Part shown: positions 1-64,000 of the stretch, piece by piece
How positions within the stretch are numbered: the first letter of the stretch is position 1
Layout: the number at the start of each line of letters is the position of its first letter
Source: Flavobacteriales bacterium
GTDB taxonomy: Bacteria > Bacteroidota > Bacteroidia > Flavobacteriales_D > Crocinitomicaceae
Assembly: GCA_947475095.1 (NCBI GenBank)
Contig: CANJLG010000002.1
Coordinates: 62,001 to 126,000, forward strand
Direction of reading: 5' to 3'
DNA length: 64,000 bases
The notes under the pieces: generated by a model
What the model was told of the DNA's origin: nothing
Databases searched by the model: none
What the model saw: the letters and a program-made list of their open reading frames with translations, nothing else
Position numbers and translations under genes: made by a program

Positions 1-152
1 TTTTTTTTAGACAAGTTAAAAATGTTGTTTCCAAACTTTTTGGTCAACATATAATTTACGAAGCGAAATTAATAATTATTTTTTTTTAGGCAGAAGATTA
101 GTTACACAAAGTTCACTTACAGACTAAAAGGTAGAAAGAAGTAATTAATGGC

Positions 153-1409
153 CTAAACACTAACACTTAGCTCGTTGAAATCGTTGAAAAAATTAGGATA
201 CGATTTCGCTACACAGTCCACATTATCGATGATAATATCTGAAGTACTTATACAAGCTGCAATAGCGCCAGCCATCGAAATGCGATGATCATTATAGGTA
301 GCGATCGTTCCACCATGGACCTTTCCCTTACCTTCAATAAAGATGCTGTCCGCAACAATTCGATAATTCACCCCAAGAACGTTCAGCATCTTGACAATAC
401 TACGTTGACGATTTGATTCTTTATTATCCAAACGATGAAGCCCTATAATTTCACTCGTGCCCACTGCAGCACATGCCAAAATTGCTAGAGGAGGAAATAA
501 ATCTGGGCAGTGGGTGGCATTAAAAACAAATGGTCGTTTTTCATTTTGCTGCACCTTAATTTCATGCTCGTGAACTTCCACCATTGCACCAAAGTCACTT
601 AAGGCATCCAATATGCTTTTGTCTGCTTGAGTAGAAATAATCGACAATCCTTTCATTGTGATTTCACCTGAAATTGCCGCGCCTACCAAGTGATTCGCCG
701 CACCGCTCCAATCGCCTTCTATAATCATTTTTTGAGGAGACATCAGTTGATTGCCATTGACATAAAATGTGTTGTAATCTTCATGGCGCACACGTACGCC
801 GAAATCGCTCAAAACATCGAGGGTTAAATCAATGTAAGGCTTACTGCTTAATACTGTTACGTTCACTACACAATCAAAAGGTCTTTGAGAAAGTGCGATT
901 AATAGACCCGAAAGAAATTGAGAACTATCCGATGCATTCACAGACAAAGAAGTATTCGTAATTTCTCCCACAATTATGATAGGAAGAAATCCATTATTCG
1001 ATTCAACTTGCAAGCCTATTGCTCGCAATTGATCTACTAGTGAAACAACCGATCGTTGAAGCAAAGTGCCCTCACCCTGAAGAATCAATCGTTTGGCAAA
1101 GCCTAATCCAATCGTTGACATTAAGCGAAGCAACAAGCCTGACTCACCGCAAGACAACTCCAATTCATCCAGCCTACTAGCAGAAGATGTTGGAAGAATG
1201 ATTCCATTCTGAAAGGAAGCACCCAAAGCAGGCAAAAGACGAAGCGCAGCAGATACATCGTCGGAAGGATTATCAATTGAAAAATGTGTTTTTTCTTTCG
1301 CTAGAACGGCGCAAACAATAGCCCTTTGAAGGTAACTTTTGGATGGATTAGCCACCAGACTTCCTTGATACTTAAAAGGAAGAATTGTTTTATTCATGAT
1401 TTTTGTCAT
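153..1409 (-). CDS. aroA: 3-phosphoshikimate 1-carboxyvinyltransferase (EPSP synthase)
   Basis: Sixth step of the shikimate pathway: joins shikimate-3-phosphate and phosphoenolpyruvate to give EPSP in the cytosol. The N-terminal substrate site reads NPSKSYLQR (K24, S25, R29), followed by a Ser-Gln-Phe-Leu-Ser-Gly segment near residue 165, PDLFPPLA, a KESNR motif and YNDHRISMAG near the C-terminus, all in family order. At 418 aa it is of normal length. KESNR replaces the more common KE(S/T)DR; I believe this variant occurs in other Bacteroidota. The ORF start overlaps the upstream DAHP synthase gene by 20 bp; a second ATG four codons later (position 1397, MNKTILPF) would overlap by 8 bp and is equally plausible. 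The two genes are almost certainly co-transcribed. Confidence 0.95.
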   Translation of the reverse strand: MTKIMNKTILPFKYQGSLVANPSKSYLQRAIVCAVLAKEKTHFSIDNPSDDVSAALRLLPALGASFQNGIILPTSSASRLDELELSCGESGLLLRLMSTIGLGFAKRLILQGEGTLLQRSVVSLVDQLRAIGLQVESNNGFLPIIIVGEITNTSLSVNASDSSQFLSGLLIALSQRPFDCVVNVTVLSSKPYIDLTLDVLSDFGVRVRHEDYNTFYVNGNQLMSPQKMIIEGDWSGAANHLVGAAISGEITMKGLSIISTQADKSILDALSDFGAMVEVHEHEIKVQQNEKRPFVFNATHCPDLFPPLAILACAAVGTSEIIGLHRLDNKESNRQRSIVKMLNVLGVNYRIVADSIFIEGKGKVHGGTIATYNDHRISMAGAIAACISTSDIIIDNVDCVAKSYPNFFNDFNELSVSV

Positions 1410-2433
1410 TCAAAATTTGCGACTGAATATGAATTGATTCCTGATGAATAAGCTTAAACAATTGCGTTGAGAATTCTTTGGAGAGGTTAAGCTTAACTGC
1501 TTTATCGACATTACTTACAAGTAACTCTTCCCATCGAGCTTTCTGCAAGATTGCTAAATTATGTTCTTTCTTAAATTTACCAATCAATCCAGAAGTAAAC
1601 ATTCTTTCGGTCAACAAATGAATAATAGCCTCATCCATTGCATTAATTTTCGCTCTAAACTCCAATAATTCTGCCTCCTCAATTTCCCTTCTATCCCTGA
1701 AATGCAATTTTTCCAAAAGCGCCGATAATTCCGCCGGCGAAACTTGTTGTTTAGCATCTGTCCATGCTTCTCGCGGATTACAATGAGTTTCAAGCATTAA
1801 GCCATCATATTTCAAATCAATTGCTTTCTGGGCAACTTCCAACAACATGGAGGCATCGCCTGTGATATGAGAGGGATCGCACAGAAGTGGTAGTTGAGGC
1901 AATTCCTGTTTTAAATCGATTGGAATTTGCCAATTAGGGTTATTGCGGTATTTTGCGATTTCATAAACGGAAAATCCACGATGAATAGCGGAGACATTAA
2001 CTACCCCAACGTTATAAAGTCGCTCAATAGCGCCAACCCATAATTTTAAATCGGGATTAATCGGATTTTTCACCATGATAGGCATGTCAACGCCTCTTAG
2101 CGCATCGGCAATCTCTTGAACAGAAAAAGGATTTGTGGTGGTGCGAGCTCCAATCCAGAGCATATCAAAACCTGCAGACAAGGCTAATTCGACATGTTGG
2201 GAGGTTGCCACTTCCGTACAAATTTTTAATCCATACGTCGCTTTGGCTTCTTTCATCCATTCTAAAGCTGGATTTCCCGATCCTTCAAACTCGCCTGGTC
2301 TGGTACGTGGCTTCCAAATGCCTGCCCGAAAATAGCTTGGCTGAAGCGACACTAATCCTTTTGCCGTTTCCATAACTTGCTCACGTGTTTCAGCACTGCA
2401 AGGACCTGCAATTAATTGCCATTTTGAATTCAT
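1390..2433 (-). CDS. bifunctional 3-deoxy-7-phosphoheptulonate synthase / chorismate mutase
   Basis: Fusion of the first shikimate-pathway enzyme with chorismate mutase, which leads to Phe and Tyr. Residues about 5-245 form a KDO8P-synthase-like DAHP synthase barrel (IAGPCSAETREQ, KPRTRPGEFEG, LLCDPSHITGD). Residues about 255-345 are an AroQ-type helical chorismate mutase (FRAKINAMDEAIIHLLTERM, then IGKFKKEHNL). The 347-aa length fits the Bacteroidota fusion type. In this family the mutase domain is known to be involved in control of the synthase; no leader peptide or attenuator is seen upstream. It overlaps aroA downstream, so this is a two-gene aromatic operon; aroC lies separately at 55.6 kb. 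Confidence 0.95.
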   Translation of the reverse strand: MNSKWQLIAGPCSAETREQVMETAKGLVSLQPSYFRAGIWKPRTRPGEFEGSGNPALEWMKEAKATYGLKICTEVATSQHVELALSAGFDMLWIGARTTTNPFSVQEIADALRGVDMPIMVKNPINPDLKLWVGAIERLYNVGVVNVSAIHRGFSVYEIAKYRNNPNWQIPIDLKQELPQLPLLCDPSHITGDASMLLEVAQKAIDLKYDGLMLETHCNPREAWTDAKQQVSPAELSALLEKLHFRDRREIEEAELLEFRAKINAMDEAIIHLLTERMFTSGLIGKFKKEHNLAILQKARWEELLVSNVDKAVKLNLSKEFSTQLFKLIHQESIHIQSQILNDKNHE

Positions 2434-2485
2434 ACTGAATACCTTTAGCTTAAAAACAAAGAAGCGTAACTTAAGTTTTCACCAA

Positions 2486-4039
2486 TTATTTAGCGTAATT
2501 CACGGATCGTTTTTCACGGATAACCGTTACTTTAACTTGCCCAGGATATGTCATTTCGGTTTGAATACGTTGCGAAATAGTAAAGGACAATTCTTCAGAT
2601 TTTTGGTCTGTTACTTTTTCTGCTTCCACCAACACGCGTAATTCCCTACCAGCTTGAATAGCATAAGCACTGCTTACACCTTCGTACGAAAGCGCTAAAT
2701 TCTCGAGTTCTTTTATTCGCTTAATGTAAGTTTCAACTATTTCACGTCTAGCTCCCGGTCTAGCTCCCGAAATAGCATCACAAACTTGCACGATAGGCGA
2801 AATAAGGGTGGTCATTTCAATTTCATCGTGATGCGCACCAATAGCATTAAGCACCTCACCTTTCTCTCCGAATTTCTCAGCGACTTTCATCCCAAGAATA
2901 GCATGTGGTAATTCCGGCTCTTCATCGGGAACTTTTCCAATATCATGCAAAAGTCCAGCCCGTTTGGCCAATTTAACATTAAGACCAAGCTCTGCAGCCA
3001 TAATAGCACAGAGGTTAGCAACTTCGCGAGAGTGTTGCAACAAGTTTTGCCCATAAGATGAGCGAAACTTCATTCTTCCTACCATTCGCATTAACTCAGG
3101 ATGCAATCCGTGAATACCTAAATCGATGCATGTTCTCCGTCCGGTTTCGGCAATTTCCTCGTCCAATTGCTTCTTCGTTTTAGCAACAACCTCTTCAATT
3201 CTAGCAGGGTGAATTCGGCCATCAGAAACCAATTGATGCAAAGCAAGGCGAGCAATTTCCCTTCTTACAGGATCAAAACACGATAAAATAATTGCTTCTG
3301 GCGTATCATCCACAATAATTTCTACTCCAGTGGCTGCTTCAAGGGCGCGAATATTTCTTCCTTCACGTCCAATAATTCGACCTTTAACCTCATCAGATTC
3401 AATATTAAAGACAGAGACAGCATTCTCAACAGCTTGCTCCGTTGCTACGCGTTGAATAGTTTGAATGACTATTTTTCTAGCTTCGCGATTGGCATTTAAT
3501 TTTGCTTCTTCAGTTATTTCTTTTATTTGAGCCATTGCACCAGTTCTTGCCTCATCAGTCAATGCTTCCATTAACATTTTCTTTGCATCATCGGGTTGCA
3601 TCCCACTAATTTTAGAAAGTTCAGCAACGCGCTTGCTTTGAATTTTATCAAGCTCCTGCATACGGATCGCTAAGCCCTGGAACTTAGCATCAAAATCCTG
3701 TTGCAGGCCTTCCGTGACTTTTTCTTTACGGCCAAGATCCTCTAATTTTTGATCAATGTTTTTCTCTTTAGCACGCGCACGGTCTTCATTTGACTGCAGC
3801 TTCCTTTCGCGGTCTTTGATCGCCACCTCATGCTCTTCTTTTAGGCGCAAGAAATTTTCTTTGGCCTGAAGCATTTTTTCCTTTTTAATGTTTTCAGCTA
3901 GTAGCTCTGCCTCTTTAATCAGTCCTTCACTTTTGGATTTAACCAAAACTTTTTGAACGAAAAAAGTTGCTGTGCCACCACCGACTAAACCCAATACAAT
4001 CCATAGCACTTCCATTTCAACTAATGTTAATTTAATCAT
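2486..4039 (-). CDS. rny: ribonuclease Y
   Basis: Membrane-anchored endoribonuclease that starts mRNA turnover. Order of parts: a transmembrane segment at about residues 10-30 ([18 protein letters not shown]), a long charged coiled coil to about residue 200, a KH RNA-binding domain ([19 protein letters not shown]) and an HD phosphohydrolase domain with LLHDIGK. Total length 517 aa matches the family. The listed start gives [12 protein letters not shown]; an internal ATG at 4015 (MEVLWIV) would place the membrane segment right at the N-terminus and may be the real start. It lies 30 bp after zapA in an apparent three-gene operon with the coiled-coil gene. Confidence 0.95.
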
Positions 4040-4069
4040 TAATACTACAAGTTGGCCGGTGGTAAGGTC

Positions 4070-4363
4070 TTAGTCGAGTTGATTCAACTCTTCCGTGAAA
4101 TCATGTAACGCTCGTTCTATCGAGGAATAATCAGCTGGTACAATTTCCTTTTCTATTTTATTAGAAGCCCCTTTCAACATAAATTGAAGGGAAGACATTG
4201 CCAATAAATCCTGAGAATCACTTATTGAGTAATTCGTTTTTAATAGATTTATTGCCTTATTAATATCTTCGGCGGCCTTCATTACTTTTTTCTCCTCCCC
4301 TTCTTGAACGGTGAGTGGATAAGTACGTCCAGCTATTTCGACTTTTAAAGAAATTTTACCCAT
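4070..4363 (-). CDS. zapA: cell division protein ZapA
   Basis: Small FtsZ-ring stabiliser (97 aa). The N-terminal half (VEIAGRTYPLTVQEGEEKKV) is the ZapA-type beta-rich head, and the C-terminal half is a coiled-coil helix (SNKIEKEIVPADYSSIERAL). In family members this protein bundles FtsZ filaments at midcell. It starts 3 bp after the stop of the upstream coiled-coil gene and is followed by rny. The spacing leaves no room for a 6S RNA gene, which accompanies zapA in some proteobacteria. Assignment rests on the head motif, size and gene order. Confidence 0.85.
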   Translation of the reverse strand: MGKISLKVEIAGRTYPLTVQEGEEKKVMKAAEDINKAINLLKTNYSISDSQDLLAMSSLQFMLKGASNKIEKEIVPADYSSIERALHDFTEELNQLD

Positions 4364-4366
4364 TTC

Positions 4367-4678
4367 TTATTTTTTTAGCGCAGCTATACAAATTTCTATT
4401 TCCTTAACCAATTCGTCAATTTGCTCATTGCTTCTCCCTTGAGAAAGCACTGAACCATTATCAACTTGTTTATTGATTGCTTCTCTTTCAGACCTTTCTT
4501 TTTGCAACTTTTCTTCCAACGATTCATTCCGCTCTTTCGATTGGTGTAAATCCGATTGAAGTTGTTTTATTTCCATATTCAAAGTGTCAATTTCCTTTTT
4601 AGCGCTGCTTAAGTTTTGATGGATTCCCATAAACTTAGTTCGCAAAAGAGAAATGCTTTTTTGAATTTGATCTGTCAT
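4367..4678 (-). CDS. small coiled-coil protein upstream of zapA
   Basis: A 103-aa, highly charged protein starting MTDQIQKSISLLRTKF, predicted to be almost entirely coiled coil (heptad-like LNMEIKQLQSDLHQSKERN), with no signal peptide or membrane segment. The ORF track begins at an upstream TTG (4687), but the ATG at 4678 lies 16 bases below a good TAnnTTTG element and is preferred. It is the first gene of the operon with zapA and rny, so a role beside ZapA in the division ring, analogous to ZapB, is a reasonable inference. I cannot assign it to a named family. Confidence 0.75.
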   Translation of the reverse strand: MTDQIQKSISLLRTKFMGIHQNLSSAKKEIDTLNMEIKQLQSDLHQSKERNESLEEKLQKERSEREAINKQVDNGSVLSQGRSNEQIDELVKEIEICIAALKK

Positions 4679-4694
4679 TTTCAGCAACTTTCTA

Positions 4695-4702
4695 CAAAGT
4701 TA
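4695..4702 (-). promoter_or_regulatory. promoter for the coiled-coil/zapA/rny operon
   Basis: On the minus strand the sequence reads TTG, 18 bases, TAACTTTG. This matches the Bacteroidota vegetative consensus (TTG near -33, TAnnTTTG near -7), with spacing inside the usual range. The ATG follows 16 bases after the element. Confidence 0.65.
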
Positions 4703-4758
4703 ATATACATTAGTTGATAACAATAAAATTAGGCAGGTATTTTTTTTTTTTGAATACT

Positions 4759-4766
4759 TACCTTTG
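4759..4766 (+). promoter_or_regulatory. TAnnTTTG promoter element abutting the M23 gene start
   Basis: TACCTTTG is a full match to TAnnTTTG and ends only 3 bases before the ATG at 4770, which predicts a leaderless mRNA. No clear -33 TTG is seen at the right distance. Confidence 0.5.
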
Positions 4767-4769
4767 AAT

Positions 4770-6470
4770 ATGAAAAAAATAAAGGTTCTTTTTGTTATAA
4801 CCCTACTCAATTCCTATTCAATATTTTGGTCACAAGTTAACAAAACAACTTACCACTCACCCCTTAGTATTCCGTTAAAATTGTCAGCATCTTTTGGTGA
4901 TCTTAGGCCCAATCATTTCCATATGGGAGTGGATTTTAGTACGGGTGGAAAAGTTGGATTATCGCTCTTTTCAATCGAACAAGGGTATGTGTCGCGCATC
5001 AAAATAACACCCCTAGGATATGGAAGAGTCATCTACGTCGATCACCCGAATGGTGTGACCAGCGTATATGCTCATTGCTCAGGATTTGAAAAGTCCATTC
5101 AAAAAATAATATTAGCGTATCAAGAAAAAAACCAACTTAACGAGGTAGACATAACTTTTACATCCGGTGAAATTCCAGTAACTAAAGGACAGCTTATTGC
5201 CTATTCGGGGAATTCGGGGAATTCATCCGGACCACATTTACATTTTGAATTACGCGACACGAAATCCGAAAAAGCCTTGCATCCATTGGTTCATGGTTTT
5301 GACATAAGCGATATACATGCTCCCATTCCGAGTAAAATTTACCTTTACCCCATCGACCAAAATGGCTATTACCTCAACCAAAAAAAAATCAGCATTGCAG
5401 TTGTCAAGAGTGGCGAAAATTATTCAATAAAAACCGGCAAAATTGTCTTGACAAGTGACTTTATGGAAGGAACCGATCGAGTGTTAATTGGCGTAGAAGG
5501 AACGGATAAAATCGGAGTAGATTTAAGTGTATGTGGCTTATTTGAAAACGAACTAATTGCGGGAGAGAATAGCATTTTCCATAGTAGGATAGATACTGTT
5601 TCATTTGACCATAATAAATTAATCAATGATTACTGCGATTACGCTGAATACAAACGCAACAAAAAGAAGATTCATAAATTAATTCATAAATCGTCGAATC
5701 ATTTGGATATTTATAAATCAGCCCCCTTGCAAACGATTCGATTAAAAGGAAACGATTCGATTCCTGTAGTAATAAAATTAACTGATGCAAAGCAGAATAC
5801 TTCCACACTCAATTTTGAAATGGTTTTTCGAAAAGAATTAGGAACGATAGATTCTAACTCGAAACCGAGTGCTCTTTTTTTATTGCCAGATTCTTCCTAT
5901 TACTTTGAAGAAGCAGGAAATGCAATCCGTTTTAAACCACATGCACTATTTGAACCCGTTTTGAAGACACTTCTGATAACGAAAGATAAAATTCAACTCG
6001 GTACAGCCATTACGCCAATTTATTATGGAGCAAGTGTTTCAATGAGGCCTATCGAATCTACACCAATTGACAAACAATACATTTATTTACTAGGGGAAAA
6101 AGAACAAAAAGAAGCCCTTAAAACGCAAGTTATCGATGGTAAATTAGAGGCTGAAATTACTTCCTTAGGAACCTTTAAAGTTAGCGCAGATCTTACTGCC
6201 CCGACTATTTTGCCACATAATTTTTCAGCTTCCGATACGAGTATAGCTAAAAGTGCCATTCAATGGAAAGTTGACGATTTAAAAACCTCCATTAGCAACT
6301 ATAACTTATTTATTGATGGAAAATGGAAAGTCATTGAATATGACAAAAAAAATAAGCTCATCAGCTGTGTATTTGAACCACTAGAAAATGGCCTTATGAA
6401 TTTTCAGTTAATCCTCAAGGATGTTTGTGGAAACGAGGCAGTTTGGACCAAGAATATTCGTGTGAACTAA
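4770..6470 (+). CDS. secreted M23 family metallopeptidase
   Basis: Probable zinc endopeptidase (566 aa) acting on peptidoglycan cross-links in the periplasm. A signal peptide (MKKIKVLFVITLLNSYSIFW) precedes the catalytic domain. Zinc ligands are seen in NHFHMGVDFS (H-x3-D) near residue 52 and GPHLHFEL near residue 158; LGYGRVIYVDHPNG is also typical of the LytM/M23 fold. The remaining 380 residues form a beta-rich region I cannot name. The ORF track starts at TTG 4764; the ATG at 4770 is chosen because the TTG lies inside the promoter element. It is a single gene, convergent with tsaB with stops overlapping by 4 bp. Confidence 0.88.
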   Translation: MKKIKVLFVITLLNSYSIFWSQVNKTTYHSPLSIPLKLSASFGDLRPNHFHMGVDFSTGGKVGLSLFSIEQGYVSRIKITPLGYGRVIYVDHPNGVTSVYAHCSGFEKSIQKIILAYQEKNQLNEVDITFTSGEIPVTKGQLIAYSGNSGNSSGPHLHFELRDTKSEKALHPLVHGFDISDIHAPIPSKIYLYPIDQNGYYLNQKKISIAVVKSGENYSIKTGKIVLTSDFMEGTDRVLIGVEGTDKIGVDLSVCGLFENELIAGENSIFHSRIDTVSFDHNKLINDYCDYAEYKRNKKKIHKLIHKSSNHLDIYKSAPLQTIRLKGNDSIPVVIKLTDAKQNTSTLNFEMVFRKELGTIDSNSKPSALFLLPDSSYYFEEAGNAIRFKPHALFEPVLKTLLITKDKIQLGTAITPIYYGASVSMRPIESTPIDKQYIYLLGEKEQKEALKTQVIDGKLEAEITSLGTFKVSADLTAPTILPHNFSASDTSIAKSAIQWKVDDLKTSISNYNLFIDGKWKVIEYDKKNKLISCVFEPLENGLMNFQLILKDVCGNEAVWTKNIRVN

Positions 6471-7126
6471 TTCGAATGAAATTCCTTCCCATAATTTGGA
6501 ACAAAAGAAGCTAGGTCCTCAAAATCACCCAAATTATATTTCTGATAAGCAAATTCGATTTGCCCCAATGCTGAGGGTAAAATCGTATCGTCAAACTCAA
6601 CATTTCTTTCTTCCCATAAAGTTTTAACTTTCCTTGCTCCATCTCCTACAGCAAGGAAAGGCTCGAATGTTGATCCTGTTAATTCATCTAGAATTTCGGG
6701 ACCTACCGGTTTTAATTCAGTCATGTTTTCATCCACTAGTTGACTAAACACTTCCATGCGCCTTGCATCAAATAAAGCATAAATAGTGCTTTTCGGGTGC
6801 TTTTGCTTTGCAAGAACAATCAACGAATAAAGCGATGGAATGGCAATCAAGGGAATAGAAAGGCCAAAACACAATCCTTTTGCTGTGGATGCTCCAATTC
6901 TCAATCCTGTATACGATCCTGGTCCAGAAGATATTGAAACAGCCACGACTTGACTCAATTCAATAGTTGCCTCAGAAAGCACATCAATAATATACGTGCT
7001 TAAGGCTTCGCCATGAATAAATTGATCATCATTGGATTCTTTGAACGAAATTAATTTGCCATTTAAAGACAAGGCAACAGAGCAAACCTTGGTTGCCGTT
7101 TCCAGATGAAGGATATAGTCCGTCAT
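6467..7126 (-). CDS. tsaB: tRNA threonylcarbamoyladenosine biosynthesis protein TsaB
   Basis: Cytosolic ASKHA-fold partner of TsaD and TsaE in t6A37 tRNA modification. The 219-aa protein opens with ILHLETATKVCSVAL and contains the family signature SSGPGSYTGLRIGASTAKGL at about residues 67-86. The C-terminal part is shorter and less conserved, as usual for TsaB compared with TsaD. It is coupled to the upstream response regulator gene through an ATGA overlap, so both come from one transcript. tsaD and tsaE are not in the window. Confidence 0.92.
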   Translation of the reverse strand: MTDYILHLETATKVCSVALSLNGKLISFKESNDDQFIHGEALSTYIIDVLSEATIELSQVVAVSISSGPGSYTGLRIGASTAKGLCFGLSIPLIAIPSLYSLIVLAKQKHPKSTIYALFDARRMEVFSQLVDENMTELKPVGPEILDELTGSTFEPFLAVGDGARKVKTLWEERNVEFDDTILPSALGQIEFAYQKYNLGDFEDLASFVPNYGKEFHSN

Positions 7127-7812
7127 TCTATTATCTCCAATTTGAAACCAACACCATGAATATTTGATAAAACAATCCGATCGTCATCCTTTAGATATTT
7201 TCTCAGCTTTGTAATAAAAACATCTAAACTTCGACCTACAAAATAATCATTTTGACCCCAAACAGCATTTAATATAACTTCTCGAGGCAATACTTGCCCA
7301 TTGAATTTAAATAGCAACTTTAAAATTTGAGCTTCTTTTTTAGTCAGTGATTTTTTACTATTTTGAATCGTTAAGCATAAATTTTCGGTGTCGAACACAT
7401 AATGACCAATCGATATTATTTTATCCTCGGGCTTATCTACTTTGATATTCACACGACGTAAAAGTGCTTTTATACGCAATTGCAATTCTTCCACACTAAA
7501 AGGCTTGGTTAAATAGTCATCACCACCAGACTTAAATCCTTGAACCTTATCTTCCGTCATTGTTTTTGCTGTTAAAAACAGTATCGGGATTTCACTATTG
7601 ATTTTTCTAATATCACTAGCCAGGGTGAAACCATCTTTTTTAGGCATCATAACATCAAAAATGCAGAGGTGAAATTGTTTTTCATTAAAGCGCTTCAAAG
7701 CATCCGAGCCATCTGTGGCAAGAGTAACCCTATAACCATCTAGTTTTAGCTGATCGACAATAACAAATCCTAAACTAAAATCATCTTCTGCTAAGAGTAT
7801 ATTTATTTCCAT
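7123..7812 (-). CDS. OmpR-family response regulator (RprY-like)
   Basis: A 229-aa DNA-binding response regulator. The receiver domain has the acidic pocket EDD (residues 9-11), phospho-acceptor D53 in CIFDVMMPKKDG and K103 in LTKPFS. The C-terminal half is a winged-helix output domain (PREVILNAVWG, then SLDVFITKLRKYL). Its receiver resembles RprY of Bacteroides as I remember it. No histidine kinase gene lies in the window, so its partner is elsewhere. Its stop overlaps the tsaB start by 4 bp. No TAnnTTTG match was found in the 205-bp gap upstream. Confidence 0.9.
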   Translation of the reverse strand: MEINILLAEDDFSLGFVIVDQLKLDGYRVTLATDGSDALKRFNEKQFHLCIFDVMMPKKDGFTLASDIRKINSEIPILFLTAKTMTEDKVQGFKSGGDDYLTKPFSVEELQLRIKALLRRVNIKVDKPEDKIISIGHYVFDTENLCLTIQNSKKSLTKKEAQILKLLFKFNGQVLPREVILNAVWGQNDYFVGRSLDVFITKLRKYLKDDDRIVLSNIHGVGFKLEIIE

Positions 7813-8017
7813 GTCTTACTGTTTTTTACCTTCTAACATTGGCAAGGTTGTGATTTTCGTTTGTATAATTTGCTAAAAATACAAAAGGAGCATTAAAAGT
7901 AACGAATTTATTCATAAATGAGCCTGAGTAAAAGGACAATATAAAAAATCTACTAAGTATTCTTTGTTGTTTTTTTTTTAAATATTAATAAAGAAACTTC
8001 GTACTTTCGTATAAGTT

Positions 8018-8695
8018 ATGGCAAAGATATTAATCGTCGATGACGAAGAAGACATAAGAGAATTACTCATGTATAATCTCAAGCGAGAAGGACATGAGGT
8101 AAGCTGTGCCGAAAATGGTATAGCAGCGCTTGCTCAGGTTAAAATCGGCAAGCCAGATTTAATTATTTTGGATGTAATGATGCCGCAAATGGATGGCATT
8201 GAATTTTGTGAGCGGATAAAAGCCGATCTTGAGAATCAACATATTCTCATTTGTTTTCTAACAGCCCGCAGTGAGGATTACAGTCAAATAGCAGGATTAG
8301 AATCGGGTGGAGATGATTACGTTACGAAACCGATAAAGCCAAAAGTCTTAATAAGTCGTATTAACGCTTTATTGCGACGTAATTTTAAACCTGAAGTAAA
8401 AACAAGCCACCTTAATTTTTTGATAGATCGGGAACGTTATCTGATTTTAAAAAACAATGTGGAAATTCATTTCCCCCGCAAAGAATTTGAATTATTAGCA
8501 CTTTTGGCTTCCAAACCGAATACTGTTTTTAAGCGTGAGTTTATTCTAAATAGCGTTTGGGGATCAGATATCATTGTAGGCGACCGCACCATTGATGTAC
8601 ACATTCGAAAAATCAGAGAGAAAATTGGTAATCATATGATTTCTACCGTAAAGGGAGTCGGTTATAAGTTTCATGATAATGAGGAAGAAATTTAA
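8018..8695 (+). CDS. OmpR/PhoB-family response regulator
   Basis: A 225-aa orphan response regulator: receiver with DDEED at residues 8-12, phospho-acceptor D52 (LDVMMPQMDG) and K104 (VTKPIK), then a winged-helix domain ending in RTIDVHIRKIREKI and STVKGVGYKF. It resembles PhoB-type regulators that pair with a downstream sensor kinase, but the next gene is a secreted VWD protein and no kinase is visible. It is transcribed away from the RprY-like regulator. A near-consensus element TACTTTCG lies about 8 bases before the ATG. Target genes cannot be inferred. Confidence 0.9.
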   Translation: MAKILIVDDEEDIRELLMYNLKREGHEVSCAENGIAALAQVKIGKPDLIILDVMMPQMDGIEFCERIKADLENQHILICFLTARSEDYSQIAGLESGGDDYVTKPIKPKVLISRINALLRRNFKPEVKTSHLNFLIDRERYLILKNNVEIHFPRKEFELLALLASKPNTVFKREFILNSVWGSDIIVGDRTIDVHIRKIREKIGNHMISTVKGVGYKFHDNEEEI

Positions 8696-8757
8696 CGAAA
8701 AGAAGAGAACCTTAAAACTTTAGAAAAGCCATAAATTCAACTTTAAATATCCCAAAA

Positions 8758-10296
8758 ATGAAAATAATCAGTTTGTTTTTTTTCCTAGGAATACTTCAAG
8801 TGTCCTATTCACAAGAGGCCTCGGTTATTCCTTCACCAGATAAGCCCAGTGTAACTGATAATATTTTGTTCGAACTGAAAGATTGGGATCCTATTCGCGG
8901 CCTTTGGTTATCCGAAAGCATAATGGCGATGTCAACTAACCAAGTCATTCCAGATAGAACTTTTGCTGAAGAATTGACGCCGTATGAACTATTGAGTTTG
9001 ATGCCTAAAGAAAAAAGGGAAGACTTAAAAGATTATATTGAGACCAACAATACGGGTGCGCAACCAACAAATAACTCATTTACCACTTTACTCTTAGCGC
9101 TAATTAACAATACTTTTTGCAAAACAATACAAGGCCGAAGCTACGGTGACCCACATTTAAAATCCTTTGACAATGCTACGTATTCATTTCAAACAGTAGG
9201 TGAATTCGAATTGTCAAAATCTTCCGATAGAAACTTTGAGATTCAAGCGAGGCAAAAAGCACAAAGTGATAATTTCTCCTTGAACTCGGCAATAGCGATG
9301 AATGTTTCTGGTGATCGAGTAGGCTTTTATGCCGAAGATGCACCTTCCCGAAATGTAACGCCATTATTTTTAGATGGAGCGCCAATACAATTACAAGGAA
9401 GAACCTATTTTTTACCGCATGGAGGAACAATTAAGTTAAATGGAAGTAATTATATTATCACCTGGCCTACAGGCGAAATACTGATTCTTAATAATAGAGC
9501 TAGTGGCGGGACGAATTTCATTAATGTAACTGTAACAATTTTTGAGTGCAGCACACAAACATACAGTGGCTTACTCGGGAATGCAAATAAAAACATCAAT
9601 GATGATTTTAACGGCAGAAACAACAATCAAGCGCCCCCTGTCTACCAAGCATTCTCAACATTTGGGAATCCTTTAATGCAGCAAGCATCAATTATTGCTG
9701 AAAAAGAGTACTTAAGTTACCTGTCTCAAAGTTTTGCAGATGATTGGCGAGTAACAGACATGACTACATTATTTGATTATTCAAACGGGACAAATACAGC
9801 TTCTTTTACAGACAGAAGATTTCCAATGGTTCATCTAACAGTAGCAGACCTGAATGCCAATCAGCAATCAATGGCAAGACAAAGATGCGAAGCAATGGGT
9901 ATAAGCCCCGATGAAATGGGAGGATGCATCTTTGATCAAGGGTATTTAAATATTGCTCCGAATCCTGTTCCTTCGCCATCGATAGCAACGGAAGGTGTGG
10001 TTCTTAATAAATTAGAAAGACCATTATTAAATACCAATACGCATCAAATTTTAGCTCCTAAAAATCCAAGCGGAGAAGCCCAACCAAAACCACAAAGTGT
10101 AAATCCAATCGAAGAAAAGCCAGGAAAAACCGATATTAAAACAAATGGTAATTACAATACAATTGTAAAACCAAGCCAACCAATCCAAATCAAGGTGCCA
10201 AACAACAATAACAAACCTGCTCCTATTAATACAAACAAGCCAAGCAATACATCACCAGTCATACCAATAAAAAATGGAAAACCAGGCAAAGGATAA
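8758..10296 (+). CDS. secreted von Willebrand factor type D domain protein
   Basis: A 512-aa exported protein with an N-terminal signal peptide (MKIISLFFFLGILQVSYSQ). Residues about 125-290 form a VWD-like domain: it opens with GRSYGDPHLKSFDNATYSFQ and continues with GEFELSKS and CSTQTYSGLLGNANKNINDD, the usual GDPH and GLLGN hallmarks. The last 120 residues are low complexity, rich in Pro, Asn and Lys, perhaps a flexible spacer; no type IX secretion C-terminal domain is recognised. VWD domains in animals mediate assembly and adhesion; the bacterial role is unknown. The 3' end overlaps the next gene by 23 bp. Confidence 0.82.
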   Translation: MKIISLFFFLGILQVSYSQEASVIPSPDKPSVTDNILFELKDWDPIRGLWLSESIMAMSTNQVIPDRTFAEELTPYELLSLMPKEKREDLKDYIETNNTGAQPTNNSFTTLLLALINNTFCKTIQGRSYGDPHLKSFDNATYSFQTVGEFELSKSSDRNFEIQARQKAQSDNFSLNSAIAMNVSGDRVGFYAEDAPSRNVTPLFLDGAPIQLQGRTYFLPHGGTIKLNGSNYIITWPTGEILILNNRASGGTNFINVTVTIFECSTQTYSGLLGNANKNINDDFNGRNNNQAPPVYQAFSTFGNPLMQQASIIAEKEYLSYLSQSFADDWRVTDMTTLFDYSNGTNTASFTDRRFPMVHLTVADLNANQQSMARQRCEAMGISPDEMGGCIFDQGYLNIAPNPVPSPSIATEGVVLNKLERPLLNTNTHQILAPKNPSGEAQPKPQSVNPIEEKPGKTDIKTNGNYNTIVKPSQPIQIKVPNNNNKPAPINTNKPSNTSPVIPIKNGKPGKG

Positions 10297-11923
10297 ATTG
10301 TCCTTTCTTTTATTTTTTGTGCTTCTCTTCTTTTTCAACGGAACTCTAATAGCACAAAAGAAAAACAAACTTATTGTTGGAATCGTCATTGATCAAATGT
10401 GCTACGAGTATTTATACCGTTATCAGCATCATTTTACCAAAGGTGGCTTTAATGCCCTGATGAAAAATGGTGTGAATTGCCGCAATGTGAATTACAATTA
10501 CGTCCCAACCTACACTGGGCCAGGCCACGCCTCCATTTATACCGGAACGAGCCCAAATAATCATGGAATTATTGGCAACAATTGGTATGATCGAACTACA
10601 TCGGCTAATGTTAACTGTGTGGAAGATTTATCTGTAACGGGAATTGGAACAATTTCAGCGTATGGTAAAGCTTCGCCAAAAAATCTAAAAACATATACGA
10701 TTAGCGATCAATTAAAACTAAGCTACCCAAGCGCAAAAGTGATCTCCCTTTCAATTAAAAACCGAAGTGCCATCCTTCCAGGTGGGCATTTAAGCGATGG
10801 AAGCTATTGGTTTGACCCACTCAGCGGCACTTTTACAACAAGTACCTACTTCAAGGATAAATTACCCGATTGGCTAGAAGAATTTAACGCCCATAAAAAT
10901 GCAAAAACCTACTTGACAGATTGGACGCTTTTATACCCAAAAGAAACCTATTTAGCTGCCGATAAAGACGAAAGCAAATACGAGGCGATTATCCCCGGGA
11001 AAACAGACGCTGTCTTTCCATATAATTTCACCACCTTTCCTACCACCGATTTTAGTGGATTTACAATTTCACCAGCATGTAATAGCTTACTAACAGATTT
11101 GGCTCTTTCGGCCATAAAAAATGAAAAGCTTGGGGAAGATGCACAGACCGATTTACTTTGTATTAGTTATTCAACCCCAGACATAGCAGGGCATAGCTTT
11201 GGGCCTTATTCATTGGAAATAGAGGATATGTATGCTAGGATGGACTTAGAAATAGAAAAACTATTAAAGGAATTAACGAAGAAACTTGGCAAAGATAATT
11301 TCACCCTTTTTCTAACTGCCGATCATGCCGTTGTTCCCATTCCTCAAATGCTAATGGACATGCGTCTTCCAGGAGGCTACCACGCAAGTAATTTAAAAAT
11401 GGAAGAATTGAAATTAGCTATTCTTACAAAATTCAAATCCCCTATTACGCTGAACGAAATAAATCAAAACATATACCTAAATCGGAAAGAGATTGATTCA
11501 TTAAAGCTTGATTACAATGCCATTTGTGACTTTATAAGTCAAGAAATCCGACAATGGTCAGAAGTTAAAGCAGTATTTACCGCCGAACAACTCATCGAAG
11601 GTAGCGTAAACGGCGACAACTGGAGAAAAATGCTATTCTTAGGATACGATTTTAACAGAAGCGGTGACGTATTGTATTTGTTAAATCCCGGATTTTTACC
11701 TGTAGAAGACGTTACTGATTTTAAAGGCACTTCTCATGGCTCAGCGTTTAACTACGACACCCATGTTCCATTGCTTTGGTATGGTGGTGGATTGAAACCA
11801 AGCGATGTATTTCGGCCAATAGAAATTACTGATATTTCAGCTACACTAACCCACTTGCTCTATCTACAACGATCAGGAGCCATGACAGGCTCGCCTATTT
11901 TGGAAGTTTTAGAGAAAAAATAA
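10274..11923 (+). CDS. PafA-like alkaline phosphatase family protein
   Basis: Periplasmic phosphomonoesterase of the alkaline phosphatase superfamily (549 aa). A signal-like hydrophobic segment spans residues 10-27. Metal and catalytic residues match PafA: D40 in VGIVIDQM, the threonine nucleophile region TYTGPGHASIYTG (T81), the phosphate-binding Lys/Arg pair in SIKNRSAILPGGH, D/H in STPDIAGHSFGP, DH in LTADHAVVP and a late His in GTSHGSAF. Its start lies inside the end of the VWD gene (23-bp overlap), which implies co-translation. In Bacteroidota such enzymes release phosphate from organic phosphate. Convergent with purC, stops 4 bp apart. Confidence 0.9.
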   Translation: MENQAKDKLSFLLFFVLLFFFNGTLIAQKKNKLIVGIVIDQMCYEYLYRYQHHFTKGGFNALMKNGVNCRNVNYNYVPTYTGPGHASIYTGTSPNNHGIIGNNWYDRTTSANVNCVEDLSVTGIGTISAYGKASPKNLKTYTISDQLKLSYPSAKVISLSIKNRSAILPGGHLSDGSYWFDPLSGTFTTSTYFKDKLPDWLEEFNAHKNAKTYLTDWTLLYPKETYLAADKDESKYEAIIPGKTDAVFPYNFTTFPTTDFSGFTISPACNSLLTDLALSAIKNEKLGEDAQTDLLCISYSTPDIAGHSFGPYSLEIEDMYARMDLEIEKLLKELTKKLGKDNFTLFLTADHAVVPIPQMLMDMRLPGGYHASNLKMEELKLAILTKFKSPITLNEINQNIYLNRKEIDSLKLDYNAICDFISQEIRQWSEVKAVFTAEQLIEGSVNGDNWRKMLFLGYDFNRSGDVLYLLNPGFLPVEDVTDFKGTSHGSAFNYDTHVPLLWYGGGLKPSDVFRPIEITDISATLTHLLYLQRSGAMTGSPILEVLEKK

Positions 11924-11927
11924 ACTA

Positions 11928-12875
11928 TTATATTTCCTTTTTAAGATACGCTTGAACATTATTAAAAATGCGCTCCTTACTGTTCGTTGTATCTGATTTA
12001 ACAAACTGATTCCCTGTTATTTTTTCATACAACTCAATATAGCGTTCGGAAATAATTTGTACAAATTCATCCGGCATATGAGGAATTTCTTGGCCTTCAA
12101 GACCTTGAAAACCATTCTCAATAAGCCATTGCCGCACAAATTCCTTTGACAATTGCTTTTGCTCTATACCTTCAGCCTGACGTTCCTCGTAGCCTTCAGC
12201 ATAAAAATAACGCGAAGAATCCGGAGTGTGAATTTCATCAATTAAAACTACCTCCCCATTAAGTAAACCGAACTCATATTTTGTATCGACCAATATTAAG
12301 CCTTGCTTAAAAGCCATTTCAGTTCCTCTTTGAAATAGTTTTCTAGTATACGATTCCATTTTTTCATATACTTCTTTGCCAACATGTCCGTGCAACAAAA
12401 TATCTTCACGAGAAATATCTTCATCATGCCCCTCCTCTGCTTTTACGGCTGGAGTAATGATTGGGGAAGGTAAGCGATCGTTTTCGATAAGTCCTTCTGG
12501 CAAAACAACACCACACAATATACGTTTACCAGCTTTATATTCCCTAGCCGCATGCCCAGCTAAATATCCGCGGATAACCATTTCAACACGAATCGGCTCG
12601 CAGGCATGACCAACAGCAACGCAGGGATCAGGTGTGGCAACTAACCAATTTGGCACGATATCCTTAGTCGCATCTAAAAAATAAGTTGCAACCTGATTAA
12701 GCACCTGGCCCTTAAAAGGAATTCCTTTTGGGAGAATATGGTCAAAGGCAGATATTCGGTCGGAAGCGACCATCACCAAACGGTTTTCGCTGAGCGTATA
12801 CACATCGCGAACTTTGCCATGGTAAACATCAATTTGCCCATCAAAATTAAAAATAGTAGTAGAAGTTGTTTTCAT
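11928..12875 (-). CDS. purC: phosphoribosylaminoimidazole-succinocarboxamide synthase (SAICAR synthase)
   Basis: Purine biosynthesis ligase that joins CAIR and aspartate with ATP. The 315-aa length fits the longer bacterial/fungal-type enzyme. Recognisable blocks: [11 protein letters not shown] near the start, [34 protein letters not shown] and [19 protein letters not shown] followed by TPDSSRYF. It follows phoH with an 8-bp gap, so both share a transcript. purQ and purD are in the window at 46-48 kb but not contiguous. No purine riboswitch or PurR site was seen. Confidence 0.96.
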
Positions 12876-12883
12876 AGTTTATG

Positions 12884-13849
12884 TTAATCTAAAGCGGATT
12901 TTGCCTCAGCGTTTTCAAAGGCATCAATAATTTTAGTGATTAATTTATGTCGTATAATATCGCTTTTCCCCAAACGGATGATGGCAATTTCATCGATACC
13001 TTCTAAAATTTCTAAAGCGAAATTAAGCCCGGATTTTTGTCGATGTGGTAAATCAACTTGGGTCATGTCACCCGTAATCACAAATTTCGCTGTCATGCCC
13101 ATACGAGTCAAGAACATTTTCATTTGTAATGTGGTGGTATTTTGAGCTTCATCAAGAATCACAAAAGCCTTGTCTAAGGTTCGCCCCCTCATGAATGCAA
13201 GCGGTGCAATTTCAATAATACCCATCTCAATCATATTGGCTAATTTATCCGAAGGGATCATATCCCTGAGGGCATCATACAAAGGCATTAAATAGGGATC
13301 TAATTTTTCTTTAAGGTCGCCAGGCAGAAACCCTAAGTTTTCACCTGCCTCAACAGCTGGTCGGGTTAGCACGATTCGTTTTACCTCCTTTGCTTTTAAA
13401 GCTCGAACAGCCAAGGCAACTGCGGTGTAGGTTTTACCAGTTCCTGCAGGACCAACAGCAAAAACCATATCGTGATCAAGTACGGCTTGCACCATCTTTT
13501 TCTGATTTACCGTACGTGCTTTAATCTTATTTCCACTGGTACCATGAACGAGAATTTCATCATCTTGGCCATTTGAAATAAGCGAGGCACCATTTTCAAG
13601 CATAAGATTATCGATGTTATTTAACGAGAGCACATTATAGGTATTAAAATGCTGTTGAATTAATTCGAATTTAGCTTCAAACGCATCAATCAACTCCTGT
13701 TCCCCATCAATTATTACCATATTTCCCCTTGATAAAATTGATAATTTAGGAAAGAATGTTTTGAGATGCTTTAAATTTATGTTGTTGATGCCAAATAAAT
13801 CAGCAGGATTTATTCCTTCAATGACTATTTTTCTACTTTCCAAATTCAA
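12884..13849 (-). CDS. PhoH family ATPase
   Basis: Cytosolic PhoH-like ATPase (321 aa), a family linked to RNA metabolism and to phosphate starvation in E. coli. Walker A is GPAGTGKTYTA near residue 137, Walker B AFVILDEAQNTT near residue 230; the stretch LTRPAVEAGENLGFLPGDLK is diagnostic of the family. The first 110 residues form the usual N-terminal domain. Translation appears to start at TTG 13849, since an in-frame TAA lies directly upstream and no ATG precedes the conserved N-terminal region. It lies 8 bp upstream of purC. Confidence 0.93.
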   Translation of the reverse strand: MNLESRKIVIEGINPADLFGINNINLKHLKTFFPKLSILSRGNMVIIDGEQELIDAFEAKFELIQQHFNTYNVLSLNNIDNLMLENGASLISNGQDDEILVHGTSGNKIKARTVNQKKMVQAVLDHDMVFAVGPAGTGKTYTAVALAVRALKAKEVKRIVLTRPAVEAGENLGFLPGDLKEKLDPYLMPLYDALRDMIPSDKLANMIEMGIIEIAPLAFMRGRTLDKAFVILDEAQNTTTLQMKMFLTRMGMTAKFVITGDMTQVDLPHRQKSGLNFALEILEGIDEIAIIRLGKSDIIRHKLITKIIDAFENAEAKSALD

Positions 13850-13890
13850 TTAAAATGCATTTTGATTATTACTATCGTTATGAAATATCT

Positions 13891-13898
13891 TACTTTTG
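13891..13898 (+). promoter_or_regulatory. TAnnTTTG promoter element for the SAM hydrolase-type gene
   Basis: TACTTTTG is a full consensus match, 38 bases before the ATG at 13937. The only upstream TTTG is 26 bases away, slightly too far for a standard -33 element. Confidence 0.5.
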
Positions 13899-13936
13899 GT
13901 AAAAGTAGAAATTAAAGCAATACTGAACGAAAAATC

Positions 13937-14821
13937 ATGATGCAAATCATTACCCTAACCACGGATGCTGGACTTAAAGATTACTATGTTGCCTCGCTAA
14001 AAGCTTCGCTCTACAGTGTTTTAAAAAATATTATTTTAGTCGATATTTCCCATGACATTCGTCCTTTCGATTCATCCGAGGCCGCTTTTCAATTAAGAAG
14101 TTGCTACAAAGATTTTCCGAAAGGGACGGTACATATTATTGGGGTAGATAGTGAGCCAAAATTAGTTAATAGTGCTAATGAAGCAAGTAGCCAAAACTCA
14201 GAACCAAGCTATCCTTCAATATTATTTTTTGAAGAGCAGTATTTTGTTGCAACAGACAATGGATTTTTTGGTGCCTTTTTAGGCGAGAAAAAAGGGGGAG
14301 CCTTTTATCGTTATAAAAATATTGAAGCGCATCCGGAAATGCTCAAGTTTCCTACAAAAAACTGCTTGATTCCCCTTGCTGTAAAAATTATTCAAGGTGA
14401 AAAATTAGATGACTTTTGTGTAGCTGGGGAAAATTTTAAAATATCTTTATTACAAAATCCAATTATTGAATCCTTTTCAATTCAAGGAAATGTAATTCAC
14501 ATAGATTCCTACGGTAACTTAATCTCAAACATATCAAAAGAGGATTTTGATCGATTTGGAGAAAATGTTCCGTTTACAATATATTATCATAATAAAACAT
14601 ATCATTTGGATAAGATCTCACCTACCTATAATAGTGTGGTTTTAGGCGACAAAGTTGCTATTTTCAACAATGCTGGATTATTAGAAATCGCCATAAACCA
14701 AGGAGCAAATCGTAGTTTTGGCGGGGCTGATAAATTGTTCGGTGTGAGAAAAGGAGATGTCATTAGAGTGAATTTTGAACCTGCAGGATCTCACAGAACC
14801 CTTAACACCTTGCAATTTTGA
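13937..14821 (+). CDS. SAM hydroxide adenosyltransferase (DUF62 family)
   Basis: Predicted cytosolic enzyme splitting S-adenosylmethionine into adenosine and methionine, related to fluorinase and chlorinase. Family landmarks in order: ITLTTDAGLKDYYVASLK at the N-terminus, VDISHDIRPFD near residue 34, VATDNGFFGAF near residue 103, IHIDSYGNLISNI near residue 193. The 294-aa length fits. The metal- and SAM-binding Asp of TTDAG and the DISHDI block are intact. The next gene begins inside its stop codon. Physiological role in bacteria is still poorly understood. Confidence 0.88.
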   Translation: MMQIITLTTDAGLKDYYVASLKASLYSVLKNIILVDISHDIRPFDSSEAAFQLRSCYKDFPKGTVHIIGVDSEPKLVNSANEASSQNSEPSYPSILFFEEQYFVATDNGFFGAFLGEKKGGAFYRYKNIEAHPEMLKFPTKNCLIPLAVKIIQGEKLDDFCVAGENFKISLLQNPIIESFSIQGNVIHIDSYGNLISNISKEDFDRFGENVPFTIYYHNKTYHLDKISPTYNSVVLGDKVAIFNNAGLLEIAINQGANRSFGGADKLFGVRKGDVIRVNFEPAGSHRTLNTLQF

Positions 14822-15129
14822 TTATTAGGATAGTAAAATTGCAGTTCCAAAAAGATAAATTAGATGATTTTATTTTTATTTTCAATCAAACAAAATTAAA
14901 AGTTAGCAATTTTGAAGGTTGTATGGGCATGCAATTAGTGCAAGACTTAGCTAATCCCGCTGTTTTTTTTACCTACAGCCATTGGGAAAGCGAGCAAGCA
15001 CTGTCCAATTACCGTCAATCCGATGTATTTAAAATTATTTGGAAAAGCATAAAGCCTTGGTTTGAAAAACCCGCAGAGGCTTACAGTACAGATCTTTATT
15101 TTGATGGATTTTCGAATGGAAAGAAATAA
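14818..15129 (+). CDS. antibiotic biosynthesis monooxygenase (ABM)-like small protein
   Basis: A 103-aa ferredoxin-like (dimeric alpha/beta barrel) protein. The pattern IRIVKLQFQKDKLDDFIFIF, GCMGMQLVQD, VFFTYSHWESEQALSNYRQS is typical of ABM/quinol monooxygenase-type proteins. No cofactor site is visible, as usual for this family. The start is TTG at 14818, which overlaps the TGA of the upstream DUF62 gene in the form TTGA; there is no ATG near the conserved N-terminus. Translational coupling with the SAM enzyme is likely. Function is unknown. Confidence 0.78.
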   Translation: MIIRIVKLQFQKDKLDDFIFIFNQTKLKVSNFEGCMGMQLVQDLANPAVFFTYSHWESEQALSNYRQSDVFKIIWKSIKPWFEKPAEAYSTDLYFDGFSNGKK

Positions 15130-15142
15130 TTATGTCGAAATA

Positions 15143-15174
15143 TTTGATTTTTTGAAAAAAGAATTCTACTTTTA
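15143..15174 (+). promoter_or_regulatory. promoter of the cold-shock gene
   Basis: TTTG (15143-15146), 20 bases, then TACTTTTA (15167-15174), one mismatch to TAnnTTTG. The ATG is 25 bases further, giving a short leader rather than the long cold-shock leader known from E. coli cspA. Confidence 0.5.
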
Positions 15175-15199
15175 CACAAAATAATTAATTTAGATTAGA

Positions 15200-15391
15200 A
15201 TGAGTAAAGGAACAGTAAAATTCTTCAATGAGACAAAAGGTTTTGGCTTTATTGTAGACGATGAAACGAGCAAAGAGTATTTTGTTCACGTAACAGGATT
15301 AGTTGACAAGGTTAAAGAAAATGACCAAGTTGAATTCGAACTTGAAGAAGGTCGAAGAGGTTTGAATGCAATTAATGTAAAAAAAGCATAA
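15200..15391 (+). CDS. cold-shock domain protein (CspA family)
   Basis: A 63-aa single cold-shock domain that binds single-stranded RNA or DNA. It opens MSKGTVKFFNETKGFGFI, containing RNP1 (KGFGFI), and RNP2 appears as EYFVHVTGL; the family usually has VFVHF or VFVHI. Acidic residues are abundant, as in other Bacteroidota CSPs. It is monocistronic: its own promoter lies upstream and a strong intrinsic terminator lies 26 bp after the stop. Confidence 0.95.
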   Translation: MSKGTVKFFNETKGFGFIVDDETSKEYFVHVTGLVDKVKENDQVEFELEEGRRGLNAINVKKA

Positions 15392-15417
15392 TTATATTCA
15401 TCCCTTGAAAAAAAATT

Positions 15418-15440
15418 AAGTCCCTTTTGGGACTTTTTTT
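15418..15440 (+). terminator. intrinsic terminator of the cold-shock gene
   Basis: A perfect 7-bp stem AAGTCCC/GGGACTT with a TTTT loop runs directly into a T tract (15434-15440). It separates the cold-shock gene from gldF. Confidence 0.9.
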
Positions 15441-15476
15441 GTTTAACATTCTTTTTTTTACTTAAAATCAAACTAA

Positions 15477-15509
15477 TTGTTCATTATTAGGATGAAAATT
15501 CTAATTTTG
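15477..15509 (+). promoter_or_regulatory. promoter of the gldFG operon
   Basis: TTG (15477-15479), 22 bases, TAATTTTG (15502-15509). Full match to the Bacteroidota consensus with acceptable spacing; the gldF ATG is 17 bases after the element. Confidence 0.65.
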
Positions 15510-15526
15510 AATAGTCAAATCTATTT

Positions 15527-16258
15527 ATGTTATCACTTTATTTAAAAGAATTAAGAAGTTTTTTAAGTTCCATTATAGGATATGTATTCATATTAATCTA
15601 TTTAATTGCATCAGGATTATTTCATTGGGTATTGTCTTATAATACAAATTTGCTAGAAGGAGCTGAGGCAGATTTAATTCCCTTTTTCAATTTATCACCT
15701 GTAATTCTTTTAATATTAATTCCTGCCATTACCATGCGGTCAATAGCAGAAGAACGGCGGACAGGCACAATCGAATTATTATTCACAAAACCCATTTCGG
15801 ATTTAGGAATAATTTTAGCAAAATATTTTGCGGGAGTTACCTTAATGATCATTGCCATTATTCCAACCATCGTTTACTTTTTTTCAATGTATTATATGGG
15901 TAAGCCTATCGGAATAATTGATTTGGGTGCAAGCCTAACATCATATCTTGGCTTAATTCTGTTAGGTTCTGTTTTTGTTTCAATCGGTATTTTCGCTTCA
16001 TCACTAACCAGTAGCCAAATTGTTTCTTTTATTCTAGCCATGTTTCTTTGTTGGTTTATTTATGATGGACTAGAATTATTAGGATCCTTTTCCCAAGTAG
16101 GAAACAGTGATGCCATTATCCGTTATTTTGGGATTTCATCTCATTATAATTCCATTAAGAAGGGGCTTGTTGACACAAGCGATATCGTCTATTTCATTTC
16201 AGTTATCTTTTTGTTTTTATATGCTAGTTTATCAAGCGTTAAATCATTAAAACGTTAG
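15527..16258 (+). CDS. gldF: gliding motility-associated ABC transporter permease GldF
   Basis: Inner-membrane permease (243 aa) with about six transmembrane helices of the ABC-2 type. It opens MLSLYLKELRSFLSSIIGYV and carries RSIAEERRTGTIELLFTKPI, characteristic of GldF. With GldA (ATPase) and GldG it forms an ABC transporter needed for gliding in Flavobacterium johnsoniae; in many Bacteroidota the genes persist without proof of motility. The gldG ATG follows 2 bp after the stop. No gldA is present here. Confidence 0.92.
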   Translation: MLSLYLKELRSFLSSIIGYVFILIYLIASGLFHWVLSYNTNLLEGAEADLIPFFNLSPVILLILIPAITMRSIAEERRTGTIELLFTKPISDLGIILAKYFAGVTLMIIAIIPTIVYFFSMYYMGKPIGIIDLGASLTSYLGLILLGSVFVSIGIFASSLTSSQIVSFILAMFLCWFIYDGLELLGSFSQVGNSDAIIRYFGISSHYNSIKKGLVDTSDIVYFISVIFLFLYASLSSVKSLKR

Positions 16259-16260
16259 GT

Positions 16261-18069
16261 ATGAAAAAAAGGAATGTTTCTGCGAAAGGTATATTTAACT
16301 GGAGTTTTCTAATCATTGCTTTTGCAATAATAATTCTAGTTAACATCATTGCATCTCTAGTGTATGTTCAGTTTGATATGACCGATGACCAGCGCTATAC
16401 ATTAGCAAAAGGGACCAAAGAATTTTTGTCAAATAAATCAAAATTTGAAAATCGAATCTCAATAAAAATATATTTAGAAGGTAATTTACCAGCTGAAATC
16501 AAACTTTTTAGAGATGCAATAGAGGATAAGCTACGTGCCTTTAAAGATTTAACTGGAAACCGCATTGAATACGTGTTCATCAATCCAAATAATGGATCTG
16601 AAAGCGAAAAAAATGACTTGTTTAAATCCATCTACAAAGAGGGAAAAGGCATTCAACCGCTCGACATCTCATACATCAAGGATGGTGAACAGACACAGTT
16701 AATGCTTTGGCCAGGCGCAGAAATTTCCTATTCAAATAGCGGTATCATTAAGGAAAATACCATACAATTTCTCCCCGGAACAAAACCAGGCAACCCACTA
16801 AGCCTTCAAGATGTAAATGAGGTACTTGAAAATGCTTTAAATAACCTTGAATATAATTTACTTTCAGCCATTCGGAATATTACTTTGTTAGAAAAGCCTA
16901 GAATAGCCTTTCTTCAAGGTCACGGAGAACTTAATTATAATCAAACTATTAGAGCTAGATCAGTCATCGCACCATTTTATTCCTTAACCGAAATAACGCT
17001 TAATGATTCTTTAGCAGCACTAAATGATGTTGACGGATTAATTATAGCAGATCCCCAGACACCTTTTACAGATAAAGATTTGTACATCATAGATCAATTT
17101 GTAATGCGTGGAGGTAAATTAATGTGTTTTATGAATGCGCTTCATTTGGAGGAAGACTCGCTTATGTCGAGGGGCCTAACGAACACTGTTAGAAAAAATT
17201 TAAAGCTTGGCGACATGCTAATGGATTACGGAATGAAATTAAATGAAAACTATGTTTATGACGTTTTATGCGCTCCCAAAAAAGTCCCTTTTGCAGACAA
17301 ATCATTAATGCCATGGTTTTTCCATGTACTTGGAACGCCAAGCCCACATCCAATAACGAGAAATATTGATCCGGTTTCACTTCAATACGTTAATGAAATT
17401 AAATTCATTCCTTCAGATAAAATTAGAACATCCTCTCTTATAACATCGTCAACAAATTCAAATAAGACAGGATTAGCACCATTGGTAAGTTTAGAAATGC
17501 CACTTTCTTTTGGTAATAACCCTAAACTAATTGATAATCCTTTACTAGAGAAAAATAAAATTTGCCTAGCTGGATTAATAGAGGGAACATTTTCGTCCTC
17601 TTTTGCAAATAGGATTGTTAGCGAATTTGCAGACAACAAAAACTCAAATTATATAAAACAAAGTAAGGCTGAAGGTAAAATTCTTTTAGTGGGTAATGGG
17701 ACATTTATTGCGAATAAATATGACTCCATCATCAATGAAAAAACTGGACAAACAATGTATCGCCCTAAGCCATTTAATGATTTAAAATTTAATCAGACCT
17801 TAGCGGAAATGAATAAAGCGATGTATTATGGGAATCAAGATTTTTTTGAAAATATTGTCGATTACATGATGGGGGAAATCTCTATACTGGATATTAGAAG
17901 TCGTCAAATTGACATTAAAAACATCGACAAAGCTAAATTGCTTACTATGTCAGGTACACTTAAAATCATAAATGTCTTTCTTCCAATAATATTGATTCTA
18001 ATTTTTGCTTTTATTTGGAATTTTAGACGGAAAAATAAATATGCGTCAATGAAAAATAGTGGTCAATGA
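16261..18069 (+). CDS. gldG: gliding motility-associated protein GldG
   Basis: Substrate-binding-like component of the Gld ABC transporter (602 aa). An N-terminal membrane anchor (residues about 13-35) is followed by an extracytoplasmic ABC_transp_aux-type region (FDMTDDQRYTLAKGTKEFL, IEYVFINPNN, AFLQGHGELN) and a C-terminal membrane helix (INVFLPIILILIFAFIWNF). This two-anchor layout is the normal one. It follows gldF by 2 bp and overlaps the next gene by 4 bp (ATGA). Assignment is supported by both motif content and the gldF neighbour. Confidence 0.92.
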   Translation: MKKRNVSAKGIFNWSFLIIAFAIIILVNIIASLVYVQFDMTDDQRYTLAKGTKEFLSNKSKFENRISIKIYLEGNLPAEIKLFRDAIEDKLRAFKDLTGNRIEYVFINPNNGSESEKNDLFKSIYKEGKGIQPLDISYIKDGEQTQLMLWPGAEISYSNSGIIKENTIQFLPGTKPGNPLSLQDVNEVLENALNNLEYNLLSAIRNITLLEKPRIAFLQGHGELNYNQTIRARSVIAPFYSLTEITLNDSLAALNDVDGLIIADPQTPFTDKDLYIIDQFVMRGGKLMCFMNALHLEEDSLMSRGLTNTVRKNLKLGDMLMDYGMKLNENYVYDVLCAPKKVPFADKSLMPWFFHVLGTPSPHPITRNIDPVSLQYVNEIKFIPSDKIRTSSLITSSTNSNKTGLAPLVSLEMPLSFGNNPKLIDNPLLEKNKICLAGLIEGTFSSSFANRIVSEFADNKNSNYIKQSKAEGKILLVGNGTFIANKYDSIINEKTGQTMYRPKPFNDLKFNQTLAEMNKAMYYGNQDFFENIVDYMMGEISILDIRSRQIDIKNIDKAKLLTMSGTLKIINVFLPIILILIFAFIWNFRRKNKYASMKNSGQ

Positions 18070-19106
18070 AACTAAAAATAATTATCCTATTTCTCTCGGC
18101 ATTGCTGCTATCATTCTTGGTTTGGTTGAGTTTACGATTAATCAAAAATAAAGGGAAGTCAGATGCTGAATTAATTGAGTTTGCAATTAGCGATACTACT
18201 AAAATTTCAAAAATTATTATAACAGAACCCTCATCTGCAAAAATAACCCTGATCAATAAAAATGGCTTATGGACGGAAGCCAATGGGGATTGTATCAATC
18301 AACAAAATGTACATTTTATTCTCGACGCAGCCAAAAACATTGAATTCAAAGGGTATCTGCCCAAAAAATCAGTAACAAAATTTACTGAACTTATGGCAAG
18401 CCAACATACGAAGGTGGAATTCTTCGTCGATGGAAAATGGAATAAAACATGGTATATAGGTCCATCTGCGCAAGACCATTATGGACAAATCATGTTGTTG
18501 GAAACTGAAAACGAAGGAAAAAGTGCGCAGCCTGTCATGATGCGTATTAAAGGACTGAAAGGAATTATAGAACCTCGGTTTTTTGCTGATAAACGAAAAT
18601 GGATGTGCACTAATATTTTTGCATTATCAACTGAGGAGATTAAAAATGTAACTGTTCAATTCTTAGACGAGCCTAATAGAAGTTTTAACATATCAAAAAT
18701 TAACAATAACTTCAGTATTAAACAAGGGGGTAAACCACTCGCATTTGTCGACACAGCAAACATTTATCGCTATTTACAGGCATACAAGAAAATCCATTTC
18801 GACAAACCTAATTATGAATTAAGTAAACTACAATGTGATAGCCTAAAAAATTCAATGCCCTTTTGTAAATTAACGGTACAACAAACCAATGGTAAATCAA
18901 CACTGCTTAAAATGTATCGAATAAAAGTCAAAGAAGAGGAGCGCAATGAATTTGGGGAAATGGTTAATATGGACATGAATAGTTTTTGGTGTTTTTTGCC
19001 TAATGGTCAATTAGTGAAATGCCAGTACTTTGTCTTTAATCCTTTATTACTTGGGCATATTTATTTTCCAGCAATGGATTTGGAAAAAAAGCAAGTAACA
19101 AATTAA
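18066..19106 (+). CDS. DUF4340-like membrane-anchored protein in the gld operon
   Basis: A 346-aa protein with one N-terminal membrane segment (LKIIILFLSALLLSFLVWLSL) and a large extracytoplasmic beta-rich part. Phrases such as ISKIIITEPSSAKITLINKN, LWTEANGD and TWYIGPSAQDHYGQIMLL resemble DUF4340 proteins, which often sit beside GldG/ABC_transp_aux genes; this assignment is from memory and moderate. It is coupled to gldG through an ATGA overlap, so it likely belongs to the same membrane complex. No catalytic motif is visible. Confidence 0.72.
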   Translation: MKLKIIILFLSALLLSFLVWLSLRLIKNKGKSDAELIEFAISDTTKISKIIITEPSSAKITLINKNGLWTEANGDCINQQNVHFILDAAKNIEFKGYLPKKSVTKFTELMASQHTKVEFFVDGKWNKTWYIGPSAQDHYGQIMLLETENEGKSAQPVMMRIKGLKGIIEPRFFADKRKWMCTNIFALSTEEIKNVTVQFLDEPNRSFNISKINNNFSIKQGGKPLAFVDTANIYRYLQAYKKIHFDKPNYELSKLQCDSLKNSMPFCKLTVQQTNGKSTLLKMYRIKVKEEERNEFGEMVNMDMNSFWCFLPNGQLVKCQYFVFNPLLLGHIYFPAMDLEKKQVTN

Positions 19107-19137
19107 AATTATCTGTACAATATCCCAAGTGAATTAC

Positions 19138-19145
19138 TATTTTTG
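19138..19145 (+). promoter_or_regulatory. TAnnTTTG promoter element for dnaN
   Basis: TATTTTTG is a full consensus match, 18 bases before the dnaN ATG. No clear -33 TTG is visible. Confidence 0.5.
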
Positions 19146-19163
19146 TATTAAAACCTACATTTC

Positions 19164-20282
19164 ATGAACTTTATTACCTCTAGTAGTACCTTACTTAAAC
19201 ACCTTCAAAGTATTTCTGGCGTATTAAGCACGAATAGCACATTACCGATATTAGACAATTTCCTTTTCTCGATTGTTGGTAACGAGCTAACCGTTTGCGC
19301 TTCTGATCTTGAGACAACAATGATTACGAAACTCCAAGTTCAATCAGAAGAAGATGGTAAAATTGCTATTCCCGCTAAATTAATTTTAGAGGTACTGAAG
19401 AGTATGCCCGATCAACCTTGTACCTTAAAAATTAATCAAGAAAATTTTACAATTGAAATCGCATATGATAATGGTAAATCAAAAATGCCTGGCTTTAATG
19501 GCGAAGAATTTCCAAAATTACCAAAATCAGATTTCAATAGCTCGATTAACCTTACGGGAGAATTACTTTCAAGAGCAATAAATAAAACAATTTTTGCTAC
19601 AGGAGTTGATGATATGCGCCCCGTAATGAGTGGAGTATACTGCGAATTTTCTCCAGACGATATTACCTTTGTTGCTACTGATGCACACAAATTAGTGCGC
19701 TACCGCAGAAAGGATATTTCAACAACAAGTAAGGCATCGTTTATTCTTCCCAAAAAACCGCTTAATTTATTAAAGTCAAATTTGAGGGGAGACGAGGAAG
19801 TTATTTTGAAATATAATGAATCTAATGCACACTTCACCTTCGGAGATATTCTTTTGGTTTGTCGATTAATTGACGGAAAATACCCTAATTATGAGGCTGT
19901 TATCCCCAAAGAAAACCCAAATGTTCTTACAATTGATCGCATGCAATTCTTAGGCTCTTTAAAACGAGTTGCTATATTTTCCAATAAAACAACTCACCAA
20001 GTTAAATTAAAACTAGTAGGTGCAGAATTGTCTTTATTTGCTGAAGACATTGATTTTTCAAATGAAGCAAGTGAACGATTAACGTGTAATTACGATGGAG
20101 ATGATTTAGAAATTGGGTTTAACTCACGCTTTCTTGTTGAAATGCTATCTAGTATAGATACAGAAACAGTGAAACTTGCGATGAGTGAACCAAGCAGGGC
20201 TGGATTATTGATGCCCGTGAACAGTGAAAACAATAATGAAGATATACTAATGTTGGTCATGCCAGTCATGATTAATAGATAG
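19164..20282 (+). CDS. dnaN: DNA polymerase III subunit beta (sliding clamp)
   Basis: Ring-shaped processivity clamp of the replicase (372 aa, normal length). Three repeated clamp domains are evident; the first opens NFITSSSTLLKHLQSISGVL with ILDNFLFSIVGNELTVCASD, and the second includes GVDDMRPVMSGVYCEF and VATDAHKLVRYRR. The C-terminus LMLVMPVMINR is the conserved clamp tail (usually MPMRL/MPMML-like). It has its own promoter element. dnaA is 5 kb downstream on the same strand, not directly adjacent as in many bacteria. Confidence 0.97.
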   Translation: MNFITSSSTLLKHLQSISGVLSTNSTLPILDNFLFSIVGNELTVCASDLETTMITKLQVQSEEDGKIAIPAKLILEVLKSMPDQPCTLKINQENFTIEIAYDNGKSKMPGFNGEEFPKLPKSDFNSSINLTGELLSRAINKTIFATGVDDMRPVMSGVYCEFSPDDITFVATDAHKLVRYRRKDISTTSKASFILPKKPLNLLKSNLRGDEEVILKYNESNAHFTFGDILLVCRLIDGKYPNYEAVIPKENPNVLTIDRMQFLGSLKRVAIFSNKTTHQVKLKLVGAELSLFAEDIDFSNEASERLTCNYDGDDLEIGFNSRFLVEMLSSIDTETVKLAMSEPSRAGLLMPVNSENNNEDILMLVMPVMINR

Positions 20283-20295
20283 TGCCCAAAATAAA

Positions 20296-21375
20296 ATGAA
20301 GCTAGAGGATAAAATCAACATTAGAAATTTATCCTTGGCGGAAATTATCTCGCATTTACAGGATGCCAATTTCCCAGCTTTTAGAGCAAAACAAATTTTT
20401 GAATGGCTATGGAAGAAAAATGTTGGTTCATTTCAACATATGGGAAACCTAGGAAAGGAAATTATCCATTTTTTAGAGGAGAAATACTATATCGATTTTT
20501 TACAAGTCAAAGATCAACAGGTTAGTAAGGACAAAACTGTAAAGTGTGCCTTTTCTATTGCTGACAACAAAATAGTAGAAGGTGTATTAATTCCAACGAA
20601 TAAAAGAACAACTGCTTGTATTTCTTCACAAATTGGCTGTAGTCTAGCTTGCCAATTTTGCGCAACTGGTCGCTTAAAGCTCATGCGGAATTTATCTACT
20701 GGAGAAATGGTTGATCAAGTTGTATACCTCAAAGATCAAGCAGCTAGTCTCTATGGAAAATCCTTAAGTAATATCGTCTACATGGGAATGGGAGAACCCT
20801 TACTTAACTATGCTAATGTACTTCGATCAATCGAACTCCTAACAGCAGAGGAAGGACTGGGAATTTCGCCTAAGAGAATTACAGTTTCAACAGCGGGAAT
20901 TGCCAAAATGATTCGGAAATTAGGAGATGATAAAGTAAAATTCAACCTTGCCCTTTCATTACATGCAGCTAATGATAAAAAAAGAAGCTCAATCATGGAA
21001 ATAAATGATTCAAATAATCTAGAATCGCTTTCCGATGCCTTGATTTATTTTCATGAAGCAACTGGTACTCGCGTCACATTTGAATACATTATTTTTAAAG
21101 ATTTCAATGATTCGATAGATGACGCAAGGGAATTAGCACTTTTTGCACGTGTAGTTCCCTGTAAAATCAACATTATTGAATATAATCCAATTGACGACGG
21201 AATTTTTCAGCAAGCTGATTCGGAAAAAGTTTCCGCTTTTGCATCATACTTAGAATCCAAAAACATCATCGTCAACGTTAGAAGAAGTAGAGGAAAAGAT
21301 ATTGACGCTGCTTGTGGGCAATTAGCAAATAAAAACAAAGCAATAGATAAAGAAGATAGGGAATTAAAAAAATGA
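20296..21375 (+). CDS. rlmN: 23S rRNA (adenine2503-C2)-methyltransferase
   Basis: Radical SAM enzyme that methylates A2503 of 23S rRNA and A37 of some tRNAs. The iron-sulfur site CSLACQFC (CxxxCxxC) is preceded by the acceptor-region Cys in TTACISSQIGC. YMGMGEPLLNY is the SAM motif, and the second catalytic Cys lies in DIDAACGQLA close to the C-terminus. Length 359 aa fits. It starts 13 bp after dnaN and probably shares its transcript. Confidence 0.97.
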   Translation: MKLEDKINIRNLSLAEIISHLQDANFPAFRAKQIFEWLWKKNVGSFQHMGNLGKEIIHFLEEKYYIDFLQVKDQQVSKDKTVKCAFSIADNKIVEGVLIPTNKRTTACISSQIGCSLACQFCATGRLKLMRNLSTGEMVDQVVYLKDQAASLYGKSLSNIVYMGMGEPLLNYANVLRSIELLTAEEGLGISPKRITVSTAGIAKMIRKLGDDKVKFNLALSLHAANDKKRSSIMEINDSNNLESLSDALIYFHEATGTRVTFEYIIFKDFNDSIDDARELALFARVVPCKINIIEYNPIDDGIFQQADSEKVSAFASYLESKNIIVNVRRSRGKDIDAACGQLANKNKAIDKEDRELKK

Positions 21376-21398
21376 GCTAGCCCAATTTTTAAGATTGA

Positions 21399-22274
21399 TT
21401 AGATTGCATTAATCAATTCACTTAAATCTGAGACCCGTTGTTCGTCTCCAATATACTGAAAGGATAGCATTAAATCCTCTATCATCCTTTTAATAATACT
21501 AGAATTAGAACAGGGTTCAAAATGAGATCGATCTGGATTTAAATTTCTTGATGTCAAAAAATCACCAATTTCACGAGCATCCAGTATCTCGCCAAATGCC
21601 TTGGGATTGATATAAAATAATACACCAAAATCATTTTGTTGATTAATAATAAAATTAGACTGGTTGTAATCCATAAATGCCAAGACAAAAGAATTCGGCA
21701 AGTTGACGCCATATACTGGCAAATCTAAGGATTGAGCAATAATGCTATAAATTAATCCGATGGTGAATGGCGCGCCTTTTTTGCTTTCTAGTACTCTAGA
21801 AATATCAATTTCATCCGGGCTATAACTATCTTTGTTTAAGCATTCGAAATGAGAAACGCCAAAAAATATTCGGTTAAAAATCTTTATTTGCTCAAAGCTG
21901 GTTTGATAATCATTGAACTCCAACCAAATAGCTCTTCGAAGTGTTTGTATCGTTTCATGAACATAAGAATCTTCTAGGTCGGTATCGTGATGTTTTGAAA
22001 CAATGATTGAACCTAATAGCAAATCCTTTTCTTCTGATTTAACCCATTGAATCAGTTCATTTTTTAAGGCATTATTATGAATTTTATTAATAACTGAGAA
22101 AACTCTGGACTTAAATTCCGGTCCGAAATCATTGTTTTTACTCGCATTCTCTAAAGAATATAAAGCAGGCTCTCCAATTAAAATTAGTTCATTCTTTACT
22201 TGATCGTAAACCTGAGGGTCTGGATCTTCGATTAAACGAATGAGTGCATTAATTTTAGATATTCGGATGTCCAC
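21399..22274 (-). CDS. SirB1/transglutaminase-like family protein
   Basis: A 291-aa cytosolic protein. The central part carries the SirB1 transglutaminase-like signature: SVLESKKG-type text reads RVLESKKGAPFTIGLIYSII, followed by LDLPVYGVNLPNSFVLAF; the N-terminal 80 residues look like a HEAT-like helical segment (LIRLIEDPDPQVYDQVKNEL). The Cys of true transglutaminases is absent from the motif, so enzymatic activity is doubtful. It starts with GTG at 22274, only 4 bases after a TAnnTTTG element. Function of the family is not established. Confidence 0.8.
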   Translation of the reverse strand: MDIRISKINALIRLIEDPDPQVYDQVKNELILIGEPALYSLENASKNNDFGPEFKSRVFSVINKIHNNALKNELIQWVKSEEKDLLLGSIIVSKHHDTDLEDSYVHETIQTLRRAIWLEFNDYQTSFEQIKIFNRIFFGVSHFECLNKDSYSPDEIDISRVLESKKGAPFTIGLIYSIIAQSLDLPVYGVNLPNSFVLAFMDYNQSNFIINQQNDFGVLFYINPKAFGEILDAREIGDFLTSRNLNPDRSHFEPCSNSSIIKRMIEDLMLSFQYIGDEQRVSDLSELINAI

Positions 22275-22278
22275 ATTG

Positions 22279-22286
22279 CAAATTTA
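22279..22286 (-). promoter_or_regulatory. TAnnTTTG element abutting the SirB1-like gene start
   Basis: On the minus strand TAAATTTG is followed by CAAT and then the GTG start codon. The 4-base distance predicts a leaderless mRNA. Confidence 0.5.
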
Positions 22287-22422
22287 TAGCTCGTTTAGAT
22301 TGCCTAAAAGAAAAAAAAAAATCTTTATCAATGTTCAAATGTTAATTCCGATGTAACATTAATATTTTTAAGACGTTAAAGAATTTCAGTTTCAAATAAA
22401 CTTTGCTACAGGTTGTTTGAAG

Positions 22423-22449
22423 AAGAGGCTTTAGGGCCTCTTTTTTTTT
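22423..22449 (+). terminator. intrinsic terminator without an assigned upstream gene
   Basis: A 7-bp stem AAGAGGC/GCCTCTT with a 6-base loop and a run of nine T. The nearest gene to the left points the other way, so this hairpin ends either a small RNA from the 150-bp gap (22275-22422) or shields the lipoprotein promoter that follows. Confidence 0.7.
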
Positions 22450-22456
22450 ATCTTTG
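22449..22456 (+). promoter_or_regulatory. TAnnTTTG promoter element for the small lipoprotein gene
   Basis: TATCTTTG matches the consensus fully and lies 14 bases before the ATG. It begins within the T tract of the preceding terminator. Confidence 0.5.
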
Positions 22457-22470
22457 AAAAAAAAAACAAA

Positions 22471-22797
22471 ATGAAAATATTTGGATTCTTATTTGGTCTT
22501 ACTTTCTTGCTTTCTTGCAAAACGCCCTGTAAAATTAAACAAGCTGCTTCTAATACGGATAATAAAACAATAGGCATTGTTCATGTTGCTGAAAATAATT
22601 GCCCCTACTATATCGAAGTAATAAAAGGCGATAAAGATGATTTGAATAAAAAACTATACCCGATTGATTTTAAAGATAATTATAAGAAAAAAGGATTGAA
22701 ATTATCTTTCAATTTTACATACAGCAAAGCGATGAGTCCAGATAACTGTTCGGTAGATGGTGTTGTTGTAATTAATAATGTTGACGTAATACCTTAA
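22471..22797 (+). CDS. small hypothetical lipoprotein
   Basis: A 108-aa protein with a signal peptide ending in a lipobox (FLFGLTFLLSC, Cys 16) and further cysteines at CKTPCKIK, NNCPYY and DNCSVDG. The mature part is a short beta-rich domain (IGIVHVAENNCPYYIEVI) that I do not recognise; it is probably attached to the outer or inner membrane. It has its own promoter element downstream of a terminator and converges on the arginase-family gene, with stops 6 bp apart. No function can be assigned. Confidence 0.75.
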   Translation: MKIFGFLFGLTFLLSCKTPCKIKQAASNTDNKTIGIVHVAENNCPYYIEVIKGDKDDLNKKLYPIDFKDNYKKKGLKLSFNFTYSKAMSPDNCSVDGVVVINNVDVIP

Positions 22798-22803
22798 AAG
22801 GCA

Positions 22804-23754
22804 TTAAATGAAATCACGCAATAAATAACTCAAGGCCTTGCCTACCCTTTTCTTATCCAAATCACTAATTGGAGCTGCCTCTGTTAAATGGAAATAGGCC
22901 ACTTTACCTTTAGAATTTGAAACTTTTCTTACTGCTCTTCTTATGTCATCAAAGCACCATCCCGAGGGTGATAGAGCAGAACTAGGCATATCTGCGATAC
23001 AGTCCATATCTATCTCAAGTCCAAAGACTGAAGTTTCGTCTTGGTGATTAATAAATTGATCTATATCCGTTATAAAATCCCGCCGACCATCTAAATAATC
23101 CTCATAAAATGTGTATTCAACTTGATTGTCATTCATAAATTGGTGACTTGCCGAATTGAGATATGCACAATGCAATCCATAAACGTGATAGGTATTAATT
23201 AATCCTTCCTTGATGGCATAGGAAAAAGAATTGCCACTATGTCTGCCCTCCATGGCTCTACAATCTGCATGCGCATCAATATTAAGTACATTTATTTTCT
23301 CGAAATGTAAATTTGCCCACCGCATCAATGGAAGAGCATTATTATGTCCGCCGCCAATAATAATTGGAATTTGATGCTTGGCAACAACCAGTGTTAAACA
23401 TTGTAAGACAAATTCATCTAATTCAGAGACATACATAGTTAATTGACTTGGATTCGGTGCTTGGCCAACCCATTTAATATAGCCCATAAAAGCACTATTA
23501 TGATCAAAATCTTGCGTGTTTAAAAACGCTGATAAAAAAGAAAAAAAAGCATTTTCTGCACCAGATAAACCTGAATTTGCCATTGGACCTACCGACTCTG
23601 AAATTCCTAAGATTATATATCTTGCTTTTGAGGTATCATTTGCAGCAAGGAATGATTGCCCTAAACGCATTTCGCCAAGGCGAGTTGAGCTAAAGGATAT
23701 GATTGCTTGTTCGGTAAGCTGAATTAATTCAAAGTTATTGTTCTTGGATAGCAT
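22804..23754 (-). CDS. arginase/agmatinase/formimidoylglutamase family hydrolase
   Basis: Manganese-dependent ureohydrolase fold, 316 aa from the ATG at 23754 (MLSKNNNFELIQL). The ORF track extends 43 codons further, but that region lies entirely in the preceding thioesterase gene and is hydrophobic nonsense. All metal ligands are present: GGGHNNALPL, NIDAHADCR and GLEIDMDCI. The exact substrate cannot be read; formimidoylglutamase is one option but no hut genes are nearby. Start overlaps the upstream thioesterase gene by 20 bp, implying co-translation. Confidence 0.88.
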   Translation of the reverse strand: MLSKNNNFELIQLTEQAIISFSSTRLGEMRLGQSFLAANDTSKARYIILGISESVGPMANSGLSGAENAFFSFLSAFLNTQDFDHNSAFMGYIKWVGQAPNPSQLTMYVSELDEFVLQCLTLVVAKHQIPIIIGGGHNNALPLMRWANLHFEKINVLNIDAHADCRAMEGRHSGNSFSYAIKEGLINTYHVYGLHCAYLNSASHQFMNDNQVEYTFYEDYLDGRRDFITDIDQFINHQDETSVFGLEIDMDCIADMPSSALSPSGWCFDDIRRAVRKVSNSKGKVAYFHLTEAAPISDLDKKRVGKALSYLLRDFI

Positions 23755-24160
23755 AAGATTGAAGAATTGAAAGAAGGTCATTTGGAGGAGCAATGGGCTT
23801 TTTAGACATTGAACTAATGAAAACAAGACTTGTTTTAGCAGTAGCCAATAATTTTTGATTATCGTTGTAAATAAAATAATCAAAGTAGATTCTGACTCCT
23901 TTGATTGCCGATATTTTAGTTTCTATCAAAAGCATATCATCATAATAGGCGGGAGAAATATATTTAACCTGAAATTCAGATACGGGCAGCATAACGCCAT
24001 TATCTTCTAAAGACTTGTATGAAATACCTAAGGATCGTAACGATTCGACCCTTCCTATTTCTAAAAAAGAAGCATAATTTCCATAATAACAATAACCCAT
24101 CCTGTCGGTTTCTGAATACCGTACTCTCAAATAATGTTTATGGGTATAATTTATTTTCAT
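23735..24160 (-). CDS. acyl-CoA thioesterase (4HBT / YbgC-like hot-dog fold)
   Basis: A 141-aa cytosolic hot-dog-fold protein. The N-terminal motif YSETDRMGYCYYGNYASFLE is the 4-hydroxybenzoyl-CoA thioesterase type, with the catalytic Asp of TD and the usual YxxY pattern replacing HxxY. The rest (VKYISPAYYDDMLLIETKIS, FDYFIYN) fits YbgC-like enzymes that act on short acyl-CoAs. It is the first gene of a two-gene operon with the arginase-family hydrolase; a TAnnTTTG element ends 7 bases before its ATG. Confidence 0.87.
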   Translation of the reverse strand: MKINYTHKHYLRVRYSETDRMGYCYYGNYASFLEIGRVESLRSLGISYKSLEDNGVMLPVSEFQVKYISPAYYDDMLLIETKISAIKGVRIYFDYFIYNDNQKLLATAKTSLVFISSMSKKPIAPPNDLLSILQSYAIQEQ

Positions 24161-24167
24161 CTTCTTT

Positions 24168-24175
24168 CAAAAATA
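24168..24175 (-). promoter_or_regulatory. TAnnTTTG element upstream of the thioesterase gene
   Basis: On the minus strand TATTTTTG is followed by 7 bases and the ATG, leaving at most a very short 5' leader. The region between here and dnaA (24176-24414) is AT-rich and holds no convincing DnaA box (TTATCCACA-type) that I could find. Confidence 0.45.
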
Positions 24176-24414
24176 CAATTATATATGATCAAATTGTAAT
24201 ATTTATTGCTTATATTTACCACATCTCCCGATTTATTTCATTTATTTATATTTGGTATGAAATACATGTAAAAAAAAGATAAAAATCAATAGCAATACGT
24301 TTTTTTTTTAACTATTTTATTCTAATATTTGCCCCTTGAAGATTAACCATTTGTTAAGGGTATATTTTTAAATTTAATACGAACTACACACACAATAATA
24401 GTTTTTTTGCCATA

Positions 24415-25845
24415 ATGAATATAGATCACGTTAAAACCTGGACAAGTTGTCTTGCATTAATTAAGGATAACATAACAGCTCAAGCTTTTAAAACTTGGTT
24501 TGAGCCAATTGTTCCTGTTAAAATTGAAAATAACATTTTAACGATACAAGTTCCGTCTCATTTTTTTTATGAGTGGCTTGAAGAACATTATATCACTTTA
24601 TTAAGTCGGGTTATAAAAAAAGAAATTGGGCAAGAAGGTAGTTTAGAATATTCAATTTTAATGGAAAGCAATCACAAAAACGCCATTCCATATACTGTAA
24701 AACTTCCTACTCAAAACAACAACTCCATTAGGAACATGCCTGTTTCGGTTCCAATTAACAATAATGAGAAGCAAATCAGGAACCCATTTATAATTCCTGG
24801 ACTAAAAAAGATCAATATAGAGTCTAATCTGATGCCGCAGTTCACCTTAGATAATTTTGTTGAAGGCGACTGTAATAGATTGGCGCGTGCTTCTGGATAT
24901 GCCATAGCAAACAAGCCTGGGGGCACTGCATTTAACCCATTACTAATCTATGGGGCTGTAGGATTAGGAAAAACACATTTGGCAAACGCTATCGGTATCG
25001 CTATCAAGGAAAAGCAACCAGCCAAAACTGTATTATATGTTCAGTCTGAAAAATTTGCTCATCAATTTATCGATGCAATAAAAAATCAAACGACCAACGA
25101 TTTTGTTCATTTTTACCAAATGATTGACGTACTTATAATCGATGATGTTCAATTTTTTGCAGGTAAAGAAAAAACTCAAGATGTCTTCTTTAGTATTTTC
25201 AATCACCTACACCAAAATGGCAAACAAATAGTTTTGACATCAGATAAAGCTCCTGTAGAACTTCAGGGTATGGAGCAGCGCTTGTTATCGAGATTTAAAT
25301 GGGGCCTTTCTGCTGATTTATCAATTCCCGATTTAGAAACAAGAATTGCTGTTCTACACAAAAAAATGCATGGAAGTGGTATAGAACTTCCTAAAGAAGT
25401 TGTAGAATATTTAGCCTATTCAATCAACACAAATATTCGTGAAATAGAAGGTGCTCTAAATACATTATTGGCACAAGCCTCTCTTAATAAAAAAGCAATT
25501 ACGCTCGAATTAGCCAAACAAATGGTAGACAAGTTCGTAAAAAATACTGCTCGCGAAGTTTCAATTGAATATATTCAAAAAGTGGTTTGTGACTATTTTG
25601 ACTTGCCGATAGAAATGCTGAAGTCCAAAACTAGAAAACGAGAAGTTGTTCAAGCTCGCCAAATATCAATGTATTTTTCTAAAAAAATGACGAAGTCGTC
25701 ACTAGCAAATATTGGTGCTCATTGTGGCGGTAAAGACCATGCAACCGTTTTACATGCCTGTAGAACCGTGGTTAATCTTTCTGAAACAGATAAGCAATTC
25801 AAAATATACTTAGAAGATTTAGAGAAGAAACTTACACTACAATAG
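24415..25845 (+). CDS. dnaA: chromosomal replication initiator protein DnaA
   Basis: Replication initiator ATPase (476 aa). Domain I covers about residues 1-80 (TAQAFKTWFEPIVPVKI), domain II is a short Asn-rich linker, domain III is AAA+ with Walker A GAVGLGKTHLANAIG and Walker B DVLIIDDVQFF, and domain IV ends with the DNA-binding signature GGKDHATVLHACRTV. The ATG is preceded by about 250 bp of AT-rich DNA. dnaN and rlmN lie upstream on the same strand at 19-21 kb. An origin is often near dnaA but cannot be placed here. Confidence 0.98.
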   Translation: MNIDHVKTWTSCLALIKDNITAQAFKTWFEPIVPVKIENNILTIQVPSHFFYEWLEEHYITLLSRVIKKEIGQEGSLEYSILMESNHKNAIPYTVKLPTQNNNSIRNMPVSVPINNNEKQIRNPFIIPGLKKINIESNLMPQFTLDNFVEGDCNRLARASGYAIANKPGGTAFNPLLIYGAVGLGKTHLANAIGIAIKEKQPAKTVLYVQSEKFAHQFIDAIKNQTTNDFVHFYQMIDVLIIDDVQFFAGKEKTQDVFFSIFNHLHQNGKQIVLTSDKAPVELQGMEQRLLSRFKWGLSADLSIPDLETRIAVLHKKMHGSGIELPKEVVEYLAYSINTNIREIEGALNTLLAQASLNKKAITLELAKQMVDKFVKNTAREVSIEYIQKVVCDYFDLPIEMLKSKTRKREVVQARQISMYFSKKMTKSSLANIGAHCGGKDHATVLHACRTVVNLSETDKQFKIYLEDLEKKLTLQ

Positions 25846-25941
25846 TTCTTTAAAAATTATTAAATACACATTGAACGTTTCTTATCATTCCTTTTGTTAA
25901 TAAAATTACTAAAGTGAGACTTTACCTAAATGCTTAGGTGT

Positions 25942-25949
25942 TATTTTTG
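25942..25949 (+). promoter_or_regulatory. TAnnTTTG promoter element for the post-dnaA lipoprotein cluster
   Basis: TATTTTTG, a full match, lies 16 bases before the preferred ATG at 25966. It falls inside the N-terminal extension of the ORF-track start at 25930, which argues against that longer start. Confidence 0.5.
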
Positions 25950-25965
25950 CTTTATAAATTCGGCT

Positions 25966-26646
25966 ATGAATAAAGTATTTTTATTTTGTCTATCACTAAT
26001 ATTACTGCTATCTTCTTGTATTGAATTAATTGATGATTTAACAATACACAATGATGGAAGCGGAACCTTCAAATACACCATGAATTTGAGTTCGAGTAAA
26101 ATAAAGGTGAATTCAATACTAGCCTTGGATAGCATTAATGGGAAAAAGGTTCTTTCAAAGGCTGAGATAAAATCTAAAATAAACCTTTTTGCTAGTCATT
26201 TGAAAACACAAGCTGGAATCTCAAATGTCTCCGTTTCTATAAATGATCTTGAATTAATTGTAAAGTTTTCTTGTGATTTTACCTCTGTATCAACTTTACA
26301 AAACGGTCTTAAAAATTCTTTAATAGCTATTAATAATATTAAAAACACAGAAGATTTAAATCAAAATTGGTTAAGTTATGATGGTGAAGTTCTGAAAAGA
26401 AATATACCGTTGTTCTCGATTACCTTATCTGACCACGTAAAAGAATTAGATATAGACTTGTTGAAAACTGGCAATTACACGTCCATTAATCGTTTTGATC
26501 GTCCAATTGTAAAGGTTGAAAAAGTGGGAGCCAAAATAAACCCAAGTAGAACGGCATGCATGCTAAAGGTAAGCACGTATGATTTGCACAAAAATTATTC
26601 GTTAATCGATAATTGTATTTACCTAAGCCCCATAAAAAATAAGTAA
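25966..26646 (+). CDS. hypothetical lipoprotein downstream of dnaA
   Basis: A 226-aa predicted lipoprotein: signal peptide MNKVFLFCLSLILLLSSC with the lipobox Cys at residue 18, then IELIDDLTIHNDGSGTFKYT. Bacteroidota genomes carry similar small lipoproteins whose mature part begins with a strand pattern that resembles the lipid-binding or TGF-like sandwich, but I cannot name the family. The start at 25966 is preferred over 25930 because of the signal peptide and the promoter. It is 10 bp upstream of the next gene and likely forms an operon of three envelope proteins. Confidence 0.75.
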   Translation: MNKVFLFCLSLILLLSSCIELIDDLTIHNDGSGTFKYTMNLSSSKIKVNSILALDSINGKKVLSKAEIKSKINLFASHLKTQAGISNVSVSINDLELIVKFSCDFTSVSTLQNGLKNSLIAINNIKNTEDLNQNWLSYDGEVLKRNIPLFSITLSDHVKELDIDLLKTGNYTSINRFDRPIVKVEKVGAKINPSRTACMLKVSTYDLHKNYSLIDNCIYLSPIKNK

Positions 26647-26656
26647 TTCTGGAGAT

Positions 26657-28495
26657 ATGAAAAAATTAATGTTTTTTTTATTGTTGGTTAATTTTTCGAA
26701 TGTAAAATCTCAATCAGAGTTATTAATTCCTAAAGAGGCAATTACAGTATTCAGTATTAACAACATAAACTTGTTGCAAAAGATATCCGTGGATGAACTA
26801 ATCCAATATGAATTTATGGAAGAAGTGCACCAAGAACTATTCGATGGCTCTACTTCTGAAAAAACATTAAAGGATGCTGGTATAGATTTTAACCAACGAC
26901 TGAATGTTTTTTATGGTAAAAACAATGATTATGAGCTGTCTGGCTTTACCTTCGGAGTAAGTGATTTAACTAATCTTTTTGAAGTGTTTGATGATTTTGA
27001 AGAACTCCAATCCAAATACGATAATACAAAATTATATGGTTCTTTTTTTAATAATTTAATCATTAAAAATAATGCGGCATTGTTGATTAGATTTGAACCA
27101 TCATATGAATTAGTCAACCGGAAGACAGACTCAATCTGGTATTCAAGAGGTAATTTACCTCCTTTTGACTTTAATGAGGAAGCGTTTAATGAAGAAGTAT
27201 TTGAGACGGAAGATAGTACTTACTTAGAGCCAATAATATATGATCAAGAAGAATTGCCTATTGAAATAGACGACCCAAATGAAAAGAATTATAATGAACT
27301 TAGAGATAGTGTTCAAATAACATTACAGGAGGCTTTACTTACCAATCTACTGGATGCATTATTTATAGACAACCTAAACCTCGTAAAAAGTGATACTAGG
27401 TTTTCTGAACAATTTACTCATCCTTGTGAAGCGACATTTTATTTTGACAATTCAAGAAGTTTTAAAACAGCTAATGGACTATGGTATTTTCAAACAATTA
27501 TGCCATCTATTTATAAAGATCTTCAAGAACTGTACACAGGAAATATAATTTTAGGAGATCTATTTTTAAAAGAAAAATCCATAGACTTTATGGTGAAAAC
27601 CTATTATGGTGAAGAGCTTGGAGATATTTATTCGGAAATGAATGATGCTAAATTTGATAAAAATATCGCCAAATATATTCACAAAGGAAATTCTGCATTT
27701 TTTACGTACAACGTTAACATGAAAAAGGCATATGAAAAAGCCTATGAGACGATCATGCCAATTATTTCAGCAGAAAAAAATGCAGATGTTGCTATGAATG
27801 TACTCATGCTAGAATTACTCAATGAATTTGTTGATAAAGACGCTGTATTTGACACCTATAAAGGTAGCATGTTCGGAACATTCAATGGGATTAAGAAAAT
27901 AAATACTAAGAAGATAGAATTTATATACGATGAAATAACTTTCGAATACGAAGAGCAAGAAACTGAAGCTGTTGAAGACATGCCAGTCTTTACATTAGGA
28001 TTTTCTATGGGCCGGGAGGATATACCAGAAATTATATTAAGAAACTTGGGGAAATTAACCAGTAAATTTGAAAAGCACGATGATTATTGGGTTTTAAAAA
28101 ACGCAATTCTAGAGGCCGCTCCTTTATATATGATCAGCAAAAATAATTTATTTATTTTTACCAATGATGAGGATCTCGCTGTAAACCATTCAGATGGTTA
28201 CGGAACAAATTCGCTCCCTAAAAAATTAGTAAGGAAATTAAAGCGTGGTGGTTTTATGAATGGTTATTTGGATATCGCAGGAACACTGAACCGATTCCCT
28301 AGCGACTTACTCAATAATCAGCAAAGTGAAATGATAAACTCCTTGAAAGGGAAATCTGGGAAAATGTATCTAGGTTCTTCAAAGACAACTAATAAATTGA
28401 CCGCCTTCAATCTAAAGTATGAATTCAATGGTACTGAATATTCAGGACAACATTTATTAGACCTAATCAATACGGTTTATATTTTCTCAAAATAA
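26657..28495 (+). CDS. large exported protein of unknown function (DUF4836-like?)
   Basis: A 612-aa exported protein with signal peptide MKKLMFFLLLVNFSNVKSQ. The mature part starts LLIPKEAITVFSINNINLLQ, resembling DUF4836/DUF3352-type proteins that begin with a phrase about a 'state variable' strand; this is a weak recollection. A strongly acidic stretch (residues about 170-215) interrupts the first half. Two segments share a pattern: ELSGFTFGVSDLTNLFEVFD with a later NNLIIKNNAALLIRF, and PVFTLGFSMGREDIPEIILR with a later APLYMISKNNLFIFTND. Function unknown; operon with neighbours on both sides. Confidence 0.72.
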   Translation: MKKLMFFLLLVNFSNVKSQSELLIPKEAITVFSINNINLLQKISVDELIQYEFMEEVHQELFDGSTSEKTLKDAGIDFNQRLNVFYGKNNDYELSGFTFGVSDLTNLFEVFDDFEELQSKYDNTKLYGSFFNNLIIKNNAALLIRFEPSYELVNRKTDSIWYSRGNLPPFDFNEEAFNEEVFETEDSTYLEPIIYDQEELPIEIDDPNEKNYNELRDSVQITLQEALLTNLLDALFIDNLNLVKSDTRFSEQFTHPCEATFYFDNSRSFKTANGLWYFQTIMPSIYKDLQELYTGNIILGDLFLKEKSIDFMVKTYYGEELGDIYSEMNDAKFDKNIAKYIHKGNSAFFTYNVNMKKAYEKAYETIMPIISAEKNADVAMNVLMLELLNEFVDKDAVFDTYKGSMFGTFNGIKKINTKKIEFIYDEITFEYEEQETEAVEDMPVFTLGFSMGREDIPEIILRNLGKLTSKFEKHDDYWVLKNAILEAAPLYMISKNNLFIFTNDEDLAVNHSDGYGTNSLPKKLVRKLKRGGFMNGYLDIAGTLNRFPSDLLNNQQSEMINSLKGKSGKMYLGSSKTTNKLTAFNLKYEFNGTEYSGQHLLDLINTVYIFSK

Positions 28496-28499
28496 TGTC

Positions 28500-29837
28500 A
28501 TGATAAAAAAGTCATTGATAATTATTGTTTTATCAATATTACTAGGTCTTTTTCTTTACTTTAGAACTTCCTTTAATGGCCAAAATAATGGGGCAAGAAT
28601 CATTGATCGCCTCCCTGACGCTGAATATATAGGAAGCTCTAGTTTATTAGATTTAGCAAAAGAAACAAGTCCCCTCTTATATTTTTATAAAATAAAAAAT
28701 CGAGATTTATCAAGTGTAGAATTTTTGCTGGCTCAAGCAAAAAACTTTGGTTTAAATGCACAAGAAAAGGTGTATTTTTTCTATGATGAATCCGGGGAAG
28801 GTGGATTAATGTTTCATGTTACTGACAGCACAAAAGTTCTCCTTGCCATTAAAAATTTTAATGCAAAAAGTCCTGACAAAAATAAATTTGAAAATAAAAA
28901 TACCGTGTTTTTTAGCGATCAGTTAAAATTAAATTTTCACTGTGGTGCTGATTATTTATTACTGTACTCAGGAAAAAAATTTCCAGAAATAGTTAAGCGA
29001 GTAAGTCAAGCAAAATTTAATCAGCAATCAACGTTGTGGAAGGAATATTTATCCCTAAAAGTATATAAAAATGAAAATACAACCGTTTTTTCCACATCGA
29101 AAAAAATAAAAGAATTGGGTTTTGATTATGCCTTATTTTCTCATAATAGTGATTCAGCAAATGTTTATATAAATGGATGTCTGCATAACTATAAAGGCTT
29201 AAACCCATCCTTACTGAAAAGTGGAAAAGGCTTTGTGAATAGTTTAGAGAATAATCGCTCAATAGAATTACACATTGATTCAAAAGACGTAAATACAGGT
29301 AAAGACTTTCCATTTAAAGCGTTGTTGTTTGAACAAGGAAGTAAAATAAGTTTTCCTACGGCTGCCTTCATAAATGCTTGGGGTGGAGAATTTTCATTTT
29401 CAGAAGGAGGAAAAGAAATTGTAAAAGAACGAGTTATTGTTTCAGAGATGGATGAAGATTTCAATGTATTTGAGGTAGTAAAATACAATAGTGTTGAAGT
29501 CCCTAAGTATTCGTTAATGTTTAATACCAATGAGAATGGAGCTTCTTTCATTAAGCTTTTATTGAAAAAAGGGATTCTCCGCCCTGAGGGCAAGTACTAT
29601 AGATTCCTTTATTCTCCTTTACTTAAAATGGAGAAAAATGAAAATTATTACTTATTTTATTCTGGGGAAAAAGCACCGAAGATTGATCAATGTGATGAAA
29701 ACAAACTTTACTGGGAGTTTTGGAAAACAAAATGCTTATTTAAAATAGAATCTATGTCCCGAAATGACCTTTTTATAAGTGCTAAAATACCTGCTAACAG
29801 AGCAATAGAGAAGTTAAAAAAAATAATGAAGAACTAG
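28500..29837 (+). CDS. membrane-anchored protein of unknown function, related to the preceding gene product
   Basis: A 445-aa protein with one N-terminal membrane helix (KSLIIIVLSILLGLFLYF) and an extracytoplasmic remainder. It appears internally duplicated: GGLMFHVTDSTKVLLAIKNF ... CGADYLLLYSGKKFPEI in the N-half and YSLMFNTNENGASFIKLLLK ... NENYYLFYSGEKAPKI in the C-half. The same strand-helix-strand rhythm occurs twice in the preceding 612-aa product, so the two look like distant paralogues. The ATG lies 4 bp after the preceding stop. Convergent with dusB, stops 7 bp apart. No function assigned. Confidence 0.72.
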   Translation: MIKKSLIIIVLSILLGLFLYFRTSFNGQNNGARIIDRLPDAEYIGSSSLLDLAKETSPLLYFYKIKNRDLSSVEFLLAQAKNFGLNAQEKVYFFYDESGEGGLMFHVTDSTKVLLAIKNFNAKSPDKNKFENKNTVFFSDQLKLNFHCGADYLLLYSGKKFPEIVKRVSQAKFNQQSTLWKEYLSLKVYKNENTTVFSTSKKIKELGFDYALFSHNSDSANVYINGCLHNYKGLNPSLLKSGKGFVNSLENNRSIELHIDSKDVNTGKDFPFKALLFEQGSKISFPTAAFINAWGGEFSFSEGGKEIVKERVIVSEMDEDFNVFEVVKYNSVEVPKYSLMFNTNENGASFIKLLLKKGILRPEGKYYRFLYSPLLKMEKNENYYLFYSGEKAPKIDQCDENKLYWEFWKTKCLFKIESMSRNDLFISAKIPANRAIEKLKKIMKN

Positions 29838-29844
29838 TTTAAGA

Positions 29845-30846
29845 TCAATCCATATGATTGAATGCAAATTGATCTTGATTTTCAGCAATCCAATCTAATA
29901 ATTCATTTACTTCCTGTAAGTCATTAGAGGTTACCAGTTGTGTTCTATACTCCTTGAAATGACTTATTCCCTTAAAGTAATTGGTGTAATGTCGCTTCAT
30001 TTCAGCGATGGCTAAATTAACGCCTTTCCACTCCACACTCATTTTTAAATGGTCCTTAGTAGCTAAAACTCTTGCCTTAATATTCGGAGGCGGCAGGTGT
30101 GTACCTGTCGCCAAAAAATGCTTTACTTCATTGAAGAACCATGGATTTCCAATGCTAGCTCGGCCAATCATAATACCATCAACACCATATCTATTTTTGT
30201 ATTCCAATACTTTTTCAGGAGAATCAATATCGCCATTGCCAAAAATTGGGATGTGCATCCTTGGATTATTTTTCACTTCTCCTATTAAGGTCCAATCTGC
30301 ATCGCCCTTATATAACTGTACTCTAGTTCGACCATGAATTGAAATAGCCTCAACACCAACATCTTGCAGCTTTTCTGCAGTACTAACAACAAATTTAGAT
30401 TTATCGTCCCAGCCCAAGCGAGTTTTAACCGTTACGGGTAAATTGGTCGCTTTAACAATCTCATCCGTCATTCGAATCAACTTAGGAATATCTTGAAGCA
30501 TTCCAGCGCCTGCTCCTTTACACGTTACTTTTTTAACCGGACAACCAAAATTTATATCTATAATATCTGGATTAGTTTTTTCGATGATTTTAGTAGCTTC
30601 CCGCATGCTATCAATATCATAGCCGAAAATCTGAATGCCAACAGGGCGCTCATATTCATAAATATCCATTTTCTGAACACTTTTCGCAGCATCACGAATT
30701 AATCCTTCTGAAGATATAAACTCCGTATACATTAAATCAGCTCCGTGTTTTTTACATAGGGCCCTAAAAGGTGGGTCGCTTACATCTTCCATTGGTGCTA
30801 GCAAAAGTGGAAAATCTCCTAATTCGATATCGCGTATTTTTACCAT
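29845..30846 (-). CDS. dusB: tRNA-dihydrouridine synthase DusB
   Basis: FMN-dependent TIM-barrel enzyme (333 aa) that reduces uridine in the tRNA D-loop. Opening LLLAPMEDVSDPPFRALCKK, then DLMYTEFISSEGLI, the catalytic cysteine in DIINFGCPVKK-like text (DINFGCPVKKVTCKGAGAGM), VKTRLGWDD, ISIHGRTRVQLYKGDADW and GIMIGRASIGNPWFF are all classical Dus motifs. It follows manC by 3 bp in a minus-strand operon with sprT-like. Confidence 0.95.
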   Translation of the reverse strand: MVKIRDIELGDFPLLLAPMEDVSDPPFRALCKKHGADLMYTEFISSEGLIRDAAKSVQKMDIYEYERPVGIQIFGYDIDSMREATKIIEKTNPDIIDINFGCPVKKVTCKGAGAGMLQDIPKLIRMTDEIVKATNLPVTVKTRLGWDDKSKFVVSTAEKLQDVGVEAISIHGRTRVQLYKGDADWTLIGEVKNNPRMHIPIFGNGDIDSPEKVLEYKNRYGVDGIMIGRASIGNPWFFNEVKHFLATGTHLPPPNIKARVLATKDHLKMSVEWKGVNLAIAEMKRHYTNYFKGISHFKEYRTQLVTSNDLQEVNELLDWIAENQDQFAFNHMD

Positions 30847-30849
30847 TAA

Positions 30850-31935
30850 TTACTTAAATAAGTGTGGAGAATGATCTTCGATGTTTTTTAAATATTTTTT
30901 TAAATCTTGCTCATTCTCTTTTTTTAGCACCAACAACATTTCATTTGATTCAACCACAATCATATCGTCTAAACCATCTATTAATACCAATTTATCATTC
31001 GGTACATGAATTAAACAATTTGATGAGTTGTATAAAAATACATTTTGTCCTAACACGGCATTATTATTATCATCTTTTGCTAAATGGTCTGTCAAACTTC
31101 CCCACGTTCCCAAATCACTCCAATCGAAATCAGCTAAAACGACAGCGATATTTTTCGCATATTCTAGTATTGCGAAATCAATTGAAATATCATCACATTC
31201 TTCAAAAGCCTCCGCTATCATTGATTTCTCGAGATGCGTGCCATAAATTGTTAAATCATTGGCAAAGAAATTAAATAATGTGGCTTGAAATTGCTCAAAT
31301 GCTTGAAGAATAACCGATGCTTTCCAAATGAATATCCCAGCATTCCAATAATAATTGCCAGCGTCTAGAAAAGACTGCGCGATATCAAGAATTGGCTTTT
31401 CTTGAAATTTCAAGACCTTATTTACACTGCCTGCTTTCCTACTTTCCTGTTGATCAAATTCAATATAACCATAGCCAGTGTCTGGACGTGTTGGCAGGAT
31501 CCCAAGAGTCACTAATTTGTCATCACTATGTGCTGTTTCGATCGCTATTTGGATGAGCTCCCTAAAACGGTTAGCGTCTAATATCAAATGGTCTGAAGGT
31601 GCAATCACCAGTACAGCGTCTTTGTTTTTCGAATATATTTTAGCGGAAGCATAAGCAATACATGGTGCCGTATTTTTACGCCTAGGCTCGCAAATAACCT
31701 GATCTTCTGTTAGTTCTGGCAATTGCGATAAAACTAACTGTAAATAAATTTCATTCGTTAAAATATAAATGTTCTCGTTGGGTGAAATTTTTTGCATCCG
31801 CTCAAAAGTTAAGCGCAATAAGGATTTCCCAATACCCAAAACATCTTGGAATTGCTTCGGGTTTTTCGCAGTTGATTTTGGCCAAAATCTGCTACCTACG
31901 CCCCCTGCCATTATCAAAGAATAATTATTATTCAT
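30850..31935 (-). CDS. manC: mannose-1-phosphate guanylyltransferase
   Basis: Makes GDP-mannose from mannose-1-phosphate and GTP, feeding polysaccharide or glycoprotein synthesis. The nucleotide-binding signature is MAGGVGSRFWPKSTAKNPKQ, followed by VIAPSDHLILD and the catalytic loop FQEKP. At 361 aa it has only the nucleotidyltransferase domain and lacks the phosphomannose isomerase half present in longer ManC proteins. Its start overlaps the end of the SprT-like gene by 8 bp. Confidence 0.93.
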   Translation of the reverse strand: MNNNYSLIMAGGVGSRFWPKSTAKNPKQFQDVLGIGKSLLRLTFERMQKISPNENIYILTNEIYLQLVLSQLPELTEDQVICEPRRKNTAPCIAYASAKIYSKNKDAVLVIAPSDHLILDANRFRELIQIAIETAHSDDKLVTLGILPTRPDTGYGYIEFDQQESRKAGSVNKVLKFQEKPILDIAQSFLDAGNYYWNAGIFIWKASVILQAFEQFQATLFNFFANDLTIYGTHLEKSMIAEAFEECDDISIDFAILEYAKNIAVVLADFDWSDLGTWGSLTDHLAKDDNNNAVLGQNVFLYNSSNCLIHVPNDKLVLIDGLDDMIVVESNEMLLVLKKENEQDLKKYLKNIEDHSPHLFK

Positions 31936-32554
31936 CTGTCTCCGTTTTAATTACCGTGGCCAATGCATGCACAAGAAAAATTTTTCCGCTAGATAATTCT
32001 TTGCATTCGTATCGTGTTCGTCGCTTAATTAATTTTAAAAAGAATCGATTATTCAAGGCAAAGGTAGCGTTTTTAGGAAGTTCTTCTAGCCTATATTCTG
32101 AGGATTCTGAATTATTGTAGCGATGCAGGGTTCTGGCCAAGGGCAAATCTGAACAAGACGATGCCTTGGTATTGACTAATGAGCTCATCAATGCGGTTTC
32201 AATATCCTTAGGTAGTTGTCCGCTATTAATGACAGGAAGAAGTAAGGTTCTAAAGGCTTCCTTCCATTCTTTTCCGTGTGGTAATACACTATTTCCATAC
32301 CTTTGAAAGGTGTGATAATGAGCAAATTCATGTAAGGATGTAATTAAAAATGAATATTGGTTTAAATCCCGATTAATCGTTATTATAGGTTGTTTAACGA
32401 ATTGACTCATTCTGAAATCGCCCAGTTTTGTTTTGCGACTCTTTACAACTTTAAAACTAACATTTGAAGCAAGCAAAAGATCAGCAAGCACAGGAGAAAA
32501 CACCTTAGGTACATATTTATCGAAAATCGCAATATACTTCTCTCTTTTTGTCAT
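31928..32554 (-). CDS. SprT-like zinc-metalloprotease domain protein
   Basis: A 208-aa protein with a central SprT-like motif: SLHEFAHYHTFQRYGNSVLP then HGKEWKEAF, giving the HExxH zinc site (HEFAH) and the third His in the HGKEW box. The C-terminal third (RYNNSESSEYRLEELPKN, TRYECKELSSGKIFLVHA) resembles the zinc-ribbon or beta domain of SprT, though only one Cys remains. Eukaryotic relatives degrade DNA-protein cross-links; the bacterial role is uncertain. It is the first gene of the operon with manC and dusB. Confidence 0.85.
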   Translation of the reverse strand: MTKREKYIAIFDKYVPKVFSPVLADLLLASNVSFKVVKSRKTKLGDFRMSQFVKQPIITINRDLNQYSFLITSLHEFAHYHTFQRYGNSVLPHGKEWKEAFRTLLLPVINSGQLPKDIETALMSSLVNTKASSCSDLPLARTLHRYNNSESSEYRLEELPKNATFALNNRFFLKLIKRRTRYECKELSSGKIFLVHALATVIKTETDE

Positions 32555-32642
32555 GTTTTATTTCCTCTTGTAAAAGTATAAAAGTAAAAGAGAACTTACC
32601 CCTACAATCACTAGGATATAAAATTATCCTTAATTTAGCAAC

Positions 32643-33383
32643 ATGAAATCTTTAGCTAAAATTGGAAAATATTTTATAATGCTTCGAATCATCTTTACGA
32701 AGCCAAAAAAATGGGGAATATTTTGGCGTAGCTTTTTTAATGAAATTCAGATTATAGGTATTAGTTCTATTCCTATTGTTGTACTTATGTCCTCCTTTAT
32801 GGGAGGTGTTATTGCCCTTCAAACAGCTTCTAATATGGGTAATCCTCTTTTGCCGGCATATACGGTTGGATACATCACCCAATCCAGTACCATATTAGAG
32901 TTTTCCCCAACAATTATATCCCTTATTCTTGCTGGGAAAGTTGGCTCCAATATCGCTTCTGAAATTGGCACTATGCGCGTCACAGAACAAATTGATGCAC
33001 TCGAAATTATGGGCGTTAATTCCTTAAATTATTTAATACTTCCAAAAATAATTGCTGCGATTATCTTTTTTCCTGTTTTAATTATTTTTTCAATGTTTAT
33101 GAGCCTTATTGGAGGCTATATTTCACTCATATTATCAGATTTAACGAGTACTGAAACTTACATCTTAGGCATCCGATCATTTTTTGAAGTTGGAAATGTT
33201 TATTATGCCTTAACCAAAACCGTTGTTTTTGGTTTTCTCATCGTTTCCGTTTCTTCTTTTTATGGCTATTATGTCAAAGGAGGTGCATTAGATGTTGGGC
33301 ACTCCTCTACGAAAGCTGTGGTTACTAGTAGCGTAACCATCTTAATTGCCAATTTTATTTTAACTCAAATGATTTTATTATAA
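32643..33383 (+). CDS. mlaE: MlaE-type ABC transporter permease
   Basis: Inner-membrane permease (246 aa, about five membrane helices) of a phospholipid transport system that keeps outer-membrane asymmetry. The hallmark GKVGSNIASEIGTMRVTEQI followed by ALEIMG is present near residue 100. Its ATG lies 4 bases after TAATTTAG, a one-mismatch TAnnTTTG element. The stop and the mlaF start share one base (TAATG). The substrate-binding MlaD gene, commonly next in the operon, is not in the window. Confidence 0.93.
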   Translation: MKSLAKIGKYFIMLRIIFTKPKKWGIFWRSFFNEIQIIGISSIPIVVLMSSFMGGVIALQTASNMGNPLLPAYTVGYITQSSTILEFSPTIISLILAGKVGSNIASEIGTMRVTEQIDALEIMGVNSLNYLILPKIIAAIIFFPVLIIFSMFMSLIGGYISLILSDLTSTETYILGIRSFFEVGNVYYALTKTVVFGFLIVSVSSFYGYYVKGGALDVGHSSTKAVVTSSVTILIANFILTQMILL

Positions 33384-34147
33384 TGATTGAGGTAAAAAAC
33401 ATAAATAAATCATTCAAAGACCAACAAGTTCTTTTTGATGTTTCAGCAAAATTTGAAAAAGGAAAAGTAAATTTAATTATTGGTCAGTCAGGTCAAGGGA
33501 AATCTGTTTTAGCAAAATGCATGGTAGGCTTGCATGAAATTGATGGTGGTGAGATATTGTACGATGGCCATGACTTTATCTCAATGGATAGAGAAGATAA
33601 ATCTGCATTAAGAGAAGAAATTGGTATGCTATTTCAAGGCGCAGCACTTTTTGATTCATTAACCGCTGAAGAAAACGTAATGTTTCCATTGTCCATGTTT
33701 ACTAATATGACAAAAAAAGAAATGCAAATGCGGGTCGACTTCTGCCTTGAGCGGGTAAATCTGCATGAAAAAAACAAACTGTATCCGTCGGAATGTTCCG
33801 GTGGTATGCAAAAAAGAATTGGTATCGCTAGAGCCATTGCAATGAATCCTAAATACCTGTTTTGTGATGAACCTAATTCAGGCCTAGATCCTATTACGTC
33901 AATTCGTATCGATGCCTTAATAAAAGACATTACCTATGATCTTAATATTACTACAGTTGTGATTACCCATGATCTGAATAGTGTTATTGAAATTGGTGAT
34001 AACGTACTTTTTATTTATAAAGGCCAAAATTGGTGGCAGGGGAATCGTGATAGTATTCTTTTATCGGATAATAAGGAAGTAAATCAATTTGTTTTTGCCT
34101 CAGAATTCATGAAAGAGATTCAAAAAAATATGGGATTAAAAAAATAG
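33383..34147 (+). CDS. mlaF: MlaF-type ABC transporter ATP-binding protein
   Basis: ATPase of the MlaEF transporter (254 aa). Walker A is GQSGQGKSVLAKCMVG, the signature is CSGGMQKRIGIARA, Walker B is YLFCDEPNSGLDP, and the switch His is in VVITHD. Asn after DEP (DEPN rather than DEPT) is common in this family. It is translationally coupled to mlaE. The tRNA-Leu gene follows about 120 bp later, so the MlaD subunit is encoded elsewhere. Confidence 0.93.
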   Translation: MIEVKNINKSFKDQQVLFDVSAKFEKGKVNLIIGQSGQGKSVLAKCMVGLHEIDGGEILYDGHDFISMDREDKSALREEIGMLFQGAALFDSLTAEENVMFPLSMFTNMTKKEMQMRVDFCLERVNLHEKNKLYPSECSGGMQKRIGIARAIAMNPKYLFCDEPNSGLDPITSIRIDALIKDITYDLNITTVVITHDLNSVIEIGDNVLFIYKGQNWWQGNRDSILLSDNKEVNQFVFASEFMKEIQKNMGLKK

Positions 34148-34161
34148 TCTTGTGCGAAGAT

Positions 34162-34192
34162 TTTGTGTTTTTTAAAAATAGCGTTATCTTTG
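34162..34192 (+). promoter_or_regulatory. promoter of tRNA-Leu
   Basis: TTTG (34162-34165), 19 bases, TATCTTTG (34185-34192): a complete match to both elements with ideal spacing. It is the best promoter in the window and starts about 75 bases before the tRNA. Confidence 0.75.
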
Positions 34193-34269
34193 CACCCCTT
34201 GAAGTAACATAAATTTCATTTAAGGGAATCGGAATATTTAACGTAATATATCGATTTAATAAAAGTTAA

Positions 34270-34351
34270 GCGGATGTGGTGAAATTGGTAGACACGCCAG
34301 ACTTAGGATCTGGTGCCGAGAGGTATGCGGGTTCGAGTCCCTCCATCCGCA
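34270..34351 (+). tRNA. tRNA-Leu (anticodon UAG)
   Basis: Cloverleaf with acceptor GCGGATG/CATCCGC, anticodon stem CCAGA/TCTGG around loop CTTAGGA (anticodon TAG), a long variable arm as expected for Leu, T-arm with GGGTTCGAGTCCC, and discriminator A. The 3' CCA is not encoded. Length 82 nt. Confidence 0.96.
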
Positions 34352-34358
34352 CAAGTTT

Positions 34359-34388
34359 AGGTCTCTGTACACAGCGGAGACCTTTTTT
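34359..34388 (+). terminator. intrinsic terminator after tRNA-Leu
   Basis: Stem AGGTCTC/GAGACCT (7 bp) with an 11-base loop, then six T. It lies 7 bases after the tRNA and 24 bases before the trigger-factor ATG, leaving no space for a separate standard promoter in between. Confidence 0.85.
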
Positions 34389-34412
34389 GTTTAATGTAAA
34401 TACGATTGATAA

Positions 34413-35768
34413 ATGAATATAGTTAAGGAAGATGTAGATGGTTTAACAGCCAATTTAATCGTTCAAATTGCTAAAGAAGATTATGAAGGTAAGGTAAAGA
34501 ACGCCTTAGAAAAATATCGTAAAACAGCTAAAATACCTGGTTTTAGACCCGGAAATGTCCCTGCTGGCATGATTCAAAAACAATACGGGAAAGCTCTTTT
34601 AGTGGAAGAATTAAATAAATTGGCGAACGATGGCGTGTATAATTTTATTTCTAATAATAAAATCGAAATCTTAGGCAATCCAATTCCCAAAGAAAATGTT
34701 GACCCTAAAGGAGATTTTAACGCACCAAACGAATTCGAATTTACTTTTGAAATCGGTCTATCGCCTAAACTTGATTTATCAAAAGCAATGGATGATAAAT
34801 ATGACTATACGACGATCCGAGTAGATGATAAATTAATTAATCAGCAAATTGAAGACCTGCGACGACGATACGGGAAGTTAATATCAACTGATATCGCAGG
34901 AGAGAAAGACATGCTGTTGGGAATATTCCAAGAGTTAAATGCGGATGGTACCCCAAATGAAAGCGGAATTTCCAATTCAACTACTATCTCCCTTGAATTT
35001 CTAAAAGATTCCGAAGTACATCAAACATTAATTGGCAAAAAAGTTAATGATACATTTTCGCTAAATCCATCACTTGTATCGAAAGATAATAAAGATAAAG
35101 CCAGTTTATTAGGTATTAGCGAGGAACTAGCCAGTGAAATAAGCATGGATTTTACCTTTACCATTACCGAAATTAAGAAAATGGTAATGGCTGATCTTGA
35201 TGAATCCTTGTTTTCAAAATTATTTCAAGAAGGAGAAGTAAACTCGGAGGAAGGATTGAAAGCGCGTGTCAAAAAAGATATGGAACAAATGTTTTCAAAA
35301 GACTCCGATAAATTATTAACTCGATCTGTTTTTGATGCTATTATGGAGAAAACAAAGGTTGATTTTCCAAGTGATTTTTTAAAGCGTTGGATTAGAATGA
35401 CCAATGAAAAACCCTTAACAGAAGAAGACATTAACGCAGAATTTGATGCTTATTTGAAATCATTAAAATGGCAATTGATTCAATCTAAAATTTTCAAAGA
35501 CAATAACATTAAATTAGATCAACAAGAAGTTATTGAATATACTAAAAATCTACTCATTGGTAATTATGCCCAATATGGTATGCCGCCTCCAGAAGAAAAA
35601 GAACTGATGGAAACAGCCCTCCGATTGCTTCAAAATAAAGAGCAGGCTAACAGTATTTACGACCAATTAGCGGAACAAAAACTGACTGATTTTTTCAAAT
35701 CAATGGTAAGTTTAGTTGCAAAGCCAGTGAGCTACGATGAATTTGTAGCCATTGCAAATAAACAATAG
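34413..35768 (+). CDS. tig: trigger factor
   Basis: Ribosome-associated chaperone (451 aa). The N-terminal ribosome-binding domain holds the signature IPGFRPGNVPAGMIQKQYG (FRxGxxP). The C-terminal half is a long helical arm region (EEGLKARVKKDMEQMF). The middle peptidyl-prolyl isomerase domain seems reduced or very divergent, as in other Bacteroidota trigger factors. The gene sits 24 bp downstream of the tRNA-Leu terminator, so it depends on read-through or an unrecognised promoter. Convergent with oxyR, 18 bp between stops. Confidence 0.92.
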   Translation: MNIVKEDVDGLTANLIVQIAKEDYEGKVKNALEKYRKTAKIPGFRPGNVPAGMIQKQYGKALLVEELNKLANDGVYNFISNNKIEILGNPIPKENVDPKGDFNAPNEFEFTFEIGLSPKLDLSKAMDDKYDYTTIRVDDKLINQQIEDLRRRYGKLISTDIAGEKDMLLGIFQELNADGTPNESGISNSTTISLEFLKDSEVHQTLIGKKVNDTFSLNPSLVSKDNKDKASLLGISEELASEISMDFTFTITEIKKMVMADLDESLFSKLFQEGEVNSEEGLKARVKKDMEQMFSKDSDKLLTRSVFDAIMEKTKVDFPSDFLKRWIRMTNEKPLTEEDINAEFDAYLKSLKWQLIQSKIFKDNNIKLDQQEVIEYTKNLLIGNYAQYGMPPPEEKELMETALRLLQNKEQANSIYDQLAEQKLTDFFKSMVSLVAKPVSYDEFVAIANKQ

Positions 35769-35786
35769 TTAAGGTGCCGTTTCGCA

Positions 35787-36710
35787 TTATTTCCAACCTA
35801 GCACGTTAATTTTTTTAGATTTGCCGCTGGTCATAAAGTTAAGTTGAACATCCCTTATTATACGATCTATTCCGTTTGATTTTATCGTTCGATTGGGAAA
35901 AACAGCAATTATTTCCCTAGCTGGAGAACCAAATTTAGAGGTGATTTGAACCATTGCTTTTTTTCGCTTTTCTGACATGGGTAAATTTTCCGGTATCAAA
36001 GTATATCCGCCCTCATTATCCACCATTTCCATTAATAATTTCAAGTTTCCTCCTTGATAGTTCCATTGCCCATATCGATGGCTATCCGTTAATTGACAAA
36101 ATTCAATCATTTGAGTACGCAAGCAATTCCCCTTGGAAAGCAACCATGGATTTTGCTGCTGTAGTACATCCATACTCACCTCTTTTTTCTTTAAGCTTGG
36201 GCAATAAATGAGAATCTCTTCTGTAAATAAAGGTACAGTTCTATACTTGTTTACCGCATGCGGACCAGCAAAAATTGCGATATCAATTTCATTTTTATCC
36301 AACGCTTCCAACAAGGCCTTAGTCGTTAATTCTTCAATCGTTAAATTAATCTCCCCCATACTTTTTTTCCAAACTGAAAACATTTTGGGAATCAAATAGG
36401 CAGAAATAGTCGGAATAACACCCAACCTAATCTCCTCTTTATACTCACCTTTAAAGCGACTTTTTAATACTTTTAAGCGTTCATTTTCCGTTAATATTTC
36501 ACGAATAACTCCTACAACCTCCACCCCAAAAGCAGTTAAATTAATCGGATTAACACTCCTATCGAATAAAACAGTTCCTAATATTTCTTCCGCCTTCTTT
36601 ATTTGCATAGATAAAGTGGGTTGAGTAACGAAACAGCGTTCACTGGCACGTTGGAAATGCATCTCTTCACTTAAAACAAGGATATATTGCATTTGCTGAA
36701 TTGATATCAT
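35787..36710 (-). CDS. oxyR: hydrogen peroxide-sensing LysR-type regulator OxyR
   Basis: A 307-aa LysR-type activator. The N-terminal helix-turn-helix reads FQRASERCFVTQPTLSMQI. The C-terminal effector domain has the two redox cysteines with the E. coli spacing: C196 and C205 in GNCLRTQMIEFC, equivalent to C199 and C208, so a disulfide-switch mechanism is strongly supported. It is divergent from a peroxiredoxin operon, and a palindrome resembling an OxyR site lies directly upstream of its start codon, suggesting it controls both itself and the operon. Confidence 0.95.
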   Translation of the reverse strand: MISIQQMQYILVLSEEMHFQRASERCFVTQPTLSMQIKKAEEILGTVLFDRSVNPINLTAFGVEVVGVIREILTENERLKVLKSRFKGEYKEEIRLGVIPTISAYLIPKMFSVWKKSMGEINLTIEELTTKALLEALDKNEIDIAIFAGPHAVNKYRTVPLFTEEILIYCPSLKKKEVSMDVLQQQNPWLLSKGNCLRTQMIEFCQLTDSHRYGQWNYQGGNLKLLMEMVDNEGGYTLIPENLPMSEKRKKAMVQITSKFGSPAREIIAVFPNRTIKSNGIDRIIRDVQLNFMTSGKSKKINVLGWK

Positions 36711-36746
36711 ATAGATTAAATTTATGTAAATATAAATTTAATTGAT
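36711..36746. promoter_or_regulatory. candidate OxyR operator (palindrome)
   Basis: Two arms, ATTAAATTTAT (36715-36725) and ATAAATTTAAT (36732-36742), form a perfect 11-bp inverted repeat around a 6-base spacer. The left half ATAGATTAAATTTAT fits the E. coli OxyR half-site ATAGnTnnnAnCTAT at 9 of 10 fixed positions; the right half fits about 7 of 10. The region is AT-rich, so chance is a concern. Confidence 0.55.
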
Positions 36747-36768
36747 AAAATCTAATATGATAATGTAT

Positions 36769-36776
36769 TAAATTTG
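36769..36776 (+). promoter_or_regulatory. TAnnTTTG promoter element of the peroxiredoxin operon
   Basis: TAAATTTG is a full match, 29 bases before the ATG. TTG at 36742-36744 could be the -33 element with a 24-base spacer; it overlaps the edge of the candidate OxyR site, consistent with an activator bound just upstream. Confidence 0.55.
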
Positions 36777-36805
36777 TACAATAATATTCACTTTAAAAAA
36801 TAACC

Positions 36806-37432
36806 ATGGCAACATTAGTAGGAAAAACATTCCCAGACATCACTGTTAAGGCAATTGATGAAATGGGCGATTCATTTATGATCAATGTATTGGATCAAGC
36901 GCTTGAAAACAAAAAGAAAGTCCTTCTTTTTTGGTACCCAAAGGATTTTACGTTTGTTTGTCCAACAGAAATACATGCTTTTCAAGAAATTGCAGGAGAA
37001 TTAGAAAAACGCAATACCATTTTAATTGGTGCTTCTTGCGATACAGCAGAGGTTCATTTTGCTTGGTTAAATACAACCAAAGACAATGGGGGAATTGAAG
37101 GAGTTAAATTCCCATTAATTGCAGATTCTACTCGTGTTTTGGCATATGAGCTAGGCATTTTAGATTATGATATGTTTGACGAAGAAGATGAATCAGATGG
37201 AGACAATGTTCCTTACCGAGCAACCTATTTAATTGATGAGGAAGGTCAGGTTTTTCACGAGTCTGTCAATCATTTTCCAATTGGTAGAAACGTGCAAGAG
37301 TACATTCGTATGATTGATGCTTTTACACATGTTCAAAAGCATGGCGAAGTTTGTCCAGCTAACTGGGAAGAAGGCAAAGAAGCAATGAAAGCATCACGTG
37401 ATGGAGTTGCTGATTACTTAAAAAATAATTAA
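36806..37432 (+). CDS. 2-Cys peroxiredoxin (AhpC/TSA family)
   Basis: A 208-aa thiol peroxidase that reduces hydrogen peroxide and organic peroxides. The peroxidatic Cys is C52 in FTFVCPTE; the resolving Cys is C183 in GEVCPANW; the conserved Arg is at YRAT. An acidic insertion (DEEDESDGDN, residues about 125-134) in place of a simple loop is a local feature. The thioredoxin gene begins 1 bp after its stop, so the reductant is encoded in the same operon. The divergent oxyR and the palindrome predict induction by peroxide. Confidence 0.95.
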   Translation: MATLVGKTFPDITVKAIDEMGDSFMINVLDQALENKKKVLLFWYPKDFTFVCPTEIHAFQEIAGELEKRNTILIGASCDTAEVHFAWLNTTKDNGGIEGVKFPLIADSTRVLAYELGILDYDMFDEEDESDGDNVPYRATYLIDEEGQVFHESVNHFPIGRNVQEYIRMIDAFTHVQKHGEVCPANWEEGKEAMKASRDGVADYLKNN

Positions 37433-37433
37433 G

Positions 37434-37748
37434 ATGTTTCAAGAAATTACAGAAGACAACCTGGGTCAATTGCTCGCGGAAAATAACAAAGTAATGGTGC
37501 AATACGGTGCAAGCTGGTGTGGGAACTGTAAAATAGTGAAGCCTAAATTTAAGCGTTTGGCTGAGAGTAATGAAGACATTGCATTTTATTATGTAGATGC
37601 CGAAAAATTACCAAATTCAAGGAAATTTGCCAACGTGAGTAACCTTCCTACTTTTGCTGCATTTGTTAACGGAACACTCGTATCAGAAGCGCAAGGAAAT
37701 AAAATTGAAACCATTCAAGAAGTACTAGATGCGATTACCACTAATTAA
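37434..37748 (+). CDS. thioredoxin family protein
   Basis: A 104-aa single-domain thioredoxin-like protein. The active site is WCGNC (C29, C32) rather than the classic WCGPC, and the cis-proline is P72 in NLPTFAAF. No signal peptide. It follows the peroxiredoxin by 1 bp and overlaps the next gene by 20 bp. Its place suggests it reduces the peroxiredoxin, but the WCGNC motif could alter its redox potential; that is inference. Confidence 0.92.
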   Translation: MFQEITEDNLGQLLAENNKVMVQYGASWCGNCKIVKPKFKRLAESNEDIAFYYVDAEKLPNSRKFANVSNLPTFAAFVNGTLVSEAQGNKIETIQEVLDAITTN

Positions 37749-37983
37749 ACACATAGTTTCATTTATCGAGAAAAACGATGAGGACTACGTAGTAGAAACA
37801 ATGGAAACATTGGAAAATCTCATTGATGCGCCAGGCTTAAAGGACGAAGAACTCGATGTTATAGGAGAATTACTTTCTAATTTTTCTGGGGCGATTGAAG
37901 TCCACAAGGAAATGAAAAATGGCGTAGCACAAAAAGATGCACTAAATCAATTTATGAAGCGCGTTACAGGCTCGATTAATTAA
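37729..37983 (+). CDS. small conserved protein in the peroxiredoxin-thioredoxin operon (DUF6952-like)
   Basis: An 84-aa acidic helical protein (MRLPLIKHIVSFIEKNDEDY, LENLIDAPGLKDEELDVIGE), with no Cys, signal peptide or membrane segment. I believe it matches the DUF6952 family, found next to peroxiredoxin and thioredoxin genes in Bacteroidota, though this is from memory. It starts 20 bp before the thioredoxin stop, in another frame, and ends the operon ahead of a strong hairpin. A role as an adaptor or regulator of the peroxide-reducing pair is plausible but unproven. Confidence 0.75.
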   Translation: MRLPLIKHIVSFIEKNDEDYVVETMETLENLIDAPGLKDEELDVIGELLSNFSGAIEVHKEMKNGVAQKDALNQFMKRVTGSIN

Positions 37984-37991
37984 ATGATTAG

Positions 37992-38024
37992 AGAAGGTAG
38001 ATTGTTAAATACAATCTACCTTCT
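37992..38024 (+). terminator. strong hairpin ending the peroxiredoxin operon
   Basis: A perfect 14-bp stem AGAAGGTAGATTGT/ACAATCTACCTTCT with a 5-base loop, 9 bases after the last stop codon. The T-rich stretch that follows (TACTATTGTTATTTTT) is interrupted, so termination may be partial or the hairpin may protect the mRNA 3' end. Confidence 0.75.
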
Positions 38025-38233
38025 TACTATTGTTATTTTTCAGCGGTGTTAGGACTCATTACATGCATTGACATTTGCACCTTGAAGGCAGGAAATTATT
38101 TTATCCGCATTAATAACGAAAATCAAAATACTAGTGGATTAAAATCCATCCCATTCACAAAATATTAAGATAGGTTGGAATATCGAACTTATATAGGATT
38201 TTCAAAGAAGTTACAGAATAAGAGTAAACTAAT
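38025..38233. other. intergenic stretch without recognised gene
   Basis: About 210 bp between the peroxiredoxin operon hairpin and the tandem repeat. I see no ORF with coding character, no RNA gene and no consensus promoter. A short palindrome TGGATTAAAATCCA lies near its middle. Together with the repeat it forms the only long gene-free region (37984-38673). Confidence 0.6.
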
Positions 38234-38267
38234 AATTGCTAGAAAAGAATGAAAATGATGTAAAACA

Positions 38268-38327
38268 AAAACGAGAATGGCGCTTTTAGCCCTAAGTTTA
38301 TCGAAGGTTCGCTCTCATTCTCGTTTT
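38268..38327. terminator. bidirectional hairpin, repeat copy 1
   Basis: Arms AAAACGAGAAT and ATTCTCGTTTT enclose GGCGC...GCGCTC-like inner pairing and the segment CCCTAAGTTTATCGAAGGT. T-rich on both strands outside the stem, so it could stop transcription in either direction. Confidence 0.6.
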
Positions 38328-38448
38328 CTTTTTGTGGACGACAGGTCCGAATTAACAAATTTATACAGGCATTTGAAGGGGATTATTTGATGGGAAGAAA
38401 CACTAAGTAATTCCTTAAAAAGAATGAAAATCAGATTGATGTAAAACA

Positions 38449-38508
38449 AAAACGAGAATAGCGCTTTTAGCCCTGAGTTTATCGAAGGGTCGCTCTCATT
38501 CTCGTTTT
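38449..38508. terminator. bidirectional hairpin, repeat copy 2
   Basis: Same arms as copy 1, with the inner segment CCCTGAGTTTATCGAAGGG whose CCCT/AGGG ends can pair. Followed by TTTTATTTTTG on the plus strand and TTTTTGTTTTA on the minus strand. Confidence 0.6.
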
Positions 38509-38629
38509 ATTTTTGTGGACGACAGGTCCGAATTAACAAATTTATACAGGCATTTGAAGGGGATTATTTGATGGGAAGAAACACTAAGAAATTCCTTAAA
38601 AAGAATGAAAATCAGAATGATGTAAAACA

Positions 38630-38666
38630 AAAACGAGAATGACGCTCTCGCTCTCATTCTCGTTTT
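38630..38666. terminator. hairpin terminator just downstream of tRNA-Phe
   Basis: Stem AAAACGAGAATGA/TCATTCTCGTTTT, extendable to AAAACAAAAACGAG on the left, with a short loop CGCTCTCGCTC. It lies 7 bases beyond the 3' end of tRNA-Phe (minus strand), in the usual place of a tRNA terminator. Confidence 0.75.
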
Positions 38667-38673
38667 GTTTTCG

Positions 38674-38746
38674 TGGTACCTCCAGGAATCGAACCAGGGA
38701 CACAAGGATTTTCAGTCCTTTGCTCTACCAACTGAGCTAAGGTACC
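38674..38746 (-). tRNA. tRNA-Phe (anticodon GAA)
   Basis: Minus-strand cloverleaf: acceptor GGTACCT/AGGTACC, D-arm TAGCTCAGTTGGTAGAGC, anticodon stem AAGGA/TCCTT with loop CTGAAAA (anticodon GAA), T-arm CTGGTTCGATTCCTGG-type, discriminator A. No encoded CCA. Length 73 nt. Its transcript runs into the tandem-repeat hairpins. Confidence 0.96.
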
Positions 38747-38845
38747 AGCCTAATTGTGGGTGCGAATTTACTACTTTTTTATATTTTATCAAGCCAAATT
38801 TCGGATATTCTTTCTTTTTATCATAAAATCAAGTCTGATTGGGCG

Positions 38846-38853
38846 TATCTTTG
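38846..38853 (+). promoter_or_regulatory. TAnnTTTG promoter element for coaX
   Basis: TATCTTTG is a full match, 7 bases before the ATG at 38861, giving at most a very short leader. It supports the internal start over the ORF-track start at 38756. Confidence 0.55.
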
Positions 38854-38860
38854 TAATACT

Positions 38861-39589
38861 ATGAATGAAATCATACAGTGTATTGATGCTGGAAATACGG
38901 CGATCAAACTCGCTATTTTTACTAAAGGTGAACTTCAGGAAGTCCATCGATTTGATTCATTTGAAACGCTTTCAAAGCATCTTTCCTCCGAGTATCCAAT
39001 CGTTTTGGCATCTGTTCGAGAAGATGATTTTGCCATGCAACTAAAAGAAAATTTTTCTATTTATGAGATAACACCTAAATCCAAAACGCCTTTTCTCAAT
39101 CAATATGAAAATAATCTAGGAGCCGATCGATTGTGCAATGTAGCTGCTATTTACGCTCGCATGAAGAAAAACAATGCTATTAGCGGGGGAATTACCGTAG
39201 ATATTGGAACCTGCATAAAATTTGATTACCTCAATGATGCTTTTAATTATGTAGGAGGATCTATTTCTCCAGGTATTTCATTGCGGCTAAAATCTTTAAA
39301 CGACTATACTGCTCGCCTACCCCTATTAATTGTGCCCGACCATCAAGCTTCACTTTATGGAAATACCACATCAAGCTCCATTTATTCCGGTGTTATGGGG
39401 GGGATAAAAGGTGAAATCGAAGCTCTAATTGCCGAGTTTCGAAAATTGAATGCTAATACGGCTGTTTTTATTACTGGTGGTGATGCCCATTATTTTGATT
39501 TCGAGCAAAAAAACGGCATCTTTGCAGACGAAAATTTGACATTAAAAGGTATCCACGAAATATATGTATTCAATGCGCTTCATTCTTAA
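38861..39589 (+). CDS. coaX: type III pantothenate kinase
   Basis: First step of coenzyme A synthesis from pantothenate, in the cytosol. The 242-aa protein (from ATG 38861, MNEIIQCIDAGNTAIKLAIF) contains the three CoaX motifs: DAGNT for phosphate binding, LGADRLCN for pantothenate binding and VDIGTCIKFD. The ORF track starts at 38756, but the first 35 residues there are non-homologous and span the promoter. The next gene begins 17 bp before its stop, giving an operon with an outer membrane protein and lptC. Confidence 0.94.
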   Translation: MNEIIQCIDAGNTAIKLAIFTKGELQEVHRFDSFETLSKHLSSEYPIVLASVREDDFAMQLKENFSIYEITPKSKTPFLNQYENNLGADRLCNVAAIYARMKKNNAISGGITVDIGTCIKFDYLNDAFNYVGGSISPGISLRLKSLNDYTARLPLLIVPDHQASLYGNTTSSSIYSGVMGGIKGEIEALIAEFRKLNANTAVFITGGDAHYFDFEQKNGIFADENLTLKGIHEIYVFNALHS

Positions 39590-40910
39590 CACATTATTTT
39601 ATTTTTTATGCCTTTCAAGCGCAGTTGGACAAAATCTAACTTCCCATCCTCTTTCGAACATTGGAATAGGTGAAATTGGTCAAAACTCTCACTCAATTTA
39701 TGATTGTTTAGGGCGGGGATATGACGCTTATTATGATTCTAGTCAACTAAATTATTTTAATCCTTCAAGCTACAGCAGCTTAAGCACAGGAAACACCTTG
39801 TTATCATTAGGAATAAACGCAAGGATATCAAATTACAAGCAAGGCCAAGAAAGTGCGGTGATGCCTATTGCCATGGTGGATAATTTTGTTTTAGGATTCA
39901 AAATCATGAAGCGAATGGGCTTGGCTTTTGGACTAACGCCCTTTTCAAAAAAAGGATATGAAATAAGCGAGCGTATTTACACCGGAGTAGATTCGTTAAA
40001 ATACATTTATTCTGGGAATGGTACCGTCAATAAATTGTTCGCAGGATACTCTTACTCCCTGATAAACTCCAAAAAAGTGAAGCTTACAACTGGTTTCAAT
40101 ATTGCTTATTTGTTCGGCACATTAAATAATGACCGCATGAGTTTATTAATAGATAATAATTCATTGTCTGGAGGACTAAGCAGAACGTCTTTAGGAGTTA
40201 AAGCGTTTCATTATAATTTAGGAATGACATATAAACATATAATCAATAAAAATTATCACCTAATTATTGGAGGAACAGTGGAGCCAGCGCAACGATTTAA
40301 CACCACATTTAATTCAGCATTTTACACATCTAATACTATTTTTAATCCGGCTAGCTACGATACATTGAGTATAAATTCGTCCAAAGGTCAGCTTACTTCT
40401 AAAACAAACTACAGCATTGGAATGACTCATAAATTTATTTTGGGCGCATTAAAAAGAAAAAATAAAACTCTGCATCCTAACCTATTAGTAACTACCTCCT
40501 ACTCATTAAAAAACAGCCTCGCGAGTAACCTAGATTCATCTTTCACAACTACCTATAAGGGCACGCACATGGGATTTGGTATCCAATATTCTCCTGAAAC
40601 TAATCCATATGAAAACAGCACCTCTCTAAAGTTTTTAGATAAACTAACTTATCGAATTGGTGGTTTTTACGATAAAATGCCCTATTTTCAAAATGGGAAA
40701 CAATTTATAGACCGTGGAGTTTCTTTAGGATTTGGAATTCCAATATTGGTTCAGCAATCCCTTTCAAGCATAAATATAAGTATTAGTGCAGGTCAGAGAT
40801 CGAATTTTGTCTCCAATAGTTTGAACGAAAATTATCTCGGTATTAATTTTGGGATAATCCTTTCACCCGCAAACTTTGAACGCTGGTTCAGGAAAAGAAA
40901 ATTAGATTAA
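39573..40910 (+). CDS. outer membrane beta-barrel protein
   Basis: A 445-aa exported protein with signal peptide MRFILNTLFYFLCLSSAVGQ and a long series of alternating strands, ending in ...YLGINFGIILSPANFERWFR. SHPLSNIGIGEIGQNSHSIYD and YYDSSQLNYFNPSSYSSLST resemble the N-terminal hatch of FadL-like or porin-like barrels common in Bacteroidota beside coaX and lptC. The listed start 39573 is the second Met of the track ORF (39564). Substrate unknown; context suggests envelope or LPS transport. Confidence 0.82.
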   Translation: MRFILNTLFYFLCLSSAVGQNLTSHPLSNIGIGEIGQNSHSIYDCLGRGYDAYYDSSQLNYFNPSSYSSLSTGNTLLSLGINARISNYKQGQESAVMPIAMVDNFVLGFKIMKRMGLAFGLTPFSKKGYEISERIYTGVDSLKYIYSGNGTVNKLFAGYSYSLINSKKVKLTTGFNIAYLFGTLNNDRMSLLIDNNSLSGGLSRTSLGVKAFHYNLGMTYKHIINKNYHLIIGGTVEPAQRFNTTFNSAFYTSNTIFNPASYDTLSINSSKGQLTSKTNYSIGMTHKFILGALKRKNKTLHPNLLVTTSYSLKNSLASNLDSSFTTTYKGTHMGFGIQYSPETNPYENSTSLKFLDKLTYRIGGFYDKMPYFQNGKQFIDRGVSLGFGIPILVQQSLSSINISISAGQRSNFVSNSLNENYLGINFGIILSPANFERWFRKRKLD

Positions 40911-40923
40911 TATAAAAAGGACG

Positions 40924-41478
40924 GTGAGAGTATATGCCATTATTTTATCGGTTATGCTATTGGCACTTTTTTCTTGTGAAAATGATTTAACTAAAATTGA
41001 TCAAGTAACCTACAATCCAAAATCGCCCGATGAAACAATTTATGACCTTAAAATGGTTTATTCAGATTCTGGATACGCCCGTGTAGAGCTAATTGCTTCT
41101 TATGCAGAAACATTTCATAAGCCTGAAAAAACAACCAAGTTATTCGATAGTATTCGGGTAAATTTTTTCTCTGAAAAAGGCGAAATTATTTCTTCCTTAA
41201 CATCCCTTTATGGTGAAATAAATTACTCCAAAGGATTACTAATGGTAAAAGATTCTGTTCGCTTGTATAATTATAAAAGGAAACAAACATTAGAAACTGA
41301 GGTATTATATTGGAATCAAAAAGACAGTAGTATCTTTACACCAGCCCAAGTTATCGTAAAAGCTCCTGATGGTATTTTTTTTGGTGAGGGTTTAAAAACA
41401 AAACAAGACTTTAGTCGCTACGAAATACTAAAGCCGAGGGGTAAGATAAAAATAGATAAGCAACAAGAAATAAATTAA
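40924..41478 (+). CDS. lptC: LPS export protein LptC
   Basis: Periplasmic bridge component of lipopolysaccharide export (184 aa). A lipobox-like signal MRVYAIILSVMLLALFSC (Cys 18) replaces the plain membrane anchor of E. coli LptC, as usual in Bacteroidota. The OstA/LptC-type beta-jellyroll pattern (FFSEKGEIISSLTSLYGEIN, LETEVLYWNQKD) is clear. The start is GTG at 40924, preceded by AAAAGGA. It lies 13 bp after the outer membrane protein gene and 5 bp before the small membrane protein gene. Confidence 0.85.
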   Translation: MRVYAIILSVMLLALFSCENDLTKIDQVTYNPKSPDETIYDLKMVYSDSGYARVELIASYAETFHKPEKTTKLFDSIRVNFFSEKGEIISSLTSLYGEINYSKGLLMVKDSVRLYNYKRKQTLETEVLYWNQKDSSIFTPAQVIVKAPDGIFFGEGLKTKQDFSRYEILKPRGKIKIDKQQEIN

Positions 41479-41483
41479 AAGCT

Positions 41484-41711
41484 ATGAGAATTTACAATAA
41501 AATAATGAAATTTTTTTGGTTGGGACTGGGAAGTGTTCTATTCTGTATCGTCACCTATAATTGCATTACCCAAGGTGCTAGTCGATGGGCCTCGTATTAT
41601 TGGATGGTTGGACTTGCTTTTGCAATGTTCTTCATGAAAAGATGGATGATGAAACGATTTGAAAAACATGCTGCATTTTTAAAGGAACAAGAAAATTCTA
41701 AAACGGCATAG
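41484..41711 (+). CDS. small two-helix membrane protein
   Basis: A 75-aa protein with two predicted membrane helices (IMKFFWLGLGSVLFCIVTYN and YYWMVGLAFAMFFM) and a basic loop plus charged tail (KRWMMKRFEKHAAFLKEQE). No recognised family. It lies 5 bp after lptC, so the operon position suggests a role in the envelope, but nothing more can be said. Confidence 0.7.
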   Translation: MRIYNKIMKFFWLGLGSVLFCIVTYNCITQGASRWASYYWMVGLAFAMFFMKRWMMKRFEKHAAFLKEQENSKTA

Positions 41712-41746
41712 TTTTTATTCCAATCGATTTTTTCCTATTTTAATAA

Positions 41747-44197
41747 ATGAAAATATTTCTCCTTTTTTTATTTTTAACTGTTTTTCAGAGTTTCAGGGCT
41801 CAACTCTTCGTTAGAGGTGTGGTAAGTGATGAAAGCAACTCCCCTATTCCCTACGCCAAAATTTTCATAAAAAATTCTCCTGAAATGCGCACAGTAGCGA
41901 ATGTTCTAGGACAATATGAATTGTCGTTGATGCCAGGAGAATACTTTTTAATTATTAATGCCTTGGGTTTTGATGAGCGAGAGGCATATGTGTCAATTGC
42001 TGATAAAGAAATTATAAGGGATTTCCAATTGTTTTCTTCGAAAATAAAAAACTTCGAATCTGTTAACGTAAGTGTAAATAAAAGCAACCCGGGAAGAGAT
42101 ATTATGCTGAAGGTGGTTAACAAGCGAGACCAAATAAATCAATGGAATTATCCTCATATTGTTGATGTTTACATAAAGGCAACGGAAAAGATTGATATTA
42201 AGGAACGCGAAAAAAAGGAAAATGATGATCGCGAACCATCATTCGAAGAAAAAGAAAAAAATGAACTCGCTAACAAAATGAACCTCGTAGAAGTTCAGCT
42301 AACGCGAAATTATGCCCCAGGCAATAAGGTAAAAGAAATTAGAAACGCTTATACCTTGAGAGGAAGTGCTAAAACACTTTATTATACAACGACCGTTAAA
42401 TCGAATTTTAATTTCTTTCAAAACCTACTTCATTTAGACGATCTTCACCAAACACCTGTTAGTTCGCCGATATCAAGCCCAGGAATCTTATCATATCGAT
42501 ACAAATTAGAGAGTAAGATTGAAGAAAATGGGCAAGTAATTTCAAAAATAAAGATCAGCCCGAGGAATACCGCAACCACTACCTTGGAGGGATACATTTG
42601 GGTAATTGATTCCTTATGGTTAATTCAAAAACTTGAGTTGAATATGAGCAAAGGAAACTTATTAGTTTATGATAATTTTAAAATATATCAAGAGTATGAG
42701 CACCCAGGAGATAGTATATGCTTGCTTACGAAACAGGTGCTTACCTACGGTGTAAAATACAAATCTGAATCATCTGATTACAAAACCGAAGCTATTTACA
42801 ACAACTATAATTTCAATCCAAACTTTGGCGCTAAATTTTTCAGCACTGAATTAGCCATTACAACCAAAGAGGCTTATGAAAAGGATTCCCTTTTTTGGAA
42901 AGAAAATAGACCTGCAAATTTAACGGTTGAAGAGCAGCGCTTTATTATTATTAAAGATAGTATTAAAGATGCAAGAAATCGGGTAGAATACCTAGATTCT
43001 GTTGATGCTGTATTCAATAAGCTTACTGCGTTAAAAGTACTTTGGTTTGGAATCGATTATCGAAATCGGGTAAAAAGAACCCAATGGTCATTTGGCTCGC
43101 TTGCCACCATAATACAACCCGTCTTTATCGCTGGACCTAGAATCACTCCTAGCTTTGATTATTTTAAGAAATGGAAAGACGAACGAACATTGGATGCCTA
43201 CACTAGAATATCCTATGGTATTCTAAATAATGATATAAAAGGAGACTCCTGGTGGAAGTATAAATTTGACCCCTTTCACTTTGGGTATATTCGAGCATCT
43301 ATTAATCATGATTTCGATGTAATAAGAGCCTTTGACGCCGTTACACAGGTTTACAAGCGCGAAAACTTTATTGAAGCCACAAAAATGAATTTCTCATTCG
43401 AATATGAACTGATAAATGGGTTATACTTTGGAACAGAAGTAGAATTTGCAGAGAGAAGATCCTTAAAAGGGTATACGTTCACAACGATACTGGATAATGT
43501 GATTCCAAATAATGAACCAACAGATTTCAGCTCGTATCAAGCCTTTATCTTAGATGCAAGATTAAGCTATACGCCCCAGCAAAAATACATGCGTGAACCC
43601 TACCGAAAAGTACTTTTAGGTTCTGCTTGGCCAACCTTTACCATAAACTATGAGCGCGGCATCCCCAAACTATTTGGAAGCGACGTAGACCATGAATACC
43701 TTAATCTTTCCATCAATCAAACCTTAAAAATAGGAACCTTAGGAACCACTAGTTATCGAGTTGCCGGAGGTAAATTCTTAAGTTCAAGATCCTTAAAAGA
43801 CGTAGATTATAAATTTCAACGGAGAAGTGACCCGATTTGGTTTTCCAATCCTATGTATTCTTTTCAGGGCTTAGATTCAACAATGCCTTCTAAGGATTAC
43901 ATTTTTGAATTACATTTTGTACACCACGATAACGGAGCCATAATTAATAAAATCCCTTTCATGAAAAAGACGCGCATTGGATTAGTCTTTGGAGGAGGCG
44001 CAATGTATGTAAAGGAAAACGACTTCCAATTTTATGAGGTACTCGCTGGACTTGAGCGCAACTTTAAATTGACGCGTAGGCGATTGCGCGTTGGTATTTA
44101 TGGATTCATGGCGGATGGAAATAAAATAGATCCTAATATCGGATGGAAAGTGTCATTTTCAATATTAAATGACCGAAACATGAAGTACAATTTCTAA
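41747..44197 (+). CDS. DUF5686 / carboxypeptidase-regulatory-like domain outer membrane protein
   Basis: An 816-aa exported protein with signal peptide MKIFLLFLFLTVFQSFRAQ. Residues about 20-110 are a CarboxypepD_reg-like beta sandwich (VRGVVSDESNSPIPYAKIFI, NVLGQYELSLMPGEY) as found on TonB-dependent receptors, followed by a DUF5686-type region and a probable C-terminal beta-barrel (VFGGGAMYVKENDFQFYE...). No TonB plug is seen. The function of DUF5686 proteins is not known. Convergent with lspA, stop codons overlapping by 4 bp. Confidence 0.85.
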   Translation: MKIFLLFLFLTVFQSFRAQLFVRGVVSDESNSPIPYAKIFIKNSPEMRTVANVLGQYELSLMPGEYFLIINALGFDEREAYVSIADKEIIRDFQLFSSKIKNFESVNVSVNKSNPGRDIMLKVVNKRDQINQWNYPHIVDVYIKATEKIDIKEREKKENDDREPSFEEKEKNELANKMNLVEVQLTRNYAPGNKVKEIRNAYTLRGSAKTLYYTTTVKSNFNFFQNLLHLDDLHQTPVSSPISSPGILSYRYKLESKIEENGQVISKIKISPRNTATTTLEGYIWVIDSLWLIQKLELNMSKGNLLVYDNFKIYQEYEHPGDSICLLTKQVLTYGVKYKSESSDYKTEAIYNNYNFNPNFGAKFFSTELAITTKEAYEKDSLFWKENRPANLTVEEQRFIIIKDSIKDARNRVEYLDSVDAVFNKLTALKVLWFGIDYRNRVKRTQWSFGSLATIIQPVFIAGPRITPSFDYFKKWKDERTLDAYTRISYGILNNDIKGDSWWKYKFDPFHFGYIRASINHDFDVIRAFDAVTQVYKRENFIEATKMNFSFEYELINGLYFGTEVEFAERRSLKGYTFTTILDNVIPNNEPTDFSSYQAFILDARLSYTPQQKYMREPYRKVLLGSAWPTFTINYERGIPKLFGSDVDHEYLNLSINQTLKIGTLGTTSYRVAGGKFLSSRSLKDVDYKFQRRSDPIWFSNPMYSFQGLDSTMPSKDYIFELHFVHHDNGAIINKIPFMKKTRIGLVFGGGAMYVKENDFQFYEVLAGLERNFKLTRRRLRVGIYGFMADGNKIDPNIGWKVSFSILNDRNMKYNF

Positions 44198-44874
44198 GCT
44201 TTATCCCCAAGAACTTCTTCATTTTCCGGATTGAGGCTTTTATTCTTTGGAAAAAATGAGCGCTGACCAATAATTAAAGTGGCTACACCGACGGTAATTG
44301 AGGCATCAGCAACATTAAAAATAGCTGGAAATACTTGTCCACCGCCTAAATAAGGCACCCACTTTGGCCATGCTACATTAAACTGAAACATATCAACTAC
44401 GTTACCCAATAAAAACCCTCGATGGCGCACTTCAATAGTTCCTAAATATTTGCAATCAGCCATTACCTTTGACCCTTCTAGTCGATTAAAATGAACACAG
44501 GGATTGAAATTAAAGAAAAAGTCATAAAACATTGAATCAAGCAAGTTTCCAGTTGCACCAGCCCAAATAAAACCTAATGCGATTAAAAATGAAAGTTTAG
44601 CCCCTTTTCTAGCTTCCTTAATCAAATAATAAGCAATAAAAATAATGGCTATTACCCTAAAAATACTAAGTGCTAATTTATGCCAAATGGCTGCGCCAAA
44701 AGTAGTTCCAAAAGCCATTCCTTGATTTTCGGTGTAATGCGCTGAAAACCAACTGCCGATAAGATATCTATGTTCCTCGGGATGGAATGACGTTTTAATG
44801 TAAACCTTAATAACTTGGTCTAAAATCAACAATAAAACAACAACTATTGCAACAATTTGAAGCTTTTTCTTCAC
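44194..44874 (-). CDS. lspA: lipoprotein signal peptidase
   Basis: Aspartyl protease of the inner membrane that removes the signal peptide of prolipoproteins. The 226-aa protein has four membrane helices and both catalytic Asp motifs: LGNVVDMFQFN and FNVADASITVG, plus the N-terminal LILDQVIKVYIKTSF. A longer periplasmic insertion (residues about 125-160) makes it larger than the E. coli enzyme, as in other Bacteroidota. Its start overlaps the end of the DksA-like gene by 1 bp. Confidence 0.95.
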   Translation of the reverse strand: MKKKLQIVAIVVVLLLILDQVIKVYIKTSFHPEEHRYLIGSWFSAHYTENQGMAFGTTFGAAIWHKLALSIFRVIAIIFIAYYLIKEARKGAKLSFLIALGFIWAGATGNLLDSMFYDFFFNFNPCVHFNRLEGSKVMADCKYLGTIEVRHRGFLLGNVVDMFQFNVAWPKWVPYLGGGQVFPAIFNVADASITVGVATLIIGQRSFFPKNKSLNPENEEVLGDKA

Positions 44875-45257
44875 TACCTTTTTTGTTCGTTTTTAGCATC
44901 GATACTCATTGTTGCATGCGGAACAAGTCGCAGTCTTTCTTTAGGAATTAAAGTGCCCTTAATGCGACAAACACCATACGTTTTATTATTGATCCGCATT
45001 AGCGCTGCATGGAGGCTTTGAATAAATTTTTCTTGACGTGCAGCAAGTTGAGCAACTTCCTCTCGTGAAAGTGTTTCAGAACCGTCTTCCATCATATTAA
45101 ATGCCCTACCAGTATCATCAGTTCCATGATCATCATTATGGGACAGAGAACCTATTAATAAAGTATAATCAATATTGGCGTCAACTAACTTTTGATTGAT
45201 TAAGGCTTTGAATTCCTCTAAATCTGAATCTGAATACCTTGATTTCTCTTGTGCCAT
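44874..45257 (-). CDS. DksA/TraR-type regulator with reduced zinc finger
   Basis: A 127-aa protein of the DksA/TraR fold: N-terminal coiled coil (ARQEKFIQSLHAALMRINNK) and C-terminal zinc-finger-like tail YGVCRIKGTLIPKERLRLVP followed by HATMSI. Only one of the four zinc cysteines remains (others replaced by G, A or H), as in many Bacteroidota relatives. Its likely partner is RNA polymerase, but direct proof is absent. Coupled to lspA; a promoter element TATATTTG lies 20 bases before the ATG. Confidence 0.88.
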   Translation of the reverse strand: MAQEKSRYSDSDLEEFKALINQKLVDANIDYTLLIGSLSHNDDHGTDDTGRAFNMMEDGSETLSREEVAQLAARQEKFIQSLHAALMRINNKTYGVCRIKGTLIPKERLRLVPHATMSIDAKNEQKR

Positions 45258-45277
45258 TTTAATAATTTTAAGGGTTG

Positions 45278-45285
45278 CAAATATA
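45278..45285 (-). promoter_or_regulatory. TAnnTTTG promoter element for the DksA-like/lspA operon
   Basis: Minus-strand TATATTTG, a full match, 20 bases before the ATG. No sharp -33 TTG is visible. Confidence 0.5.
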
Positions 45286-45384
45286 GCTAAATAAACATTA
45301 TTTAGGCACTAAATTAAACTAATTAATAAAATTTATGATAATTATAATCTTATTTCAAAAAGGAATTTTCTTTATTTTCGCCTT

Positions 45385-46344
45385 ATGATTAAATTCTTTC
45401 TAGGAAATAGGATAATTGCATTGTTTTTTTTGCCAATTATAGTGCTATTATTTCACATGCTAAATTATCAATTCCAATTTTACGAGACAGGAACGGAAAT
45501 TAATTATGGATTTTGGAATGGTTTAATAAACTTCCCAGAACTATTTAATCAACTAATCGCAGGAGTTTTTGTTTTGTTTAATGCCTCTTACTTAAATTAC
45601 CTATATAATAATTATAATTTCCAAGAAAAAAACACCTATATTATTTCATTGATTTATGTGATATTAACTAGTTTTTACTACTCCTTTTATCGCCTGGATG
45701 GCATCTTAATTTCCCATACATTTTTCATCCTTGGGTTAACTCAATTGTTTAAATTAAAACAAAACCAAGATGGAAAAGAAGCCATATTCAATAGTGCTGT
45801 TTTTTTAGGATGCGCTTCGACATTTGATCCTTCACTGATTCTTTTTTTTCCTGTTTATATTGTAATGTACCTTATTATTCGCCCGTTCATTTTACAAGAA
45901 TTAATTATATTTATTACTGGATATATATCTCCAATTCTAGTTGGAATAACCTATCTAAAATGGGCAGGTAAAAAATTAACCAGTAAATTATTAATTGATA
46001 ACAATGGGATTGAACCAAACAAGGACCTCCTACTTATTTTAATTTTTATTTCAATATTTTCAATTCTTAGTTTTATAGGAATACGAAATCGCATAACCAA
46101 AAGTTCAAACAGGATAAAAAAACAAATTCAAATTATTTGGATTGTTTTGTTTTTGTCGATTTGTCTTGGGAGTATTCATTTACTTTATTTTAAACAAATT
46201 GAACACATAAGTTTAATTTGCATTCCTTTAGCCATTCTTTTATCCTATTCATTTTTAAATAAAAAATATTCAATTTTAACTACTTTGCTATTTTACTTGA
46301 CTATGGGATACGCTGTTATTAAGTTTTTCATTCTGACAAATTAG
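45385..46344 (+). CDS. DUF6427 family integral membrane protein
   Basis: A 319-aa protein with about eight to nine hydrophobic helices (e.g. IIALFFLPIIVLLFHMLNYQ, VILTSFYYSFYRLDGILIS). Overall composition and the opening MIKFFLGNRIIALFFLPIIV fit DUF6427, a membrane family of Bacteroidota that is frequently near purine or ubiquitin-like genes; recognition is from memory. A one-mismatch element TATTTTCG lies 4 bases before the ATG. Function unknown. Confidence 0.75.
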   Translation: MIKFFLGNRIIALFFLPIIVLLFHMLNYQFQFYETGTEINYGFWNGLINFPELFNQLIAGVFVLFNASYLNYLYNNYNFQEKNTYIISLIYVILTSFYYSFYRLDGILISHTFFILGLTQLFKLKQNQDGKEAIFNSAVFLGCASTFDPSLILFFPVYIVMYLIIRPFILQELIIFITGYISPILVGITYLKWAGKKLTSKLLIDNNGIEPNKDLLLILIFISIFSILSFIGIRNRITKSSNRIKKQIQIIWIVLFLSICLGSIHLLYFKQIEHISLICIPLAILLSYSFLNKKYSILTTLLFYLTMGYAVIKFFILTN

Positions 46345-46361
46345 GCAAGCATCTATTTCAT

Positions 46362-46369
46362 TACTTTTG
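46362..46369 (+). promoter_or_regulatory. TAnnTTTG promoter element for purQ-purD
   Basis: TACTTTTG, a full match, 41 bases before the purQ ATG. No strong -33 element is apparent. Confidence 0.5.
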
Positions 46370-46410
46370 CACGAGACAAATAATTTTTATTCTAATTAAT
46401 CGATTTATAA

Positions 46411-47097
46411 ATGAAATTTGGAGTAGTAACATTTCCGGGGTCAAATTGTGATCAAGATATGATTTATGTGCTACAAAAACTGCTAGGACAGCAAGTGGAA
46501 ACATTGTGGCACAAAGATACTAGTATAAAAAATGTAGACATGGTCATTTTACCAGGCGGATTTAGTTATGGTGACTATTTACGATCTGGGGCAATTGCAA
46601 AATTCTCACCCATCATGAAGGAGGTCATTAGACATGCTAATCAAGGTGGCTATGTTCTTGGTGTGTGCAATGGTTTTCAAATATTAACAGAAGCAGGATT
46701 ATTAAGTGGGGCACTTTTACACAATGATCAACAAAAATTTATTTGTAAAAATGTTCACCTAAAACCCATTTCGAAATTGGCAGGAATTACCAAAGGATTA
46801 GATTTCGAAAAAACATACAAAATTCCTATCGCACATGGCGAGGGACGATATTATGCAAATGACATTACAATCAAAGAATTAGAAGATAATGACCAAATAT
46901 TATTTCGATATTGTCATGAAACAGGTATTGAGAACAAGGCCGCTAATCCAAATGGTTCATTAAATAATATTGCAGGAATAACAAATAAGGAGAAAAATGT
47001 TTTTGGGATGATGCCTCACCCAGAAAGAGCTGCAGATACAATATTAGGAAATACGGACGGAAAAAATATATTTGAATCAATCTTGTCATTTTGTTAA
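46411..47097 (+). CDS. purQ: phosphoribosylformylglycinamidine synthase subunit PurQ
   Basis: Glutamine amidotransferase subunit of FGAM synthase (228 aa), which channels ammonia to PurL. The class I nucleophile is the Cys of GVCNGFQIL, and the His/Glu dyad is in MMPHPERA; KIPIAHGEGRYY is family-typical. The stand-alone PurQ implies separate PurL and PurS subunits or a larger PurL elsewhere; none is in the window. purD starts 9 bp after its stop. Confidence 0.96.
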   Translation: MKFGVVTFPGSNCDQDMIYVLQKLLGQQVETLWHKDTSIKNVDMVILPGGFSYGDYLRSGAIAKFSPIMKEVIRHANQGGYVLGVCNGFQILTEAGLLSGALLHNDQQKFICKNVHLKPISKLAGITKGLDFEKTYKIPIAHGEGRYYANDITIKELEDNDQILFRYCHETGIENKAANPNGSLNNIAGITNKEKNVFGMMPHPERAADTILGNTDGKNIFESILSFC

Positions 47098-47106
47098 TCG
47101 CTTAGC

Positions 47107-48384
47107 ATGAAAATTTTATTATTAGGTGCTGGTGGTCGTGAACATGCTTTGGCATGGAAGATATCACAAAGTTCAATTTTAGATGAGCTCTTTATAGCTC
47201 CAGGAAACGCCGGAACAAGACAATATGGGAAAAATGTTTCCTTGTCGCCCATTGATTTCGATGGAATTAAACAATTTGTTTTAGAAAACAACATTGATAT
47301 GGTTGTTGTTGGACCAGAAGAGCCTTTGGTTTTAGGTATATACGATTACTTTCAAGAGGATTCAAGTATACGTCATTGTGCCATAATTGGTCCAAGCAAG
47401 GAAGGAGCGAAATTAGAAGGAAGTAAAAATTATGCAAAAGAATTTATGGCACGCCATCGAATTCCAACAGCGAAATATGCATGCTTCACAGCCTCAAGTT
47501 TGGATGAAGGCATTCTTTATCTAAGGAGTATGAAAGCGCCCTATGTATTAAAAGCAGATGGCCTAGCAGCAGGAAAAGGAGTGCTTATTATTGAAGATTT
47601 GGAGAGTGCCGAAAAGGAACTAAAATCGATGCTTGAAAATGAACGATTTGGGGAGGCTAGTAAAAAAGTAGTTATTGAACAGTTTTTAGATGGGATAGAA
47701 CTATCAGTATTTGTGATGACAGATGGAGAGTCGTTTAAGCTATTGCCTGAGGCAAAAGATTACAAGCGAATTTTTGAAGGGAATCAAGGCGAAAATACAG
47801 GCGGAATGGGCGCTGTTTCTCCAGTTCCATTTGCAGATGCCGCTTTTATGGACAAAGTACATAATCAAATTATTGTGCCAACTGTAAAGGGACTAATTAG
47901 TGAAAGAATTGAATACAAAGGATTTATCTTTTTCGGATTAATAAATGTTAAAGGAGATCCATATGTAATTGAATATAATTGCAGAATGGGAGACCCCGAA
48001 ACCGAAGTGGTAATACCACGTTTAAAATCAGATATTTTAGATTTATTTGAGGGAATTGCCAGCAATACCTTATCAGAAAGAGATATCCAGTTCATCGATA
48101 AAAGTACAGCAACTGTAATGATGGTGTCAGGTGGCTATCCTAACGAATACGAAAAGGGATTGCCAATTTATGGCATTAACAATGTAGTTGATAGCATTGT
48201 TTTTCATGCTGGAACAAGTTCTGATGGACCGCAAGTTTTAACGAATGGTGGGCGCGTGTTAAGCATTACATCATATGGTAAAAATATTGAAGCAGCGGTA
48301 GAAAAGTGTTACGATTCAATTTCGAAAATATCATTTGAAAAAGCCTATTACCGAAAAGATATTGGTCGAGACCTTATAAAATAA
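47107..48384 (+). CDS. purD: phosphoribosylamine-glycine ligase
   Basis: ATP-grasp enzyme forming GAR from phosphoribosylamine and glycine (425 aa). N-terminal ILLLGAGGREHALAWKISQS, then VVVGPEEPLVLGIYDYF, the ATP-grasp glycine-rich loop region LKADGLAAGKGVLI, NTGGMGAVSP and YNCRMGDPETEVV are all diagnostic. It follows purQ by 9 bp and precedes the CNNM gene by 5 bp, so the operon continues. Confidence 0.97.
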   Translation: MKILLLGAGGREHALAWKISQSSILDELFIAPGNAGTRQYGKNVSLSPIDFDGIKQFVLENNIDMVVVGPEEPLVLGIYDYFQEDSSIRHCAIIGPSKEGAKLEGSKNYAKEFMARHRIPTAKYACFTASSLDEGILYLRSMKAPYVLKADGLAAGKGVLIIEDLESAEKELKSMLENERFGEASKKVVIEQFLDGIELSVFVMTDGESFKLLPEAKDYKRIFEGNQGENTGGMGAVSPVPFADAAFMDKVHNQIIVPTVKGLISERIEYKGFIFFGLINVKGDPYVIEYNCRMGDPETEVVIPRLKSDILDLFEGIASNTLSERDIQFIDKSTATVMMVSGGYPNEYEKGLPIYGINNVVDSIVFHAGTSSDGPQVLTNGGRVLSITSYGKNIEAAVEKCYDSISKISFEKAYYRKDIGRDLIK

Positions 48385-48389
48385 AATAA

Positions 48390-49643
48390 ATGGAAGCTTC
48401 TCTAATTATTTTAATATCCCTGCTGTTTTCTGCTTTTTTCTCCGGAATGGAATTAGCCTACTTATCTTCAAATCGTTTAAAAATCGAAGTTGAAAAATCA
48501 AGAGGGACATGGCAAGGAAAATTAAAGGCTATTTTCTACAAGAACTCATCTACCATGATTGCTTTACTCTTACTCGGCAATAATTTCGCCCTAGTAATCT
48601 ATGGTATTAAAGCCGCAGAAATATTAAATCCAGTTTTGGAGGGATTTGGTATGCACAATGAAGCCTTATTACTTATTACGCAAACGATTCTTTCCACATT
48701 GTTAGTGTTAATTACTGCTGAGTTTTTACCTAAAGCTATTGTGCAAATTAACCCAAATGGATTTCTTAATATTGGCACACTTCCTTTATTCATCGTATTT
48801 ATACTGCTGTATTTGCCCACCCAATTTATTCTACTATTTAGCGGAATTGCATTAAAATTATTCGGTGGTAAGGCGAAATCAACTGAAAAAGTGTTCTCTA
48901 AAGTTGATCTAGCACATTATGTGGATGAGATCTCATCAAGAATTAATACGGAAGAATCGCTTAGTAATGAAATGCTGATTTTATCAAACGCTCTAGATTT
49001 TTCTAAGGTCAAAGCGAGGGATTGCATGATTCCACGAACCGAAATGGTGGCGGTAGAAATCGACGAGAAACTCTCTAATTTAGTAACACTTTTTATTCAA
49101 AAAGGACTTTCTAAAATACTGGTTTATCGAAAAACAATTGATAATATAATTGGATGTGTGCACTCATTTGATTTATTCAAATCCCCTACATCAATTAAGC
49201 AAATCCTTAAGCCTATCGAATTTGTTCCTTCTGTCATGTCGGGAAAAGAACTATTAGAAATGTTTACTACCCAATCTGGTAATATCGCAGTGGTTACTGA
49301 CGAATACGGTGGGACAGCCGGACTCGTGACCATTGAAGATGTCATCGAGGAAATTTTCGGGGAAATTGAAGATGAACATGACAAAGAAGATTTGACAGAA
49401 GAGAAACTCAGCAATACTGAATATTTATTTTCTGGTAGAATCGAAATAGATTATTTGATCGAAACATATAAATTGGATTTTATCGCTTCAGAAGAATATG
49501 ACACCTTAGGAGGATTAATTATTCACGTATTAGAATCCATTCCAACAGTTGGGGAACAAATTAGCTACCAAAATTTTAATATTCGGATTGAAGAAGTAAG
49601 TGAACGAAGAATAGAATTAGTGAGGATCACCATATTAAAATAG
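48390..49643 (+). CDS. hemolysin-family protein (CNNM + CBS pair + CorC/HlyC domain)
   Basis: A 417-aa membrane protein: N-terminal DUF21/CNNM domain with three to four helices (residues 1-170), two CBS domains (RDCMIPRTEMVAVEI ... ILVYRKTIDNIIGCVHSFDL ... VVTDEYGGTAGLVTIEDVI) and a C-terminal CorC_HlyC domain (LGGLIIHVLESIPTVGEQIS). Relatives in other bacteria help in magnesium/cobalt efflux; a link to gliding protein GldE was considered but the sequence gives no direct support. It lies between purD and a HAD phosphatase gene. Confidence 0.88.
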   Translation: MEASLIILISLLFSAFFSGMELAYLSSNRLKIEVEKSRGTWQGKLKAIFYKNSSTMIALLLLGNNFALVIYGIKAAEILNPVLEGFGMHNEALLLITQTILSTLLVLITAEFLPKAIVQINPNGFLNIGTLPLFIVFILLYLPTQFILLFSGIALKLFGGKAKSTEKVFSKVDLAHYVDEISSRINTEESLSNEMLILSNALDFSKVKARDCMIPRTEMVAVEIDEKLSNLVTLFIQKGLSKILVYRKTIDNIIGCVHSFDLFKSPTSIKQILKPIEFVPSVMSGKELLEMFTTQSGNIAVVTDEYGGTAGLVTIEDVIEEIFGEIEDEHDKEDLTEEKLSNTEYLFSGRIEIDYLIETYKLDFIASEEYDTLGGLIIHVLESIPTVGEQISYQNFNIRIEEVSERRIELVRITILK

Positions 49644-49651
49644 GTATAAAA

Positions 49652-50314
49652 TTGATTCAATTAAGTGATTTCGAAGCTGTAATTTTTGACATGGATGGCG
49701 TGTTAATTGATTCCGAACCCTTGTGGAAAATTGCTATGGAGGAGGTTTTTTCAGGACTTGGTTCACGCTTAAAGAAAGATGATTTTCAAAAAACAGTTGG
49801 GCTACGAATCGATGAAGTAATTCACTATTGGAACATCAAAGAAAATTGGGGAGTACGCGACGAATCTGAAGTTGAGGAAGCCATTATTGTAAAAATGGAA
49901 AGTCTTATTGCCGCTCAACCAGCTGCGCTAGAAGGTGTTATTGACACCCTAAATTATCTTAAACTGCGAAATATCCCAGTAGGATTAGCAACCTCATCGA
50001 GCAGCAGGCTGATAAAAGTAGTTTTAGACAAGCTAGAAATCAAACACCTTTTTAATTTTGTTCATTCTGCAGAAATGGAGCAATTTGGGAAACCTCATCC
50101 AGCTGTTTACTTAACAGTTGCCAAAAAACTGGCTGTTCTACCAGAAAAATGCCTTGTAATTGAAGATTCGCTAAACGGAATAATTTCTGCCAAAGCAGCA
50201 AAGATGACCGCCGTTTGCATCCCAGAAAAAACACACCTTATTGAGCCAAAATTGATCCTTGCTGACTATCAATTTGAATCCATGACTGATTTTTTGAAAA
50301 TTATTCAGTCCTAA
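49652..50314 (+). CDS. HAD-superfamily phosphatase (HxpB/YniC-like)
   Basis: A 220-aa haloacid-dehalogenase family phosphatase. Motif I FDMDGVLIDSEPLW (nucleophile Asp, acid Asp), motif II VGLATSSSSRLIK, motif III Lys in GKPHPAVYL, and motif IV VIEDSLNGIISAK. The four-helix cap between motifs I and II is the beta-phosphoglucomutase type, and text such as GVIDTLNYLKLRNIPVGL resembles hexitol-phosphate phosphatases. The start is TTG at 49652, 8 bp after the preceding stop. Substrate not resolvable. Confidence 0.88.
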   Translation: MIQLSDFEAVIFDMDGVLIDSEPLWKIAMEEVFSGLGSRLKKDDFQKTVGLRIDEVIHYWNIKENWGVRDESEVEEAIIVKMESLIAAQPAALEGVIDTLNYLKLRNIPVGLATSSSSRLIKVVLDKLEIKHLFNFVHSAEMEQFGKPHPAVYLTVAKKLAVLPEKCLVIEDSLNGIISAKAAKMTAVCIPEKTHLIEPKLILADYQFESMTDFLKIIQS

Positions 50315-50355
50315 GTAAAGTTGTCTGTAGGTCAGCATCGGAAAATCAGTAGAAT

Positions 50356-50388
50356 TTGACTGCCAATTCAATGGCTTTTGTAAATTTG
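50356..50388 (+). promoter_or_regulatory. promoter of ruvB
   Basis: TTG (50356-50358), 22 bases, TAAATTTG (50381-50388). Both elements match the Bacteroidota consensus; the TTG start codon of ruvB follows 16 bases later. Confidence 0.65.
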
Positions 50389-50404
50389 TAGAAAAACAAT
50401 CCTT

Positions 50405-51424
50405 TTGGAAGATTCTTTTGACTATCGTGAAAATGCCGAACAACCCGAACAAGAATTTGATAAGGTTTTAAGACCCAAGTCATTTGCTGATTTCGCAGGG
50501 CAACCCGCTGTAGTTGAAAACTTAGCCGTCTTTGTACAAGCAGCAAAACTGCGTGGAGAACCCCTAGACCATGTTTTATTACACGGTCCTCCCGGATTAG
50601 GAAAAACAACACTAGCACAAATAATCGCCAATGAAATGGGCGTGGGATTTAAAGTAACTAGCGGACCGGTTTTAGATAAACCTGGAGATTTAGCCGGGCT
50701 ATTAACCAACCTCAGTGATGGAGACGTGCTTTTTATTGATGAAATTCATCGCTTAAGTCCTGTTGTTGAGGAGTACTTGTATTCCGCAATGGAAGATTAT
50801 GTCATCGATATTTTGCTAGATACTGGTCCAAATGCTCGATCAATACAGCTAAACCTAAATCCATTTACTTTAATTGGCGCCACTACTCGATCTGGATTGT
50901 TAACCTCACCATTACGCGCACGATTCGGAATAAATTCGCGCTTAGAATACTACGATTCGAAAACATTAACAAGCATAGTTGAACGATCAGCCAATTTACT
51001 TTCAATACCAATTGATGAAGATGCTGCTTACAAAATTGCAAGTAGAAGCAGAGGAACGCCAAGAATTGCCAACGCATTATTGCGGCGCGTTAGGGATTTT
51101 GCACAAATTAAAGGCAGTGGAAAAATTGATGACAGCATTACTGAAATCGCACTAAAGGCACTTAACGTAGATGAAAATGGATTAGATGAAATGGACATCC
51201 GGATACTTCGTGCCATCATCGATAAATTTGCTGGTGGTCCGGTTGGCTTGGGCACAATAGCTACAGCAATTGGTGAAAATGCGGGCACTTTAGAAGAGGT
51301 GTACGAACCTTTTTTAATTCAGGAAGGCTTTTTGATGCGGACGCAACGAGGAAGAAAAGCGACCGAAAAAGCATTCAAACTCTTTGGCAAAGAACTGGGT
51401 TGGAGCCAAGGCGGATTATTCTAA
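50405..51424 (+). CDS. ruvB: Holliday junction branch migration helicase RuvB
   Basis: AAA+ motor of the RuvAB complex (339 aa) driving branch migration during recombination repair. Walker A is [18 protein letters not shown], Walker [11 protein letters not shown], sensor 1 and the signature [22 protein letters not shown] are clear, with the C-terminal winged helix ([20 protein letters not shown]). The start is TTG at 50405, supported by the promoter and by typical N-terminal sequence. queG begins 3 bp after the stop. Confidence 0.97.
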
Positions 51425-51427
51425 TAC

Positions 51428-52354
51428 ATGAATGCCACAAGATATAAGCAAGCGATAAAAGACAAAGCCCAGGAACTAGGTTTTTTTTATTGCGGTTTTT
51501 CGAAAGTCGATTTTTTGGAGGAGGAGGCCCCCCGATTAGAAGCGTGGTTAAAAAATAATTACCATGGCTCGATGGCTTATATGGCGAATCATTTTGACAA
51601 GCGCCTTAACCCGAAACTACTTGTAGACGATGCCCAAACCGTAATCTCACTCCTCTTAAATTACCATACCGAAAGTAGTCAAAAAGACCCTGAGGCTCCA
51701 AAACTTTCAAAATATGCCTATGGTGAGGATTATCATTTTGTTATAAAAGATAAGCTAGGCGAATTACTCAATTTTATGAGAAGTGAAATTGGCGATATTG
51801 GCGGAAGAATATTTGTCGATTCGGCTCCCGTAATGGACAAAGTTTGGGCGCAAAAATCTGGTTTAGGATGGATGGGGAAAAGTACAAATTTAATTCATCC
51901 CAAAGAGGGAAGTTTTTTCTTTATCGCAGAGATAATTACAGATATACAAATTGAAGCGGACGGTCCAATGAAAGATTATTGCGGCACCTGCACAAAATGT
52001 ATTGATGCTTGTCCGACCGAAGCGATAATTGCTCCCTACCTAGTCGATGGTTCCAAGTGTATTTCACACCTAACAATCGAGTTGAAAGATGCTATTTTGC
52101 CCGATCAGTTTAAAGGAAAAATGGATAATTGGATGTTTGGTTGTGATGTTTGCCAAGATGTTTGTCCATGGAATAAATTTGGAAAAATACACCAGGAAAA
52201 TCGGTTTCAACCAAGTACCCAACTCTTAGATTTAACAAAAGGTGATTGGGAGGATTTAGATAAAGAAACCTTTCAGTTACTTTTCAAAAACAGTGCTGTT
52301 AAAAGGACTAAATTTGAAGGCTTAAAACGGAACATTTCTTTTTTAAAAAAATAA
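51428..52354 (+). CDS. queG: epoxyqueuosine reductase QueG
   Basis: Final step of queuosine synthesis in tRNA: cobalamin-dependent reduction of epoxyqueuosine (308 aa). Two [4Fe-4S] clusters are bound by [12 protein letters not shown] and [29 protein letters not shown]-type text is typical. It lacks the C-terminal HEAT repeat found in longer homologues, which matches its length. It starts 3 bp after ruvB. Convergent with the M1 peptidase gene, 9 bp apart. Confidence 0.95.
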
Positions 52355-52363
52355 TTGATCTAC

Positions 52364-54001
52364 TTAATTGATTTTTTCTACTCCAACGTAGTACTCTTTA
52401 GAAATGATAATCTCCTCACATTTATTATCTAAAGCAATACTAGACCATTTTGTTGTGGGATATACATAGATAACCTTATCATTATATTTAATCTTCAAGC
52501 GCATATCAAAATTATCGATACATTCTGACCAACGAAAAGAGAGTTTTTTCTGATTCCCTCCCTCTATTTTATACTGAAAAACAGGCATTCTAGCATCGCG
52601 TAGATACTGATCAAAAAACGCGTTTAATGTTAAACCTGAAGAAGATGCAATATACGATTCAATATCCTGTGAACTTAAAGTTTGATGGTAAAACTGCTTA
52701 TTTAAGCCCCTAAGTATCTCACGCCATTTATCATCATCCCCGACTAACTGTCGAAGTGTATGCAGCACATTACTTCCTTTTGAATAAATATCACCATTGT
52801 TAGGGTCATTCACATCATAGTTACCAATTAAAGGACTGTTGTTTGCGATACCAGATCGCAGGCCTCGCACATACTCAAAGCCAGCTGTCTTGCCATAAAA
52901 ATACTCCACAAATAAGGCTTCCGAATACGTGGTAAAAGATTCATGGATATAGAGATCGGCGTTATCTTTTGCGGTGATATTATTAGCGAACCATTCATGA
53001 CCAGATTCATGGATAATGATGTAATCAAACTTTCTCCCCCAACCCGTGCCGCTTAAATCAGAACCTAAATACCCATTTCCGTATTTATTTCCATACGAGA
53101 TGGCACTTTGGTGCTCCATTCCTAGGTAAGGCACTTCCACTAATTTGTAGCTATCTTCATAAAATGGGTATGGGCCAAACCAATGCTCAAAAGCTTTCAT
53201 CATCCTGGTGGCGTCTTTGAATTGAATTTTTGCTTTTTCTAAATTATCTTTTAGTACCCAGTAATCCATGTCTAAAGGTCCTTTTTCGCCAGCATATACT
53301 TCAGAAAAATGGACGTAATCCCCAATTGTAATATTCACACCATAGTTATTGATTGGATTTTTAACTTCCCAAACATATGTGGAAGAGGTAGCATTATTCT
53401 GATTTTCCTCCTTTAAGCGACCGTTAGAAACGGCAACTAATCCTTTTGGCACCGTTACGGAAATCAACATTCCTTGATCTGGCTCATCATACATATGATC
53501 TTTGCAAGGCCACCACAAACTTGCTCCAATCTCCTGGCAAGAAGTAGCGATAAAATGCTTGTTATTATTATCTCTTTTCCATGCAAATCCGCCATCCCAG
53601 GGTGGGTTTTTCGCTACTTGAGGTTTACCAGAAAACAAAACGACTAATTCCTCTTGTGCACCCACAACTTGTTTTTTTATCAATTCAACGAAATGCGCAT
53701 TGCCTTCATCCTTAACAACAAGTGGAATGCCGTCCTGGGTAACCGAAAGAATCGTCATTGGCGCTTGTAAATCCAATTGCAATAGTTGATGCGATGCGAT
53801 GACTTTATATCGAATAAGGTTTGAGCCCGAAATACTTTTGTTGCTTGGATTAACATCAAAAAACAAACTGTACTGTTGTAAATCCCACCAAGCTCTTTCT
53901 TTTGTAATACTTCCTCTTAATGAATCTTGATGCGTATAGATTTGTGCGTCTGCGCCTACAGTTAAGAACAAGTAAGCTAGAAACAATCCAATTTTCTTCA
54001 T
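52364..54001 (-). CDS. M1 family zinc aminopeptidase, exported
   Basis: A 545-aa metallopeptidase from ATG 54001 with signal peptide MKKIGLFLAYLFLTVGADAQ. The substrate-binding exopeptidase motif is GMEHQSAIS in place of GAMEN, and the zinc site is HESGHEWFANN with the third ligand in YIHESFTTY, i.e. HExxH-x18-E. The C-terminal beta sandwich (FQYKIEGGNQKKLSFRW) is present; the large C-terminal ARM domain of longer aminopeptidases is missing. The track start (54061) overlaps the permease gene and is rejected. It follows the permease stop by 1 bp. Confidence 0.92.
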   Translation of the reverse strand: MKKIGLFLAYLFLTVGADAQIYTHQDSLRGSITKERAWWDLQQYSLFFDVNPSNKSISGSNLIRYKVIASHQLLQLDLQAPMTILSVTQDGIPLVVKDEGNAHFVELIKKQVVGAQEELVVLFSGKPQVAKNPPWDGGFAWKRDNNNKHFIATSCQEIGASLWWPCKDHMYDEPDQGMLISVTVPKGLVAVSNGRLKEENQNNATSSTYVWEVKNPINNYGVNITIGDYVHFSEVYAGEKGPLDMDYWVLKDNLEKAKIQFKDATRMMKAFEHWFGPYPFYEDSYKLVEVPYLGMEHQSAISYGNKYGNGYLGSDLSGTGWGRKFDYIIIHESGHEWFANNITAKDNADLYIHESFTTYSEALFVEYFYGKTAGFEYVRGLRSGIANNSPLIGNYDVNDPNNGDIYSKGSNVLHTLRQLVGDDDKWREILRGLNKQFYHQTLSSQDIESYIASSSGLTLNAFFDQYLRDARMPVFQYKIEGGNQKKLSFRWSECIDNFDMRLKIKYNDKVIYVYPTTKWSSIALDNKCEEIIISKEYYVGVEKIN

Positions 54002-54002
54002 A

Positions 54003-55478
54003 TCATTCAGGTTTAGCAAAGTACTTTTTACCATAATAAACTGGAATGCCAATTGCAACAATAAGTAAGCCGAAGCAAGTATTCTGCGTTTTTGTAATGA
54101 GTAGAATCGTGCAAATTATAGCGGCTAAAAGAATGAATAAAATAGGTGTTAATGGGTAGGCAATTACTTTATACGGTCGATCAGCAGACGGATCTTTTTT
54201 TCGAAGAACAAAAATTCCAGCAATCGTAATAATATAAAACAGTAAGGACGCAAACGTTGCATAATCGAGTAAATCGCCATATGAACCACTTAAACAGAGA
54301 ATACTTGCCCAAATTGCTTGAGTGATAAGGGCAAACATAGGAACAGCGTTTTTATTTAGATTCCCAGCACGTTTAAAAAACAAACCATCTTTCGCCATTG
54401 CATAATAAACCCTTGCTCCCGATAAAATCAAACCGTTATTACAGCCAAAAGTAGAAACCATGATAAGAATCGCCATAAAAGCAGCGGCGAAATCACCAAA
54501 AATCATTGACGCGGCAGCCGTTCCAACCCTATCAGTATTCGCCCCTCCAGCAAATTGGATTCCTTGAGACAACACGTCTGTTCCATCAGGAGAACCATGC
54601 AAAGGAATGAGCGCCAGATAAGCAAAATTTGCTAGGACGTATAAAACAGTTACGATAGAGGTTCCTATTAATAAACTTAATGGAATATTCTTTTTTGGAT
54701 TTTTAATTTCACCAGCAATAAAGGTAACATTGTTCCATGCATCACTGGAAAATATTGATCCAATAATGGCCGTTCCAAGGGCAAGAATCAAAGCAATACC
54801 TGTAATGGGAGAAATTGACTCTGTCCAGTTCCCTCCTACTCCTTTTGTCCAAGTATGTGATGTATCCCACATGTGTTGCATATTCTGAGAAAAGACATCA
54901 CTTTTCAAACCAATAGCCAAACCCAACACAATGAGAGCGAGCAGCGCTAATAGTTTAGCAGAAGTAAAAACTAATTGAATAATTTTTCCACTTTGAATAC
55001 CTCGACTATTTATAAACGTTAGTAGAAAAATGCTAAATATAGCAAATACCTGAGCCGCCGAAATCGTTAATGCACCAAGATTAAACAAAATATTATCCGG
55101 CCCTAATTGAGGGAAAAAGAAGGCAGTATATTTAGCGAATGCTACGGCAACAGCTGCAATAACTCCTGTTTGAATGACCGTAAAAACAGTCCAACCATAT
55201 AAAAAAGCGGTAAACTTTCCCCAGGCCTTTTCAATATATACAAATTGACCACCGGCCTTTGGCATCATCCCAGCTAGCTCGCCATAACTCAAGGCTGCTA
55301 ATAAGGTTATAAATCCAGTTAGCAACCATAACACGATTAGCCATCCAGCGGAGCCTACCATCCGCCCCATATCCGCGCTAACGATAAAAATACCCGATCC
55401 GATCATTGAACCCGCAACGATTGCAGTGGCATCTAATAATCCTAAAGAACGCTTAAACTCTGATTTTTCTTCTGTCAT
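54003..55478 (-). CDS. APC-superfamily amino acid permease
   Basis: Inner-membrane transporter (491 aa, about 12 helices). The first helix holds the substrate motif GLLDATAIVAGSMIGSGIFI, followed by LSYGELAGMMPKAGGQFVYI, both typical for the APC/LAT-like family. The presence of the exported M1 aminopeptidase directly downstream, sharing a transcript, suggests use of peptide-derived amino acids; exact substrate unknown. No regulatory site is recognised in the 134-bp gap toward aroC. Confidence 0.9.
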   Translation of the reverse strand: MTEEKSEFKRSLGLLDATAIVAGSMIGSGIFIVSADMGRMVGSAGWLIVLWLLTGFITLLAALSYGELAGMMPKAGGQFVYIEKAWGKFTAFLYGWTVFTVIQTGVIAAVAVAFAKYTAFFFPQLGPDNILFNLGALTISAAQVFAIFSIFLLTFINSRGIQSGKIIQLVFTSAKLLALLALIVLGLAIGLKSDVFSQNMQHMWDTSHTWTKGVGGNWTESISPITGIALILALGTAIIGSIFSSDAWNNVTFIAGEIKNPKKNIPLSLLIGTSIVTVLYVLANFAYLALIPLHGSPDGTDVLSQGIQFAGGANTDRVGTAAASMIFGDFAAAFMAILIMVSTFGCNNGLILSGARVYYAMAKDGLFFKRAGNLNKNAVPMFALITQAIWASILCLSGSYGDLLDYATFASLLFYIITIAGIFVLRKKDPSADRPYKVIAYPLTPILFILLAAIICTILLITKTQNTCFGLLIVAIGIPVYYGKKYFAKPE

Positions 55479-55600
55479 TTTACTGTAGCAATTAACCTTG
55501 TGATCCTTCCAAAAATGGAATTGTAAAGACTAAAAGTAGCAAATATTTTGGATTCTTTGAAAAGCTGAGGCCGCATTAAGGTTAAACAAATGATTCTCCT

Positions 55601-55608
55601 TAACTTTG
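55601..55608 (+). promoter_or_regulatory. TAnnTTTG element abutting aroC
   Basis: TAACTTTG is followed by CGGT and the ATG at 55613; the 4-base distance predicts a leaderless mRNA. Confidence 0.5.
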
Positions 55609-55612
55609 CGGT

Positions 55613-56680
55613 ATGGCAGGATCAAGTTATGGCACTCTTTTCAAATTAACGACCTTTGGCGAATCACATGGTGCGGCAATCGGTGGTATTATTGAAGGCT
55701 TTCCAGCAAACATTCCAATTGATTTTGCGCTAATTCAAAACGAATTAGATCGAAGAAGGCCCGGACAATCCACCATCGTTTCGGAGCGCAACGAATCCGA
55801 CAAAGTACAATTCTTATCCGGTTTTTTGAATCAAATTTCTACCGGGACAGCCATCGGTTTTACCATTCCAAATGATAATCAAAAAAGTAATGATTACAGT
55901 GTTTTAGAGCATTCCTTTCGTCCTTCACATGCTGATTTTACCTATGATAAAAAGTACGGAATCCGAGATCATAAAGGAGGTGGAAGATCCAGTGCAAGAG
56001 AGACAGCTTGTCGGGTAGTTGCAGGAGCTTTAGCGAAGCAAGCATTAACAAAATTAAACATTGAATTTTCAACCTATGTTATTCAGGTTGGATCAATTCA
56101 ACTGACAACGGACAAGTTTTATTCGAATACTGCCATTGAAAGCAACCCGGTTCGTTGTCCAGATGATGCATTAGCAGAGAAAATGCAAGCGCTTATTGAG
56201 CAAACAAAAAAAGTAGGCGATACATTAGGCGGGACGATCCAGTGCATCATCAAAAATGTTCCCATTGGTTTAGGCGAACCAGTATTTGACAAAATCCATG
56301 CTGAATTAGGAAAAGCAATGTTATCAATTAATGCCGTAAAAGGCTTTGAGATTGGCAGCGGATTTAGTGCTGTTACCATGTTGGGGTCTGATCATAATGA
56401 TCTTTTCAATGCAGATGGCACCACACAAACGAACTATTCTGGGGGAGTTCAGGGTGGCATAAGTAATGGCATGCCGATTTTGTTTCGCGTTGCTTTTAAA
56501 CCCGTTGCCACCATTCTCAAAAAACAATCTTTGTTGGGGAAAGACGGACAATTAGACGAAGTAGCGATTTCAGGGCGCCACGATGCATGCGTTGTGCCAA
56601 GAGCAGTTCCAATTGTTGAAGCCATGGCATCAATTGTCATACTTGATTTCTATCTTCGCAATAAGTCAGTACATTTGTAA
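55613..56680 (+). CDS. aroC: chorismate synthase
   Basis: Last common step of aromatic amino acid synthesis: FMNH2-dependent elimination of phosphate from EPSP (355 aa). Signatures: [37 protein letters not shown] and [20 protein letters not shown]. Single gene with its own promoter element; the DUF4293 gene follows 10 bp later. It is unlinked to aroA and the DAHP synthase gene at the left edge, as is common. Confidence 0.97.
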
Positions 56681-56690
56681 AAAAATTAGC

Positions 56691-57143
56691 ATGATTCAAC
56701 GAATACAGCATTTATATTTTGGTTTTGTTATCATTAATCTTTCAATTTTACTAAGTGGTATACAATTATGTGCCTATGAGGCTATTGGTATGCCACATCA
56801 ATTAAATGCATTTGATATTCGAAATGGAAAAGAAGTCGTTATGCTATTTCCATTATACATTGTGGTTATATTATTAATGCTATTATTTATTGCCATCATC
56901 AGCCAATATAAGAAGTTAAAGCTTCAAATAAAACTGGCTAAAATCACTTTTTTGTGCTACCTTTTTTTCGTTTTGGGTATTACAGCTGTCTTTATAGCTG
57001 GGTGGCTACCTAATGCACCTTCAAACCTCACCCTCGGCTTTGGCTATTATTTATTAATATTGGGTTTGCCCTTTACCTATTTAGGTCTCCGTGGAATACA
57101 ACGAGACAAGAATTTACTTGACTCATACAATAGACTCCGTTAA
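56691..57143 (+). CDS. DUF4293 family membrane protein
   Basis: A 150-aa protein (ATG 56691, MIQRIQHLYFGFVIINLSIL) with four predicted helices: about residues 8-25, 50-70, 83-105 and 113-133. The MIQRIQ opening and four-helix layout match DUF4293, restricted to Bacteroidota. The track start at 56583 overlaps aroC and lacks any family resemblance. It is followed 1 bp later by an ABC-F ATPase gene; function of the family is unknown. Confidence 0.85.
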   Translation: MIQRIQHLYFGFVIINLSILLSGIQLCAYEAIGMPHQLNAFDIRNGKEVVMLFPLYIVVILLMLLFIAIISQYKKLKLQIKLAKITFLCYLFFVLGITAVFIAGWLPNAPSNLTLGFGYYLLILGLPFTYLGLRGIQRDKNLLDSYNRLR

Positions 57144-57144
57144 C

Positions 57145-59022
57145 ATGAATTATTTATCGGTTGAAAACCTCACCAAGTCATTCGGTGTCAGAATCTTATT
57201 TTCGGATTTAACATTTGGTATAGATCAAGGACAAAAAGTTGCAATTGTAGCAAAGAACGGCGCTGGAAAAACAACCCTATTGCGTTGCTTAATGGAGATG
57301 GAGCCATACGATAGTGGTCGAATCGTTTACCGAAACGACATTCGTATCGCCTTCATGGAGCAAAGTGAACAATTAAACCCAGAACAAACGATTCTTGAGG
57401 CAGTTTTTGACCACGATATCCCCGAATTACAATTAATCAAAACCTACAATATCGCTATTGCTAATAATGACGAAAAAGCGTTAGAGGAATGCTATCAACA
57501 GCTCACCGATATGAATGCGTGGGACATAGAAGTGAAAGTGCAACAGATCCTTAGCGTATTAAAACTAACTGATACCACTCAAAAAATTGAAAGCCTATCG
57601 GGTGGACAGAAGAAAAGAGTGGCCTTAGCAAAAGTACTCTTGTCTGAAGCAGATTTCCTATTTTTAGATGAGCCGACAAATCATTTAGACTTGGACATGA
57701 TAGAATGGTTAGAGTCCTATTTATCGACTTCTAAATCAACGATTTTAATGGTTACCCACGATCGCTATTTCCTTGAGGTTGTTTGTGATACCATTTACGA
57801 ATTGAGCAACGAAACACTGTTTCGATACAAAGGAAATTTTTCCTATTACTTGGAGAAAAAGGCAGAGCGTGAAGAGCAATTACAATCCACGGTTGATAAA
57901 GCTAGAAATACCTTCAGAAAAGAATTGGATTGGATTCGACGACAGCCGAAAGCGAGAGGAACGAAGCAAAAAGCACGCGTAGACGCTTTTGAAGGCATTA
58001 AATCTACTGCGCAAATGCGCTTAGAGGAAGACGAAATGGAACTTCCTGTTAAAATGGAGCGCTTAGGGTCCAAAATAGTAGAATTTCATAAAATCGTTAA
58101 AGCATTTGGCGATAAAACCATACTACATGATTTTTCTTATCATTTCCAACGCAAAGAACGCTTAGGTATTGTTGGTAATAATGGGACAGGAAAAAGCACC
58201 TTTTTAAACCTTTTAATTGGACAAGAAGAACCGAATAAAGGAAAAGTAGTGATTGGAGAAACCATCGTTTTCGGATACTATAGCCAAGATTTAATCAAAG
58301 TAGACGATTCCAAAAAAGTAATTGATGTTGTAAAAGACGTAGCTGAATACATCCCCTTAGAAAAAGGAAAACAATTGTCGGCATCGCAATTACTTGAGCG
58401 ATTTTTATTTACACGCGACAGTCACTATAATTTTGTACATAAATTAAGCGGTGGGGAAAAGCGGCGCTTAAAACTTCTAAAAGTTCTAATGTCCAATCCA
58501 AATTTTCTGATTTTGGATGAACCGACGAACGACTTGGACATTTTTGCGATGGCAGTATTAGAAGAATACTTACGAAATTTTCAAGGTTGTTTAGTAGTTG
58601 TTTCACACGACAGGTATTTCATGGATAAAATGGTAGACCACTTGTTTGTTTTTGAAGGCGAGGGAAAAATTTTAGATATTGTTGGCAATTATACTGATTA
58701 CAGAAAAGTGCAAAATGGTAGATCAAAAGAGGTGAAAAAGAACCTTGAGGCCCCTTTGAGCAAAGAGGAAGAAAAATTTTTAAAGCCTACTATACTTTCC
58801 AATGAAAAACGGAAGCTCAATTTTAAGGAGAAAGAAGAATTAAAAACCCTTGAAAAAAAGCTAGCGGAATTAGAAGTCATCAAACTTGAATTAACAGATA
58901 AATTGAGTGACACTAGCAAAAGCAATAGTGAACTTTATGAGGCTGGTATTGTACTTGGCAAGGTGATAAGCGAATTGGATGAACTTAGCAATCGCTGGCT
59001 AGAGCTATCTGAATTTGACTAA
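57145..59022 (+). CDS. ABC-F family ATPase
   Basis: Soluble duplicated ABC ATPase (625 aa) acting on ribosomes, without membrane domains. Two nucleotide-binding domains: first Walker A AKNGAGKTTL, signature LSGGQKKRVALAKVLL and Walker B DFLFLDEPTNHLDL; second GNNGTGKSTF, LSGGEKRRLKLLKVL and LILDEPTNDLDI. The interdomain linker (EEQLQSTVDKARNTFRKELD) is the ABC-F arm, and a C-terminal coiled coil (KEKEELKTLEKKLAELEVIK) is of the Uup type. The ATG at 57145 is chosen; it lies 1 bp after the DUF4293 stop. Confidence 0.93.
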   Translation: MNYLSVENLTKSFGVRILFSDLTFGIDQGQKVAIVAKNGAGKTTLLRCLMEMEPYDSGRIVYRNDIRIAFMEQSEQLNPEQTILEAVFDHDIPELQLIKTYNIAIANNDEKALEECYQQLTDMNAWDIEVKVQQILSVLKLTDTTQKIESLSGGQKKRVALAKVLLSEADFLFLDEPTNHLDLDMIEWLESYLSTSKSTILMVTHDRYFLEVVCDTIYELSNETLFRYKGNFSYYLEKKAEREEQLQSTVDKARNTFRKELDWIRRQPKARGTKQKARVDAFEGIKSTAQMRLEEDEMELPVKMERLGSKIVEFHKIVKAFGDKTILHDFSYHFQRKERLGIVGNNGTGKSTFLNLLIGQEEPNKGKVVIGETIVFGYYSQDLIKVDDSKKVIDVVKDVAEYIPLEKGKQLSASQLLERFLFTRDSHYNFVHKLSGGEKRRLKLLKVLMSNPNFLILDEPTNDLDIFAMAVLEEYLRNFQGCLVVVSHDRYFMDKMVDHLFVFEGEGKILDIVGNYTDYRKVQNGRSKEVKKNLEAPLSKEEEKFLKPTILSNEKRKLNFKEKEELKTLEKKLAELEVIKLELTDKLSDTSKSNSELYEAGIVLGKVISELDELSNRWLELSEFD

Positions 59023-59038
59023 GGTACATAGTTCCGTT

Positions 59039-59947
59039 TCATTTCCACTTTTGCTTAAATAAGGAATAAACTTCCTGAATCATTTCTCTATGTTTATTTA
59101 CATTTCCCATTTCAACTTCAATGTTAATGTATCGAATATTATTTTTAGTGCAATAAATTGAAAGAGAACCATCATCAAGTCCTTCTTCGCTTTGATAAAC
59201 CACATTCCTATTGATTGATTTAAAATATTCAAAATCTGATAAAGTATTAACGATATAAAAATTATCAATGTCTTCATTACTATTAACATAGGTAGCAATT
59301 ACATTTTTTGAATTAACATACGAACGAACTGAAAAATTATTATTGGTATTATTGTGAATAGCGACGAGATAACCGCTATCTAATTCAGGCCGAAAAATAC
59401 TTAATAAGCTATCTGAAAATCGTTTAATACCCTCTTCAACTTCAAGAGGAATGCTTTTTACATTAGGATTCAATTTTAGGAGAGTATTTTTGATTCCAAC
59501 TAATGAGAAAATTCTATTTGGGTCAAAGTGGTAAGTATTATCATTTGTTTTATACCTTAAATTTCGTTGTCCGAATTGATTTAATCTAAACAACGCAGTA
59601 TTCGGAAGTGAAGATGCTATGTCTAAATAGGCAGCAACGGATGCCGTTTCATTTTCATGTAAGGCAATAAATGTTGCGAATCTGTTTTGATCTCCCTTAT
59701 AGGTTAACTTGCAAGAATTAGTACCCAAAGGAAAAATGATGACACTGTCAACGAGAGCTTTTAGAGTTTGATTCTCCGGCGCTTCTTTCTGTACTTCACC
59801 TGGTGAAAGATCATTGCTTTTTGGCGTAAATTTTTCAATCAAAGGGGATGAGCTATGATTTTGATTAGATAAGTCTGAACTAAGGTTTAATTCAATCTGA
59901 GAAACTAAATTAAACGAAATTAAGATCGAAATAAAAAGAGATTTCAT
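59039..59947 (-). CDS. putative exported M14-like zinc peptidase/amidase
   Basis: A 302-aa exported protein (signal segment MKSLFISILISFNLVSQ) I could not match to a named family by eye, but it carries a carboxypeptidase-like metal layout: ALHENE (HxxE, H97/E100), NTYHFDPNRIFS (the Asn-Arg pair, N144/R145), second His in YLVAIHNNTN (H198) and a late Glu in YINIEVEMG. This order and spacing resemble M14 peptidases of the AstE/DUF2817 type. It has its own element TATATTTG, 4 bases before the ATG, and follows two M15 peptidase genes, so a peptidoglycan role is likely. Confidence 0.65.
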   Translation of the reverse strand: MKSLFISILISFNLVSQIELNLSSDLSNQNHSSSPLIEKFTPKSNDLSPGEVQKEAPENQTLKALVDSVIIFPLGTNSCKLTYKGDQNRFATFIALHENETASVAAYLDIASSLPNTALFRLNQFGQRNLRYKTNDNTYHFDPNRIFSLVGIKNTLLKLNPNVKSIPLEVEEGIKRFSDSLLSIFRPELDSGYLVAIHNNTNNNFSVRSYVNSKNVIATYVNSNEDIDNFYIVNTLSDFEYFKSINRNVVYQSEEGLDDGSLSIYCTKNNIRYINIEVEMGNVNKHREMIQEVYSLFKQKWK

Positions 59948-59951
59948 ACGT

Positions 59952-59959
59952 CAAATATA
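59952..59959 (-). promoter_or_regulatory. TAnnTTTG element abutting the M14-like gene
   Basis: Minus-strand TATATTTG, then ACGT, then ATG: a 4-base gap, predicting leaderless transcription separate from the upstream M15 genes. Confidence 0.5.
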
Positions 59960-60005
59960 GGAGTTAAATAGCGAATGACTTTTAGAAAAGTAACATTGTG
60001 CTTTA

Positions 60006-60785
60006 TTATTTTCTGCATGATTTACTAATTCCCAGGATAAAATTTTCAATTATTTTAACGCTACTATTCGAGGCTAATTCATCGCCTTGGAAACCATTTA
60101 TGTCTTTATATTGAATCTGATTTATATACGCATCTAACATTAAAGTCGAAATTGGCATATAGGACCAATGCCATTTTTCTACTTCATACCCTGTCCTTTT
60201 CGTTTCTTTTTTATCGTCGTAAACTTGACAAAATCCATAATTATGAGCATTGCTACTAAGCCAACTATACACTTTTTTTCCCATAGCACTCAAAAAATAA
60301 CTATCTTCTACAGAATTAACATCAAAATCGGTTCCCCAATGATGTCTTGAAGTAGAAGGCATTGAGCTCGAGGACAAGATTTTTAAAGTGATTCCGATTT
60401 CGTCCTTTGTGGTCGTTTTCAGATTATTCCATTTACGATCCCAAATAACTTTTTGTTCTAAGAAATTTCGTGTGCCAGAAAGTATAACAAGTGGAATACC
60501 ATCTTTAGCAGCGGCATTGGCCATTTTTTCAAAAGCGATATAGGTATCCTTCTGTAAGTAGATTTCTTTGTCGCTCCATTTTTCTGAAACCAACACAAAA
60601 TCAGAATGAGTGCGATAGTCGAATTTACCTAATAAAAAGTCTTTTGAATACTTAGTGCTGATTTTGGTTTGGGATTCTGGTATTATTTTATCTGTCTTAG
60701 TTTTATCTGTCTCAGTGCTTTCGCATGCGGAGCAAATGATCAACAAAAAATAAATTTGGACCTGAAAGAAATAAACTACTCGCAT
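60006..60785 (-). CDS. M15 family D-alanyl-D-alanine carboxypeptidase, probable lipoprotein
   Basis: A 259-aa exported VanY-type peptidase. The N-terminus MRVVYFFQVQIYFLLIICSAC looks like a lipoprotein signal with an atypical lipobox (CSAC), then a charged linker. The catalytic part has ISGTRNFLEQKVIW, SRHHWGTDFDVNS (zinc His and Asp) and EKWHWSYMP (second zinc His). It overlaps the upstream M15 gene by 10 bp and is its tandem paralogue. Role: trimming of peptidoglycan stem peptides in the periplasm; exact bond (DD or LD) is not resolvable. Confidence 0.87.
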   Translation of the reverse strand: MRVVYFFQVQIYFLLIICSACESTETDKTKTDKIIPESQTKISTKYSKDFLLGKFDYRTHSDFVLVSEKWSDKEIYLQKDTYIAFEKMANAAAKDGIPLVILSGTRNFLEQKVIWDRKWNNLKTTTKDEIGITLKILSSSSMPSTSRHHWGTDFDVNSVEDSYFLSAMGKKVYSWLSSNAHNYGFCQVYDDKKETKRTGYEVEKWHWSYMPISTLMLDAYINQIQYKDINGFQGDELASNSSVKIIENFILGISKSCRK

Positions 60786-61573
60786 TTTTTATTTATTCCA
60801 TTAACAAAATCCTCAATGACATTTATTTTTTTTGCGAGCTTACTTCCCGAAAAGCCATTAATATTAGAATAACTTACCAACTCGTTATATTTCTTTAGGT
60901 AAATACTAGACAAAGGCATATAGGACCAATGCCACTTCTCAAGTTCATAACCACTTCGTTTAGTCTCTTTCTTGTCATCATACACCTGACAGAAACCGAA
61001 TTTACCCGCATGTTCAACAAGCCATTTATATTCTTTCAAGCCCTGACCGTTTTCAAAATACGGACTTTCTAAACTAATTAAATCCATGTCTGTTCCCCAA
61101 TGATGTCTTGATGTACTGGGCATAGAACTGTACAATAAAATCTTTTTCATTATGGAAATACTATCTCCTAAACTACTAAATTTTATCCATTTATTTTCCC
61201 ATATACGCTTTTGGTCATCAAAATTTCGAGTGCCAGAAATTATGGTTAGTTTGATACCATCTTTCTGGGCTGCTTCATACATTTCTTTAAATTTAAGGTA
61301 TACCTCTTTTCGGAGATAAATTACTTTAGAACTAAATCTTGAATCAACCAAAACAAAATCTTTATCCTTTTTGTGGTCAAATTTTCCTAGCAAATAATTG
61401 ATCTCTTCAGTATTAATTTTAGCAATAGAGTTTGAACTAGTTACTGTAACTGTATTTTCATTCTTGTTTGCAGGGTTACTTTGATTTTTATCAGCACTAG
61501 CAGGTGAGAATACACTTAAGTAAATTAAAATAAGTTGTTTAATTAATAAGGTGAAAGGTATAATGGATAGCAT
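60776..61573 (-). CDS. M15 family D-alanyl-D-alanine carboxypeptidase, secreted paralogue
   Basis: A 265-aa peptidase with signal peptide MLSIIPFTLLIKQLILIYLS and an Asn-rich linker. Catalytic motifs match the downstream paralogue: IISGTRNFDDQKRIW, TSRHHWGTDMDLIS and EKWHWSYMPLSS, with the same YGFCQVYDDKKETKR-type block (GFCQVYDDKKETKRSGYE). It lacks a clear lipobox, so the two paralogues may differ in location: one free or anchored by its signal, one lipid-anchored. It sits 22 bp after the SH3 gene. Confidence 0.88.
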   Translation of the reverse strand: MLSIIPFTLLIKQLILIYLSVFSPASADKNQSNPANKNENTVTVTSSNSIAKINTEEINYLLGKFDHKKDKDFVLVDSRFSSKVIYLRKEVYLKFKEMYEAAQKDGIKLTIISGTRNFDDQKRIWENKWIKFSSLGDSISIMKKILLYSSMPSTSRHHWGTDMDLISLESPYFENGQGLKEYKWLVEHAGKFGFCQVYDDKKETKRSGYELEKWHWSYMPLSSIYLKKYNELVSYSNINGFSGSKLAKKINVIEDFVNGINKKCE

Positions 61574-61595
61574 TAACTACAGAATTTTAGGTTAA

Positions 61596-62078
61596 TTAAT
61601 AAATTTCATCAACATACTTTCCAAAAACCCAACCCACTAATGATTTTGAGCTTTTAATTAAATACCATTTTTCACCATTAATAAATTCTAAAAGGGAAGA
61701 AGAAATGCTTGCATAACCTACACCACCATTTCTGTTCTTAAATGAAATACGGTAAGTATCTTCTGAAATATTTCTAATTACTGTAACTGCTTTTCCTGCA
61801 TCCAATGAAAACATAAACGTATTATTGTATTCACTATAAAAATTAGTTTTGCTTCTTATAAGAGCCTCATTGTTATTTCCAGATGGATAATAAACATCTA
61901 ATATTTCAACAATTTCATTGAGTTGCAAGGAACCTTTTCTTACACTAGTAGTAGAGTGTTCTGACCTAACATTAATATTAGATCCTGTTATTCTCGCAGA
62001 AGAATATTGACTGAAAGCAGAGGAACTAATCAATACGAAAAGAAAAATTAAAGGATAAAAAAATTGGATTAAACGCAT
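61596..62078 (-). CDS. exported bacterial SH3 domain protein
   Basis: A 160-aa exported protein with signal peptide MRLIQFFYPLIFLFVLISSS. Residues about 28-95 form an SH3_3-type domain (ITGSNINVRSEHSTTSVRKG), and residues about 100-160 may form a second, including EKWYLIKSSKSLVGWVFGKY. Bacterial SH3 domains bind peptidoglycan peptides, so it may target or regulate the M15 peptidases encoded next in the operon. A promoter element lies 38 bases before the ATG. Confidence 0.82.
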   Translation of the reverse strand: MRLIQFFYPLIFLFVLISSSAFSQYSSARITGSNINVRSEHSTTSVRKGSLQLNEIVEILDVYYPSGNNNEALIRSKTNFYSEYNNTFMFSLDAGKAVTVIRNISEDTYRISFKNRNGGVGYASISSSLLEFINGEKWYLIKSSKSLVGWVFGKYVDEIY

Positions 62079-62115
62079 AAGAATATAGATTAGTTAAAGA
62101 AATAAATACTACAAT

Positions 62116-62123
62116 CAAAGATA
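62116..62123 (-). promoter_or_regulatory. TAnnTTTG promoter element for the SH3/M15 operon
   Basis: Minus-strand TATCTTTG is a full match, 37 bases before the ATG, giving an ordinary leader of roughly 30 nt. No strong -33 element. Confidence 0.5.
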
Positions 62124-62204
62124 ATTTAAATTATTCGTATAAAAAAATAACGTTTCAACTTCAAACTCCACCTTACTACGAGCTAATAAATAGTCGCTTT
62201 TATG

Positions 62205-62212
62205 TAACTTTG
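62205..62212 (+). promoter_or_regulatory. TAnnTTTG element abutting the barrel-like gene
   Basis: TAACTTTG, then TAAT, then ATG at 62217: another 4-base distance, predicting a leaderless mRNA. Confidence 0.5.
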
Positions 62213-62216
62213 TAAT

Positions 62217-62945
62217 ATGAGAACGATACTATTGATTATTCTGATTTGGACTTTGTCTCCCACTTCTTATTTTGCACAGATCATCAGTAAGGAGGGAAAG
62301 GTCATTAAAGAAAAAAAAACAAAAGCTCCAAGCTACATAGTTTTCGACGCCAACCATACGAATTCATTTAGGAAATTGGGTGAAAATAAACAATTCATCA
62401 CCTTGCCATTAGGAGAACGAGCGAAAGAAACTCCCCTAAAAATTTGGTCATATTTCTTAGGAATGAACACCAGTTTGAATCGCTTTCTGCGTTTTCAGGG
62501 TGGGATTTCTTTTCTCCAAACGGGCGAACAATATCTTTATCAAGGGGCTTTAGGCAGCGACAGCACTTATTCCTACCAAACAAAGTACCGTTATTTCGCT
62601 ATGCCATGTCAACTAACATTCGAACAAGGCAAGCAACTCCGTTTTTCTATCGGTGCCGGCATTATGCCTCAACTTTTTAATAGTTACCGCCAAAACCAAC
62701 AATGGAAGACTGAGCTGGGTGGTAAATACGACAACACAAATAAAGAAGGCAGTACCTGCAATTCTTTTGGATTAAGCTTAGTGTCTTCTGCAGGACTGCA
62801 TTATGTTTCAGCCAAAACATGGGGAATCTATTTTAAAATGACGTACCGCTATCAACTCACAAATACCTTAACTAAATATGGCGATTATGAGCACTTTTCG
62901 AAGGGCTTAGGCTACAGCATTGGTATCAGCAAAAACATAGAATAG
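62217..62945 (+). CDS. exported outer-membrane beta-barrel-like protein of unknown function
   Basis: A 242-aa exported protein with signal peptide MRTILLIILIWTLSPTSYFA. From about residue 75 the sequence alternates strands typical of small Bacteroidota barrels (FLRFQGGISFLQTGEQYLYQ, LRFSIGAGIMPQLFNSYRQN, GIYFKMTYRYQLTNTLTKYG) and ends in GLGYSIGISKNIE. No family name recognised. It has its own promoter and is immediately followed by the Nif3-like gene, whose ATG directly follows its stop (TAGATG). Confidence 0.75.
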   Translation: MRTILLIILIWTLSPTSYFAQIISKEGKVIKEKKTKAPSYIVFDANHTNSFRKLGENKQFITLPLGERAKETPLKIWSYFLGMNTSLNRFLRFQGGISFLQTGEQYLYQGALGSDSTYSYQTKYRYFAMPCQLTFEQGKQLRFSIGAGIMPQLFNSYRQNQQWKTELGGKYDNTNKEGSTCNSFGLSLVSSAGLHYVSAKTWGIYFKMTYRYQLTNTLTKYGDYEHFSKGLGYSIGISKNIE

Positions 62946-64000
62946 ATGCAATTAAATGAATTAATACATTTTTTCGAAAAGGAATACCCATTGCAACTTC
63001 AAGAAGATTACGACAATTGCGGGTTGCAGATAGGAGACACCTCGCTTTCCATACGTGGTATTTTGGTAAGTTTAGATTGCAGCGAAGCAGTGGTCACAGA
63101 GGCCATTGAGCATAATTGCAACCTGATTATTTGCCATCACCCACTTTTATTTAATGGTTTAAAGCAAATTGGGGCTAGTAGCTATGTAGAACGGGTGGTG
63201 CGCATGTGCATAAAAAATGATATTGCTGTTTATGCCATTCACACCAATCTCGACAACCATCCAGAGGGAGTGAATGCAGAAATCGGTCGACGCATTGGCT
63301 TGATGAATACCAAGATCTTAGCACCAAAAACGAATACCCTCTATAAATTAAGTGTCTATACGCCAAAAGATGCCCTAGAAGCATTGGACGCAGCAATATT
63401 TAAAGCTGGAGGAGGTGGTATTGGAAATTATACTGAATGTCACTTTCGGCAGGAGGGAATTGGAACCTTTACCCCAGGCGTATTAGCAAATCCTACTAGT
63501 GGAACTATTGGCGAACGCTCTCAAGAATCGGAATTAAAAGTAGAGTACCTTGTAGATAGCCAACATTTACCCCACGTACTCAAAGCAATGAATGAAAGTC
63601 ATCCATATGAAGAAGTGGCCCACGACATCATTTTATTAAAAAACCAAGACACTAGATATGGTGCCGGACTAATAGGCGAATTAGAAACGCCATGCGAAGA
63701 AATGGCCTTTTTGGCGCAATTGAAGAAAATATTTAACAGCAAGGGAATTAGGCACACTAAATTAATTACAAAACCTATAAGGAAAGTAGCCCTTTGTGGT
63801 GGCAGTGGAAGTTTTCTAACCAAAGAAGCAATTCGCTCAGGAGCAGACTGTTACATAACATCTGACGTTAAATACCATGAATTTTTTGATGCAGATGAAC
63901 GTATACTCTTAATCGATATTGGGCATTACGAAAGTGAACAATATACTTCTACTCTATTGATAGAAAAAATTAAAGAAAATTTTACTAACTTTGCCATCCG
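62946..64000 (+). CDS. Nif3-like dinuclear metal center protein (partial, cut by window end)
   Basis: Not in the ORF track because it runs off the window; the open frame from ATG 62946 continues to position 64000 (351 codons) without a stop. Motifs: MQLNELIHFFEKEYPLQL start, EDYDNCGLQIGD, the metal-binding LIICHHPLLFNGLK, a middle insert domain, SHPYEEVAHDIILL, ALCGGSGSFLTKEAIRSGAD and IDIGHYESE. This is the larger Nif3/YbgI type with the PII-like insertion (usually about 360-370 aa), so only a few residues are missing. Often called GTP cyclohydrolase I type 2, but activity is unproven. Confidence 0.93.
   Translation, partial: MQLNELIHFFEKEYPLQLQEDYDNCGLQIGDTSLSIRGILVSLDCSEAVVTEAIEHNCNLIICHHPLLFNGLKQIGASSYVERVVRMCIKNDIAVYAIHTNLDNHPEGVNAEIGRRIGLMNTKILAPKTNTLYKLSVYTPKDALEALDAAIFKAGGGGIGNYTECHFRQEGIGTFTPGVLANPTSGTIGERSQESELKVEYLVDSQHLPHVLKAMNESHPYEEVAHDIILLKNQDTRYGAGLIGELETPCEEMAFLAQLKKIFNSKGIRHTKLITKPIRKVALCGGSGSFLTKEAIRSGADCYITSDVKYHEFFDADERILLIDIGHYESEQYTSTLLIEKIKENFTNFAI

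Follow-up and report, generated by a model that had tools for sequence, protein, structure and literature searches.

The four exported-type genes on the minus strand between 59039 and 62078 of the window likely represent two separate entities, namely an accessory stem-peptide trimming operon made up of genes 1–3 and a co-located but independent M14-like hydrolase encoded by gene 4. The window is the whole stretch of 64,000 nucleotides that was analyzed (positions 62001–126000 of contig C2), in a genome of 2.56 Mb. The initial annotation had joined an SH3 protein, two M15 peptidases, and an M14-like protein into one cell-wall hydrolase cassette; this four-gene hypothesis is now narrowed to three genes and can be tested as such, in the form of an accessory trimming operon of Bacteroidota that carries its SH3 module as a separate protein. 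The novelty that remains is the unnamed exported family of gene 4.

Gene Organization of the Locus

An ORF check confirmed the four minus-strand genes at the positions and spacings first noted. Gene 1 (61596–62078, 160 aa) encodes an exported-type protein with two SH3-like beta domains of the SH3_3 family, and gene 2 (M15a; 60776–61573, 265 aa) a predicted exported-type M15B/VanY zinc carboxypeptidase. Gene 3 (M15b; 60006–60785, 259 aa) is a diverged paralogue of gene 2 and possibly a lipoprotein, while gene 4 (59039–59947, 302 aa) encodes an exported-type protein of an unnamed family with an M14-like metal layout. Consecutive genes are spaced by 22, −10, and 58 bp, and the N-termini of all four proteins, as judged by eye, resemble export signals. 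Since homologues of all four ORFs occur elsewhere, each is a real gene and none is a chance ORF. The group is flanked upstream of gene 1 by a divergent gene for an outer-membrane-like protein with weak Pfam matches only (62217–62945) and beyond gene 4 by a convergent gene for an ABC-F-like protein, named from its own sequence (57091–59022).

Paired M15 Enzymes and Their Putative SH3 Partner

A Pfam search bore out the assignment of one SH3_3 and two M15 proteins, with scores for VanY (PF02557) far above the cut-off of 25 in both M15a (E = 5e-33, 114.1 bits) and M15b (E = 9e-30, 103.6 bits). The nearest solved structures of the M15 proteins are YodJ (4ox3, the nearest PDB entry to M15a at E = 8e-15) and other entries of the D-Ala carboxypeptidase (LdcB/VanY) type. 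Both proteins share the motifs SGTRNF..Q, SRHHWGTD.D, and EKWH, which read SGTRNFDDQ at residue 113, SRHHWGTDMD at 155, and EKWH at 212 in M15a, and SGTRNFLEQ at 103, SRHHWGTDFD at 146, and EKWH at 203 in M15b. The underlying patterns R....Q, SxHx6D, and ExWH were preserved in 91 of 91 distinct M15 homologues. In LdcB, His153, Asp160, and His207 are the zinc ligands, Arg120 and Glu204 are positioned next to the water, and D-Ala specificity is assigned to Gln125 and Ser151 (PMC4087270). Equivalents of all seven residues are found in M15a and M15b, and because the zinc, catalytic, and D-Ala-recognition residues are thus kept, we read the two proteins as accessory D-Ala carboxypeptidases.

As zinc carboxypeptidases, the M15B pair would take off C-terminal D-alanine, most likely from tetrapeptides (LD-carboxypeptidase, as in LdcB) or from pentapeptides (DD-carboxypeptidase, as in VanY); the motifs fit either predicted specificity and would not separate LD from DD. 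Neither protein reached the NCBIfam cut-off for LdcB (39.6 and 33.7 bits against 275) or those for vanY/vanXY (at most 47 bits against cut-offs of at least 250). A core S13 DD-carboxypeptidase is already present in 79 of the 86 genomes of the genus, the source genome included, which points to an accessory role for the M15 pair. M15 genes are also rare in the genus (8/86) and therefore cannot be essential.

The M15 pair resembles LdcB/DacB (S. pneumoniae; YodJ in B. subtilis; family M15B) in its zinc ligands, in the catalytic Glu, and in the Arg, Gln, and Ser associated with D-Ala, and LdcB/DacB is likewise an exported cell-wall enzyme, export of the window pair being judged by eye. In contrast to LdcB/DacB, the window enzymes belong to a Gram-negative member of the Bacteroidota, are tandem paralogues with a companion SH3 gene, and have a predicted activity only. 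With the VanY D,D-carboxypeptidase they have the Pfam VanY domain in common, whereas van resistance genes were absent from the neighbouring ORFs that were read. The hydrophobic stretch of M15b closes with CSAC|ES, a possible lipoprotein site. By tree path, M15b is nearest to the copies that stand second in the M15 pairs of the genus, with weak support; this second copy has the appearance of a paralogue that diverged long ago, not of a tandem duplicate made recently, in a tree whose deepest forks are weakly supported. A phage origin of M15a was considered and rejected, the matches being weak and partial with at most 34% identity.

Gene 1 matched Pfam SH3_3 (E = 3e-8; 34.1 bits, cut-off 27), and its SH3-like beta domains span residues ~25–80 and ~85–158. 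An AlphaFold2 model built from 14 sequences (pLDDT 87.9, pTM 0.73) displayed small all-beta domains at high confidence, and a Foldseek search with this model returned SH3 domains, with SH3-bearing NlpC/P60-type peptidases (4r0k, 3npf) among the best matches. Whole-chain TM-scores were low, so the domain arrangement of gene 1 is unlike that of any Foldseek match. The wall-binding domains listed for M15 enzymes include SH3_3 (PMC6403190), and modular M15 wall hydrolases with SH3_3 have two domain types in common with the window unit; unlike in those enzymes, an upstream gene here encodes the SH3 part as a two-domain protein of its own. Gene 1 is a putative wall-binding or partner protein whose SH3 fold comes from a predicted model.

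Taken as an accessory periplasmic operon, genes 1–3 would trim peptidoglycan stem peptides, with the separate two-domain SH3 protein binding wall peptides and docking or localizing the enzymes. The docking role is a guess from the domain type and, like M15 activity and the bond that is cut, is something we infer.

Recurrence of the SH3-M15(-M15) Unit

With M15a as the query, matches were obtained in 8 of the 86 genus genomes. The gene order SH3-M15-M15 is shared by six species (G000, G076, G127, G145, G159, and G230); in G157 and G202, the M15 copies stand in tandem and no SH3 gene was detected. G041, G077, and G101, which belong to another genus of the same family, have the unit in the form SH3-M15. 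Public genomes supplied 80 M15 loci, and an SH3 gene lies directly upstream of M15 in 13 of them (14 if one weak match is counted), mostly at a distance of −34 to +27 bp; these loci include Flavobacteriales and one Balneolaceae genome. Such recurrence across the Bacteroidota upholds the proposal that SH3 and the paired M15 enzymes form a cell-wall-type unit. A literature search for units in Bacteroidetes that combine M15 with SH3 returned one general review as its sole result. The SH3-M15(-M15) operon is real, yet close to known cell-wall biology.

Directly downstream of the unit, six relatives from two genera carry an SpmAB-like gene with a double Gate domain (including L035:6523–7752, L211:8163–9392, L038:1885–3117, L039:2293–3525, and L040:632–1864), the G230 copy of which is broken by stop codons. 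This adjacency is reminiscent of the order dacB-spmA-spmB in B. subtilis (PMC8745062). Most members of the genus that lack M15 have SpmAB as well, so that the M15-SpmAB link is only suggestive.

Position of Gene 4 Relative to the Unit

The consensus of the Bacteroidota −7 promoter element is TAnnTTTG. A pattern scan of the minus strand from 58000 to 63500 disclosed matches only before gene 1 (TATCTTTG, 62116–62123, ~37 bp upstream of the gene) and before gene 4 (TATATTTG, 59952–59959, in the 58-bp gap directly before the gene). At the window rate, the chance of one such match within 58 bp is ~0.04. The motif at 59952–59959 suggests separate transcription of gene 4, although the 58-bp gap still permits read-through.

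A blastn comparison of the window with L245 delimited a block of 3,166 bp (59018–62183) that holds exactly the four genes. In the sister genome G236, with 94–96% nucleotide identity, both flanks are kept and 128 unrelated bp replace the block. The GC content of the block is 31%, compared with 35% for the window. No direct repeats of at least 8 bp were found at the block ends. The site is variable: in more distant members of the genus it contains a reading frame resembling the end of a PhoD-type phosphatase. We infer from the comparison with G236, a single genome, that the block was either gained here or lost there. G108, G232, G217, and G100 have other content between the ABC-F-like and outer-membrane-like genes.

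These observations bear on the explanation that the four genes are one cassette, gained as one block, in which SH3 targeting, two M15 carboxypeptidases, and a peptidase of the M14 type would act together to take stem peptides apart. The single indel relative to G236, the low GC content throughout the four genes, their common strand, and their short gaps all agree with it. However, joint movement of four genes cannot rest on one genome, and a promoter-like motif precedes gene 4 itself. Co-occurrence of the four genes was looked for in related genomes and did not emerge; neighbours were read at 14 further gene 4 loci, those of the genus members G166, G235, and G222 included, and neither SH3 nor VanY/M15 stands beside gene 4 at any of them, so the cassette is not a conserved system. 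The associated idea of enzymes cutting stem peptides from different ends also found no support, in that the M15 pair carries the C-terminal D-Ala recognition residues of LdcB and nothing ties gene 4 to peptidoglycan. We consider the cassette improbable. Less credible still is the view that the M15 proteins, instead of trimming as carboxypeptidases, are endopeptidases or lytic enzymes that serve autolysis or attack on other bacteria. Endolysins do belong to the M15 clan, as does ChiX, a peptidoglycan hydrolase linked to secretion (cf. PMC5778951), and proteins of Listeria phage and cyanophages gave weak matches; against this, the best PDB matches are carboxypeptidases of the LdcB/VanY type, the D-Ala-recognition residues are conserved, the NCBIfam scan gave no match to the type IX sorting-domain model, and inspection found no phage genes beside the loci. 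Trimming by genes 1–3, with gene 4 as a neighbour, accounts better for these data.

Gene 4 Family

As a single sequence, gene 4 had no match in Pfam, NCBIfam, or PDB, and a search of its 20-member family against Pfam and PDB gave nothing reliable. An alignment of 20 homologues revealed H97, E100, R128, D142-P-N-R145, H198, and E277 as invariant, along with an HNN motif. The family thereby contains an M14-like residue set with an HxxE...H zinc site, an NR pair, and a catalytic E, and the carboxypeptidase-like metal layout that had been proposed for gene 4 stands in this respect. The order and register of HxxE, NR, H, and E correspond to those of the AstE/AspA branch of M14-type zinc hydrolases, from which gene 4 differs in being exported, in its own conserved motifs DPNRIF, HNNT, and DGSLS, and in having no significant sequence similarity to it.

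The layout could also be convergent or coincidental in a protein of another fold that is no relative of M14. Apart from the lack of a significant database match, hhalign comparisons of gene 4 with M14 and AstE/AspA profiles were not significant (probability <1%), and in a control for the AstE/AspA alignment the real score was exceeded by 1 of 60 profiles with shuffled columns. In opposition to this, the AstE/AspA profile alignment, unprompted, lined up H, E, N, R, H, and E with their counterparts across ~150 columns, and all six of these catalytic-type residues are invariant in the family alignment. We regard the unrelated fold as rather unlikely, though it weighs more heavily than the alternatives discussed above. 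Gene 4 appears M14-like in its residue layout, with the fold unproven; an AlphaFold2 prediction from one sequence, with a pLDDT of 31.8, was too poor to use. It is probably a separate exported, metal-dependent hydrolase, and we lean towards placing it in an undescribed, wide but sparse family of exported M14-like zinc hydrolases that lie outside Pfam, NCBIfam, and PDB. Flagging this unnamed exported family matters, as annotation leaves such proteins hypothetical.

A single-sequence search detected homologues of gene 4 in 22 of 150 genomes of the taxonomic family (one of them a weak fragment with stops), and they occur in 4 of 86 genus genomes (the others being G166, G235, and G222) and in 15 of 396 across the phylum, the source genome being counted in each figure. 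No relatives were found in viral contigs. Plasmids of Legionella adelaidensis (L206:4007–4651) and Piscirickettsia salmonis (L207:3857–4639) also carry homologues, annotated as hypothetical. In three members of the genus, the gene after gene 4 encodes a conserved protein of ~120 aa that is apparently exported (L208:8168–8530, L209:3124–3489, and L214:528–893), and the one that was scanned had no Pfam match. Four genomes of the family have an MFS transporter gene, the same cluster in each case, near gene 4. An aldehyde-dehydrogenase-like gene is situated near gene 4 homologues in L049 (6948–11537) and L044 (5982–9617), and of the two L049 also has genes for a proline racemase and an oxidase of the DAO family. 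Neighbours of this kind could be a possible clue to the substrate, pointing to catabolism of hydroxyproline or a related compound.
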